A stretch of DNA of 43,275 nucleotides, from positions 1 to 43,275 of the forward strand of contig JACWEA010000007.1 of NCBI GenBank assembly GCA_014653775.1, given 5' to 3'. The notes beneath the pieces were generated by a model that made no database searches, was not told where the DNA came from, and was given only the letters and a program-made list of their open reading frames with translations. Shown one piece after another: positions 1 to 43,275 of the stretch. How positions within the stretch are numbered: the stretch's first letter is position 1; each line of letters opens with the position of its first letter. This DNA comes from Pelagibacterales bacterium SAG-MED30 (GTDB lineage: Bacteria; Pseudomonadota; Alphaproteobacteria; Pelagibacterales; Pelagibacteraceae). Made by a program: the position numbers and the translations under genes.

Positions 1-74
1 ATTTGTTTCTTTCAATTAGTGATGAAAAAGAATATTCAATAGCATTTACTATAATTCAAAAAAAAAATGATTAA
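1..74 (+). CDS. acpS: Holo-[acyl-carrier-protein] synthase, C-terminal end only
   Basis: Only the last 23 or so codons are inside the window, in the frame starting at base 3 and stopping at TAA 72-74. The peptide reads LFLSISDEKEYSIAFTII and so on, which matches the usual C-terminal strand of AcpS (a serine-rich 'SLSHE'-like turn followed by 'AIAFVI'). AcpS moves 4'-phosphopantetheine from CoA to acyl carrier protein. The stop overlaps the lepB start by eight bases, and acpS-lepB-rnc is a common alphaproteobacterial order, which supports the call. The active-site part lies outside the window, so this rests on a short tail plus context. Confidence 0.72.
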   Translation, partial: LFLSISDEKEYSIAFTIIQKKND

Positions 75-801
75 TAAAAAATTTATAATAGAAAACGTAA
101 AAACACTATTTTATGCATTAATAATTGCTATAATTATAAGATCTTTATTTATTCAACCTTTTTATATTCCATCCTCATCAATGGAACCTACTTTACTTGT
201 TGGAGATAGACTATTTGTAACGAAATATACTTATGGATATAGTAAGCACTCATTTCCATTTAGCCCACCAATTTTAAAGAAAAGAATTTTTTTTTCAAAA
301 CCAGAAAGAGGTGATGTTGTGGTATTTAAAACTCCGGCTGATAACAGAACTGATTATATTAAAAGATTAATTGGGCTACCTGGAGACAAAATTCAATTTA
401 TAGAAAGTAATTTATTTTTAAATAATACTGAAATCATTAAATCTAGAATTGCAAAAAATGATAAGATTTATTGTGGTAATTCTACTATTGAAGTTTTTAC
501 TTTTGAAGAAAAACTCCCGAATGGAAAATTACATAAATCGGTCTACTTAAAAAATTACACTTATCAAAATTCTGATCCGTTTATTGTTCCTGAAAATTAT
601 TACTTTTTTCTAGGAGATAATAGAGATTGTTCTAAAGATAGCCGTTTTTTATCAAGTGTTGGATATGTTCATAAAAATAACTTAGTTGGTAAAGCTCAAT
701 TTATTTTTTTTTCATCAGATAGATCTATAGGGAGTTTTTTTGCTTTTTGGAAATGGAATAAATCTATTAGATTTAACAGACTCTTTAAAAAAATTATTTA
801 A
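67..801 (+). CDS. lepB: Signal peptidase I
   Basis: Inner-membrane serine protease that removes signal peptides from exported proteins. One hydrophobic anchor (about residues 13-30) precedes the catalytic box PSSSMEPTL, with the nucleophile Ser38 before Met39. The general base is Lys99 in DYIKRLIGLPGD, and the GDNRDCSKDSR box follows near residues 180-190. Length 244 is normal for the short alphaproteobacterial form with a single N-terminal anchor. It overlaps the end of acpS by eight bases, and its stop shares one base with the rnc start (TAATG), so the three genes are probably one transcript with coupled translation. Confidence 0.96.
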   Translation: MINKKFIIENVKTLFYALIIAIIIRSLFIQPFYIPSSSMEPTLLVGDRLFVTKYTYGYSKHSFPFSPPILKKRIFFSKPERGDVVVFKTPADNRTDYIKRLIGLPGDKIQFIESNLFLNNTEIIKSRIAKNDKIYCGNSTIEVFTFEEKLPNGKLHKSVYLKNYTYQNSDPFIVPENYYFFLGDNRDCSKDSRFLSSVGYVHKNNLVGKAQFIFFSSDRSIGSFFAFWKWNKSIRFNRLFKKII

Positions 802-1469
802 TGAAAATTAATTATTCAATCCTTGAAAAAAAATTAAATCTAAAATTTAAAAATAAAGATTTGTTAATTAAAAGTCTAACACATAAAAGCTATAATAAAT
901 TTATTAATAATGAAAAGATTGAATTTTTAGGCGATAGAGTTTTAGGTTTAGTAATAGCTAAAAAACTTTTAGAAATTTACCCTAATGAAAAAGAGGGTAT
1001 TATAGATAAAAAATTTGCATCCTTAGTAAATAAAAAAACATGTTTAAAAATTGCAAAAAATATTCAACTAGAAAAATTTCTATTAACTTTTAATCCATCA
1101 AAAAAAAAAATAAAAATCGAGGACAAAATTATTTCAGATAGCTGTGAAGCTTTGATAGGAGCAATTTATCTTGATAAAGGTTTTTCCACAGTCGAAAAAA
1201 TTATTTTAGGACTTTGGGAAAAAAAAATTAAGGAAAGTATAATTACTGAAATAGATGCAAAAACTAAATTACAAGAATTTTCATTAAAAAAATTTAAAAA
1301 ATTACCTTCTTATAAACTTATCTCAAATACTGGTCCAAGTCATAAACCTGTTTTTAAAGTTGCGGTTAAACTTCATAATTCAAAATATTATATAGCTGAA
1401 GGTAGTTCAAAAAAAGATGCAGAACAAAACGCTGCAATTTTATGTTTAAATAATAATTTTGATAAATAA
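801..1469 (+). CDS. rnc: Ribonuclease III
   Basis: Double-strand-specific endoribonuclease for rRNA precursor and structured mRNA processing. The signature IEFLGDRVLGL carries Glu41 and Asp45; the second acidic pair is Asp113 and Glu116 in ISDSCEALIGA, so the Mg-binding set is complete. A double-stranded RNA-binding domain spans about residues 150-220 and ends in the typical KKDAEQNAA helix. Length 222 is usual. The gene shares one base with both lepB upstream and recO downstream. An A11 run near 1100 stays in frame. The GTPase gene era, which normally follows rnc in this order, is absent here. Confidence 0.97.
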   Translation: MKINYSILEKKLNLKFKNKDLLIKSLTHKSYNKFINNEKIEFLGDRVLGLVIAKKLLEIYPNEKEGIIDKKFASLVNKKTCLKIAKNIQLEKFLLTFNPSKKKIKIEDKIISDSCEALIGAIYLDKGFSTVEKIILGLWEKKIKESIITEIDAKTKLQEFSLKKFKKLPSYKLISNTGPSHKPVFKVAVKLHNSKYYIAEGSSKKDAEQNAAILCLNNNFDK

Positions 1470-2149
1470 TGATTTGGGATGATATAGGTTTTTTACTATC
1501 AAAGAATAGATATAATGAAAATTCATTGATTACCGAGATATATACTAAAGATCATGGAAAAATATCTGGTATAATTTTTGGTGGTACTTCTAAAAAAATT
1601 AAAAATTATTTACAAACAGGTAATCAATTATACTTAAATTATAATTCAAAATCAGATAATAGAATTGGATATTTTAAAATTGAAATATATAAAGCTTACT
1701 CGCCAATCTATTTCGATAATCCTCAAAAACTAAACTGCATTACATCATCAATGAATTTAATAAAATTATTAACTGCAGACTCTCAAGTTAATATTAAAAT
1801 ATATAATATAATTGATAAATTTTATTCTATAATTCCTGAAGATAATTGGATTCAAAAATATATTTATTGGGAATTGGAGCTTCTAAAAACCTTAGGATAT
1901 GATTTAGAATTATCTTCAAAAGTAAATAAACAAATTATTGATAATAAGACTTTTTATGTTGCTGAGTCTTCTACAGAAAAAAAAATTGTCCCTAACTTTC
2001 TTATTGATAAAACTGAAACAGTAACAGATTTAAAAACTTTATTAGCAGGATTAAAACTTGTTGGTGATTATTTGGAAAAAACAATATTGAAACCTAATAA
2101 CATTAATTTTCCTATTTCTAGATTACAATTTATAAGTTCATTAAAATAA
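1469..2149 (+). CDS. recO: DNA repair protein RecO
   Basis: RecO loads RecA on SSB-coated single strands in the RecFOR gap-repair pathway and anneals complementary strands. The N-terminal OB-fold region (about residues 1-80) has the family pattern: an early tryptophan, then 'GFLLSKNRYNENSLITEIYT' and a KISGIIFGG segment. The rest is the helical domain. The zinc cysteines found in some RecO proteins are not evident. Length 226 is a little short of the usual 240. The start ATG overlaps the rnc stop by one base. The gene ends exactly where convergent hemB ends, with no spacer. The family is divergent, so the call also leans on position. Confidence 0.88.
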   Translation: MIWDDIGFLLSKNRYNENSLITEIYTKDHGKISGIIFGGTSKKIKNYLQTGNQLYLNYNSKSDNRIGYFKIEIYKAYSPIYFDNPQKLNCITSSMNLIKLLTADSQVNIKIYNIIDKFYSIIPEDNWIQKYIYWELELLKTLGYDLELSSKVNKQIIDNKTFYVAESSTEKKIVPNFLIDKTETVTDLKTLLAGLKLVGDYLEKTILKPNNINFPISRLQFISSLK

Positions 2150-3136
2150 TTATAGAATTTTATCTAATCGATCTGCATAATAGCTAATAATTGCATTTGC
2201 TCCAGCTCTTTTGAATGCCATTAAACTTTCAAATACTATGTTTTTATTTACTAATTCATTTTTTATACCATTAGATAATAAACTATATTCACCAGATACC
2301 TGGTAAGCAAAAACTGGAATTTTGAATTTTTCTTTGATGGATTTTATAATATCTAAGTATGGCATACCTGGTTTTACCATTACAATATCAGCGCCTTCTT
2401 TGATATCTAAAGAAATTTCTCTTAAAGCTTCATCACTATTTTTAAAATCCATTTGATATGTTTTTTTATCACCCTTAAAAGAATTCTTAGATCCTATAGC
2501 ATCTCTAAAGGGACCATAAAAACTTGAAGCATATTTTGCTGCATAAGATAAAATTTGAACATTTTTAAAATTCTCTTTATCTAATGCTTTTCTAATTTTT
2601 CCAATTCTACCATCCATCATGTCAGAAGGAGCAAGAACATCACAACCCATTTGAGCTTGCAATAGAGACTGGTTAATTAAAACTTTGATAGTTTCATCAT
2701 TTAAAACATATCCAGATTTAAACAATCCATCATGTCCGTGAGAGGTATATGGATCTAACGCTACATCACACATTATTCCTATTTCATTTTTAAATTTTTT
2801 TTTTATTAACTGTATTGCTTTGCAAACTAGATTGTTTTCATTTAAAGCCTCTGTTCCTAGATCATTTTTTTTATTTTTTTCTGTATATGGAAATAAAGCA
2901 ATCATAGGTAAACCTTTTTTTATAGCTTTATCTACTACAAAGCTTATTTTATCTAATGTATAACGATAGACATCTGGCATTGATTTAATTGCTTGTTTTT
3001 TATTTTTTCCATCTATTAAAAATATTGGCAATATAAAATCATTGGGAGTTAAATTGTTTTCTTCAACTAATCTTCTAGACCAATCGCTTTTTCTATTGCG
3101 TCTAAGTCTCAAACTTGGAAATTTTCCTGTAATCAT
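2150..3136 (-). CDS. hemB: Delta-aminolevulinic acid dehydratase (porphobilinogen synthase)
   Basis: Condenses two 5-aminolevulinate molecules to porphobilinogen in tetrapyrrole synthesis. Both active-site lysines are present: Lys201 in SYAAKYASSFYGPFRDA and the Schiff-base Lys255 in IVMVKPGMPY. In the metal-site stretch DVALDPYTSHGHDG, the three cysteines of zinc enzymes are replaced by Ala, Asp and Asp, which is the pattern of the zinc-independent, magnesium-responsive type found in Pseudomonas. Length 328 is normal. The gene is monocistronic by appearance, divergent from the hydroxylase-like gene and touching recO at its 3' end. Confidence 0.97.
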   Translation of the reverse strand: MITGKFPSLRLRRNRKSDWSRRLVEENNLTPNDFILPIFLIDGKNKKQAIKSMPDVYRYTLDKISFVVDKAIKKGLPMIALFPYTEKNKKNDLGTEALNENNLVCKAIQLIKKKFKNEIGIMCDVALDPYTSHGHDGLFKSGYVLNDETIKVLINQSLLQAQMGCDVLAPSDMMDGRIGKIRKALDKENFKNVQILSYAAKYASSFYGPFRDAIGSKNSFKGDKKTYQMDFKNSDEALREISLDIKEGADIVMVKPGMPYLDIIKSIKEKFKIPVFAYQVSGEYSLLSNGIKNELVNKNIVFESLMAFKRAGANAIISYYADRLDKIL

Positions 3137-3208
3137 CTTTAAATATATTTATTTAATGCGACAAATGTTATATATAAATATAGCTTAAAAGGTATATTAA
3201 ACAATCAT
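3137..3208. promoter_or_regulatory. Divergent intergenic region between hemB and the hydroxylase-like gene
   Basis: This 72-base AT-only spacer separates two divergent starts, so it should carry both promoters. On the plus strand TATATT at 3193-3198 is a possible -10 box close to the ATG at 3209, which would give a very short leader. No convincing -35 box or operator is visible. The role is inferred from gene layout alone. Confidence 0.35.
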
Positions 3209-3799
3209 ATGAATTTGAATTTTAATGATTTTCAAAAACAAGACGTAAAATTTAACATCTCTAAGCTTCAAAAAGCATATAAAGAAATCCTTAAAATCAA
3301 AGATTTTAATGGTCCTGAGGGAGTTAGTAATTTTGGAGCTATATCTTTAACCCAAATACCTGGTGACCCAGAATCAATAAAAGGTAATAAAGCTAGAGGT
3401 GTTTTTTGGACAAAACCAAACTCCAAAGGTATAGAAGTTATTAGAGATGAAAAAATTGATGAAGGTGCGTATTCTGAATTTATTGATGATTATAAAAACA
3501 CTTACTTTAAAGAAGTTTATGATATTTTATCATCTAAGTATAAATTAGGAAGAGTTAGAATATTACTAAAAGAACCCAGATCGACACTAAGTTGGCATAG
3601 AGATCCCGAACCAAGATTGCATATACCTATAATTACTAATCCTGGAGCAATAATGGTTGTCGATAATATAGCTAAACATTTGCCTGCTGATGGATCAGTT
3701 TGGATTACAAATAATACAAAATATCATAATGCTTTTAACGGTGGTGAAGAAGATAGAATTCATTTGGTAGCTTGTGTTTTAGATTATAAATTTAATTAA
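3209..3799 (+). CDS. Aspartyl/asparaginyl beta-hydroxylase-like 2OG-Fe(II) dioxygenase
   Basis: Predicted iron- and 2-oxoglutarate-dependent oxygenase of the Asp/Asn hydroxylase-like fold. The core SWHRDPEPRLHIPI gives His130 and Asp132 as first iron ligands, His173 in KYHNAF is the distal ligand, and Arg183 in EEDRIHLV is ten residues further on, the same spacing as the 2OG-anchoring arginine of the AspH family. The HxD aspartate, replaced by glycine in human AspH, is retained. The protein is 196 residues with no signal or membrane segment, so cytosolic. It leads the run into rpiB-glyA, one base before rpiB. Substrate is unknown; a free amino acid, a peptide or a protein side chain are all possible. 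Confidence 0.8.
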   Translation: MNLNFNDFQKQDVKFNISKLQKAYKEILKIKDFNGPEGVSNFGAISLTQIPGDPESIKGNKARGVFWTKPNSKGIEVIRDEKIDEGAYSEFIDDYKNTYFKEVYDILSSKYKLGRVRILLKEPRSTLSWHRDPEPRLHIPIITNPGAIMVVDNIAKHLPADGSVWITNNTKYHNAFNGGEEDRIHLVACVLDYKFN

Positions 3800-3800
3800 T

Positions 3801-4226
3801 TTGAAAAAAATATTTATTTCATCTGATCATGCTGGGTATAATTTAAAAGAACTAATAAAAAAAAAATTTAAAAAAAAATATAAATTTCAGGATTTAGGCA
3901 CAAATAATTCAAAAAATTCAGTTAATTATCCTGATTATGCTCATAAACTATGTAAAAAAGTAGGTACAAATAGTAAAAATATGGGAATCTTAGTTTGTGG
4001 CTCTGGCATTGGCATGTCTATGGCAGCAAACAGACATAAAAAAATAAGAGCAGCTGTATGTTATTCGGTCAAAAATACGAAATTATCTAGATTGCATAAC
4101 AATGCAAATATTATTACATTAGGTTCTAGATTAACAAAAAAAAATATTGCTTTTAAATGCGTTGAAATATTTATGAATACAAAATTTGAAGGTGGTAGAC
4201 ACAAGAAAAGAGTTAATAAAATTTAA
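3801..4226 (+). CDS. rpiB: Ribose-5-phosphate isomerase B (RpiB/LacA/LacB family)
   Basis: Interconverts ribose 5-phosphate and ribulose 5-phosphate in the pentose phosphate pathway. The N-terminus [13 protein letters not shown] and the catalytic segment [18 protein letters not shown] (Cys66) are diagnostic, and a later [14 protein letters not shown] block matches the phosphate/ring-opening region. Length 141 is normal. The start is taken as TTG at 3801, because this places SDHAG at the usual distance from the N-terminus and no ATG is available in frame before the conserved block. The gene lies one base after the hydroxylase-like gene and four bases before glyA. Confidence 0.95.
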
Positions 4227-4230
4227 GATT

Positions 4231-5544
4231 ATGTCTAGTGAGAAAAAATATTTAAATTCTAGTTATGAAGATTTTTTTGAAAAAAGTCTTTCAAAAACTG
4301 ATCCTGATTTATTTAAAGCGATTAATGATGAATTAATTAGACAACAAAATCATATAGAACTTATTGCTTCAGAAAATATAGTTTCTCAAGCCGTATTAGA
4401 AGCTCAAGGTTCAGTTTTAACAAATAAATATGCTGAAGGATACCCTGGTAAAAGATACTATAATGGATGTGAACATGTTGATGTTGCAGAACAACTAGCT
4501 TTAGAAAGAATAAAAAAACTTTTTAATTGTAAATATGCAAATGTTCAACCTCATTCAGGAGCTCAAGCTAATGGTGCTGTTTTTTTAGCTCTATTAAAGC
4601 CTAATGATACTTTCATGGGTATGAGTTTAAACTCTGGTGGTCATATTACTCATGGATTAAAAATTTCTATGTCAGGAAAATGGTTCAATGCAATAAGTTA
4701 TGATGTTGATAAAAAATCAGAATTAATTGATTATGAAAATGTTGAGAAACTTGCTTTAGAACATAAACCAAAATTAATTATTGCTGGTGGAAGCGCTTAT
4801 TCAAGAGTTATAGATTTTAAAAGATTTAGAGAAATAGCTGATAAAGTTGGTGCATATTTAATGGTTGATATGGCTCACTTTTCTGGACTTGTGGCTGGTA
4901 AAGGATATCCAAATCCTTGTGATTATGCTCATGTAGTTACATCCACAACTCATAAAGTTTTTAGAAGTGCAAGAGGAGGAATAATTTTATCTAACGATTT
5001 AGACCTAGGAAAAAAATTTGATACTGCAGTTTTTCCTGGATATCAAGGTGGGCCATTAATGCATATTATAGCTGCAAAAGCTGCTGGTTTTTATGAAGCT
5101 TTAAAGCCTGAGTTTCAAATTTACATTAAAAATGTTTTAAGTAATGCAAAAATATTAGCTGAAACTTTAAAAAATAACGGTTTTAAGATTTATTCAGGAG
5201 GTACAGATACACATCTGATGCTTGTTGATTTAAGACCATTTAATGTTAAAGGTAATTTAGCAGCTGAAAGTTTATCTAGAGCTAATATAACATGTAATAA
5301 AAATGGGATACCTTTTGATACTGAAAAACCTATGATTACTTCAGGAATTAGATTAGGCTCTCAAGCAGCAACTACTAGAGGTTTTGGTTTAAAAGAATTT
5401 GAAAAAGTAGGAGATTTAATCACTAAAGTTATAAAAGGTTTATCAAAAAACCCTGAAGATAATAGTAAAGTTGAAGAAGATGTTAGAAATGATGTTGTAA
5501 ATTTATGTTCTTCTTTTCCAATTTATAAAAATTTAAATAAATGA
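4231..5544 (+). CDS. glyA: Serine hydroxymethyltransferase
   Basis: PLP enzyme interconverting serine and glycine with tetrahydrofolate, the main source of one-carbon units. The PLP lysine is Lys242 in [39 protein letters not shown] and [10 protein letters not shown] are also present. I start at ATG 4231 ([11 protein letters not shown], 437 residues) rather than the in-frame ATG 4186, because 4186 would overlap rpiB by 41 bases and add residues the family lacks. Its TGA overlaps the nrdR ATG in an ATGA. The glyA-nrdR-ribD order is widespread in alphaproteobacteria. Confidence 0.97.
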
Positions 5545-5999
5545 TTTGTCCTTGTGAAAAAAAAGGCGAGACTTCAGTTGTAGACTCACGCCCTACTGAA
5601 GATGGTACAGCTATACGAAGAAGAAGATTGTGTTCTTGTGGTGAGAGATTTACGACTTTTGAAAGAATTCAATACAGAGCATTAATGGTACTTAAAAAAA
5701 ATGGACGAAAATCTGTTTTTGATAGAGATAAACTTGCAAAATCAATTTATATAGCTTTAAAAAAAAGACCATTAGATACAGAAACTATTGAAAAATTTAT
5801 AAGTAAAATTTCAAGAGCTTTAGAAGAGCTTGGTCAAAACGAAATTTCAACAAACACAATTGGAACAATGGTTATGGAAGGTTTAAAAGAACTTGACCCT
5901 GTAGCTTATGTTAGATTTGCTTCAGTTTACCGAAACTTTAGAGAAGAAAAAGATTTTGTACAATTTGTGGACAAAATAGATGTCTACAAAAAAAGATAA
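5541..5999 (+). CDS. nrdR: Transcriptional repressor NrdR with altered zinc ribbon
   Basis: NrdR represses ribonucleotide reductase genes through an N-terminal zinc ribbon and an ATP-cone that senses ATP/dATP. The ATP-cone (about residues 46-136, [18 protein letters not shown]) is well conserved, as are VVDSR, IRRRR and GERFTTFE. The odd point is the zinc ribbon: both knuckles are one residue short, reading Cys3-Pro-Cys5 and Cys31-Ser-Cys33 where the family has CPxC and CxxC. The four cysteines remain. Length 152 is normal. It overlaps glyA by four bases and ribD by 20 bases. Confidence 0.93.
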
Positions 6000-7086
6000 A
6001 TTTACACTTAAAGATAAAAAATATATGTCACTTGCTTTAAATCTAGCAAGTGCTCGACAAGGTCTAACGGGTGACAACCCATCTGTTGGTTGCTTAATAG
6101 TAAAGGATGATAAAATTATTTCTATTGGGCAGACAGGACACAATGGTAGACCGCATGCAGAAAATAATGCAATAAATAACTCCTTTGAAAAATTGGATGG
6201 CTGCAAAATGTACGTGACACTTGAGCCTTGTATTCATTATGGAAAAACTCCACCTTGTACAAATAGTATAATTAAAAGTGGCATTAGTGAATTAGTCTAT
6301 TCTATGGATGATATTGACAAAAGAGTCAGAGGAAAAAGTTTTAAAATTTTATCAAGTAAAAAGATTAAAGTTAAGAGAGGCCTTTTAAAAAATAAAGCTA
6401 AATACATATATGATTCTTATATCAAGAATAGATTAAGTAGATTACCTTATGTAACAGCTAAAATAGCAGTTTCTAAAAATAAGTTAATTTATAGTCAAGG
6501 ATCTAAAAGAATAACTAATAAAAGCTCTGATAAAATTACACATTTTTTACGCTATAAAAATGATTCTATAATGATTTCAAGCAAAACTCTTAATATAGAT
6601 AACCCCAGATTAAATTGCAGATTAAAAAATTTTGATAAATTTTCACCAAAAAGAATAATTTTAGATAAAAGTTTAAAGATTAATTTGGAGAGCTATATTT
6701 TTAAATCAGCAAAGAAAGGTAATACAGTTCTATTTTATAATAAGTCAAATAATAAAAAAATTAAGATTTTAAAGAAAAAAGGGGTAACTTTAATTAAATC
6801 TAAATTAAATAGTGAAGGATTATTAGATTTAAAAATAATCTTAAAAAAGTTATTTATTTTAGGAACAAGAAATTTACTAGTTGAAGGTGGTGATAAAATT
6901 ACAAAAAATTTAATAAAAAATAAAATGATTGATAAATTTTATCTATTTCAGAGTTCCAAAGTCTTACAAAAAAGCAAAATAAACCAGGGTTTTACATCTT
7001 TAGGAATTCTAAAAAAAAAGTATAGAAAAAAATTTAAGATTAGCTCTAAATTGGCTAAAGATAATATTTCAATCTACAAAAAATAA
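5980..7086 (+). CDS. ribD: Riboflavin biosynthesis protein RibD (deaminase/reductase)
   Basis: Bifunctional enzyme for the second and third steps of riboflavin synthesis. The deaminase domain (about residues 12-145) has the zinc ligands His59 in HAENNA and Cys84/Cys93 in [13 protein letters not shown], with Glu61 as proton shuttle. The reductase domain (about 150-368) begins [11 protein letters not shown] and contains NPRLNCR and the LVEGGDKI box. Length 368 is normal. The ATG at 5980 lies within nrdR (20-base overlap); an internal ATG at 6025 (YMSLAL) is a possible alternative start. ribE follows one base later. Confidence 0.96.
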
Positions 7087-7087
7087 A

Positions 7088-7681
7088 ATGTTTAACGGAA
7101 TTATATTTAATAAAGGTTCAATTAAAAAAATATCCAAAAGATCGAAAGGTATAAACATTTTTATAAAATCAAACCTAAAATTAAACTCTAAAGACATAGG
7201 TGTTTCTGTTGCATGTGATGGGGTATGTTTAACTTTAATAAAGATTCAAAATAAAATAATGGAATTTTATTTATCTAACGAAACTGTCAAAAGGTCTAAA
7301 TTTAAATATTTAAAGGTAAATGATATTATAAATTTGGAGTTACCTCTTAGATATGGTCAGAAAATTTCAGGACATATATGCCAGGGACATATTGATACAA
7401 CTGGTAAAACTTTGAGTGTAAAAAAGGTTGATAAATCGTATATTTTTGACTTTGAAATTAATTCAAAAGAAAGAAAAAATATTATCGAAAAAGCCTCTAT
7501 ATGCATTAATGGAATTTCGTTAACTATATCAAAAAAAACAAAAAAAGGGTTTCAAATTTGGGTAATACCTCATACTTTTAAATTAACTAATTTATCAGAA
7601 GTTAAAAAAGGTAGTTTAGTTAATATAGAAATAGATATTCTCTCAAAATACGTTAAAAATTTTTTTAATGCTAAAAAGTAA
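7088..7681 (+). CDS. ribE: Riboflavin synthase, alpha chain
   Basis: Dismutates two 6,7-dimethyl-8-ribityllumazine molecules into riboflavin and the pyrimidinedione. The N-terminus MFNGII corresponds to the family's MFTGIV, and the two lumazine-binding repeats are visible: the first with VACDGVCLTL and SNETV, the second with SGHICQGHID, INGISLT and IPHTFKLTNL. Length 197 is normal. It overlaps the next gene by 14 bases. The symbol ribE is used here for riboflavin synthase; some genomes call it ribC. Confidence 0.95.
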   Translation: MFNGIIFNKGSIKKISKRSKGINIFIKSNLKLNSKDIGVSVACDGVCLTLIKIQNKIMEFYLSNETVKRSKFKYLKVNDIINLELPLRYGQKISGHICQGHIDTTGKTLSVKKVDKSYIFDFEINSKERKNIIEKASICINGISLTISKKTKKGFQIWVIPHTFKLTNLSEVKKGSLVNIEIDILSKYVKNFFNAKK

Positions 7682-8768
7682 TTACTCCTCAATAGAAACA
7701 ATTATTAAAATTGCCAAAAAGGGTGAAATGTTCATTTTAGTTGATGACGAGAAAAGAGAAAATGAGGGAGATCTAGTAATCTCAACATCTGATACAAATT
7801 CTAAAAATATAAATTTTATGGCTAAATATGGCAGAGGATTAATCTGTTTAGCATTGGATAGCTTACAGGCTAAAAGATTAAATTTATCTTTAATGTCACC
7901 TATAAATCAATCTAGAAATAAAACAGCGTTTGCTATTTCAATAGAAGCTAAAAAAGGAATAACTACCGGTATATCAGCTAAGGATAGAGCAAAAACTATA
8001 AAAGTTGCATCAAAAAAAAATGTTAACAAAAATGAAATTGTTTCACCTGGTCATGTTTTTCCTATTATAGCTAAAGATGGTGGCGTTCTTGTTAGGGCAG
8101 GTCACACAGAAGCTTCTGTCGATATTTCAAAATTAGCTAAAAAAAATAATTCTGCAGTCATATGTGAAATTATGAATGAAGATGGAACTATGGCAAAAGG
8201 ACAAGATTTATTTAATTTTGCAAAAAAACATAAACTCAAAATTGGAAAAATTGAAGATCTAATTGCTTATAAATTAAAAAAAGAAAAATTAATTAGGTTA
8301 AAAAAGCAAAGCTTTATTGATGTTAAAAATCAAAAATATAAAATTAAAATATATGAAAATATATTAGATGGAGCAGAACATTTTGCTTTAATAAAAGGAA
8401 ATATTAAAAGAGGTATCATTCCAAGAGTAAGGGTAATTTCGTCTAATGTAGTTCAAAATTACTTAATTAATCAAAAATTACCAAATTCATTTAATAAAAC
8501 TTTGAAATATTTCAAAAAACATCAAAATTGTGTATTAGTTTTTATTAAAGATACCAACTTAAAGTCGGTTACTCAAACTCTTAAAGATTATAAATATAGA
8601 GAGTTCTATAAAAAAGGTAATGATAAACTTATACGAAATTATGGAATAGGAGCTCAAATAATTAAAGATTTAAAAATTAAAAATATGATATTAATTACTA
8701 AATCACCAAAAAAGGTTATTGGTTTAGATGGTTATGGTATTAAAATTAAAAAACAGGAATTAATTTAA
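7668..8768 (+). CDS. ribB: 3,4-dihydroxy-2-butanone 4-phosphate synthase with degenerate GTP cyclohydrolase II domain
   Basis: The N-terminal domain (about residues 1-205) is a complete RibB, making the four-carbon unit for lumazine from ribulose 5-phosphate. It has DDEKRENEGD (about 26-35), AKYGRGLIC, TAFAISIEAK, TTGISAKDRA, SPGHVFP and the RAGHTEASVD box. The C-terminal region (about 210-366) aligns with GTP cyclohydrolase II through RNYGIGAQIIKDL and PKKVIGLDGYG, but the three zinc cysteines after PRVRV are gone and the RQEGRGIG loop is missing. This resembles RibBX-type hybrids in which the second domain is not a cyclohydrolase. The true GTP cyclohydrolase II must therefore be elsewhere. 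The stop shares one base with ribH's ATG. Confidence 0.93.
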   Translation: MLKSNYSSIETIIKIAKKGEMFILVDDEKRENEGDLVISTSDTNSKNINFMAKYGRGLICLALDSLQAKRLNLSLMSPINQSRNKTAFAISIEAKKGITTGISAKDRAKTIKVASKKNVNKNEIVSPGHVFPIIAKDGGVLVRAGHTEASVDISKLAKKNNSAVICEIMNEDGTMAKGQDLFNFAKKHKLKIGKIEDLIAYKLKKEKLIRLKKQSFIDVKNQKYKIKIYENILDGAEHFALIKGNIKRGIIPRVRVISSNVVQNYLINQKLPNSFNKTLKYFKKHQNCVLVFIKDTNLKSVTQTLKDYKYREFYKKGNDKLIRNYGIGAQIIKDLKIKNMILITKSPKKVIGLDGYGIKIKKQELI

Positions 8769-9158
8769 TGAAAAAAAAAATATCTAATTGTAATTGCTGA
8801 TTATTATAAAAATATTTCAGATGGTTTATTAAAAAGTGCTTTAAAATTTATTCCAAAATCATCAAGAGTAAAAATTATTAAAGTTCCTGGTGTTTTTGAA
8901 ATTCCTATTACAATTTCTAAAAATATAAAAAAATACGATGCATTTATTGCTTTGGGATGTGTAATAAAAGGACAAACACCTCATTTTAATTTTATTTCAC
9001 AAGCATCTACTAATGCTATTATGGATTTATCTATAATAAATAAAAAGCCCATAGGAAATGGTATAATAACTTGTTTGAATATGAGACAGGCTAAAATTAG
9101 AAAAAAAAAAGGTGCTGAAGCTACTAAAGCAGTAATTTCTATATTATCTCAAAGATGA
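8768..9158 (+). CDS. ribH: Lumazine synthase, frameshifted in a poly-A run at its start
   Basis: Makes 6,7-dimethyl-8-ribityllumazine, the substrate of ribE. From 8784 onward one frame reads without interruption to TGA 9156-9158 and carries LIVIADYYKNISD, VPGVFEIP, YDAFIALGCVIKG, the catalytic-histidine segment QTPHF, and IGNGIITCLN. The ATG at 8768 (TAATG with the ribB stop) is in another frame: it is followed by ten A residues and a stop at 8798-8800. Removing one A would join the ATG to the conserved frame as MKKKYLIVIADYY, about 129 residues. The only in-frame start without a shift is a TTG at 8952, which would delete over a third of the enzyme. Either a sequencing error or slippage on A10; the rest is intact, so a decayed gene is less likely. 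Confidence 0.85.
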
Positions 9159-9559
9159 GAACACAGTTTAATCCTAAGAATAATCCGAGAGTAATAATTA
9201 TTCAAAAATTATATGGTAAACTTTATAATGAAAATAATAATATTGACTTTCCTAAACATAGGTTCAAAAAATTCATAAAAGATATCGTTTTAGGCACAAT
9301 AGAAAGAAATGATCTTATTTTAGATGAATTAAATAAAAAACTAGGTGATAAATTTATTTTTAAAAATTTGGATAAGGTTTTCCAGACAATATTGATAGCT
9401 GCAACTTATGAATTAATGTACAAACCTAATACATCAATTAATATTATCATAAAAGAATATTTAAATTCATCAAATTTTTTTCTCGAGGATTCACAAACTA
9501 AATATCTAAATGCCTTATTAGACAATGTTGGAAAAAAATTAAGAAGTAATGATGCATGA
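9155..9559 (+). CDS. nusB: Transcription antitermination factor NusB
   Basis: All-helical RNA-binding factor that joins NusE (S10) on boxA in rRNA antitermination. The 134-residue protein has the NusB-like arrangement: an N-terminal basic helix, the FIKDIVLGTIERNDLI segment, QTILIAATYELMY, and a C-terminal helix LNALLDNVGKKL matching the family's 'VNGVLDKI' end. The ATG forms ATGA with the ribH stop. The ribH-nusB-thiL order is widespread in alphaproteobacteria and strongly supports the call. Confidence 0.92.
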   Translation: MRTQFNPKNNPRVIIIQKLYGKLYNENNNIDFPKHRFKKFIKDIVLGTIERNDLILDELNKKLGDKFIFKNLDKVFQTILIAATYELMYKPNTSINIIIKEYLNSSNFFLEDSQTKYLNALLDNVGKKLRSNDA

Positions 9560-10511
9560 ATTTGAATTAATAAATAACTATTTTTCAAAATTATCTAAAA
9601 ATAATAAATTTGCGCTTGATTTAAATGATGATGTTTTTTTTGATAATAAAAAAGGCACTATAATTTCTGTTGATACTTATAATATCGGTAATCATTTTAT
9701 TAATTTTAAACATCCTAATCTTGTTGTAAAAAAAATTTTAAGGTCATCAATATCAGATTTAATATGCAAAGGTGTAATACCAAAATTTTATTTTATTTCA
9801 GGATCAGGTAATAAAAAAACATTATCAAAAATTAATTTAAATAAAATTTCTAAATCACTTAAAGAAGAACAAAAAAAATATAAAATTAAGTTAAGTGGTG
9901 GTGATACTACTTATTCAAATAAACTAAGCTTTACTATCACTACATTAGGTTATTCAAATAAAATTATTTTAAGAAATAATGCTAAATTAAATGATGATAT
10001 TTATGTTACAGGTAATTTAGGAGATAGCTTTATAGGACTTAAAATCTTACAAAAAAAAATTAAAATAAAAAAAAAATTAACTAATTATTTTATTAATAAA
10101 TATTATAAGCCAGATATACAATTTAATTTAACTAAACATTTGTTAAACTTAGCAAATACCTCAATTGATATTTCAGATGGTTTAGTAAGTGACTTAGAAA
10201 AAATGCTTAATAAACAAGATTTTTCTTTTTATTTAAACTTAAATAAAATTCCTATCTCAAAACAATTAACCAATATAATCAAAATTAAAAATTTTAAAAA
10301 AACTAACTTAATTTCTAATGGAGATGATTATCAGGTGTTATTTACTGCTACTCCTAAGAAAGCAAGAATCGTTGGGAATCTATCAAAAATTTTAGGAATA
10401 AAAATTTCTAAAATTGGGAAAATAACATCAAGTAAAAAAAAGTCAGTTATAATCGATGAAAAAGGTATGCAAATAGCACTTAAAAACAAAGGATATATTC
10501 ATCATTTTTAG
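9549..10511 (+). CDS. thiL: Thiamine-monophosphate kinase
   Basis: Phosphorylates thiamine monophosphate to the cofactor thiamine diphosphate. Family marks are LDLNDDVFF and [10 protein letters not shown] near the N-terminus (Mg/ATP acidic residues), the [14 protein letters not shown] dimer segment, [30 protein letters not shown] and [10 protein letters not shown]. Length 320 is normal. It overlaps nusB by 11 bases; ATG 9549 and ATG 9552 are both possible starts. It fits with SAR11 cells that take up a pyrimidine precursor of thiamine and finish the vitamin themselves, although this window does not show the other thi genes. Confidence 0.93.
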
Positions 10512-10588
10512 AAGTTAAATATTGTCTTTTTCATCTTTTTTTGTATTGTCCGGGCTTAAAAATTAACAACCAACAACTTAAGGGTTAT

Positions 10589-12694
10589 ATGAGCGTATCT
10601 GTTGAAACTATTTTATTATACACAATTGGAGCTGGTTTTTTATCTATTGTTTATGGATTTTTAACTGGAAAAAATATTCTTAATTCAAGTCCCGGAAATG
10701 CAAAGATGCAAGAGATTGCTTCAGCAATTCAAATAGGGGCAAAAGCTTATCTAGCAAGACAATATAAAACTATTGCTATTGTTGGAGCTGTTGTTTTAGT
10801 TATTGTGAGTATTGCTTTTAGTCCTTTGGTTGGTCTCGGTTATTTAATTGGAGCAACATTATCAGGTATAGCCGGATATGTAGGAATGTTAGTTTCAGTA
10901 GAAGCAAACGTAAGAACAGCTGAAGCTTCTAGAAAAGGTTTAGCACAAGGTCTTTCTGTAGCATTTAAATCAGGAGCTGTAACAGGAATGTTAGTTGCAG
11001 GATTAGCACTATTAGCTATTGCTGTTTATTATTATTTATTACTTAAATTTGATATTGATGAAAGAGAAATAGTTAATGCACTTGTTGCATTAGGTTTTGG
11101 AGCATCATTGATTTCTATTTTTGCAAGACTTGGTGGTGGAATTTTTACTAAAGGTGCAGATGTTGGAGCAGATTTAGTTGGTAAGGTTGAAGCCGGAATT
11201 CCAGAAGACGATCCAAGAAATCCTGCAGTAATTGCTGACAATGTAGGTGATAATGTAGGTGATTGCGCTGGAATGGCAGCTGATCTATTTGAAACTTACG
11301 CAGTTACAATTGTAGCTACAATGGTTTTATCATCAATCTTTTTTGTAGAAGACTTAAACATGATGATATATCCACTTACAATAGGTGCTGCTTGTTTGTT
11401 AACTTCTATTATTGGCACTTTTTTTGTAAAACTTGGAAGAAGCAATAATGTTATGAATGCTTTATATAAAGGATTTATTGTTTCAGCAGTATCTTCATTA
11501 GCAATTTTATGGCCCGTTACTGATCATGTTATAGGTTTTGCAAATGAATACACAGTAAATAATAAAACTTTTAATGGTATGAGTTTATACTACTGTGGAG
11601 TAATAGGATTGGTTATTACAGGTTTATTAATTTGGATTACAGAATACTATACTGGTACAAGTTACAGACCTGTTAAGTCTGTTGCACTATCTTCAACAAC
11701 GGGTCATGGAACTAACGTTATTCAAGGATTAGCAGTGTCAATGGAAGCTACAGCTATTCCTGCATTAATTATTGTTTCTGGTATTTTAGTTACTAATTCA
11801 ATAGCTGGACTTTTTGGTATAGCTATTGCTGTTACAACAATGCTAGCTTTAGCTGGTATGGTAGTTGCATTAGATGCTTATGGACCAGTAACAGATAATG
11901 CTGGAGGTATTGCAGAAATGTCTAATTTAGATAAAAAAGTAAGAAAAACTACCGATGCATTAGATGCAGTAGGTAATACTACAAAAGCGGTTACTAAAGG
12001 TTATGCTATCGGATCAGCAGGTTTAGGAGCTCTAGTTTTATTTGCTGCTTATACTGAAGATATTAAACATTTTTCAAAAGTTTCTGGATCAGCACTTGAA
12101 GGTATTGTAGTGACTTTTGATTTATCTAATCCTTACGTTGTTGTTGGTTTATTAATTGGAGGTATGTTGCCATACTTGTTTGGTTCTATGGGTATGCAAG
12201 CTGTCGGAAGAGCAGGTAGTGCAGTTGTTGTTGAAGTTAGAAGACAATTTAAAAAATTTCCCGGTATCATGAAAAGAAAACAAAAACCAGATTATGCAAA
12301 ATTAGTAGATTTACTCACTGTTGCTGCAATCAAAGAAATGATAATACCATCTTTATTACCAGTTCTCTCTCCAGTGGTACTTTATTTCATAATTTTATCT
12401 ATTGGTGGTCAAGTGGCTGCTCTCGCTGCAGTAGGTGCAATGTTATTAGGAGTAATTATTACAGGATTATTTGTTGCAGTTTCTATGACAGCTGGTGGGG
12501 GTGCATGGGATAATGCAAAAAAATATATTGAGGACGGTAATCATGGTGGAAAAGGTTCTGAAGCTCATAAAGCTGCTGTTACAGGTGATACAGTTGGTGA
12601 TCCTTATAAAGATACAGCTGGACCAGCAGTTAATCCAATGATTAAGATAACAAATATTGTTGCTTTATTACTTTTAGCTGTTATTGCAGGATAA
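10589..12694 (+). CDS. hppA: Membrane-bound proton-translocating pyrophosphatase
   Basis: Couples PPi hydrolysis to H+ pumping across the inner membrane. About 16 membrane segments; the substrate-site loops are [40 protein letters not shown], and at the C-terminus [13 protein letters not shown] and [19 protein letters not shown] lysine in [10 protein letters not shown] occupies the position where potassium-dependent enzymes have alanine, so this should be the K+-independent class. I start at ATG 10589 ([10 protein letters not shown], 701 residues); the longer frame from 10541 would add a hydrophilic tail that does not look like the family. The stop touches the bamE stop. Confidence 0.96.
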
Positions 12695-13156
12695 TTAGTT
12701 TTTAATCCTCTTTTTACCAAGCGGATCATCAATTTTTTGTCTTAAAGATGATAAGAAATTATATACGAAAGATTTTTTAGAATAGTTCAATCCAGTTTGA
12801 TCTTCGTCAAAATTTATATTTTTCATATCATCTTTATTATAAAATTTTTTACTTAATAAAACCCCAGTATTGCCAATTTCAAGTACCAAAACGTTATTTG
12901 TAAGAAGTTTTTTCTTTCCCAATTTACTTAATTTTGAACTACTAGTTTTTCTTTCAATATAAATATATACGTCATTATCAAATGTACTTTTTGTAGACGG
13001 AGGTCCAATTAATTTGATTATATCATTTTTATTTGTGGAATTTATCTTAAGTTTTGCTTGTTTATTTTCTAAGTTGTGCACACCATGATGTTGAACAACT
13101 TTGTTCAATGAACAACTTGCTAAAAAAAATAATGTGAGTATTAATATTTTTTTCAT
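12695..13156 (-). CDS. bamE: Outer-membrane assembly lipoprotein BamE (SmpA/OmlA)
   Basis: Small lipoprotein of the beta-barrel assembly complex. The signal [15 protein letters not shown] has a lipobox ending at Cys15. The following domain has the BamE pattern of two helices then a sheet: TNKNDIIKLIGPPSTKSTFDNDVYIYIE corresponds to the 'T..qV...lGtPs....f....W.Yv' signature, and LVLEIGNTGVLL to the next strand. Length 153 is typical. The start codon overlaps, head to head, the start codon of the next gene on the opposite strand. This pairing with the CBP3-like gene is a common alphaproteobacterial neighbourhood. Confidence 0.88.
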   Translation of the reverse strand: MKKILILTLFFLASCSLNKVVQHHGVHNLENKQAKLKINSTNKNDIIKLIGPPSTKSTFDNDVYIYIERKTSSSKLSKLGKKKLLTNNVLVLEIGNTGVLLSKKFYNKDDMKNINFDEDQTGLNYSKKSFVYNFLSSLRQKIDDPLGKKRIKN

Positions 13157-13646
13157 GAAAAATAAATATATAAATCTTTATAATAATTTTATTAATTTAA
13201 CTACAAATAAATCTTTATATAAAGGCTTATTGACTCAACAAGATACATTTTCAGATCGATTAACTTTATTTTTAATACATTTCGCCTTTTTTTTGAAGGA
13301 ATTTAAGAACTCTGAAAATCAAAAAATTCTACAAGAAATATATGATTTTATTTTTAAACAATTAGAATTGAATATTAGAGAAATTGGTTATGGTGATCAA
13401 TCTGTTAATAAAAAAATGAAGAATTATATTAATAATTTTCACGCAATTATTTCTAATATCCATTTTTGGAATAAATTAGATCGAAATGAAAAAGAGAAAA
13501 ATATTTCACCTTTTTTGACTAATTTTCAAAATATTGATTATTTAGTTGATTATTTTGATGAATTTAGAAATAATCTTGCAAAAAAAACTTTGAAATCTTT
13601 TTTAAAAAGTGTAAGTAACAATAATTATGGCAGTTCCAAAACGTAA
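13155..13646 (+). CDS. Ubiquinol-cytochrome c chaperone (CBP3-like) family protein
   Basis: Belongs to the Ubiq_cyt_C_chap family, relatives of mitochondrial CBP3, which assists cytochrome b and bc1 complex assembly. Recognisable parts are [27 protein letters not shown] and the strongly conserved block [21 protein letters not shown] (about residues 78-98). The start is ATG 13155 (163 residues); an upstream in-frame ATG at 13101 would run through the bamE signal peptide and is unlikely. It overlaps rpmF by 20 bases. The DUF177/YceD gene that often sits between this gene and rpmF or plsX is absent. Confidence 0.82.
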
Positions 13647-13809
13647 ACAAACACCATCAAGAACAGGCATGAGAAGAGCACAAAATATGAAGTTTTCTTC
13701 TAAGAATGTTGTTGAAGATAAAAAATCAGGTGAGTACAGACTTTCTCATCATTTAGATTTAAAAACAGGAATGTATAAAGGTCGACAAGTTTTAGACCCT
13801 AAAGAATAA
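13627..13809 (+). CDS. rpmF: 50S ribosomal protein bL32
   Basis: Sixty-residue large-subunit protein, starting [18 protein letters not shown], the family signature, and ending with a basic [18 protein letters not shown] segment. It has no zinc cysteines, as in other proteobacterial bL32. The ATG is 20 bases inside the preceding gene, so translation is probably coupled. rpmF followed by plsX is a very conserved pair. Confidence 0.97.
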
Positions 13810-13826
13810 TTTATAAACAGTTAGTT

Positions 13827-14825
13827 ATGTCAGAAATGATTAAAATTGCAGTTGATGCAATGGGTGGTGATAATTCACCAAAAAAGATTATTGATGGAAT
13901 TATTCATAATCATCAATATGATAAAAATAATTTTTATAAAATTTTTGGAGATAAAAAAAAGATTCAAAGTTTAATTAATTCTAAAATAAATAATAACAAT
14001 TTTGAAATTGTAAATACTTTAAATAAAGTAAATAGTGAAGATAGCCCCTTAGAAGCAGCTAAAAAAGGTAAAGACACCAGTATGTGGTTAGCAGTTGAAA
14101 GTGTTAAAAATAAAAGTTGTGACATAGTTATTTCGGCCGGCAACACTGGAGCATTACTTGTAATTTCAAAATTAAATTTAAAAATGATAGAAAATATTGA
14201 CAAACCTGCTTTATCTGCTCTATGGCCAAATAAAAATGGTATGAGCGTTGTTTTAGATCTTGGTGCAAATATAGAATGTAGTCCAAAAAATTTATTTGAT
14301 TTTAGTTTAATGGGGGCAGCATTATATAGATCATTATATTCAAATATTCCTAACGTTGCTTTGTTAAATATTGGTTCTGAAGAATTAAAAGGTAATGAAA
14401 CAATTAAAGAAACATTTAAATTATTAAATAACAAAAAAACTCAAGATTTCAATTTTTCAGGATATATAGAAGGTAATGAATTAATGAATGGAAATGTAAA
14501 TGTAATTGTATCTGATGGTTTTACAGGAAATGTTGCTCTTAAAACAGCTGAAGGAACTGCTAATTTTATTACAAGTGAGCTTAAAAAAGCACTAAATGGA
14601 AATTTAATAGGTAAAATTTCATCATTATTAAATATATCAAATTTAAAAAAATTTAAAAAACGTTTAGATCCAAGACGTTATAACGGTGCAATTTTTATTG
14701 GTCTAGACTCGCCAGTTGTTAAAAGCCATGGAGGAACAGATTTTATTGGTTTTTCGAATTCACTTGATGTTTGTAGTAGAATAATTAAAGGTAATTTAAT
14801 AGAAAAAATTAAAAATAATATTTAA
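13827..14825 (+). CDS. plsX: Phosphate acyltransferase PlsX
   Basis: Converts acyl-ACP to acyl-phosphate for phospholipid synthesis with PlsY. The N-terminus IKIAVDAMGGDNSPKKIIDG is diagnostic; further blocks are SAGNTGALL, NIGSEELKGNE, the YIEGNEL segment and VSDGFTGNVALKTAEGTA. Length 332 is normal. It lies 17 bases after rpmF and two bases before ihfA. In many relatives fabH stands between plsX and ihfA; here there is no room for it. Confidence 0.96.
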   Translation: MSEMIKIAVDAMGGDNSPKKIIDGIIHNHQYDKNNFYKIFGDKKKIQSLINSKINNNNFEIVNTLNKVNSEDSPLEAAKKGKDTSMWLAVESVKNKSCDIVISAGNTGALLVISKLNLKMIENIDKPALSALWPNKNGMSVVLDLGANIECSPKNLFDFSLMGAALYRSLYSNIPNVALLNIGSEELKGNETIKETFKLLNNKKTQDFNFSGYIEGNELMNGNVNVIVSDGFTGNVALKTAEGTANFITSELKKALNGNLIGKISSLLNISNLKKFKKRLDPRRYNGAIFIGLDSPVVKSHGGTDFIGFSNSLDVCSRIIKGNLIEKIKNNI

Positions 14826-14827
14826 TT

Positions 14828-15127
14828 ATGAGAATTAATTTAACTAAAAAAGATTTAGTTAATTTAATTTATATGCAGCTGGGTTTTTCTAAACAAATAT
14901 CAGAAAATTTGATTGAAGATTTTTTTAAAACTATTTTTTTTAATATTAAAAAAGAAAATACTTTAAAACTCTCAAATTTTGGTACTTTTTTTATTAGAGA
15001 AAAAAAATCAAGAATAGGACGAAATCCAAAAACAAAAGAAAAAAAAATTATTTCTCAAAGAAGTGTTATTCTTTTTAAACCATCTAAAGATTTTAAAAAT
15101 TTTGTTAATTTGAAAAATGAACAATAA
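14828..15127 (+). CDS. ihfA: Integration host factor alpha / HU-family DNA-binding protein
   Basis: Ninety-nine-residue DNA-bending protein. It has the HU/IHF fold pattern: LTKKDLVNLIYMQLGFSK at the N-terminus, LSNFGTFFIREKKSRIGRNPKTKEKK across the beta-arm with the RNP tip, and a closing helix. The GRNPKT motif is the DNA-intercalating arm. Position directly before a MerR-type gene and after plsX marks it as IhfA rather than HU. It overlaps the next gene by 11 bases. Confidence 0.92.
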   Translation: MRINLTKKDLVNLIYMQLGFSKQISENLIEDFFKTIFFNIKKENTLKLSNFGTFFIREKKSRIGRNPKTKEKKIISQRSVILFKPSKDFKNFVNLKNEQ

Positions 15128-15491
15128 ATCAGATCAAGCTTATAAAACAATTGGAGAAGTTGTTAAGTTATTAAATTTAAAAAATAGAAGCAATAAATCT
15201 AATCCTACCCATACTATTCGTTTTTGGGAAAAAGAATTTAAACAAATTAAACCAAAAATCTTAAATGGAAATAGACGTTATTATGATAAGAAAAATATTG
15301 ATTTGTTAAAAAAGATAAAATTTTTGTTAAAAGATCAAGGAATGACTATTAATGGAGTTAAAAAACTATTAAATTCAAATCAATCAAATGAACTTGACGA
15401 ATTTTCAAATAAAACTATAAGTGCTGAAAACTTAAAATATAAAATTAATAAAATATCTAAGATTATTAAAGAACTTAAAATAAATAAATAA
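15117..15491 (+). CDS. MerR-family transcriptional regulator
   Basis: Small regulator with an N-terminal winged helix: YKTIGEVVKLLNL, then THTIRFWEKEFKQIKPK and NGNRRYYDKKNIDLLKKIKFLLKDQGMTINGVKKLL, covering residues about 9-82. A short coiled C-terminal tail follows, with no ligand-binding domain or metal cysteines. Such a gene next to ihfA is a standard alphaproteobacterial arrangement, but its targets are not known to me. It abuts rpmG with no gap. Confidence 0.92.
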   Translation: MNNKSDQAYKTIGEVVKLLNLKNRSNKSNPTHTIRFWEKEFKQIKPKILNGNRRYYDKKNIDLLKKIKFLLKDQGMTINGVKKLLNSNQSNELDEFSNKTISAENLKYKINKISKIIKELKINK

Positions 15492-15683
15492 ATGGCTAAA
15501 AAAACACATATTAAAGTTAGATTAGTTCCTGAAGGAAAACCTGATAGCCCTTTTTTTTATTATGTAAAAAAACCTGCTGGTGGAGAAAAAGCTAAAGTTA
15601 AGTTAAAAGCAAAAAAATATAATCCTGCAACAAGAAAACATGAGGTTTTTATTGAAAAAAAACTTCCACCTCATAGTAAGTAA
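15492..15683 (+). CDS. rpmG: 50S ribosomal protein bL33
   Basis: Sixty-three residues. The beginning MAKKTHIKVRLV and the end KKYNPATRKHEVFIEKKL match bL33 (family: 'KYDPVARKHVEFKEAKI'). It is a few residues longer than the usual 55, with an insertion around KKPAGGEKAK and a short C-terminal extension. No zinc cysteines. It starts on the base after the merR-type stop and its own stop touches the convergent chorismate mutase gene. Confidence 0.92.
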   Translation: MAKKTHIKVRLVPEGKPDSPFFYYVKKPAGGEKAKVKLKAKKYNPATRKHEVFIEKKLPPHSK

Positions 15684-15974
15684 CTATTTTTTTTTAAAAT
15701 TTCTTCTTTCAAAATCGATATATGAATAAATCATATTCTTCCAAATACGATTAGTTATTTTAGGGTCAATTTTATTTTTTAATGATTTTTTTCTTATTTG
15801 ATTAAGAATAAATTTAATTCTTTTTTGGTCTATAATTTGATTTTTATTTTCTTTTAGTTTGAGAACTTCTTTTACTAAAGTGGTTCTTTTTTTTATTAAC
15901 TTAATAAAAGAATTATCTAATTTATCTAACTTTTTTCTTATTTTTTTTAATTTTATTATATTTTTTGGCGACAT
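15684..15974 (-). CDS. Chorismate mutase, AroQ class
   Basis: Converts chorismate to prephenate for phenylalanine and tyrosine. The 96-residue all-helical protein follows the AroQ pattern: LKKIRKKLDKLDNSFIKLIKKRTTLVKEVLKLKENK gives the first helix with the active-site arginines and lysine, followed by DQKRIKFILNQIRKKS and a third helix. It stands alone as a monofunctional domain, in a lone minus-strand gene between rpmG and ctaA. The sequence is lysine-rich, which lowers certainty slightly. Confidence 0.85.
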   Translation of the reverse strand: MSPKNIIKLKKIRKKLDKLDNSFIKLIKKRTTLVKEVLKLKENKNQIIDQKRIKFILNQIRKKSLKNKIDPKITNRIWKNMIYSYIDFERRNFKKK

Positions 15975-16017
15975 TTATTCAGTTGGATTAAAGTATAATT
16001 ATTATATTTATCTAAAT

Positions 16018-17028
16018 ATGTACATAGAAAATAGTGTTAGAAAAAAATATATTTCTTTTTGGTTAGCGACTATGTTTTGTATCATTTCAATAATGATAGT
16101 AGTCGGGGGTTTAACTAGACTTACTGATTCTGGATTATCAATTACAGAATGGGAGCTTTTTTCTGGTTTCTTACCACCTTTAACTACTAGTGATTGGGAT
16201 AATTATTTTAACTTATATAAAGAAATTCCTGAATTTAAAGAACAAAATTATTCTATGACATTACAAGAATTTAAAATAATTTTTTGGTGGGAGTGGGCTC
16301 ATAGATTTTTGGGAAGACTTATTGGTATTTTATTTCTTATACCTTTAATTATTTTTACATTTAAAGAAGGTTATAAAAAATTAATCAATTTATATGTAAT
16401 TTTTTTCTTAATTTGTTTTCAAGGATTTATAGGATGGTATATGGTTTCTAGCGGATTAGTTGATAGAGTTGATGTTAGTCATTTCAGATTATCAATTCAT
16501 TTAATTATTGCATTTTTAATAATTACATTAATTTTATGGAATTATTTAAACTTAAAAATCAAAAAAAATTTACATGAAAAATTAAATTACTATATTCCAG
16601 TATTATTTTTAATTTTTATATATGGACAAATTATTATTGGCGCATTTGTATCAGGAATGGATGCTGGTCAAATATATAACTCTTGGCCTTTAATGGGTAA
16701 TTCTTATTTTCCTGATGATAATGAAATTATCAATATTTTTAAAATTTCTGCATTTAGTGAACCATCTTTAGTTCAATTTTTTCATCGTAATTTAGCTTAT
16801 ATAATATTAGTTTTTTATTTATTTATATTAATTAAAATCTACAAAAAAAAATTGAAAAAATTATATGTTCCAATAAATATTGTTGGTTTATTCTTGATTA
16901 TTCAAATTTTTTTAGGAATATTAACTTTAATTTTAGGTGCACAGATTTATATAGCTTCTATGCACCAAATAAGTTCTATATTTTTAGTTAGTTCTTCCGT
17001 TTATTTTTTGTTCTTAAATTCTAACTAA
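16018..17028 (+). CDS. ctaA: Heme A synthase CtaA (COX15-type)
   Basis: Inner-membrane oxidase that converts heme O to heme A for cytochrome aa3 oxidase. Eight membrane segments are expected and visible; family marks are GGLTRLTDSGLSITEW, WWEWAHRFLGRLIG, GFIGWYMVSSGL, VSHFRLSIHL, GAFVSGMDAG, FFHRNLAY and ASMHQIS, with the conserved histidine pairs. I start at ATG 16018 (MYIENSVRKK, 336 residues); the frame is open further upstream but that part lies antisense to the chorismate mutase gene. The 3' end overlaps convergent metY by eight bases. Confidence 0.95.
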   Translation: MYIENSVRKKYISFWLATMFCIISIMIVVGGLTRLTDSGLSITEWELFSGFLPPLTTSDWDNYFNLYKEIPEFKEQNYSMTLQEFKIIFWWEWAHRFLGRLIGILFLIPLIIFTFKEGYKKLINLYVIFFLICFQGFIGWYMVSSGLVDRVDVSHFRLSIHLIIAFLIITLILWNYLNLKIKKNLHEKLNYYIPVLFLIFIYGQIIIGAFVSGMDAGQIYNSWPLMGNSYFPDDNEIINIFKISAFSEPSLVQFFHRNLAYIILVFYLFILIKIYKKKLKKLYVPINIVGLFLIIQIFLGILTLILGAQIYIASMHQISSIFLVSSSVYFLFLNSN

Positions 17029-18349
17029 CAGCTTTTAAAGTCCCTTTAGAAGATTTATTCAAGGCTTGATCTAAATCTTCAATAATATCGTCAATATGCT
17101 CTAAACCAATACATAACCTGACATAACTTTGTGTAACTCCAGAAGCTGCAAGTTCATCTTCATTTAATTGACTATGTGTTGTACTAGCTGGATGAATAGC
17201 TAAACTTCTAGCATCTCCAATATTAGCGACATGATAAAACATTTTTAAAGATTCTATAAATTTTTTACCAGCATCAAAACCACCTTTTAATTCAATACCA
17301 ATCATGGGTCCATTTCCACCTTTTAGATATTTTTTGGCTCTATCTGCAAGAGGTTTTTCATGTTCAGTTGAATAAATCACTCTTGTTATTTCTTTATGTT
17401 TTTTTAAATATTCAACAACTTTTTGAGCATTTTCACAATGTTGCTTCATTCTTAAAGGTACAGTTTCAAGTCCTTGAATAATTGCAAAAGCATTATCAGG
17501 CGAGCAAGCTGAGCCTAAATCTCTTAATAAACAAACTCTAGCTCTAACTGCAAAAGGGATATTTGCTCCAGTAAGTTCGGGCACAACTTTACCCCAAACT
17601 GCTCCTTTGTAACTAGCATCTGGTTCATTAAATAAAGGTTGTCTTTTAGGATCAGCTGTCCAATCAAAATTACCACTATCTACAATGCTACCTGCAATAG
17701 CAGTACCATGTCCTCCAATATATTTTGTTAAAGAATGAACAACTATAGCAGCACCATGTTCTATCGGTTTACATATTATTGGTGCAGCTGTGTTATCCAT
17801 TATTAATGGTATGTTATATTTTCGACCTATGTCTGAAACTTCTTTAATCGGAAATACTCGTAAATATGGATTTGGTAAAGTTTCTCCATAAAAAGCTCTA
17901 GTTTTATCATCGATTACTTTTTCAAAGTTTTTAGGATCTTTTGGGTCAGCATATCTTATTTCGATACCAAGTTTACTTAAAGTATGTGTAAATAAAGATA
18001 CAGTTCCTCCATATAGATCTGTTGAACTAACAATATTATCTCCAGCTTGTGCAACATTTAATACAGCAAAAGCTGATGCTGTTTGCCCAGATGAAACTGT
18101 CAAACAAGCCAAACCACCTTCTAACTCGGCAATTCTTTTTTCTAATACATCGTTAGTTGGATTCATTATTCTTGTATAAATATTACCAAACTCTTTTAAT
18201 GCAAAGAGGTTGGCAGCGTGGTCTACACTATTAAATTGATAAGATGTAGTCCTATAAATAGGAACAGCTACCGCATTTGTTGTAGGATCACTTCTATAGT
18301 CACCACCATGTATGGCTATAGTTTCTGGATTATTTTTTTTTGTACTCAT
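17021..18349 (-). CDS. metY: O-acetylhomoserine sulfhydrylase (MetY family)
   Basis: PLP enzyme of the Cys/Met metabolism family, making homocysteine (or methionine) directly from O-acetylhomoserine and sulfide or methanethiol. The PLP lysine is Lys209 in VVHSLTKYIGGHG; VPIYRTTSYQF, IYTRIMNPTNDVLE, SSGQTASAFA, LYGGTVSLF and the C-terminal SLAIHPASTTHSQL are all typical. Length 442 is characteristic of MetY rather than the shorter MetB/MetC. It is preceded by an AAGGAG ribosome-binding site and by two SAM-responsive RNA elements. Good codon conservation and higher GC than neighbours suggest strong expression. Confidence 0.96.
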   Translation of the reverse strand: MSTKKNNPETIAIHGGDYRSDPTTNAVAVPIYRTTSYQFNSVDHAANLFALKEFGNIYTRIMNPTNDVLEKRIAELEGGLACLTVSSGQTASAFAVLNVAQAGDNIVSSTDLYGGTVSLFTHTLSKLGIEIRYADPKDPKNFEKVIDDKTRAFYGETLPNPYLRVFPIKEVSDIGRKYNIPLIMDNTAAPIICKPIEHGAAIVVHSLTKYIGGHGTAIAGSIVDSGNFDWTADPKRQPLFNEPDASYKGAVWGKVVPELTGANIPFAVRARVCLLRDLGSACSPDNAFAIIQGLETVPLRMKQHCENAQKVVEYLKKHKEITRVIYSTEHEKPLADRAKKYLKGGNGPMIGIELKGGFDAGKKFIESLKMFYHVANIGDARSLAIHPASTTHSQLNEDELAASGVTQSYVRLCIGLEHIDDIIEDLDQALNKSSKGTLKAVS

Positions 18350-18412
18350 TATTACTCCTTTTTTAGTGCTTTAACTTTATGTAAGGCGCACAATATAGTT
18401 CAAATGCCTACC
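18350..18412 (-). promoter_or_regulatory. SAM-V riboswitch overlapping the metY ribosome-binding site
   Basis: Read on the minus strand, a short stem AGGC (18409-18406) / GCCT (18387-18384) encloses a loop that forms two pseudoknot helices with the downstream segment: AACT (18400-18397) with AGTT (18376-18373), and GTGC (18391-18388) with GCAC (18369-18366). The CTAAAAAAGGAG stretch then carries the Shine-Dalgarno AAGGAG at 18360-18355, six bases before the ATG. This is the SAM-V layout known from Pelagibacter metY leaders, where SAM binding hides the ribosome site and lowers translation. Confidence 0.85.
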
Positions 18413-18424
18413 GATTATTTAATG

Positions 18425-18480
18425 TAAAATTCCATTTTAGCAGTTATATGCCCGCAATAGGATCAAATCGGCAAATCTTT
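18425..18480 (-). promoter_or_regulatory. SAM-II-type riboswitch, upstream partner of the SAM-V element
   Basis: On the minus strand a stem TGCC (18473-18470) / GGCA (18452-18449) encloses the conserved core GATTTGATCCTATTGCGG, and GCTAAAATGGA follows at 18441-18431. Pseudoknot pairs are TCC (18462-18460) with GGA (18433-18431) and GC (18455-18454) with GC (18441-18440). The core closely follows the SAM-II consensus (GAUUUAACC-UAUUGC ... GCUAAAAAGG). Together with the SAM-V element it forms a tandem pair controlling metY, plausibly at transcription first and translation second. No clear terminator hairpin is visible between the two. Confidence 0.78.
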
Positions 18481-18519
18481 TTTATCAGATTAGACTTATT
18501 TTACAAGAAAAATATAAAA

Positions 18520-18547
18520 TTGACATTACAATTAATAATAGTATTAA
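18520..18547 (+). promoter_or_regulatory. Candidate sigma-70 promoter for rplM-rpsI
   Basis: TTGACA at 18520-18525 matches the -35 consensus exactly, and TATTAA at 18542-18547 is 16 bases further, an acceptable -10 box. A start near 18554 would leave only a few bases before the rplM ATG at 18558, so the mRNA would be nearly leaderless. An alternative is TATAAA at 18514-18519 as -10 box, which would give a leader of about 30 bases. Pattern match only. Confidence 0.4.
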
Positions 18548-18557
18548 TCCTCGCACA

Positions 18558-19016
18558 ATGACAAAATTCTTAAAAAAAGACCAGCTTAATTCAAATTGGT
18601 ATGAAATTGATGCAAAAAATGCTGTTGTAGGAAGATTAGCTTCATTAATATCTAAGATAATTCGTGGAAAAAATAAAACAACTTTTACACCACACATGGA
18701 TGATGGAGATTTTGTTATAGTTAAAAATATTGAACAAATAAAGTTTACAGGTAAAAAATTTCAAAACAAAAAATATTATAGACATACTGGTCATCCTGGA
18801 GGAATTAAAGAAACTACACCCGAAAAATTATCAGAAAAAAAACCAGGTGAAGCTTTAAAGCTAGCCGTTAAAAGAATGTTACCTGGTGGAGTGTTAGGAA
18901 GACAACAGCTTTTAAAATTAAAAATTTATGCTGGTGAACAACATCCACATTCAGCTCAAAATCCTAAAGTTATTGAAATTGGTAAGTTAAATAATAAAAA
19001 TATTATACGTAACTAG
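18558..19016 (+). CDS. rplM: 50S ribosomal protein uL13
   Basis: Large-subunit assembly protein, 152 residues. Signature parts are WYEIDAKNAVVGRLASLISKIIRGKNK near the start, GDFVIVKNIEQIKFTGKK, YYRHTGHPGG and MLPGGVLGRQQLLKLKIYAGEQHPHSAQNP. No Shine-Dalgarno sequence is evident before the ATG (CGCACAATG), in keeping with the near-leaderless promoter suggested upstream. rpsI follows after one base, the universal L13-S9 pair. Confidence 0.98.
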   Translation: MTKFLKKDQLNSNWYEIDAKNAVVGRLASLISKIIRGKNKTTFTPHMDDGDFVIVKNIEQIKFTGKKFQNKKYYRHTGHPGGIKETTPEKLSEKKPGEALKLAVKRMLPGGVLGRQQLLKLKIYAGEQHPHSAQNPKVIEIGKLNNKNIIRN

Positions 19017-19017
19017 T

Positions 19018-19455
19018 ATGCAGACAAATGAAATAAATTTAAAAAAAAATAAATTAAAGTTAGATTTTAAAGATAGTAAATATGCTACAGGCAGAAGAAA
19101 AACTTCAATAGCTAAAGTTTGGGTTAAAAAGGGCACTGGTAAAATTTATGTAAATGGTAAACTCTATAATGAATATTTTGTTAGTGAAAATCACAAAATG
19201 CAAATTACTAGACCCTTTGAATTAATAAATCAATCAACAGAATATGATGTAAGATGCAGTGTGGTTGGTGGGGGTCATACTGGTCAAGCAGGGGCTCTGG
19301 TTCATGGGATTTCTAAAGCTTTAGTTATGTTCGACAGTAAACTTAAATCTACACTAAAAAATGAAAAATTAACTACCAGAGACTCAAGAGCTGTTGAAAG
19401 AAAGAAACCTGGTAGGAGAAAAGCTAGAAGAAGCTTTCAATTTTCTAAAAGATAA
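19018..19455 (+). CDS. rpsI: 30S ribosomal protein uS9
   Basis: Small-subunit protein of 145 residues whose C-terminal tail reaches the P-site tRNA. Signature parts are YATGRRKTSIAKVWVKKGTGKIYVNG, the VVGGGHTGQAGALVHGISKAL block and the basic end KKPGRRKARRSFQFSKR. An N-terminal extension of about 20 lysine-rich residues precedes the usual start of the domain. It is co-transcribed with rplM. Confidence 0.98.
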   Translation: MQTNEINLKKNKLKLDFKDSKYATGRRKTSIAKVWVKKGTGKIYVNGKLYNEYFVSENHKMQITRPFELINQSTEYDVRCSVVGGGHTGQAGALVHGISKALVMFDSKLKSTLKNEKLTTRDSRAVERKKPGRRKARRSFQFSKR

Positions 19456-19488
19456 TTTTTTTTTACTTTTAAACTGTTATAATAAAAA

Positions 19489-20511
19489 ATGTCTAAGCTT
19501 GATGTATTAATTGCTGGTTCTACAGGATATATCGGTGTCCAATTAGTAAGTTTGCTAATTAAACATCGTTATATAAGAATTAAGTACTTATGTGGAAACA
19601 CTTCTGTTGGAAAAAAAATTTCATTTTATGATAAATCTTTAAATGATAAAAAATTACCTAGAATTGTTAAATTCAATCAAAAATTTTTGAATGAAGTTGA
19701 TGTAATTTTTACTGCTTTACCTAACGGTGAAGCACAAGAAATTTCTAAAAAACTTTTATCAAATAATACATTAATTGATTTAGCTGCAGATTTTAGATTA
19801 GTAAAAGCATCTGAATATCTCAAATGGTATAAAAAAAGACATAAGGCCCCAAAACAAATCAAGAACTCTATTTATTCTATTCCAGAAATTACTGGAAAAA
19901 AAATTAAGAATTATAAAATAATATCTTGTCCAGGTTGTTATCCAACATCAATATTGCTTCCTTTAATTCCATTAATAAAGAATAAATTAATTAATATTGA
20001 TAATATTATTATTGATTCTAAGTCTGGTTATTCTGGAGCTGGTAGAAGTGTGCATTTTAAATATAAAAATAAAAACTTGTATGAATCTTTAAGTGCATAT
20101 GGTGTTGGATTTCATAGACATAATTCAGAAATTGAACAAACTATAAAAAATTTTACTAAGAAAAAATTTAAATTTACTTTTACACCACATCTTTCACCAA
20201 TGTTTAGAGGAATTTTAAGCACCATATATTTAGATCTAAATAAAAATGTTAATGCAAGAAAAATTCATACTTGTTTAAATAATTTCTATAAAAAACATAT
20301 ATTTGTTAAAATTTTAAAATTTAATTCTCTTTTAAATACAAATGATGTTATTAATACAAATTATTGTAATATTTCTGTATGTAAATCTAGATATAGCAAT
20401 AAAATAATTTTGTTATCAGCAATTGATAATTTGATCAAAGGTGGTGCTGGTCAAGGAGTTCAGAATATGAATATTTTATATAATTTTAATATTAACGAAG
20501 GTTTAAAATGA
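19489..20511 (+). CDS. argC: N-acetyl-gamma-glutamyl-phosphate reductase
   Basis: NADPH-dependent third step of arginine synthesis. The nucleotide-binding start is VLIAGSTGYIGVQLV; FTALPNGEA, DLAADFRL and YSIPEI follow, and the catalytic cysteine is Cys150 in SCPGCYPTSILLPL. The substrate loop SGYSGAGRS and the end block IDNLIKGGAGQGVQNMN are also typical. Length 340 is that of the class 1 enzyme. rpsI-argC is an order seen in several alphaproteobacteria. The TGA stop forms ATGA with the small lipoprotein gene. Confidence 0.96.
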   Translation: MSKLDVLIAGSTGYIGVQLVSLLIKHRYIRIKYLCGNTSVGKKISFYDKSLNDKKLPRIVKFNQKFLNEVDVIFTALPNGEAQEISKKLLSNNTLIDLAADFRLVKASEYLKWYKKRHKAPKQIKNSIYSIPEITGKKIKNYKIISCPGCYPTSILLPLIPLIKNKLINIDNIIIDSKSGYSGAGRSVHFKYKNKNLYESLSAYGVGFHRHNSEIEQTIKNFTKKKFKFTFTPHLSPMFRGILSTIYLDLNKNVNARKIHTCLNNFYKKHIFVKILKFNSLLNTNDVINTNYCNISVCKSRYSNKIILLSAIDNLIKGGAGQGVQNMNILYNFNINEGLK

Positions 20512-20681
20512 AAAAAATATTGATTATTTTTTTTTTATTATCAGCATGTTCTTCAAATGATATAAGTAAAGAAAATAGTTTACCGACTCTAGATTTCTCA
20601 GAAAATTTAACAATAGAAGAATTTAAACTTAAACTTGATCAATACGCTAATAATAGCAATTATCCAAATATAGACAATTAA
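20508..20681 (+). CDS. Small predicted lipoprotein, 57 residues
   Basis: An open frame of 57 codons lies exactly between argC and hom: its ATG overlaps the argC stop (ATGA) and its TAA is followed directly by the hom ATG. It starts MKKILIIFFLLSAC, a lipoprotein signal with lipobox L-S-A-C and Cys14. The mature part of about 44 residues is polar and acidic (PTLDFSENLTIEEFKLKLDQYA, shortened here), with a possible single helix, ending YPNIDN. I do not recognise the family. The tight fit in the operon and the clean lipobox make it very likely a real gene; cellular location would be the outer or inner membrane, facing the periplasm. Confidence 0.8.
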   Translation: MKKILIIFFLLSACSSNDISKENSLPTLDFSENLTIEEFKLKLDQYANNSNYPNIDN

Positions 20682-21974
20682 ATGAATAAAAATATAAATA
20701 TTGCAATAGTTGGATTAGGACAAGTAGGAATATATTTGTATAATGAACTTAAGTCTAAAAAAAAAGAAATAGAAACTAAATCTGGTAAAATTATTAATAT
20801 AGTTGCAATTTCTGCAAAAAACAAAAATAAAAAAAGACGTTTTAAGGTTGATAAAAAGATTTTTTACTCTAACCCATTAAATATTTTTAAAGAAAAAAAA
20901 ATTGATATTTTATTTGAATCAATAGGTCAATCAGATGGGATTTCAAAAAAAATTGTTGAATATGCTTTAAAAAAAAAAATTAATGTTATAACTCCTAACA
21001 AAGCCTTAATTTCTAAACATGGCGATCAACTCGCTGAATTAGCTGAAAAAAACAAAGTCAATTTAGAATTTGAAGCATCTGTTGCTGGTGGAATTCCAAT
21101 TCTTCGGGCTATTAAAGAAGGATTATCAACAAATAAAATTAACAAAGTTTATGGAATTTTAAACGGTACAACTAATTATATTTTATCTGAAATGGAAAAC
21201 AGCAATGAATCATTTGATAAAGTTTTAAAAAAAGCACAAAAACTTGGTTATGCAGAACCAGGAAATCCAAAATTAGATTTAAATGGTTTTGATGCATTTG
21301 CTAAAATAAAAATCTTATCTGCACTTTCATTCAACACTAAAATATCAAAAAACAATTGTATTATGGAAGGAATAGAAAATATTAAATTACAGGATATTAA
21401 AATTGCAAGTCAATTAGGTTTAAGAGTAAAACTTCTGGGTATTTCTAAGATTATTAATAATCAATTATTTGAAACTGTACATCCATGTTTAGTAGGAAAG
21501 AATACATACATCGGTAATGTTAATGGCGTTATGAATGCAGTTATTACAGAGGGTAAACCAGTTGGAGAAAGTGTTTTACAAGGAGAGGGTGCAGGTCCCG
21601 GCCCAACTTCCTCATCATTATTATCTGATTTGATGTCTATTTTACGTGGTGATATAAAATATCCATTTGGTATTTCTTCTAATAAGAGAAATTCAATTAA
21701 GCCATTTAACAAAGATAACTATTCAAATTCTTTATACCTTAGATTTGAAGTAAAAGATAAACAAGGTGTTCTTTCTTTAATTACAAATCGTTTAGCAAAA
21801 TTTAAGATTTCAGTAAAAAGAATAATTCAAACACCTGATAAGAAAAATAGAAGAGCAACAATTGTAATAATTACTCATAAAACTACAGAAATTAATGCAA
21901 AAAATTGTTTGTCAATTTTTAAGAAGAATAAGGGTATTCTCAAATTTCCAACGATAATAAGACTTTATAATTAA
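20682..21974 (+). CDS. hom: Homoserine dehydrogenase
   Basis: NAD(P)H-dependent reduction of aspartate semialdehyde to homoserine for threonine and methionine. A Rossmann motif VGLGQVG (residues 10-16) opens the protein, followed by ITPNKALISKHG, the substrate block EASVAGGIPILRAIKEGL, LNGTTNYILSEM, and DLNGFDAFAKIKILSALSF with catalytic Asp/Lys. A C-terminal ACT domain (about 345-425, LRFEVKDKQGVLSLITNRLAK) suggests allosteric feedback. Length 430 is normal. An A11 run near 20970 stays in frame. Its product is the precursor of the MetY substrate, so it fits functionally with metY nearby. Confidence 0.97.
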   Translation: MNKNINIAIVGLGQVGIYLYNELKSKKKEIETKSGKIINIVAISAKNKNKKRRFKVDKKIFYSNPLNIFKEKKIDILFESIGQSDGISKKIVEYALKKKINVITPNKALISKHGDQLAELAEKNKVNLEFEASVAGGIPILRAIKEGLSTNKINKVYGILNGTTNYILSEMENSNESFDKVLKKAQKLGYAEPGNPKLDLNGFDAFAKIKILSALSFNTKISKNNCIMEGIENIKLQDIKIASQLGLRVKLLGISKIINNQLFETVHPCLVGKNTYIGNVNGVMNAVITEGKPVGESVLQGEGAGPGPTSSSLLSDLMSILRGDIKYPFGISSNKRNSIKPFNKDNYSNSLYLRFEVKDKQGVLSLITNRLAKFKISVKRIIQTPDKKNRRATIVIITHKTTEINAKNCLSIFKKNKGILKFPTIIRLYN

Positions 21975-22876
21975 TGGCTATTTATATAAAACTTTTTGAA
22001 GTTTTATTCCCTGTATTTTTTGTAGTGGGCATTGGTTACTATTTAGGTAAAAAAAACCCTAAAATTGATACAGCATTTATTACTAACTTTGCTGCCAACG
22101 TTGGTACTCCAGCAATGATTATTTATGCTTTAAATCCAGTAAATATATCGTTCAATATTTTTCTTAATTATTTTTGGTATTACTCAATAGCAATAGGAGG
22201 ATTCATTATTACTGGAGTTATAATATTATATCTTCTAAATACCAAAGATATTATCAGAGAATTACCTCCATTAACAATGCCTAATACTGGAAACATGGGT
22301 TTACCAATATGTTTATTTGCTTATGGTTCGCAAGGACTTGGTGTTTCAGCAGCAATATCTGCTTTAATTATTTTATGCCACTTTACTTTAGGTGTATTTT
22401 TAGCTGATAGAAAATTTAGTTTAAATGTCATACTTAAAAGTCCTCCTTTTTATGCAATAATTATTGCAATATTACTTCTTTATTATGATTTAGAACTTCC
22501 GGGATTTGTTGAAAATACCACTTTTTTATTAATGTATGCAACAATATTTCTTATTTTAATGTCCTTAGGAATTGCTTTAACAAGACTAAAGGTCTTTTCA
22601 CTCAATAAAGCAATATTTTCCTCTATAGGACGAGTGATCGTTGGTCCTATAATTGGATATTTATTAATCCTATATTTTAATTTAGAAGGATTTGCAGCTG
22701 GTGTTTTATTAATTCAATGTTCAATGCCAAGTGCTATTCTCAATTATCTTGTTGCATCAATATATTCACCAAAAAAAATTATTGATAGTGTTGCCAGTAC
22801 TATTGTTGTTTCTACACTTATGTCATTTATAACTGTTCCGATAGTTGTATTCTTTGCTTTAAAATACTTTAATTAA
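21974..22876 (+). CDS. AEC-family (auxin efflux carrier-like) permease
   Basis: Ten-helix membrane transporter of the BART superfamily. The protein is 300 residues, mostly hydrophobic; diagnostic pieces are LFPVFFVVGIGYYLGKK at the start, NMGLPICLFAYGSQGL preceded by NTGN (the broken-helix motif), and a second half with LIQCSMPSAILNYLVA. Bacterial members carry malate, malonate or other small organic acids; the substrate cannot be read here. The start shares one base with the hom stop (TAATG), suggesting a link with amino-acid synthesis or export, but that is inference. Confidence 0.88.
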   Translation: MAIYIKLFEVLFPVFFVVGIGYYLGKKNPKIDTAFITNFAANVGTPAMIIYALNPVNISFNIFLNYFWYYSIAIGGFIITGVIILYLLNTKDIIRELPPLTMPNTGNMGLPICLFAYGSQGLGVSAAISALIILCHFTLGVFLADRKFSLNVILKSPPFYAIIIAILLLYYDLELPGFVENTTFLLMYATIFLILMSLGIALTRLKVFSLNKAIFSSIGRVIVGPIIGYLLILYFNLEGFAAGVLLIQCSMPSAILNYLVASIYSPKKIIDSVASTIVVSTLMSFITVPIVVFFALKYFN

Positions 22877-22896
22877 TCTATATCCTTCTTCTGTAG

Positions 22897-23748
22897 ATGA
22901 AGGCTATAACTTTTAATTTATTAGCTTGGGTAATGCTCCCAATAATGGATGGATTTGCAAAATATTTAAGTGCAGATCTTCCTGTATTACAAATAACTTG
23001 GGCACGATATTTTTTTACCGTAGCATTTACTTTTCCAATTATGTTTTTCTTTTTTAGAAAAGATCTTGTGTGGACAGATAAACCAAAATTACAATTTGCT
23101 AGAGGTTTAATTCTTTTGACTGCTAATATTTGTTTTTTTTATGCAATTTCCATAATCTCCCTAGCAAAAGCATTAACTTTAGCTTTTGTTGCTCCTTTAA
23201 TTGTTACAGCTTTTTCTCCAATTTTTTTAGGTGAAAAGGTTGGATTTAGAAGATGGTTTGCTGTAGTTATAGGGTTTATAGGTTCCTTAGTAGTTATAAG
23301 ACCAGGATTTTTAGAGATTAATTTAGCAAGTATTGCAGCACTTGGCACAGGTATAATGTATGGGTTTTATTTAATTATTACCCGTAAATTAAGTACTTCA
23401 GATAACCCTCTATTAACTTTATTATTAACTGGGGTAGTAGGGGCCTTTATCATCTCAACAGTAATGCCATTTGTTTGGGTCAAGCCTACTCTAAATCAGT
23501 GGTCCATGATGGCTGCTATTGGTATATTTGCCTGCATTGGTCATTTATTTCTTATACTTTCTCTTAAATACGCCGATGCCTCTAAATTAGCTCCATTTAG
23601 TTATTTTGAGATCTTTACAAATATTATTATTGGCTATTACTTCTTTAGTGATTTCCCAGATAATTGGACATTTCTAGGTTTATTTATTATTGTTTTAAGC
23701 GGTATCTACATTTCCAGAAGAGAGAACTTAGTTAAAAAGATTAAATAA
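22897..23748 (+). CDS. EamA/DMT-family transporter
   Basis: Ten predicted membrane helices in two EamA repeats over 283 residues: the first from MKAITFNLLAWVMLP to about 135, the second from ASIAALGTGIMYGFYLIITRKL to the end. The segments ITWARYFFTVAFTFP and LAFVAPLIVTAFSPIFLGEKVG are typical of S-adenosylmethionine or drug/metabolite exporters in this family. Substrate unknown. It is 20 bases after the AEC gene and ends the left-hand core block; a 450-base gene-poor stretch follows. Confidence 0.9.
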   Translation: MKAITFNLLAWVMLPIMDGFAKYLSADLPVLQITWARYFFTVAFTFPIMFFFFRKDLVWTDKPKLQFARGLILLTANICFFYAISIISLAKALTLAFVAPLIVTAFSPIFLGEKVGFRRWFAVVIGFIGSLVVIRPGFLEINLASIAALGTGIMYGFYLIITRKLSTSDNPLLTLLLTGVVGAFIISTVMPFVWVKPTLNQWSMMAAIGIFACIGHLFLILSLKYADASKLAPFSYFEIFTNIIIGYYFFSDFPDNWTFLGLFIIVLSGIYISRRENLVKKIK

Positions 23749-24198
23749 TAGGTGCTATTTATTTACTAATATATAATGTATTACTTTAATTTATATATAT
23801 AAATTATTGTAATTATTGAATTTAATTAATATATAAATAAATAAAAATAGTCTTAATTTAAACTTTTTTTCAATACGATTTCAGCGAAACTAGTTATTTT
23901 ATACTTAAATTATCAAGAATATTAAATAATTGTTTAAAAATGGGGGTTTTTAGAATAGCTGAATTATAAAAATATTCTAGAATAGAGCAGCCTAAAAGCG
24001 TTGGTATTGATGAATATTAGAGAGATGCACTTATAGAATATAGCGTTTAAACAGTCATAGAGGTGTCTAATTTAAGTAAATGATCATATATGCTACAACT
24101 AAAGGGTGAAATATACTATTTAGTGAATAAAGGGCTAAAATATTAAAAAAATGTTGATTTTATTAGCTTATTTACATTAAAAAAATGTTAAAATAACC
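23749..24198. other. Gene-poor stretch between the DMT gene and the alkyltransferase gene
   Basis: This 450-base stretch is unusual in a genome with almost no spacers. All frames are broken by frequent stops and I found no recognisable protein or RNA. Visible structure: an inverted repeat TAGAATA (23951-23957) / TATTCTA (23973-23979) with a 15-base loop, just after a GGGGG run, and a 14-base direct repeat near the right end. One frame between about 23985 and 24080 gives short runs of peptide split by TAG and TAA codons, so a decayed gene cannot be excluded. It may be a scar at the edge of the variable region. Confidence 0.5.
24142..24189. repeat. Direct repeat of 14 bases
   Basis: ATTAAAAAAATGTT occurs at 24142-24155 and again at 24176-24189, spaced 34 bases start to start, inside the gene-poor stretch. 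The second copy is also part of a short inverted repeat ACATT-AAAAA-AATGT at 24174-24188. In DNA this AT-rich such a repeat may be chance; no function is assigned. Confidence 0.45.
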
Positions 24199-24477
24199 CT
24201 ATATTGGTACTTTTTCTGATCTCAATAATCTGAGTTTTTGTTTACTTCCACCTCTTCCAGAGTAACCTCCAAGGCCTCCATCAGATCTAATTACTCTATG
24301 ACAGGGTATTTTAGGGGCATAAGGATTTTTTGCGCATGCATTCGCTACAGCACGAGCAGATTTAGGGCTTTTTATAGCAATAGCTACTTGTTTATAAGTC
24401 TTTACCTTACCTTTTGGTATAGTTTTTAGGTAAGCCCAAACTTTCAATTGAAATTTAGTGGGGGAGTATTTTTTCAT
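24199..24477 (-). CDS. MGMT-type alkyltransferase domain protein (methylated-DNA-protein-cysteine methyltransferase family)
   Basis: Ninety-two residues forming only the DNA-binding/active-site domain of O6-alkylguanine-DNA alkyltransferases. The winged-helix region runs FQLKVWAYLKTIPKGKVKTYKQVA, Arg42 in ARAVANA is the finger arginine, and the active-site Cys59 sits in IPCHRVIRSDGGLGGYSGR. The cysteine is kept, unlike alkyltransferase-like (ATL) proteins, which have tryptophan there, so suicidal dealkylation is possible, but the N-terminal half of Ada/Ogt enzymes is absent. The ATG immediately follows the U-tract of the terminator of the upstream RNA gene, leaving no room for a normal ribosome-binding site after that hairpin. 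Confidence 0.9.
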   Translation of the reverse strand: MKKYSPTKFQLKVWAYLKTIPKGKVKTYKQVAIAIKSPKSARAVANACAKNPYAPKIPCHRVIRSDGGLGGYSGRGGSKQKLRLLRSEKVPI

Positions 24478-24522
24478 AAAAAAAACCCTGATACTTTACA
24501 CTTTTTAGGGTGCAAAGATCAG
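24478..24522 (-). terminator. Intrinsic terminator of the structured RNA, touching the alkyltransferase start codon
   Basis: On the minus strand CTGAT (24522-24518) pairs with ATCAG (24492-24488), with inner pairs between TTTGCAC and GTGTAAA, a loop around CCTAAAAA, then GGG and eight U residues at 24485-24478. The stem plus U-run fits a Rho-independent terminator. The next three bases are the ATG of the alkyltransferase gene. Confidence 0.8.
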
Positions 24523-24670
24523 AATTTTATGGTTCGTCGTTTTATGCGCTACCGCCGAACCTACCACCCCGTATGTTAAGCGCTGCTTTACAGGGCTTTC
24601 TGCCCTCCAGACTTGAACCTCTCGGTTTTTCTCTGGCTGGCCAGTTAAGAGTTGCCTCTTAAGTTAGATA
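24478..24670 (-). ncRNA. Unidentified structured RNA, about 190 nt
   Basis: A sharply GC-rich island in AT-rich DNA, with no protein frame, folding on the minus strand into consecutive helices: TTAAGAG-GCAA-CTCTTAA (24662-24645, GNRA loop); CCAGA (24636-24632)/TCTGG (24611-24607) enclosing AACC-GAGA-GGTT (24627-24616, GNRA loop); AGGGC-AGAAA-GCCCT (24606-24592); and GGTTCG (24561-24556)/CGAACC (24536-24531). The last loop contains AGCGC (24550-24546), complementary to GCGCT (24583-24579), so a pseudoknot is possible. An intrinsic terminator closes it. I compared it with SRP RNA, RNase P RNA, tmRNA, 6S RNA and the common riboswitches and found none of their signature sequences. It is either an independent small RNA or a leader/riboswitch of the alkyltransferase gene. 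The 5' end is approximate. Confidence 0.72.
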
Positions 24671-24760
24671 CACAATATCAAATAATGATTTAAATTATTA
24701 TCACTAAATAGTTGTTTTTTTTAAATTAAGAAATTTTATGTGAATTACGGTGATAACTTT

Positions 24761-24934
24761 TCATTTTGTGAGCAATATTATGTAGCTTGCAAAAAATATA
24801 ATAGCCATAATAGACAAAAATATTGTATTAAAGCTCTTACCAGTATTTCGATATTGAATTATAGTTAATATAACGAAACCAATCGAACTAATTAAAAACC
24901 ATACTGCAGGAATTTCTCCATCAATTGAACCCAT
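24761..24934 (-). CDS. Small two-helix membrane protein, 57 residues
   Basis: An open frame starting MGSIDGEIPAVWFLISS on the minus strand contains two strongly hydrophobic segments, about residues 10-28 and 38-55, joined by a polar turn QYRNTGKSFN, and ends LLTK. The pattern is a clean helical hairpin, which random AT-rich DNA rarely gives with this charge distribution. I do not recognise the family. It lies alone between the structured RNA (whose promoter must be in the 90 bases after its stop) and the integrase, in divergent orientation to the integrase. Confidence 0.62.
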   Translation of the reverse strand: MGSIDGEIPAVWFLISSIGFVILTIIQYRNTGKSFNTIFLSIMAIIFFASYIILLTK

Positions 24935-24982
24935 AATTTTTTCAATTTAAACTATTGACATTAAAAATCACCTAATATATAA

Positions 24983-25009
24983 TTTCCGATAATTAATGGT
25001 TATCGGAAA
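24983..25009. repeat. Perfect 10-bp inverted repeat immediately before the integrase gene
   Basis: TTTCCGATAA (24983-24992) and TTATCGGAAA (25000-25009) are perfect inverted copies separated by seven bases (TTAATGG), ending two bases before the recombinase ATG at 25012. The size, spacing and GATAA/TTATC inner ends resemble the two half-sites of a tyrosine-recombinase core (dif-like sites have CATAA and TTATG around a 6-8 base centre). It could be the recombination site, an autoregulatory operator, or an RNA hairpin hiding the start codon. Confidence 0.85.
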
Positions 25010-25011
25010 AT

Positions 25012-25977
25012 ATGAGTGATTTAAAAAAACCTTATTCAATGTTTCAAATAATGCCTAAGTTAAAATCTAACAACTTAGCAGAGATTAAGCAGCTTGAGGA
25101 AGATACTTTGAAAAATCTTCAAAGTTCTAAAGCAACAAATACTTTACGAGCTTACCAATCAGATTTTAGAGATTTTTCAGCTTTCTGCTCAAAAAATGGT
25201 CTTTCATCAATGCCATCACAACCAAAAATTATATCTATTTACATAACACATTTATCTAAATCATCTAAATTTAGTACTTTAAAAAGAAGAATAGCCTCAA
25301 TAAGTGTTATTCATAAGCTTAAAGGTCATTATTTAGACACCAAACATCCAATAATCATGGAGAATTTGCATGGAATTAAAAGAAAAATAGGTTCAAGACA
25401 GAAAGCAAAAAAACCTATATTAATCAACGATTTAAGATTATTAATTAAAGCAATAGATCAAAAAAAGAAAGAAAAATTAAGAGACAAGGCTTTAATATTG
25501 ATTGGATTTGCAGGAGGATTTAGAAGATCTGAATTAGTAAGTATAATTAAAGAGGATATCGAGTTCGTAGCTGAAGGAGTAAAAATACTCATTAGAAAAT
25601 CTAAAACTGATCAATCAGGTGAAGGTGCTCTTAAGGCAATCCCCTACTTTGATAATAAAGAATTTTGTCCAGTAACAGCACTTAAAGAATACATAAAATC
25701 AAAAAATTGGAGTTTAAATGAGGGAAAAATTTTTGATATTTCTGATAAATCAGTTGCTCTTATAATAAAAAAATATGCTCAAATAGCAGGTTTAGATGCA
25801 TCAAAATATGCTGGTCATAGTCTAAGATCAGGTTTTGCTACTACTGCAGCGGAATTTGGAGCTGAAGAAAGAAGTATTATGGCTATGACAGGTCACAAAA
25901 CCACACAAATGGTTAGAAGATATATTCACGAGGGTAATTTATTTAAAAACAATGCTTTAAATAAAGTTAAGCTTTAA
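25012..25977 (+). CDS. Tyrosine recombinase/integrase (phage-integrase family)
   Basis: Site-specific recombinase of 321 residues. A SAM-like N-terminal core-binding domain (about 25-110: LEEDTLKNLQSSKATNTLRAYQSDFRDFSAFC) is followed by the catalytic domain (about 130-310). The catalytic set is complete: Arg171 in GGFRRSEL, Lys198 in KSKTD, His269 and Arg272 in HSLRSGF, His295 in TGHKT and the nucleophile Tyr304 in RRYIHEG. It is probably active. A perfect inverted repeat lies directly before the start, and no Shine-Dalgarno is visible. Its 3' end overlaps the convergent glycosyltransferase gene by 11 bases. It marks the variable region, though I could not define island ends. Confidence 0.94.
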   Translation: MSDLKKPYSMFQIMPKLKSNNLAEIKQLEEDTLKNLQSSKATNTLRAYQSDFRDFSAFCSKNGLSSMPSQPKIISIYITHLSKSSKFSTLKRRIASISVIHKLKGHYLDTKHPIIMENLHGIKRKIGSRQKAKKPILINDLRLLIKAIDQKKKEKLRDKALILIGFAGGFRRSELVSIIKEDIEFVAEGVKILIRKSKTDQSGEGALKAIPYFDNKEFCPVTALKEYIKSKNWSLNEGKIFDISDKSVALIIKKYAQIAGLDASKYAGHSLRSGFATTAAEFGAEERSIMAMTGHKTTQMVRRYIHEGNLFKNNALNKVKL

Positions 25978-26833
25978 AGAATATTTTTAAGTATAATAAA
26001 TATAGTTTGCACTTAATAAGCTCAAAAAAATAAAGTAGATTTTTATTTGGGTTCTTTAATGGACCATTATAAATTGTATCTGACTTTAAATAATATTTTT
26101 TAAAAAACTTAATTGATATCCCCCACTTTAATAAAAAAATTTTACCTCCTGTACTACCATATTTATTTTTTGAAATTTTGTTTAATTTTTTTCTTAGAAC
26201 TGTAGATCCAAAGTGATACACTTTAAAATCATTTATACCTTTAAAGATCCTTATTCCTAAATTCCATAATTTCATATTAAAATCTGGGTCAGATCCAGTT
26301 CCAGGAAAATATTCTTCACTTAGACCCCCTACTTTGTTCCATATATCACGGTGGACTAATGAGGGTGCCCATGTTGATCCCTGAAAATCATAATAATTAT
26401 AATTTTTATAATTATCTAAAAATTTTTTTTCATCAAAATCATTCAGTGTTTCACCGCAATTGAAATTAATCTGACCTTCATTCATCATAGTTCCAGATAT
26501 ATAGAAATTATTATGACCAATTTTTTTTACTTCTTTTTCAAGTATTTCATCCCAATTTGGACAAAAATAAAAATCATCATGTGCATATAAGATGTAGTTA
26601 AATTTAGCCAACTTGGCTGCTTTGTTGATACCCTCACAAATTCCAGAATTGTAGTCTGTATGCGTAAAATCTATCTTTTCTTGTTGAAGAAAATCAATCG
26701 TTCCATCATCACCTATATTTACATGGGTTATGATTTCATTTTTAAGTTTTGAATTTTTTTTAATACTTTCTATACAAAATTTTAAATATTTTAAGTTATT
26801 TAAAGTTGGTATGATTATTGAGAACACAATCAA
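25967..26833 (-). CDS. Glycosyltransferase family 2
   Basis: GT-A enzyme of 288 residues. The start FSIIIPTLNNLKYLKFCIESIKK is the usual nucleotide-sugar fold opening, followed by HVNIGDDGTIDFL, a SGICEGINKAAKLAKFNYILYAHDDFYF segment with a DD acidic pair in place of DxD, and GSTWAPSLVHRDIWNKVGGLSEEYFPGTGSDPDFNMKLW, which matches the acceptor-side 'GG.de.....g.D.dl..R' pattern. It is soluble or peripheral. The ATGA overlap with the larger glycosyltransferase gene suggests joint synthesis of a surface glycan. Donor and acceptor are unknown. Confidence 0.9.
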   Translation of the reverse strand: MIVFSIIIPTLNNLKYLKFCIESIKKNSKLKNEIITHVNIGDDGTIDFLQQEKIDFTHTDYNSGICEGINKAAKLAKFNYILYAHDDFYFCPNWDEILEKEVKKIGHNNFYISGTMMNEGQINFNCGETLNDFDEKKFLDNYKNYNYYDFQGSTWAPSLVHRDIWNKVGGLSEEYFPGTGSDPDFNMKLWNLGIRIFKGINDFKVYHFGSTVLRKKLNKISKNKYGSTGGKIFLLKWGISIKFFKKYYLKSDTIYNGPLKNPNKNLLYFFELIKCKLYLLYLKIFFKA

Positions 26834-28944
26834 TTATTCCAGATAATTTTTGACTTAGTTTTAATTTCTAATGTTTTAGAAATCATATAATCTGAAATAA
26901 TTTCAGAATTAAAATATTTCAAATATTTTTTTTGTCCAGCTTTTGCTATTTGCCTACCTTTCTTTCTATCTTTTTTGAATTTGTTTAATTTATAACTTAG
27001 ATCTTCAATATTTTCATAAAATATCATTTCATTTGACGAGAAAAAATCACTTAAAAAAGTGTTTTTATCTATAAATGTAAGCAAACCATTTCCAACTAAT
27101 TGTACGATTCTATCACTACTATAATATTTTATTGGCTTACCTCTACTTAAGTTTAAGCCCATATATGAATTTGAAATTTTTTTTAAAAAATCATCAGCCC
27201 ATACAGGTTGAACATTATTCATCCCATATACATCAAACTTCAAATTTTTATTGAGATTAATTAACTTATTAATAAATTTTTCTCTATAATCTTCTTTTCC
27301 TGATTTTAATGCCCCTCTATGTACCCCATGACTCATTGCAAAGAAAACGTCAAAAGTACAATCTTTATTATAATTCTTTAATATTTCAAAAGATTTATCG
27401 CATGGATTCGGAATAAAATATGAATTTGGTACTTTTATTGAAAGAGATTTAGGGTCTGTTGTTAAAAAAGTTTTATCTATAAAATCAATTTTATGAAGAA
27501 TTCTTCTAGAATTATTTAAATGATCAGGACCATGTTTTGAGAGTGGGTCCAAAAACCACTGAGATATTTTAATGTTTTTATTATTTTCTTTAATCATTCT
27601 TAAAGTTTCATTAGAAACACGATCTGCATGACCAAGAACCAATAAATCTGGTTTAAAATTATCAGATGTTTCTATAATTTTTTTTTGTAAAGATTTATTA
27701 CCCTTGATATCAGTTAAATTTTTATGGTAGTGAACTGTATCACGATCACTTAATGTTAGAACGTTATGACCATTTCTTATAAAACCATTATTTATTCTTC
27801 GACCTGTATTATAGTGAAGTCTACCATTAAATCTTTCGTTTACATTGGTAATATGCATAATTTTTAGTATTCTATTTTTCTTTATATTAAAAAGACTTAC
27901 ACCTGAAAATTCATTCCTGATATTATCAATTATTTTGGAAATATATTTGTGATTAAAAGTAAAGTTTTTATAATTTAATTTTTGAAAAAAAAGTAATTTA
28001 TTTTTATTAGTTATCAATTTTTCTATTTCATTATAAATTTCATTCGAATTTACTTTTTTTAATATAATGGCGTTTTTTGAAGTTTCAGGTAAACCTCCTC
28101 TATTACTTATAATTACAGCAGAACCTCTACTTGCAGCTTCTAAGCTAGTTCTTCCAAACGGCTCTTCCCATCTAGAACAAATCACAGATATACTTATTTT
28201 TTTTAATAATTTAAGAACATTATTATGATTTGTGTAACCTTTAATTTTTAAATTTTTATGTTTAAAAACTAATTTTTCTCTTGGTTCATCGCCTATAACA
28301 ATAGAGTTCCAATCAGGATATTTGTTCAAAATCTTAATTATAGCATTACCAAATAAATCATACCCTTTCGCAGAATTTAGTTTTCCAATAAATGAAATCG
28401 TTTTTTTTTTCTTACGAAAATCAATTTTAGTTACTGACGTAGATTGATAACAAACAGAAGTTTTTTGTTTAAGTAATTCATCATTTTCAATATCTATAAA
28501 AAATCTTTTTTGAGACCACTTACTGTTAAATAAAATTTGGTCAATATTATTTAATAAATACAATCTATCTTTAATTGAAATAGAACCATTCATTGATAAT
28601 GGATCGTTATGAAAGTAAAGAATTATTTTCTTATCTTTAATATTATTTAAATATTTAACATAATTTGGTCTGTTATGAATTTCTAAAATATCAGAATTTA
28701 TTTTTTTTTCTTTTTCAATAAATTTTTTTATATAATTTTTGCTATTACTCTGTAAGAAACTTTTTTTTAAATTTATATTTATATAATTTTTTAAAAATGG
28801 AACTTTATAATCCATATTACCAAATATATAAGTTGAGTTAGAATATTTACTATTTATAACTGTATCTTTAACAAATAAAGAAACTGCACCTGCATAGTTT
28901 GGAGAGAAATTTTCTTTATAAGGTAATAAAATTGAAATTTTCAA
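26830..28944 (-). CDS. Fused double glycosyltransferase: GT4-like plus CgeB-like GT-B domain
   Basis: A 704-residue protein with two GT-B units. The first (about residues 1-350) has SFIGKLNSAKGYDLFGNAI and CSRWEEPFGRTSLEAASRGSAVIISNRGGLPE, the donor-binding E-x7-E region of GT4 enzymes. The second (about 365-700) starts KIMHITNVNERFNGRLHYNTGRRINNGFIRNGH and holds WFLDP, FFAMSHGVHRG and LNLSRGKPIKYYSSDRIVQLVGNGLL, as in CgeB-like 'Glyco_trans_1_2' proteins. No membrane segment or signal is seen. It overlaps the GIY-YIG gene and the GT2 gene by four bases each (ATGA). A bifunctional enzyme adding two sugars is the simplest reading. Confidence 0.87.
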   Translation of the reverse strand: MKISILLPYKENFSPNYAGAVSLFVKDTVINSKYSNSTYIFGNMDYKVPFLKNYININLKKSFLQSNSKNYIKKFIEKEKKINSDILEIHNRPNYVKYLNNIKDKKIILYFHNDPLSMNGSISIKDRLYLLNNIDQILFNSKWSQKRFFIDIENDELLKQKTSVCYQSTSVTKIDFRKKKKTISFIGKLNSAKGYDLFGNAIIKILNKYPDWNSIVIGDEPREKLVFKHKNLKIKGYTNHNNVLKLLKKISISVICSRWEEPFGRTSLEAASRGSAVIISNRGGLPETSKNAIILKKVNSNEIYNEIEKLITNKNKLLFFQKLNYKNFTFNHKYISKIIDNIRNEFSGVSLFNIKKNRILKIMHITNVNERFNGRLHYNTGRRINNGFIRNGHNVLTLSDRDTVHYHKNLTDIKGNKSLQKKIIETSDNFKPDLLVLGHADRVSNETLRMIKENNKNIKISQWFLDPLSKHGPDHLNNSRRILHKIDFIDKTFLTTDPKSLSIKVPNSYFIPNPCDKSFEILKNYNKDCTFDVFFAMSHGVHRGALKSGKEDYREKFINKLINLNKNLKFDVYGMNNVQPVWADDFLKKISNSYMGLNLSRGKPIKYYSSDRIVQLVGNGLLTFIDKNTFLSDFFSSNEMIFYENIEDLSYKLNKFKKDRKKGRQIAKAGQKKYLKYFNSEIISDYMISKTLEIKTKSKIIWNN

Positions 28945-29195
28945 ATTAATTTTTCCTGTTTTAACAAGTTACGTAATTTATAATTTTTTTTTAACTTATT
29001 CTCTTCTACCATGGCTTCACTTTTAGTTTTATATTTTTTATAATATATAAGTTTCCAGACTCTTCCTTTTGTAAATTTTGCACCTTTTCCATTATTATGT
29101 AATAAAATTCTGTTTGTTAAATTTTTTGTATATCCTACATAAGAAACCTTCTTTCCTTTGTTTTTAGAAACAATTAAATATACAAAAAATGTCAT
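28941..29195 (-). CDS. GIY-YIG domain protein (UPF0213-like)
   Basis: Eighty-four residues forming a lone GIY-YIG nuclease fold: FFVYLIVSKNKGKKVSYVGYTKNLTNRILLHN gives the two tripartite strands (VYL and YVGYT, standing for GIY and YIG) and the conserved Arg in NR, with Lys/Asn residues after it and a terminal Glu in MVEENKLK. Members are small nucleases of uncertain role, frequently in variable regions. The ATG lies only three bases after the encoded CCA of tRNA-Glu on the same strand, and the stop overlaps the fused glycosyltransferase start (ATGA). Confidence 0.88.
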   Translation of the reverse strand: MTFFVYLIVSKNKGKKVSYVGYTKNLTNRILLHNNGKGAKFTKGRVWKLIYYKKYKTKSEAMVEENKLKKNYKLRNLLKQEKLI

Positions 29196-29198
29196 TTG

Positions 29199-29273
29199 TG
29201 GCGGTCCCTAGGGGAATCGAACCCCTCTTTCGAGGATGAAAACCACGTGTCCTAACCGATAGACGAAGGGACC
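29199..29273 (-). tRNA. tRNA-Glu (anticodon UUC)
   Basis: Minus-strand cloverleaf: acceptor GGTCCCT/AGGGACC, D arm GTCT...GGAC, anticodon loop TTTTCAT, T arm AGGGG-TTCGATT-CCCCT, discriminator G, and an encoded CCA at 29201-29199. The anticodon stem is CGTGG/CCTCG, with a T-T mismatch in the middle pair (29/41). The anticodon TTC reads Glu codons. The CCA end is three bases from the GIY-YIG start codon. Confidence 0.95.
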
Positions 29274-29309
29274 GAATTGAAAGTTTTTTATTTCATATAA
29301 GCTTATTAA

Positions 29310-31013
29310 TCAAGCATTATTAGAAAGGCAAATTACATCAACTATTTCTAATTGAATATTTGTTTTATTATTCCAATTATTTTTATTTATTCTAGTTAAA
29401 ATGCTAACTTCATTTTTTTTATAAAATAAATTTAAAGAAATTGAAGATTCAATTGGGTTAAATGATATGGCTTTAATCAATTTTTTTGTTTTAGACTTTA
29501 TATAACAAGAGATAAATCTATCTTTAATCAATATTGGTTTAATGATTTTGACATTTTCTATTAGGAAAATCAATTTAGAATTTTGATTTCCAAATGGTGC
29601 AAGTTTATTCATTTCATTAAAAAAATTTATATTAACAGAATTTAAAGATATTTTAGATATATACTTATTTGGAGTTGATAATATTTCTTTTGAATATATT
29701 TCATTTAAAAATTTTTTAAGTTCATTAATTTTATTTTTTTGTAATGTAACTCCAGCAGCTAAATTATGACCACCACCAGATAATAAAATATTTTTTCCAA
29801 TTGCTTTATCGATATACTTTCCAATATTGAATGATGGTATAGATCTGGCTGAGCCTTTAATTAAATTTCCTGATTTGGTTAAAACAATTGCAGGTTTATT
29901 AAAATATTCTTTTAATCTAGATGCAATAATACCAATTATTCCTTCTGAAATTTCGGGATCGAAGTAAAATAAAATTTCATTATTATTTGTAAATTTTTTT
30001 AAATCAATTTTTTTTATTAACGTATTTTCAACACTCCTTCTTTTTAAATTTAATCTAAATAGAGTGTTTGAAATTTTATCAATATGTTCTTCATTATTAG
30101 TTGTAAAAAGTTTAATAACTTTATTCGCATCATTAATTCGTCCTGCAGAATTTATTATTGGTGCGATAAAAAATCCTAAATCGTCAAAATCTAATTTTTT
30201 GTTAATTTTGTTTAATTTAAATAAATTTTTAAAGATTTTATTTTTGTTTAGATCAAATTCTTTAATAATTTTTTTAAGTAAATATCTATTATTTTCTCTT
30301 AGAGGCATCACATCTGAAATTGTTGCAAGCGCAACATAAATTAATTCATCCTTTATGTTAAATTTTGAATGAGTTTTTTTAATATAAAAATCTAAAAATG
30401 AATAAGTTAAAAAAGCAGAACAGTAGTAATCATATAGTTTATAATCACATTCTTTTTTTGGGTTAATTAATACATTTGATTTTGGATATGGTCTATTGAG
30501 GTTGTGATGATCGATAATTATTGTTTCAATTTTATTTTTATTTAAAAACTCTACTGAATCAATAGAATTTGAACCACAATCAACCATTATTACCAATTTA
30601 GGAAATATTTCTTTAACTAATTTTTTTATCAATTTAATACTAGCCCCATATCCATCGTTAAATCTATTTGGAATATAGTATGATGAATTAGCATTATGTT
30701 TGTTAAGAAAATTAATAATCAATGAAGTTGATATACAGCCGTCTACATCATAGTCACCAATAACTAAAATTTTATCTTTATTATCTATATGTTTTTTAAA
30801 AATTTCGGTAGCTAACTTAAAATCTTTATTTTTAAAAAAAGGATTTGATAAATCAACATCATTGTTTATTGAATAAATTTCTCTATTAGAGAAATTCCTA
30901 TGTATAATTGATTTTGATATTAGGTCTGAAAGTTTATGATCTATTTTAACTTTGTCTATTAATCTCTTATTAACAGAAATTTCTTCCCAGTGCTTACCGG
31001 AAACAGATTTCAT
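29310..31013 (-). CDS. recJ: Single-stranded-DNA exonuclease RecJ
   Basis: 5'-3' exonuclease for recombination and mismatch repair. DHH-family motifs are complete: ILVIGDYDVDG (Asp87, Asp89, Asp91), VIMVDCGSNS (Asp145), the DHH at 168-170 in IIIDHHNLNRPYP, and the DHHA1 part LLSGGGHNLAAGVTL. A C-terminal OB-like region (about 455-567) follows. Length 567 matches the shorter RecJ group. Its start shares one base with the glpX stop. glpX-recJ is a regular alphaproteobacterial pair, usually with hom before it; hom is elsewhere here. Confidence 0.96.
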   Translation of the reverse strand: MKSVSGKHWEEISVNKRLIDKVKIDHKLSDLISKSIIHRNFSNREIYSINNDVDLSNPFFKNKDFKLATEIFKKHIDNKDKILVIGDYDVDGCISTSLIINFLNKHNANSSYYIPNRFNDGYGASIKLIKKLVKEIFPKLVIMVDCGSNSIDSVEFLNKNKIETIIIDHHNLNRPYPKSNVLINPKKECDYKLYDYYCSAFLTYSFLDFYIKKTHSKFNIKDELIYVALATISDVMPLRENNRYLLKKIIKEFDLNKNKIFKNLFKLNKINKKLDFDDLGFFIAPIINSAGRINDANKVIKLFTTNNEEHIDKISNTLFRLNLKRRSVENTLIKKIDLKKFTNNNEILFYFDPEISEGIIGIIASRLKEYFNKPAIVLTKSGNLIKGSARSIPSFNIGKYIDKAIGKNILLSGGGHNLAAGVTLQKNKINELKKFLNEIYSKEILSTPNKYISKISLNSVNINFFNEMNKLAPFGNQNSKLIFLIENVKIIKPILIKDRFISCYIKSKTKKLIKAISFNPIESSISLNLFYKKNEVSILTRINKNNWNNKTNIQLEIVDVICLSNNA

Positions 31014-31954
31014 TATATTTTTTGCTTATTTGTAATAATTTTTTTTAGTCCAGTTGATTTATGAGTAATCAAAGTTTCTGATATAAATTCATTATTTTGA
31101 ATTTTAATACCTGAAACTAAGTCACCTGAAGTAATTCCTGTTGCACAGAAAATTGAGTCTCCTGAAACTATTTCTTTTATACTATATTTTTTTTGGAAAT
31201 CTTTTATTCCCATTTTTTTTGCTCTTATTTTATCATCTTCTGTTTCAAATATAAATCTCCCTTGAAAGTTACAATTGTAAGCATCAAGTGCAGAAGCTGC
31301 TAATACTCCTTCCGGTCCTCCTCCTATTCCTAAAAAAATATCAACATCAAATTTTTCATTTGTTACTAAAATTGCCCCAGAAACATCACCATCAGTAATC
31401 AGTTTCAATTTAACTTTAAGTTTTATTAATTCATCTATTATATCTTTATGTCGAGGTCGATCCAGAATACAAGCTGTTAAATTTTCTGGTTTTTTATTTT
31501 TAAACTCAGATAAATTATAAATGTTTTTTTTAATAGAAAAATCTAAATCCACTATATTATCTTCTGTTACATTAGTAGAAATTTTATCCATATATGTTTC
31601 TGGTGCATTAAATAAATTATTTTTTTCTGCAACTGCTATAACAGATATAGCACCTGGCAAATTATATGCTGCAAAATTTGTTCCCTCTAAAGGATCGACC
31701 GCTATATCTAAATCTGGACCATTCATTGAACCTACCTTCTCTCCTATATGCAACATTGGTGCATCATCTAATTCACCTTCTCCTATTACAATTTGACCTT
31801 TCATATCAATTTTATTTAATTCTTTTCTCATGGCATCTACTGCCGCTTTATCAGCAGCAATTTTATCTTTTTTTCCGACAAAATAGTATGATGCTAAAGC
31901 CGCTTGAACTGAAACTTTATGAAAAAGATCTATGAATTTTTTATTTAATCCCAT
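31013..31954 (-). CDS. glpX: Fructose-1,6-bisphosphatase, class II
   Basis: Hydrolyses fructose 1,6-bisphosphate in gluconeogenesis (some homologues also act on sedoheptulose bisphosphate). Metal-binding blocks are VIGEGELDDAPML (Glu59) and IAVDPLEGTNFAA (Asp87, Glu90); DRPRHKDII, LITDGDVSGAI and GIGGGPEGVLAASAL complete the family signature. Length 313 is normal. It shares one base with the stop of the SbmA-like gene upstream and one base with the recJ start. Confidence 0.97.
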   Translation of the reverse strand: MGLNKKFIDLFHKVSVQAALASYYFVGKKDKIAADKAAVDAMRKELNKIDMKGQIVIGEGELDDAPMLHIGEKVGSMNGPDLDIAVDPLEGTNFAAYNLPGAISVIAVAEKNNLFNAPETYMDKISTNVTEDNIVDLDFSIKKNIYNLSEFKNKKPENLTACILDRPRHKDIIDELIKLKVKLKLITDGDVSGAILVTNEKFDVDIFLGIGGGPEGVLAASALDAYNCNFQGRFIFETEDDKIRAKKMGIKDFQKKYSIKEIVSGDSIFCATGITSGDLVSGIKIQNNEFISETLITHKSTGLKKIITNKQKI

Positions 31955-32946
31955 TATGTTCGTCTTAAAGTTTCACTACTTAAATTCAATTTTTCTTCAA
32001 ATTCACGCAATCTTTTCCAAACAGAAATTAATTCAACAATTGTAGACCAGCTTTTTACTAAATATTGAAGTGACCCCTCTACTCTACCGAAAGCTCTTGT
32101 GATTTGTTGAACAAATCCTAATGTTATTGCACCAGTTACAATTGTTGGAGCTAATGCTAAATAAGGTACTATTACCATTCCTTGAAAATAACTCCACTTA
32201 ACAGTATTAAAATAAAGGTAATGAAAATAGGATTTATAATGAATCCCTCTAACACGATTATATAATTGTCCTATTGTAGGAGGAGCTGCTCTTATAGGAT
32301 CATCTTCTCCATGAACTAATTCTTTTCTATAACCAGCCTCTTCTTTTTGAATATCATATTCAATTCCAGGTAACTTTATACCTACAGCAGCAAGTAATAA
32401 TGTTCCTCCTAAAGCTGAAATTATGGCTACCCAAACTAATGCGTGATCTACTTCTCCAATCCAAGGAAGTACATCTATTTGTTTAGACAAACCCCATAAA
32501 ATTGGAGTAAATGCAATTAAAGTCATAATACTATCTAATAAACCAGTACCAAGTCCTTCCATTATTCTCGCAAACTTTAAAGTATCTTCTTGAACTCTTT
32601 GTGATGCACCTTCTGTTAATCGGGCTTTCAACCACTGTTCATGATAATAATTTGCCATAGAAGTACGCCATCTAAAAACCCAATGGCTTGTAAAAAATCC
32701 AGTGAATACAGCTATTAAAATCCATAAAGCTGCAATTTTTGCAAATGTAAATAAATAACCTATAAATTCTGTTTCAGATACTGAGTTAGGAGTTGTAAGA
32801 GCTTTTTGTAATGTATCATAAAATTCTCCAAACCATTCATTTATTCTTACATCTAATTGAACTTGATACCATGTTGAAACTAAAATAAAAATTGAACCAA
32901 ATATACTCCAAAGGAACCACTGTTTTTGTGTAAAAAATTTAAACAT
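31954..32946 (-). CDS. SbmA/BacA-like peptide transporter
   Basis: Inner-membrane protein of 330 residues in the SbmA/BacA family, which resembles the membrane half of an ABC exporter but has no ATPase domain and is driven by the proton gradient. Family signs are LDVRINEWFGEFYDTLQKAL, FRWRTSMANYYHEQWL, GASQRVQEDTLKFARIMEGLG, and the late FGRVEGSLQYLVKSWSTIVELISVWKRLREFE. No Walker A or B motif is present. Members import peptides, including proline-rich and cysteine-rich antimicrobial ones. It lies between the NDUFS4-like gene (3 bases) and glpX (one-base overlap). Higher GC and conserved residues suggest it is well used. Confidence 0.92.
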   Translation of the reverse strand: MFKFFTQKQWFLWSIFGSIFILVSTWYQVQLDVRINEWFGEFYDTLQKALTTPNSVSETEFIGYLFTFAKIAALWILIAVFTGFFTSHWVFRWRTSMANYYHEQWLKARLTEGASQRVQEDTLKFARIMEGLGTGLLDSIMTLIAFTPILWGLSKQIDVLPWIGEVDHALVWVAIISALGGTLLLAAVGIKLPGIEYDIQKEEAGYRKELVHGEDDPIRAAPPTIGQLYNRVRGIHYKSYFHYLYFNTVKWSYFQGMVIVPYLALAPTIVTGAITLGFVQQITRAFGRVEGSLQYLVKSWSTIVELISVWKRLREFEEKLNLSSETLRRT

Positions 32947-32949
32947 TTA

Positions 32950-33231
32950 TTATTTCAAAAAATTATCAGCGTAAGATTTTTTTATAGTTTTTCTCTTACG
33001 AGGTTCAATAAGTTCAAAATTGATTTTTTTCTTTTTAGCATAATTAATTGCTAATTCTTTAGTAGAAAATTCTAATCTTAATTCAGCATATGTATCATTG
33101 GAACTCTCCCAACCCATTAAAGGATTATTTGTTGGGTCATTTGTTTCATATTCTAAAACCCATTTATCAGTTTTTCCTCTACCAGATTGCATAGGACTTT
33201 TATTTGGTATATAGATTTTAGCTTTTTTCAT
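32950..33231 (-). CDS. NDUFS4-like complex I accessory subunit (ETC complex I subunit family)
   Basis: Ninety-three residues related to the alphaproteobacterial/mitochondrial 18-kDa subunit of NADH:ubiquinone oxidoreductase. Family marks are AKIYIPNKSPMQSGRGKTDKW at the start, LMGWESSNDTYAELRLEFSTKELAINYAKK, and the end RKRKTIKKSYADNFL. I start at the ATG 33231 (MKKAKIY); the longer frame to 33279 runs through tRNA-Pro and is an artefact. The ATG is four bases after the encoded CCA of tRNA-Pro. Confidence 0.93.
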   Translation of the reverse strand: MKKAKIYIPNKSPMQSGRGKTDKWVLEYETNDPTNNPLMGWESSNDTYAELRLEFSTKELAINYAKKKKINFELIEPRKRKTIKKSYADNFLK

Positions 33232-33235
33232 AAAA

Positions 33236-33312
<77 letters not shown>

Positions 33313-33405
33313 AAGGTTGTACTATTACAGTACTTATTAAATTTTTAAAAGTATAAAGATTGGTATAAATAAGAGTAATTTTTAAAGTATATGATATAAA
33401 AACCT

Positions 33406-33840
33406 ATGATTATTGAATGTCCAAATTGTCATAAGAAATTCAATGTTGAATCGTCTTTAATACCAGAATCTGGAAGAAATATTCAGTGTGGATCATGTAA
33501 TCATGTCTGGTTTTTTAAATTAATAGCAGATGTACAAAGCGAATTAATTAATTCAGACACACAAAATATTAATTATGAAGAAAAAGTAAAAAAAACTAGT
33601 GAAATAAAGGATAAAACCCAAATAAAAAAGCAAATTAAATCATCTGTGGATACTAATGCTTTTAGCAAGATTCTATCATTTTTAATAGTTGGAATTATTT
33701 CATTTATAGCACTTATTATTGTTCTTGATACATTTAAAAAGCCTTTAACAAACATTTTTCCAAATTTAGAATTACTCTTGTTTAATTTAGTTGAATCTAT
33801 AAAAGATATATTTCTATTTTTTAAAAATTTATTGCAATAG
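33406..33840 (+). CDS. Zinc-ribbon (MJ0042-type) membrane protein
   Basis: A 144-residue protein with an N-terminal zinc ribbon, Cys5-x2-Cys8 and Cys28-x2-Cys31 in ECPNCHKKF and IQCGSCNHVWFF, the MJ0042 pattern common in alphaproteobacteria and deltaproteobacteria. A charged linker follows, then one hydrophobic helix at about residues 84-104 and a shorter apolar C-terminal stretch. The ribbon should face the cytoplasm. Function is unknown; a regulatory or assembly role is often assumed. TATGAT near 33389-33394 is a possible -10 box. nhaA starts three bases after its stop. Confidence 0.85.
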   Translation: MIIECPNCHKKFNVESSLIPESGRNIQCGSCNHVWFFKLIADVQSELINSDTQNINYEEKVKKTSEIKDKTQIKKQIKSSVDTNAFSKILSFLIVGIISFIALIIVLDTFKKPLTNIFPNLELLLFNLVESIKDIFLFFKNLLQ

Positions 33841-33843
33841 AAA

Positions 33844-35016
33844 ATGATCAATTATATTTCTAAACCATTTAAATGGTTCTTTAAATTAGAAGCTGCAAGT
33901 GGACTTATATTATTATTTGCTGCAATAGTTGCATTAATTATTAGTAACTCAGACTTAGCAGAATTATATTTTTCAACATTAGACAGATACTTATTCTTAG
34001 GAATAAATAATTTTGGACTAAAATTATCAGTTCTCCATTGGATAAATGATGCTTTAATGGCAATCTTCTTTTTTTTTGTAACTTTAGAGATAAAGAGAGA
34101 ATTCTTACAAGGTGAACTTTCAAACATAAAACAAGCGTTATTACCAATAATTGCTGCTGTAGGTGGTATGCTAGTACCAGCTTTATTTTATGTTTTCATA
34201 AATCTAGGTGACAGTGAAACTTTGAATGGATGGGCAATACCTTCTGCTACTGATATTGCTTTTTCTTTAGGAGTTTTATCTTTGCTAGGTAAGAGAGTTC
34301 CCCTATCATTAAAAGTTTTCTTAACAGCTCTTGCGATAATTGATGATCTTGGAGCAATTGTAATTATTGCCCTCTTCTATTCTGGAGATTTAAGTATCAA
34401 GTATTTAAGTTTAATGTTGTTAGCATTTATTATCTTGTTAGTAATAAACAAATTTAATATTAAAAAATTTCTTCCATATTTAATTGTTGGTATTTTTCTT
34501 TGGGACTTTACTCATAATTCAGGTATCCACGCTACTATTGCAGGTGTACTACTGGCAATGACAATACCTCATAGAAAAAAAGAGAAAGATTTTTCTTTAT
34601 TAATTAAAGTTGAGCATGCAATTAGTCCGTATGTTGCATTTGGTATTATGCCGTTATTTGCCTTTGCTAACGCAGGTGTATCTTTAGAGGGTTTATCTTT
34701 TGCATCACTATTAGATAAAGTACCTCTAGGAATATTATTAGGATTATTTTTAGGTAAACAGTTAGGTGTTTTTCTTTTCTCTTATGTGTCTATAAAATTA
34801 AAAATTGCACAAATGCCTAACAATTCAAATTGGTTTAATTTTTATGGAGTTGGTGTATTAACAGGAATTGGTTTTACTATGAGTCTATTTGTTGGAAATT
34901 TAGCATTTGTAGAAAATATGCAATATATGGATGGTGTAAAAATAGGTGTATTAACTGGGTCATTATTATCTACTTTATTTGGTTACTTCCTTATATTACT
35001 TACTCCAAATAAATAA
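33844..35016 (+). CDS. nhaA: Na+/H+ antiporter NhaA
   Basis: Inner-membrane antiporter for pH and sodium balance, 390 residues with about 12 helices. The ion-binding pair is Asp167-Asp168 in LAIIDDLGAIVIIALFYS, equivalent to Asp163-Asp164 of the E. coli protein; the helix IV residue is Asp137 in PSATDIAFSLGVLS. FFFVTLEIKREFLQGEL and GVGVLTGIGFTMSLFVGNLAF are also diagnostic. Expected in a marine cell. Next to the glutathione peroxidase gene after nine bases. Confidence 0.97.
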   Translation: MINYISKPFKWFFKLEAASGLILLFAAIVALIISNSDLAELYFSTLDRYLFLGINNFGLKLSVLHWINDALMAIFFFFVTLEIKREFLQGELSNIKQALLPIIAAVGGMLVPALFYVFINLGDSETLNGWAIPSATDIAFSLGVLSLLGKRVPLSLKVFLTALAIIDDLGAIVIIALFYSGDLSIKYLSLMLLAFIILLVINKFNIKKFLPYLIVGIFLWDFTHNSGIHATIAGVLLAMTIPHRKKEKDFSLLIKVEHAISPYVAFGIMPLFAFANAGVSLEGLSFASLLDKVPLGILLGLFLGKQLGVFLFSYVSIKLKIAQMPNNSNWFNFYGVGVLTGIGFTMSLFVGNLAFVENMQYMDGVKIGVLTGSLLSTLFGYFLILLTPNK

Positions 35017-35025
35017 TTATAATAA

Positions 35026-35571
35026 ATGAAAAAATTAATATTAATTGTAATAACTATATTTATGTTTTTATTTAAAAATTCAGCAACCGCAAACTATGAA
35101 AAAGTTTTTTATGATTTTAGTATAGAAAGTATTTCTGGAGAAACTATCGATTTTAACCAATACAAAAATAAGGTTATATTAATTGTAAATACAGCAAGTT
35201 ATTGTGGCTTTACAAAACAGTACGATGAATTACAAAAATTATGGGACTTGTATAAGTCAAAAGGTTTAATTGTATTGGGTGTGCCTTCAAATTCATTTAA
35301 TCAAGAAAAGAAAAAAGATCTAGATGTTAAAGAGTTTTGTGAGGTCAACTTTAATATTAACTTTCCATTAACTACTATAACAAATGTTAAAGGTGAAAAT
35401 GCTCACGATATATTTAAATGGGCTGAAGCTAATCATGGGAAATCTGCAGTTCCAAAATGGAATTTTCATAAGATCTTAATTAATAGAGAGGGCAAAATTC
35501 AAAATACTTTTGTATCTTTTACAAAGCCAATGTCAGCTAAAATTATATCTGAAATTGAAAAAATCTTATAA
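35026..35571 (+). CDS. Glutathione peroxidase family protein, secreted
   Basis: Thiol peroxidase of 181 residues. A signal peptide is visible (MKKLILIVITIFMFLF... cleaved near TATA-N, residue 23), so the enzyme should work in the periplasm. The catalytic residue is Cys60 in NTASYCGFTKQY, with Gln in FNQEK and Trp/Asn in PKWNFHKILI completing the tetrad; no selenocysteine. WxVPSNSF-type substrate loop is present as GVPSNSFN. Most such enzymes use thioredoxin rather than glutathione. The 3' end overlaps the convergent MBL gene by six bases. Confidence 0.95.
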   Translation: MKKLILIVITIFMFLFKNSATANYEKVFYDFSIESISGETIDFNQYKNKVILIVNTASYCGFTKQYDELQKLWDLYKSKGLIVLGVPSNSFNQEKKKDLDVKEFCEVNFNINFPLTTITNVKGENAHDIFKWAEANHGKSAVPKWNFHKILINREGKIQNTFVSFTKPMSAKIISEIEKIL

Positions 35572-36336
35572 ATCTAAAGTTAATCCATCATAAGCAGGTT
35601 CAACATTTTTAGGTAAAATATTTTTTAAATATTTGTAATCTAATTCACAATGAAGATTTGTTAAAATTGCTTTTTTAGGTTTTAATCTATTAATTAATTC
35701 TAAAGAACTTTCTAAATTTAAATGTGATGGGTGGTATCTTATCCATAAACAGTCAAGAATAAGATATTTTAAATTCTTAAAATATATGTAATCTTTTTTA
35801 TATATTTCACTTACATCACTAATGTAAGCTAATTTTTTATCTATTACATAGCAAATACTATCGACTTTACCATGTTTTACTTTGATAGGTTTTACATTAA
35901 GTTTCTTTGAGCCATCTTTTATTTTCAAATTGTTATTAATTAAATTTAACTTAAGAATAGCTGGATATTCTTTACTGTTATTTACAAAACAATATTTGAA
36001 TGTTGACATTAAATATTTTTTAGTTGGTCTATCAGTAAATACTGGAATAGTTTTTTTATTTTGTATATAAAAAACTCTTAAGTCATTTATACCATGTGTT
36101 TGATCTGCGTGCATATGCGAGTAAAGAACTTTATCAATTTTTTTAATCTTATTTTTTATTAATTGTTGTCTTAAATCTGGTGATGTATCAATTAAAACTG
36201 TTTCGCTTTTAGTTTGAATTAAAGCAGAGCATCTTGTTCTATAATTTTTTTTATTTTTTGGATCACATTTACCAAAACTACCATCAGATCTAGGTACACC
36301 CATAGAACTTCCACAACCCAATATAATAAATTTCAT
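35566..36336 (-). CDS. Metallo-beta-lactamase-fold hydrolase (PhnP-like)
   Basis: A 256-residue MBL-fold enzyme. It begins KFIILGCGSSMGVPRSDGSFGKCD, the usual PhnP/RNase Z-like opening with its extra cysteines, and has the metal motif SHMHADQTHG (His74, His76, Asp78, His81), later HGKVDS, ISDVSE and TNLHCELDY. This is the standard gene after tatD in alphaproteobacteria (phosphodiesterase on cyclic ribose or related nucleotides is one known activity). Substrate unknown. Six bases after tatD, the last gene of the series. Confidence 0.91.
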   Translation of the reverse strand: MKFIILGCGSSMGVPRSDGSFGKCDPKNKKNYRTRCSALIQTKSETVLIDTSPDLRQQLIKNKIKKIDKVLYSHMHADQTHGINDLRVFYIQNKKTIPVFTDRPTKKYLMSTFKYCFVNNSKEYPAILKLNLINNNLKIKDGSKKLNVKPIKVKHGKVDSICYVIDKKLAYISDVSEIYKKDYIYFKNLKYLILDCLWIRYHPSHLNLESSLELINRLKPKKAILTNLHCELDYKYLKNILPKNVEPAYDGLTLDL

Positions 36337-36341
36337 AAAAA

Positions 36342-37112
36342 TTATTTAAATAGTTTGTTAAAATTATTTGTAGTAGAATTTACCAAATCTTCAAAAGATA
36401 TATTTTTTAGATCCGCAAGTTTTTTACCAGTAAATTTAACAAATGAAGGTTCGTTCTTTTTACCTCTGTTTGGCTCTGGAGCCAAAAAGGGACTATCTGT
36501 TTCAATTAATAATTTATCTAATGGAATCATCTGAAACGTTTTCTGCAAATCTTGAGAATTTTTAAAAGTTATAATACCACTAGCAGAAAAGTAAGCATTT
36601 AAATCTAATAACTTTTCAGCAAATTTTTGTGAGCCAGTAAAACAATGCATTAAAATTTTTAAATCATCATTTTTATATTTATTAAGGATATCAAAAGTCT
36701 CATTTTCAGCACTTCTTGAATGAATTATCAATGGAATATTAAGTTCCATTGAAGCTTTGATATGTGTCTCAAAGCTTTTAATTTGTGTCTCTTTATCACT
36801 ATTATCATAATAAAAATCTAAACCAGTTTCTCCTACTCCTATTATTTTATCATTGTTACTAATTTCATTAATAATTAAATCAGAATTAACGATATCATTT
36901 TTGGTTTCATGTGGATGGATTCCATATGTTCCATAAATAATTTTATCTTTTAGTACTAATTTTTTTATTTTATTAAAGCTATTTAGTGTAGTACAGATAG
37001 TTAAAATTTTAGTTATCCCAGCAGATTTAGATCTTTCTATTACGCTATCTATATTACTTAAAAGAGGTTCATGATCTAAATGACAATGTGAATCAATCAT
37101 TTTCTTTTTCAA
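36342..37112 (-). CDS. tatD: TatD-family metal-dependent DNase
   Basis: TIM-barrel hydrolase of 256 residues, DNase activity in repair and turnover. Metal ligands: MIDSHCHLD (His9, His11), GETGLDFYY (Glu), IHSR (His), HCFTGS (His) and ETDSPFLAPEP (Asp). Length is normal. It overlaps the end of metG by 20 bases, a strong sign of co-transcription; holB-metG-tatD is a widely conserved order. Confidence 0.95.
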   Translation of the reverse strand: MKKKMIDSHCHLDHEPLLSNIDSVIERSKSAGITKILTICTTLNSFNKIKKLVLKDKIIYGTYGIHPHETKNDIVNSDLIINEISNNDKIIGVGETGLDFYYDNSDKETQIKSFETHIKASMELNIPLIIHSRSAENETFDILNKYKNDDLKILMHCFTGSQKFAEKLLDLNAYFSASGIITFKNSQDLQKTFQMIPLDKLLIETDSPFLAPEPNRGKKNEPSFVKFTGKKLADLKNISFEDLVNSTTNNFNKLFK

Positions 37113-38634
37113 TTTTTTTAAATAGAATATTTATCTTATTAATATCGCTATTAAATTTTAAGTAATTATGATTATCTAAAGTAGAAAACTTGATATCATC
37201 TTCTTTAATATCGAAAATTTTTAATGCATTTAATGCTGATTGAGGAATAATAGGATAAAGCATAAAACTAATTTTTCTTACAATTTCTAATGTTGTATAA
37301 ACTATAGTGTTTAATCTTTTTATGTCACCTTTTTTTTTCCAGGGTTCTTGATCATTAAAATATTTATTAGCTTCAAATAAAGAATTAACTATAAAATCTA
37401 TATAAAAATTTATATCTTGATTATCGATTTTTTTTCTAATGAGTTCTAAATTTGATTTAAATTTATCTAATATTTTTAAATCATCTTTCTGGAATTCAAT
37501 ATTATTTGGAATTTTCCCTTCACAGTTTTTGATACCAAAAGCAATAACTCTTTGACAAAGATTTCCGTAATTATTAGCTAGATCACTGTTGATACAATCT
37601 TCTAATCTTTCTTGAGAAATATTACCATCATTGCCAAAAGATACTTCTTTAATTAAATAATATCTTAATGGATCTAGACCATATTTTTCTATAATTTCAA
37701 TTGGATCTAAAATATTACCTTTTGATTTTGACATTTTTTCTTCACCAGATAAAATCCAACCATGTCCATAAATTTTTTTAGGTAATGGAATATTTGCTGC
37801 TAGCAAAAACGCTGGCCAATAAACTGCATGAAATCTTAAAATATCTTTACCAATTAAATGAATTGATGCAGGCCAAAACTTTTTATACAAAGAATTATTA
37901 GTGTTAGGATAATTTAGTGCACTTATATAGTTAGTAAGTGCATCTAGCCATACATAAATTATATGATTTTTATTATTTGGTACTTGAATACCCCAAGATA
38001 AACTTTTTCTGCTAACAGATAAATCTTTTAAACCGCTTTTAACAAAGCTAATTACCTCATTTTTTCTTGATATTGGTGAAATAAAATTTGGATTTTTTTC
38101 ATAATATTCAAGTAATGGTTTCTCCCATTTAGACAACTTAAAAAAGTATGATTCTTCATCCATCCATTCAACAGGAGATTTTGAGGAAACAGCTTGTTTT
38201 TTACCATCAACTTCTTCAATTTCATCTTCTGTGTAAAAAGCCTCATCTGAAACAGAGTACCATCCAGAATATTTCGATAAATAAATATCTTCATTTTTTT
38301 CTAATTCTTTCCATAAATTTTGAACTGACAATTTATGACGATCTTCTGTAGTTCTTATAAAATCAGTGTTAGTAAGATTTAAAATTTTCGATAAATCTTT
38401 GAAAGTTTGACTAATCTCATCACAAAACTGAAGTGTATCAATACCCTTTTTTTTAGCAGCTCTTTGAATTTTAAGGCCGTGTTCATCCGTACCAGTTAAA
38501 AAACTTACATCAAATCCATCCATTCTTTTAAATCTTGCAAAAAAATCTGCTATAATACTTGAATAAGCATGACCCATATGAGGTTTAGCTGATGGATAAT
38601 AAATTGGTGTCGTTATATAAAAATTTTTAACCAT
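37093..38634 (-). CDS. metG: Methionyl-tRNA synthetase
   Basis: Class I synthetase charging tRNA-Met, 513 residues. HIGH-type motif is PHMGHAYSS (residues 18-26); FLTGTDEHGLKIQ, WLDALTNYISAL and FHAVYWPAFLLAA follow, and the KMSKS motif is GEEKMSKSKGN near residue 300. The zinc-finger knuckles of the longer bacterial type are missing and there is no C-terminal EMAP-like domain, as in other alphaproteobacteria. Overlaps holB by eight bases. Confidence 0.97.
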   Translation of the reverse strand: MVKNFYITTPIYYPSAKPHMGHAYSSIIADFFARFKRMDGFDVSFLTGTDEHGLKIQRAAKKKGIDTLQFCDEISQTFKDLSKILNLTNTDFIRTTEDRHKLSVQNLWKELEKNEDIYLSKYSGWYSVSDEAFYTEDEIEEVDGKKQAVSSKSPVEWMDEESYFFKLSKWEKPLLEYYEKNPNFISPISRKNEVISFVKSGLKDLSVSRKSLSWGIQVPNNKNHIIYVWLDALTNYISALNYPNTNNSLYKKFWPASIHLIGKDILRFHAVYWPAFLLAANIPLPKKIYGHGWILSGEEKMSKSKGNILDPIEIIEKYGLDPLRYYLIKEVSFGNDGNISQERLEDCINSDLANNYGNLCQRVIAFGIKNCEGKIPNNIEFQKDDLKILDKFKSNLELIRKKIDNQDINFYIDFIVNSLFEANKYFNDQEPWKKKGDIKRLNTIVYTTLEIVRKISFMLYPIIPQSALNALKIFDIKEDDIKFSTLDNHNYLKFNSDINKINILFKKIEKEND

Positions 38635-39559
38635 TTAAAATTTCTTCTTCAAATTCCACAAACAAAGACTCTTCATCTAAATTAAATTTTCTTGTATCAG
38701 AAATTCTTTTTAAAAAATAACTGTATTTATCGTGTATTGTTGATGAGATTGATTGATTTATTTTTCTAAAATAATATTCAATCAAATCAAAAAAAAGAAA
38801 TTTAATATTTTCATCTTTTTTATAATGTTGATCTTTTATAATAAGTTTTAAGAAATTTCTTAAATTAATATTAAGTAGATCATAATTGTTAATTTGTGCA
38901 AATTTAATTAATTTATATGTATTTCCAGGTGTTAAATAATAATTTATTAAATCATCGTTAATTAAACTATCTAATTGATCATTTAGAAGATTGTTGGATA
39001 TTTTCAAACATTCATTATGAGAAAGAAAAATCTTAAAATTTAAACATCTGGATGATAAAGTTGATAATATTTTTTTATTATTATTAATTAATATGAAATG
39101 CACATTATTAGTTGGTTCTTCTAAAATTTTAAGTAGTGCGTTAATTGAATTAATATTAAGAAGTTCAATATTATCAATTAATATAAATCTAGCTTTTTTA
39201 TTGAATGATGATTTGTTTAAATTTAAAATTAAATTCCTTATTTGATTAATATCAATTAACTTTTTATCAGGGTATATATCAATTAAGATAAAATTTGGAT
39301 TAGATTGATTTTGAATTGTTTTAAAAGATCGATTATTTTCGTTAATTTTAAAATTTGTCTCATCATAATTAAATTCTTCATCTATAGATAATGAGTAATT
39401 TACAAAATGATATGCTAAAGTAGATTTACCTATTCCTTTATTCCCACTTAACAATATTTTGTTAGGTAATTTATTTTTTTTTGATAAACCTATTAATTCT
39501 GAAATATATCTATCTAATCCTAAGAGTTTTGTTTGATTACTGGGATTAATATCATTCAT
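38627..39559 (-). CDS. holB: DNA polymerase III subunit delta'
   Basis: Clamp-loader subunit of 310 residues. The Walker A element is GNKGIGKST (residues 39-47) inside NKILLSGNKGIGKSTLAYHFV, then FILIDNIELLNINSINALLKILEEPTNNVHFILI (Walker B-like and sensor region) and TLSSRCLNF (SRC motif). The four zinc cysteines of the usual delta' module are not found in the lysine-rich N-terminal part. Overlaps tmk by four bases (ATGA) and metG by eight. tmk-holB-metG is a classical order. Confidence 0.92.
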   Translation of the reverse strand: MNDINPSNQTKLLGLDRYISELIGLSKKNKLPNKILLSGNKGIGKSTLAYHFVNYSLSIDEEFNYDETNFKINENNRSFKTIQNQSNPNFILIDIYPDKKLIDINQIRNLILNLNKSSFNKKARFILIDNIELLNINSINALLKILEEPTNNVHFILINNNKKILSTLSSRCLNFKIFLSHNECLKISNNLLNDQLDSLINDDLINYYLTPGNTYKLIKFAQINNYDLLNINLRNFLKLIIKDQHYKKDENIKFLFFDLIEYYFRKINQSISSTIHDKYSYFLKRISDTRKFNLDEESLFVEFEEEILNG

Positions 39560-40167
39560 ATTAATTTATCTATTTTATTTAAAATCAATGATTTGTTATA
39601 AGATATATCTAGATTAGAATTAACAATTTTATATTTTTTAATTTTTCTTTTAGCTAATCTCATAAAACCCTTTTGAACTTTTTGATAAAAATTATTGTTA
39701 AATTTATCATATCTATTTAAAGATTTTCTTAATTTTAGTCTTTTAATCATATTTTTCTTATTAACTATATTTAAAAAAGTGAAATTTACTTTAAATTTTT
39801 TTAATAGATAGTTATTGATAAATTTTATCAATTTTAGATTAACTCCTAAACCATAATGTTGATAAGCAATCGTAGAATCTACAAATCTATCAATTAATAT
39901 TATTTTTTTTTTATAATATTTTTTTAATAATAATAAATTTTCACTCCTAGCAGCTAAATAAAGAAGTAAATCAGTCTCTTTATTAAATGATGATTTGTTA
40001 TTCAGTATTAGTTTTCTAATTTTTTCTGAGTTTTGGCTGCCACCAGGTTCACGAATTTTAATATGATCAATATTTTTTTTTTTTAAATGTTTAGAAACTT
40101 CATTAAGGTGATAGCTTTTACCGCTTCCTTCTATACCTTCAAATACAATAACCAGTTTTTTAGACAT
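39556..40167 (-). CDS. tmk: Thymidylate kinase
   Basis: Phosphorylates dTMP to dTDP, 203 residues. P-loop GIEGSGKS (11-18), the KIREPGGSQNSEKIRK block for dTMP binding, LLYLAARSENLL, and LIDRFVDSTIAYQHYGLGV with the DR(Y/F)xxS motif. The LID region is short and holds several Lys/Arg residues. Overlaps dacC by eight bases and holB by four. Confidence 0.95.
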   Translation of the reverse strand: MSKKLVIVFEGIEGSGKSYHLNEVSKHLKKKNIDHIKIREPGGSQNSEKIRKLILNNKSSFNKETDLLLYLAARSENLLLLKKYYKKKIILIDRFVDSTIAYQHYGLGVNLKLIKFINNYLLKKFKVNFTFLNIVNKKNMIKRLKLRKSLNRYDKFNNNFYQKVQKGFMRLAKRKIKKYKIVNSNLDISYNKSLILNKIDKLI

Positions 40168-41311
40168 CGCCCCAGATTAAATAATTCAATGATTTAATTA
40201 ATCTAGTAAATACATTAACTTTTTCTACTTTATTTGATGCAAGTAAGTCATATTCGCCTACTAATTCTTGATCATAAACAACACGTAATTTACCAACAAT
40301 TTGATCTTTCTTAATAGGAGCCTCTATAGGTCCTTCATATTTTAAAGCTACTTTTAATAATTTTTTTTTAGCCTTTTTAATTGTTTTATAAATATCTTGA
40401 TTAATATGAACATCTACATGTTGTTTTTTTCCTAACCATACATCTAATTTTTCAATAGGTTCATTTTTTTTAACTATTTCAACTAAATCAAAATTAGTTA
40501 AACCATAAGTTAATAATTTAGAGCTTTCTCTTGAACGAGAACTTTTAGTTTCAAAACCACTACCAACAGCAATTAGTCTTCTCCCTTTTCTTTCAATTGA
40601 AGAGGCAAGAGAATATTTTTCTACAGCTAAATAACCAGTTTTGATACCATCGGCTCCAATATTCTTATAAAGGAGAGGATTTCTATTTCCTTGCGTAATA
40701 GGATCGCCCCCAGTTCTATACCAAGTAAATTCTTTTCTTGAAAACCATTTGTAAAATTCAGGATGTTCTTTTATTAAATATCTAGACATTTTTAAAATAT
40801 CTCTAACAGTAGAATAATTTTCTGGATCATTAATACCTGAAGAATTAGTAAAATTAGTATTGTCCATGCCAAGTTCTTTCGCTTTAGATGTCATAATAAT
40901 AGCAAATTCTTCTTCAGTACCGGCTATACCTTCGGCTAAAACAATACAAGCATCATTGCCTGAAGCGGTAATTATACCGTGTAATAAATTTTCAACTGAA
41001 ACTTCGTCTCCAACCATTATAAACATTGAGGAATAACCCGAAGTAGATAATCTCCAAGCTTTTTCAGATACGATAAATTTATCTTCTAAACTTAAATCTC
41101 CAGATTTAATTAAATCAAATGCAATAATTGTGGTCATTATTTTTGTCATAGATGCGGGATAAATTGAACGATCAGGATCCTTTTCATATAAAACTTCGCC
41201 TGAATGATAATCTTGTAATATTGCAGTTCTAGCTTTTACTTCTAAGTTTGAATAAGAAGATGTTGATACTAAAAGGTTTAAAATTATAAATATTAATAAT
41301 CTTTTATACAT
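40160..41311 (-). CDS. dacC: D-alanyl-D-alanine carboxypeptidase (class A PBP5/6 family)
   Basis: Periplasmic serine peptidase that trims pentapeptide side chains in peptidoglycan. Signal peptide at residues 1-20 (ends STSSYSN). Catalytic motifs: SxxK Ser54-Met-Thr-Lys57, SxN Ser117-Gly-Asn119 in ITASGND, and Lys224-Thr-Gly226. A C-terminal beta domain (about 290-360) and an amphipathic end that may anchor the protein follow. Length 383 is normal. The symbol dacC is a convention for this locus; dacA would be equally fair. Overlaps tmk and the rlpA-like gene by eight bases each. Confidence 0.93.
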   Translation of the reverse strand: MYKRLLIFIILNLLVSTSSYSNLEVKARTAILQDYHSGEVLYEKDPDRSIYPASMTKIMTTIIAFDLIKSGDLSLEDKFIVSEKAWRLSTSGYSSMFIMVGDEVSVENLLHGIITASGNDACIVLAEGIAGTEEEFAIIMTSKAKELGMDNTNFTNSSGINDPENYSTVRDILKMSRYLIKEHPEFYKWFSRKEFTWYRTGGDPITQGNRNPLLYKNIGADGIKTGYLAVEKYSLASSIERKGRRLIAVGSGFETKSSRSRESSKLLTYGLTNFDLVEIVKKNEPIEKLDVWLGKKQHVDVHINQDIYKTIKKAKKKLLKVALKYEGPIEAPIKKDQIVGKLRVVYDQELVGEYDLLASNKVEKVNVFTRLIKSLNYLIWGDV

Positions 41312-42047
41312 TTTTAATTATTTCTAAATTTTCAAAATAAAGTGAATTCATTTTATCAAAAGACTTTCTTAAAGAGTTTATATCATTAAAGGGTCCTATT
41401 AATACCCTATAATTTGTTTCTGATATTTTAATTATATTTAGTTTCTTTAAAGAAGTTTCATCTTTAATTCTATCAATCATAAGTTCAGCTGTTTTTTTGT
41501 AATAAAAATCTGCTACTTTGATATAGTAAGAAAATTTTATATTTTTAGATTTTTGTTCTGTACTAGATATATTATTATTTAAATTGCTGATTTTTATGCC
41601 ATCTACAGGAGCTTTTTCTGCAACTTCTTTTTCTTCTTCAAATGTTTTGCTTTTTTTTGCAACAAAAGTTGAATTTTTGGAAATTAAAGTAATTTCTATA
41701 TAAGGTTCATTTAAATCAAGTTCTAAGATTTCTGCTATTCTTTTAGAAATAACTGAATTATAAAAATCGGAAAAATTATCTTTTGTTTTAACGGTAGCAA
41801 TTAAAGATTTGTTATTTAAAGGGTTTGTTAGTTTAACTGAAGAGTTTTTTTTTAATGTTTTATGAAAAATCTTTAAGGATCTATTATCTAATTTTTTTAA
41901 ATCTAAACTTTCATTATAGATTAATGTAAATCCTGTATTTGCATATTTTTTTTCTATTTGATTGTTTATTTTTTTAGAGCTTGAGTTATATGTTTCACAA
42001 GCACTTAATAAAAAAATTGATAAGAATATTAAATATTTAAATTTCAT
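41304..42047 (-). CDS. RlpA-like septal lipoprotein with SPOR domain, degenerate barrel
   Basis: A 247-residue lipoprotein (signal MKFKYLIFLSIFLLSAC, lipobox Cys17). The middle (about 45-130) follows the RlpA double-psi barrel: SVKLTNPLNNKSLIATV and SVISKRIAEILELDL correspond to the 'vtNl.ngrsv.VrvnDRGPF' and 'iDLS..AA..lG' parts, but the DRGPF element is KTKDNFSDF and the N-terminal ASWYG/F-x-G-T-A-S-G box is missing. The C-terminal SPOR domain (about 170-245, YYIKVADFYYKKTAELM ... YRVLIGPF) should bind denuded peptidoglycan. Transglycosylase activity is doubtful. Position between mltB and dacC is the standard RlpA locus. Confidence 0.8.
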   Translation of the reverse strand: MKFKYLIFLSIFLLSACETYNSSSKKINNQIEKKYANTGFTLIYNESLDLKKLDNRSLKIFHKTLKKNSSVKLTNPLNNKSLIATVKTKDNFSDFYNSVISKRIAEILELDLNEPYIEITLISKNSTFVAKKSKTFEEEKEVAEKAPVDGIKISNLNNNISSTEQKSKNIKFSYYIKVADFYYKKTAELMIDRIKDETSLKKLNIIKISETNYRVLIGPFNDINSLRKSFDKMNSLYFENLEIIKNV

Positions 42048-43029
42048 TTTTAAATTTATCTTTCAAAGTACAAACTGCTAAAGCAAATCTTAGAGATCTA
42101 TTCCATTTTAATATTATTTCATAATTATCATAAACTATATAAGCAGGATTTAAAGTTTCAGCATCTGGAATTATATCTTTATCGGGTGTTACAATTGCGA
42201 CATTAAAATTTTCGTTGTCAATATTTAAATCAGAATAATTATTTATATATTTTTTAAAAAATTTAAGTTTATTTTTATTGTGAATTTTTTTTGCTGAAAC
42301 GTTAAGATATTTGCTAGGTATATTTTCATTAAGTTCAACTTTATAAAAACATGGTTGATTTTTTTTCCAGCCAATTTTCGTTAAATAATTAGCGGCAGAT
42401 GCATATGCATCTTCTGAATTTTTTAGATCTATGTAATCATCTTTATTATAATCAAATGCATAATTTTTTATGGTAGATGGCATAAATTGAAAATAACCAA
42501 AAGCACCTGCCCAAGATCCATATAAAGTACTATAGTCAATTTGATTAGTATCTATAAGTTTTAAAAGTATCAATAGCTCTTTAGTAAAAAATTCTGATCT
42601 TCTTTTATCAAAACTTAAAGTGGCTAGGGATGATAAAATATCCATTTTACCTACATAAGTTCCAAAATTTGTTTCTATTCCCATTAATGCTAATAGTAAT
42701 TCTTTTTCTATATCAAATTTAATTTCAATAGAGTTAATCAATTCTTTATTTTGATTAAAAAAATTTAATCCTTTAACTAATTTTTTTGATGAAGTTCTTT
42801 TACTTACATAAGTTTTAGTATCTTCATAAAATTCAGGTTGAAAACGATCGTACTCAATTACTTTAGGTAGAAATTTTACATTTTTCATTACTAAATCAAA
42901 AGTATCTTCGGAAATATTATTTGAAAGAGCAATTTTTTTAAACTCACTTTTCCAGTTAGTAAAATTATCAGCATACGTAACAGGTATAATAAAAAATATT
43001 AATAAAAAGATAAGTCTAATTAGTTTCAT
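42037..43029 (-). CDS. mltB: Membrane-bound lytic murein transglycosylase B-like (GH103)
   Basis: Cleaves peptidoglycan glycan strands with anhydro-muramyl product formation. A signal peptide (residues 1-20, ending TYA) without lipobox suggests a soluble periplasmic form. The catalytic glutamate is Glu119 in LMGIETNFGTYVG; GSWAGAFGYFQFMPSTIKNYAFDYNKDDYIDL and EDAYASAANYLTKIGW are family hallmarks. Length 330. Overlaps the rlpA-like gene by 11 bases and the rarD-like gene by 14. Confidence 0.93.
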   Translation of the reverse strand: MKLIRLIFLLIFFIIPVTYADNFTNWKSEFKKIALSNNISEDTFDLVMKNVKFLPKVIEYDRFQPEFYEDTKTYVSKRTSSKKLVKGLNFFNQNKELINSIEIKFDIEKELLLALMGIETNFGTYVGKMDILSSLATLSFDKRRSEFFTKELLILLKLIDTNQIDYSTLYGSWAGAFGYFQFMPSTIKNYAFDYNKDDYIDLKNSEDAYASAANYLTKIGWKKNQPCFYKVELNENIPSKYLNVSAKKIHNKNKLKFFKKYINNYSDLNIDNENFNVAIVTPDKDIIPDAETLNPAYIVYDNYEIILKWNRSLRFALAVCTLKDKFKNEI

Positions 43030-43275
43030 ATAAATCTTTAAGATATATAATTACAGCAATCCAAATAATAATAAAACTCAGAAATTTAATTAACGAAAAC
43101 TCCTCATTATAATAGAAATAACCTAAAACAAACTGCAATGTAGGAGTAATATAAAAGATCATTCCAGTTGGACCCAAGCCAATTAACTCGACACCTCTAA
43201 CATAAAGGAATAAAGGAATCACTGTCATTGGACCTGCTAAAATTAAAAAAAGACTGAACCCAGGATTTGATAAAC
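43016..43275 (-). CDS. RarD-like EamA-family transporter, C-terminal part
   Basis: The frame is open to the window edge and continues beyond; the first residues visible are LSNPGFSLFLILAGP before MTVIPLFLYV. The seen part, about 85 residues, contains three hydrophobic segments and GLGPTGMIFYITPTLQFVLGYFYYNEEF, followed by IIIWIAVIIYLKDLYE, very close to the end of E. coli RarD ('LGFFQYIGPTLMFLLAVTFYGE', 'FIWVALAIFVMDAIY'). The methionine at 43228 is internal, not a start. RarD proteins are ten-helix permeases with an uncertain substrate. Overlaps the mltB start by 14 bases. Confidence 0.85.
   Translation of the reverse strand, partial: LSNPGFSLFLILAGPMTVIPLFLYVRGVELIGLGPTGMIFYITPTLQFVLGYFYYNEEFSLIKFLSFIIIWIAVIIYLKDLYETN

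Follow-up and report, generated by a model that had tools for sequence, protein, structure and literature searches.

SAR11 bacteria are among the most abundant bacteria of the sea and possess very few regulators. IMES-2, an abundant transcript in seawater, typically has marine alphaproteobacteria as its hosts; the motif is said to have been described by Weinberg et al. in 2009, and Rfam types the family (RF02035) as a gene. No paper that we found gives IMES-2 a function, and a literature search for psRNA together with SAR11 found none. In the available portions of their main texts, PMC2864571 and PMC2864753 do not name IMES. The gene contexts given in the available part of the account of other potential motifs by Meyer (2009) differ from that of the copy described here (PMC2704228), and the accessible part of the report on the giant squid draft assembly mentions IMES-2, for which its authors suspected environmental contamination (PMC6962438).

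Here we analysed such a copy in a stretch of 43,275 nucleotides of SAR11 DNA; this whole stretch is referred to as the window. On its sequence, the block under study is a copy of IMES-2, an RNA of marine bacteria that is listed in Rfam but has yet to be explained. We propose, with a probability of roughly 0.55, that the block is the gene of a stand-alone, compactly folded RNA that may act in trans by binding protein.

Identity and distribution of the RNA

The block carries a full-length match to RF02035 on the minus strand (model positions 1-141; cmscan against Rfam), with a score of 151.8 bits against a curated cut-off of 54.7 and E = 7.5e-40 (Table 1). The window's RNA is a further member of a known Rfam family, the function of which is open as far as we know. 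The original prediction had presented the block as an undescribed element and possibly a new RNA, and had named a strong hit to a known Rfam family as the result that would remove the novelty; because the cmscan search returned just such a hit, the claim of novelty falls and an undescribed RNA is ruled out. The same prediction had described a structured, noncoding RNA of a marine alphaproteobacterium that ends in a terminator, and this description is right; the host is SAR11 and of the kind typical for IMES-2: all of the nearest 80 named loci (of at least 433) of the neighbouring gene belong to Pelagibacteraceae or Pelagibacterales records. At the IMES-2 site, cmscan listed no other Rfam family near its cut-off, and no Rfam riboswitch or ribozyme matched there; 6S RNA (RF00013) gave no match in the window at the gathering cut-off, nor at the site up to E 5.

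The block had been noted as GC-rich in DNA of about 30% GC, and its core indeed has 50% GC, compared with 17.5-30.5% in 200-base windows off the block nearby and 35-38% over the neighbouring gene. The RNA lies on the minus strand, a point on which the original prediction was silent. Folding of this strand gave -48.8 kcal/mol with a z score of -4.06, which was equalled in none of 200 shuffles, and the plus strand gave a z score of -1.87. This confirms that the block is more structured than chance at the place where structure had been proposed. There is no gene-like frame, also as proposed, and the one ORF of at least 40 aa inside the block is antisense to the RNA.

Table 1. Features at the IMES-2 locus, in window coordinates
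Feature	Position	Strand	Basis or remark
IMES-2 RNA core	24529..24669	-	RF02035 model positions 1-141, cmscan 151.8 bits
P1, UUAAGAG-GCAA-CUCUUAA, GNRA tetraloop	24645..24662	-	7 pairs, 100% of cells paired, two-sided changes at 5/7
P2, internal loop and GAGA-capped tip	24600..24644	-	two-sided changes at 9/11 pairs (lower part) and 4/4 (tip)
P3, hairpin with large loop containing AGCGCU	24566..24596	-	two-sided changes at 8/8 pairs
P4, hairpin GGUUCGGCG/CGACGAACC, loop containing AGCGC	24531..24561	-	two-sided changes at 5/9 pairs
Putative kissing pseudoknot, P3-loop half GCGCU	24579..24583	-	pairing and two-sided changes in relatives
Putative kissing pseudoknot, P4-loop half AGCGC	24546..24550	-	pairing and two-sided changes in relatives
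-35-like promoter element, CAACTATTTAGTGATA	24699..24714	-	GTGATA starts 35 nt upstream of RNA position 1
Candidate -10 element, TGATAT	24675..24680	-	18 nt after GTGATA; read from the sequence
Tandem boxes TTATCACCG-TAATTCACA, DnaA-box-like	24739..24756	-	far upstream; resemblance only
Intrinsic terminator, bulged hairpin and 8 T	24478..24522	-	outside the Rfam model
Antisense GTG frame, 50 aa	24510-24662	+	sole ORF of at least 40 aa inside the block
Downstream gene, MGMT-type DNA-binding domain protein (PF01035)	24199..24477	-	Pfam, 110 bits
Upstream small ORF, 57 aa	24761..24934	-	no Pfam match

With a wider model and E values up to 1, the order yielded IMES-2 in 200 of 397 genomes, after three of the 203 initial matches (E 0.01-0.16; genomes G225, G678 and G712) had been dropped as chance matches that looked coding by eye. 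The Rfam model found it in 108 of 247 genomes of the order, and across the class three of 385 genomes matched, all of them in the window's own family; stricter filters applied to any search of more than 40 genomes. Second weak matches in IMES-2-positive genomes were taken as chance, some of them after inspection. SAR11 can do without IMES-2, as the RNA was not found in 197 of the 397 genomes, including 76 of the 151 that are at least 90% complete; it was present in the other 75. Nine IMES-2-negative genomes, six of them consisting of a single contig, gave no match or matches at E 0.75 and worse.

Presence and absence can also be followed at loci of the MGMT-type gene that lies next to the RNA in the window. 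Among the nearest 80 such loci (of at least 433), 54 have IMES-2 and 26 are without it, and the search for divergent copies at these 26 found no match up to E 5 at any of them. On a tree of this short gene, at least three changes are forced, and parsimony gives 12. Carriage of IMES-2 by phages or plasmids gave no match: one pattern match in IMG/VR lies inside a long frame and fails the covariance model, and a looser pattern returned 20 matches, the best of which scored 11.9 bits.

Hairpins and loop-loop pairing

The helices that had been drawn from this single copy are present, namely UUAAGAG-GCAA-CUCUUAA with its GNRA loop, an arm with a GAGA (GNRA) loop, and GGUUCG...CGAACC with AGCGC in the loop. 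This copy also allows a hairpin GGGC-AGAAA-GCCC to be drawn, whereas in the consensus fold its AAA is the linker between P2 and P3. When homologues were collected and checked for covariation, as had been suggested, the alignments showed that the window's RNA has the four consensus hairpins of RF02035 and that all four covary. In a 44-row alignment, which takes in distant genera and was fitted to the hairpins with a model that lacks the pseudoknot contact, two-sided changes are seen at 34 of 44 pairs and pairing reaches 93.4% of cells, falling to 33-41% in versions with a slid partner, these being counts of cells in related sequences and not of events; in P2, pairing is 93.2% in the lower part and 86.9% in the tip. 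A 36-row MAFFT alignment of relatives that was not fitted to any structure gave two-sided changes at 25 of 44 pairs and 93.7% of cells paired, pseudoknot included. One inner position of the P4 stem is unpaired in all 44 sequences and never forms a standard pair (it is G-A in the window's copy). The most conserved nucleotides of the 36-row alignment lie in stems, loops and linkers, and not in one long open seed.

It had also been proposed that the AGCGC loop pairs with an upstream GCGCU, which would join the loops of P4 and P3, and comparison of relatives supports this kissing pseudoknot. In the 44 sequences, 95.9% of its cells are paired, and two-sided changes occur in 15 of 220 cells against 3.0 in shuffled alignments, with none of 500 shuffles as high; slid versions pair in 5-66% of cells. 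On a tree built without the loop columns, four changes are needed at pair 94-128, all between G-C and A-U and with no broken state, and four at pair 93-129, three of them between C-G and U-A. The two-sided changes would represent three to four separate events at each of these two pairs, on a tree made from a short sequence and carrying no support values. The first pair is missing in 8 of the 44 sequences, and in a 73-row set that is heavy in one clade pairing is 91.9%, with the first pair broken in 28 of 72. For the 44 rows, two measures do not stand clear of the shuffles: 68 of 500 shuffles had at least as many pseudoknot pairs with two-sided changes (three of five), and 361 of 500 had at least as many pair types. 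A slide by +1 yields 12 two-sided cells in the 44 rows, yet just 34% of its cells pair, and 16 in the 73-row set, compared with 12 in place.

The loop combinations seen were AGCGCU with AGCGC, AUCGCU with AGCGA, AGCACU with AGUGCU, AGUACU with AGUACU, AGUGCU with AGCAC, and AUCGCU with AGCGC, the last forming four pairs only. AGCACU and AGUGCU pair together, and neither pairs with itself as a continuous helix; therefore, the contact appears to be one between the P3 loop and the P4 loop, made within one molecule or exchanged between two. The fold program prefers local pairing inside the P3 loop and is a program that cannot show pseudoknots. The Rfam structure line for RF02035 has no kissing contact, and such lines cannot show pseudoknots either. 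The kissing loops, the promoter-like elements and the terminator are thus additions relative to the Rfam model, which we do not claim to be unpublished.

Transcription signals and nearby sequence

All 44 copies have a -35-like element of the GTGATA type, the start of which hardly varies (-33 to -36) and which is usually preceded by CAAC or CAAT and A/T bases. Similar promoter-like elements accompany IMES-2 at several of its genomic sites. Farther upstream, at -74 to -87 on the RNA's strand, TTATNCACA with at most one mismatch was found in 20 of 20 upstream types, defined as differing by more than 30%, against 1.8 expected from shuffles. Two such boxes often stand in tandem as read from the sequences, and one upstream type (L030) also has an exact TTATNCACA match on the other strand. 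The most distant copies have a similar upstream arrangement, in L112 by the box scan and in L241 and L242 by eye. We take these boxes to resemble DnaA boxes; because the consensus was chosen after the boxes had been seen, the resemblance is a lead rather than a test. At the other end, the intrinsic terminator that had been predicted is present, with a hairpin of z -5.93 (24483-24528, which leaves out most of the T run) followed by eight T; a simple terminator scan did not list it in the window. By our own criterion, a terminator follows the RNA in 40 of 44 relatives, the window's copy included, and is missing in L049, L077, L114 and L239. With these elements at its two ends, IMES-2 looks like a transcription unit of its own.

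Three extensions of these observations were tried and rejected. The -35-like motif alone is uninformative as a genome-wide tag, because it is about as frequent as its reversed control in all 14 genomes (14 of 14 with matches; 153 matches versus 150). A promoter shared with tmRNA was not seen by eye in 17 loci. The idea of a replication origin beside the RNA, which came from the DnaA-like boxes, was followed by GC skew, sampled in two single-contig genomes at 20 stretches of 20 kb per genome, and is not supported: the skew is weak and the two disagree, the RNA being near the cumulative maximum in G015 and not in G007.

Several other features of the surrounding DNA may be recorded. The product of the 57-aa upstream ORF is probably a membrane protein. 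A phage-integrase-type tyrosine recombinase gene (PF00589) lies near the IMES-2 locus at window 25012-25977 (+), and genes that by eye look like tyrosine recombinases are also near IMES-2 in L003, L008 and L030. Window 23749-24198, which separates an EamA transporter from the MGMT-type gene, comprises 450 bases without a listed ORF of at least 70 aa and without an Rfam match at the gathering cut-off. A SAM-V riboswitch (RF01826, 84.6 bits) is found at window 18352-18418 (-), and the gene of a Cys/Met PLP-dependent enzyme, 17021-18349 (-), lies just downstream of it, which we take to be an arrangement of a known kind.

Possible functions and known counterparts

In the reading that we prefer, IMES-2 would be made as a free transcript of ~190 nt and would fold into a compact body with P3 beside P4. 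This RNA may act in trans, not by pairing as an antisense RNA but by binding a protein as a scaffold or a decoy, with the contacts made by its invariant nucleotides in loops, the internal loop and linkers. Judging from the upstream boxes, a DNA-binding regulator, possibly DnaA, could control transcription of the RNA.

It is unlikely, in our judgement, that IMES-2 is instead an antisense sRNA acting in trans on mRNAs, with which it would pair independently of Hfq. Such an RNA would equally be expected as a free transcript with its own promoter-like region and a U-tailed terminator. However, no long conserved unpaired seed was seen, and the conserved loops are able to pair with each other. We also inspected the RNA machinery of 18 SAR11 genomes, nine with and nine without IMES-2 (17 of the 18 at least 90% complete; the window's own genome is 67% complete). 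Neither Hfq (0/18; 5 of 14 controls positive) nor ProQ (0/18; one of 14 controls positive, E. coli only) was found, so that an Hfq-dependent sRNA would have no Hfq in these hosts, and classical Hfq- or ProQ-assisted antisense action is weakened. The alphaproteobacterial tmRNA was detected in 17 of the 18 genomes and in one of the 14 controls.

Still less probable is a cis-acting leader or attenuator of the MGMT-type gene, riboswitch-like and with the terminator as its switch. In the window's genus this gene lies on the same strand downstream of IMES-2 at 56 of 57 inspected loci (a contig end interrupts the remaining one), and the distance is 52-75 nt with one case of 255; these loci are mostly the best-scoring ones, the 56 complete loci (one genome twice) being drawn from about 150 IMES-2-positive genomes of the genus. 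Such a near-constant, same-strand neighbour would also fit a cis-acting role and thus speaks against the protein-binding RNA that we favour. Against a leader, the gene is missing from the available flank at all 15 loci in genera g2, g5, g6, g286 and g287, so that a same-strand MGMT-type gene follows the RNA at 56 of 72 loci, all of one genus. The flanks were read at 12 of these 15 loci, and the next downstream gene is on the opposite strand at 11 of 11 loci in g2, g5, g6 and g287; the g286 locus has it 203 nt away on the RNA's own strand. The neighbours themselves differ: a g5 example has a PF03054 tRNA thiolation-type enzyme upstream and, downstream, a protein that matched no Pfam family, g6 and g287 looking the same by eye, a g2 example has SNase upstream and an SRAP gene downstream (Pfam), and a g286 example has RmuC downstream (Pfam). 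Furthermore, the MGMT-type gene does without IMES-2 at the 26 loci mentioned above, and in the window its predicted ATG directly follows the T run, so that a ribosome site would not fit between the terminator and the gene.

Among the genera inspected, only the window's fits a leader of the MGMT-type gene, and the constancy of this gene there together with its absence elsewhere argues against a riboswitch. The alternative raised by the original prediction, a new riboswitch, is not supported, given the promoter-like region, the several unrelated gene contexts and the opposite-strand genes downstream. Because IMES-2 is conserved in surroundings this varied and brings its promoter-like region along, it is most simply a gene and not a leader. 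DNA-repair-type neighbours of IMES-2 occur in different genera (the MGMT-type gene in the window, SRAP and RmuC in L112 and L241), which may be chance.

We consider it very improbable that IMES-2 is a SAR11 replacement for 6S RNA acting as an RNA polymerase decoy. This idea would account for the lack of an Rfam 6S match in the same 18 SAR11 genomes, when 5 of the 14 controls, including E. coli and Caulobacter, were positive. However, nine of the 18 are also without IMES-2, and its chain of short hairpins is unlike the long bubbled hairpin of 6S RNA; because genomes with and without IMES-2 both lack a 6S match, a stand-in is not indicated. A self-cleaving or otherwise catalytic RNA, to which a pseudoknotted fold and many invariant nucleotides could point, is the least credible reading, as no Rfam ribozyme matched the site, we recognised no catalytic signature and the ends look like a promoter and a terminator.

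One may speculate further, with little confidence, that IMES-2 is a lineage-restricted RNP or an RNA-only oligomer held by near-palindromic kissing loops, with its gene switched by DnaA or another protein of the DnaA-like boxes. If this were true, bacteria in which neither Hfq nor ProQ nor a recognisable 6S RNA is apparent would have an RNA regulator linked to replication. The wider interest of the family is that about half of the SAR11 genomes searched keep IMES-2, whose structure appears to be strongly constrained, and that one gene junction offers natural comparisons, since some genomes have the RNA there and others do not. With the putative loop contact, the promoter-like elements and the likely ends, what was an anonymous Rfam family can now be built as a construct for experiments.

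Compared with known systems, the window's RNA shares the same four hairpins with IMES-2 (RF02035), and nothing was found that excludes membership. It resembles 6S RNA (RF00013) in being stand-alone, structured and of similar length, and differs from it in architecture. Like the purine riboswitch, IMES-2 would have two neighbouring hairpins with kissing loops; unlike it, IMES-2 appears to be a stand-alone gene, in which we recognised no ligand core or expression platform. GOLLD, ROOL and OLE are far larger than IMES-2, which has about 141-190 nt. These structured bacterial RNAs form homo-oligomers, according to the available part of the source (PMC12286853), and the near-palindromic loops of IMES-2 could likewise allow oligomers.
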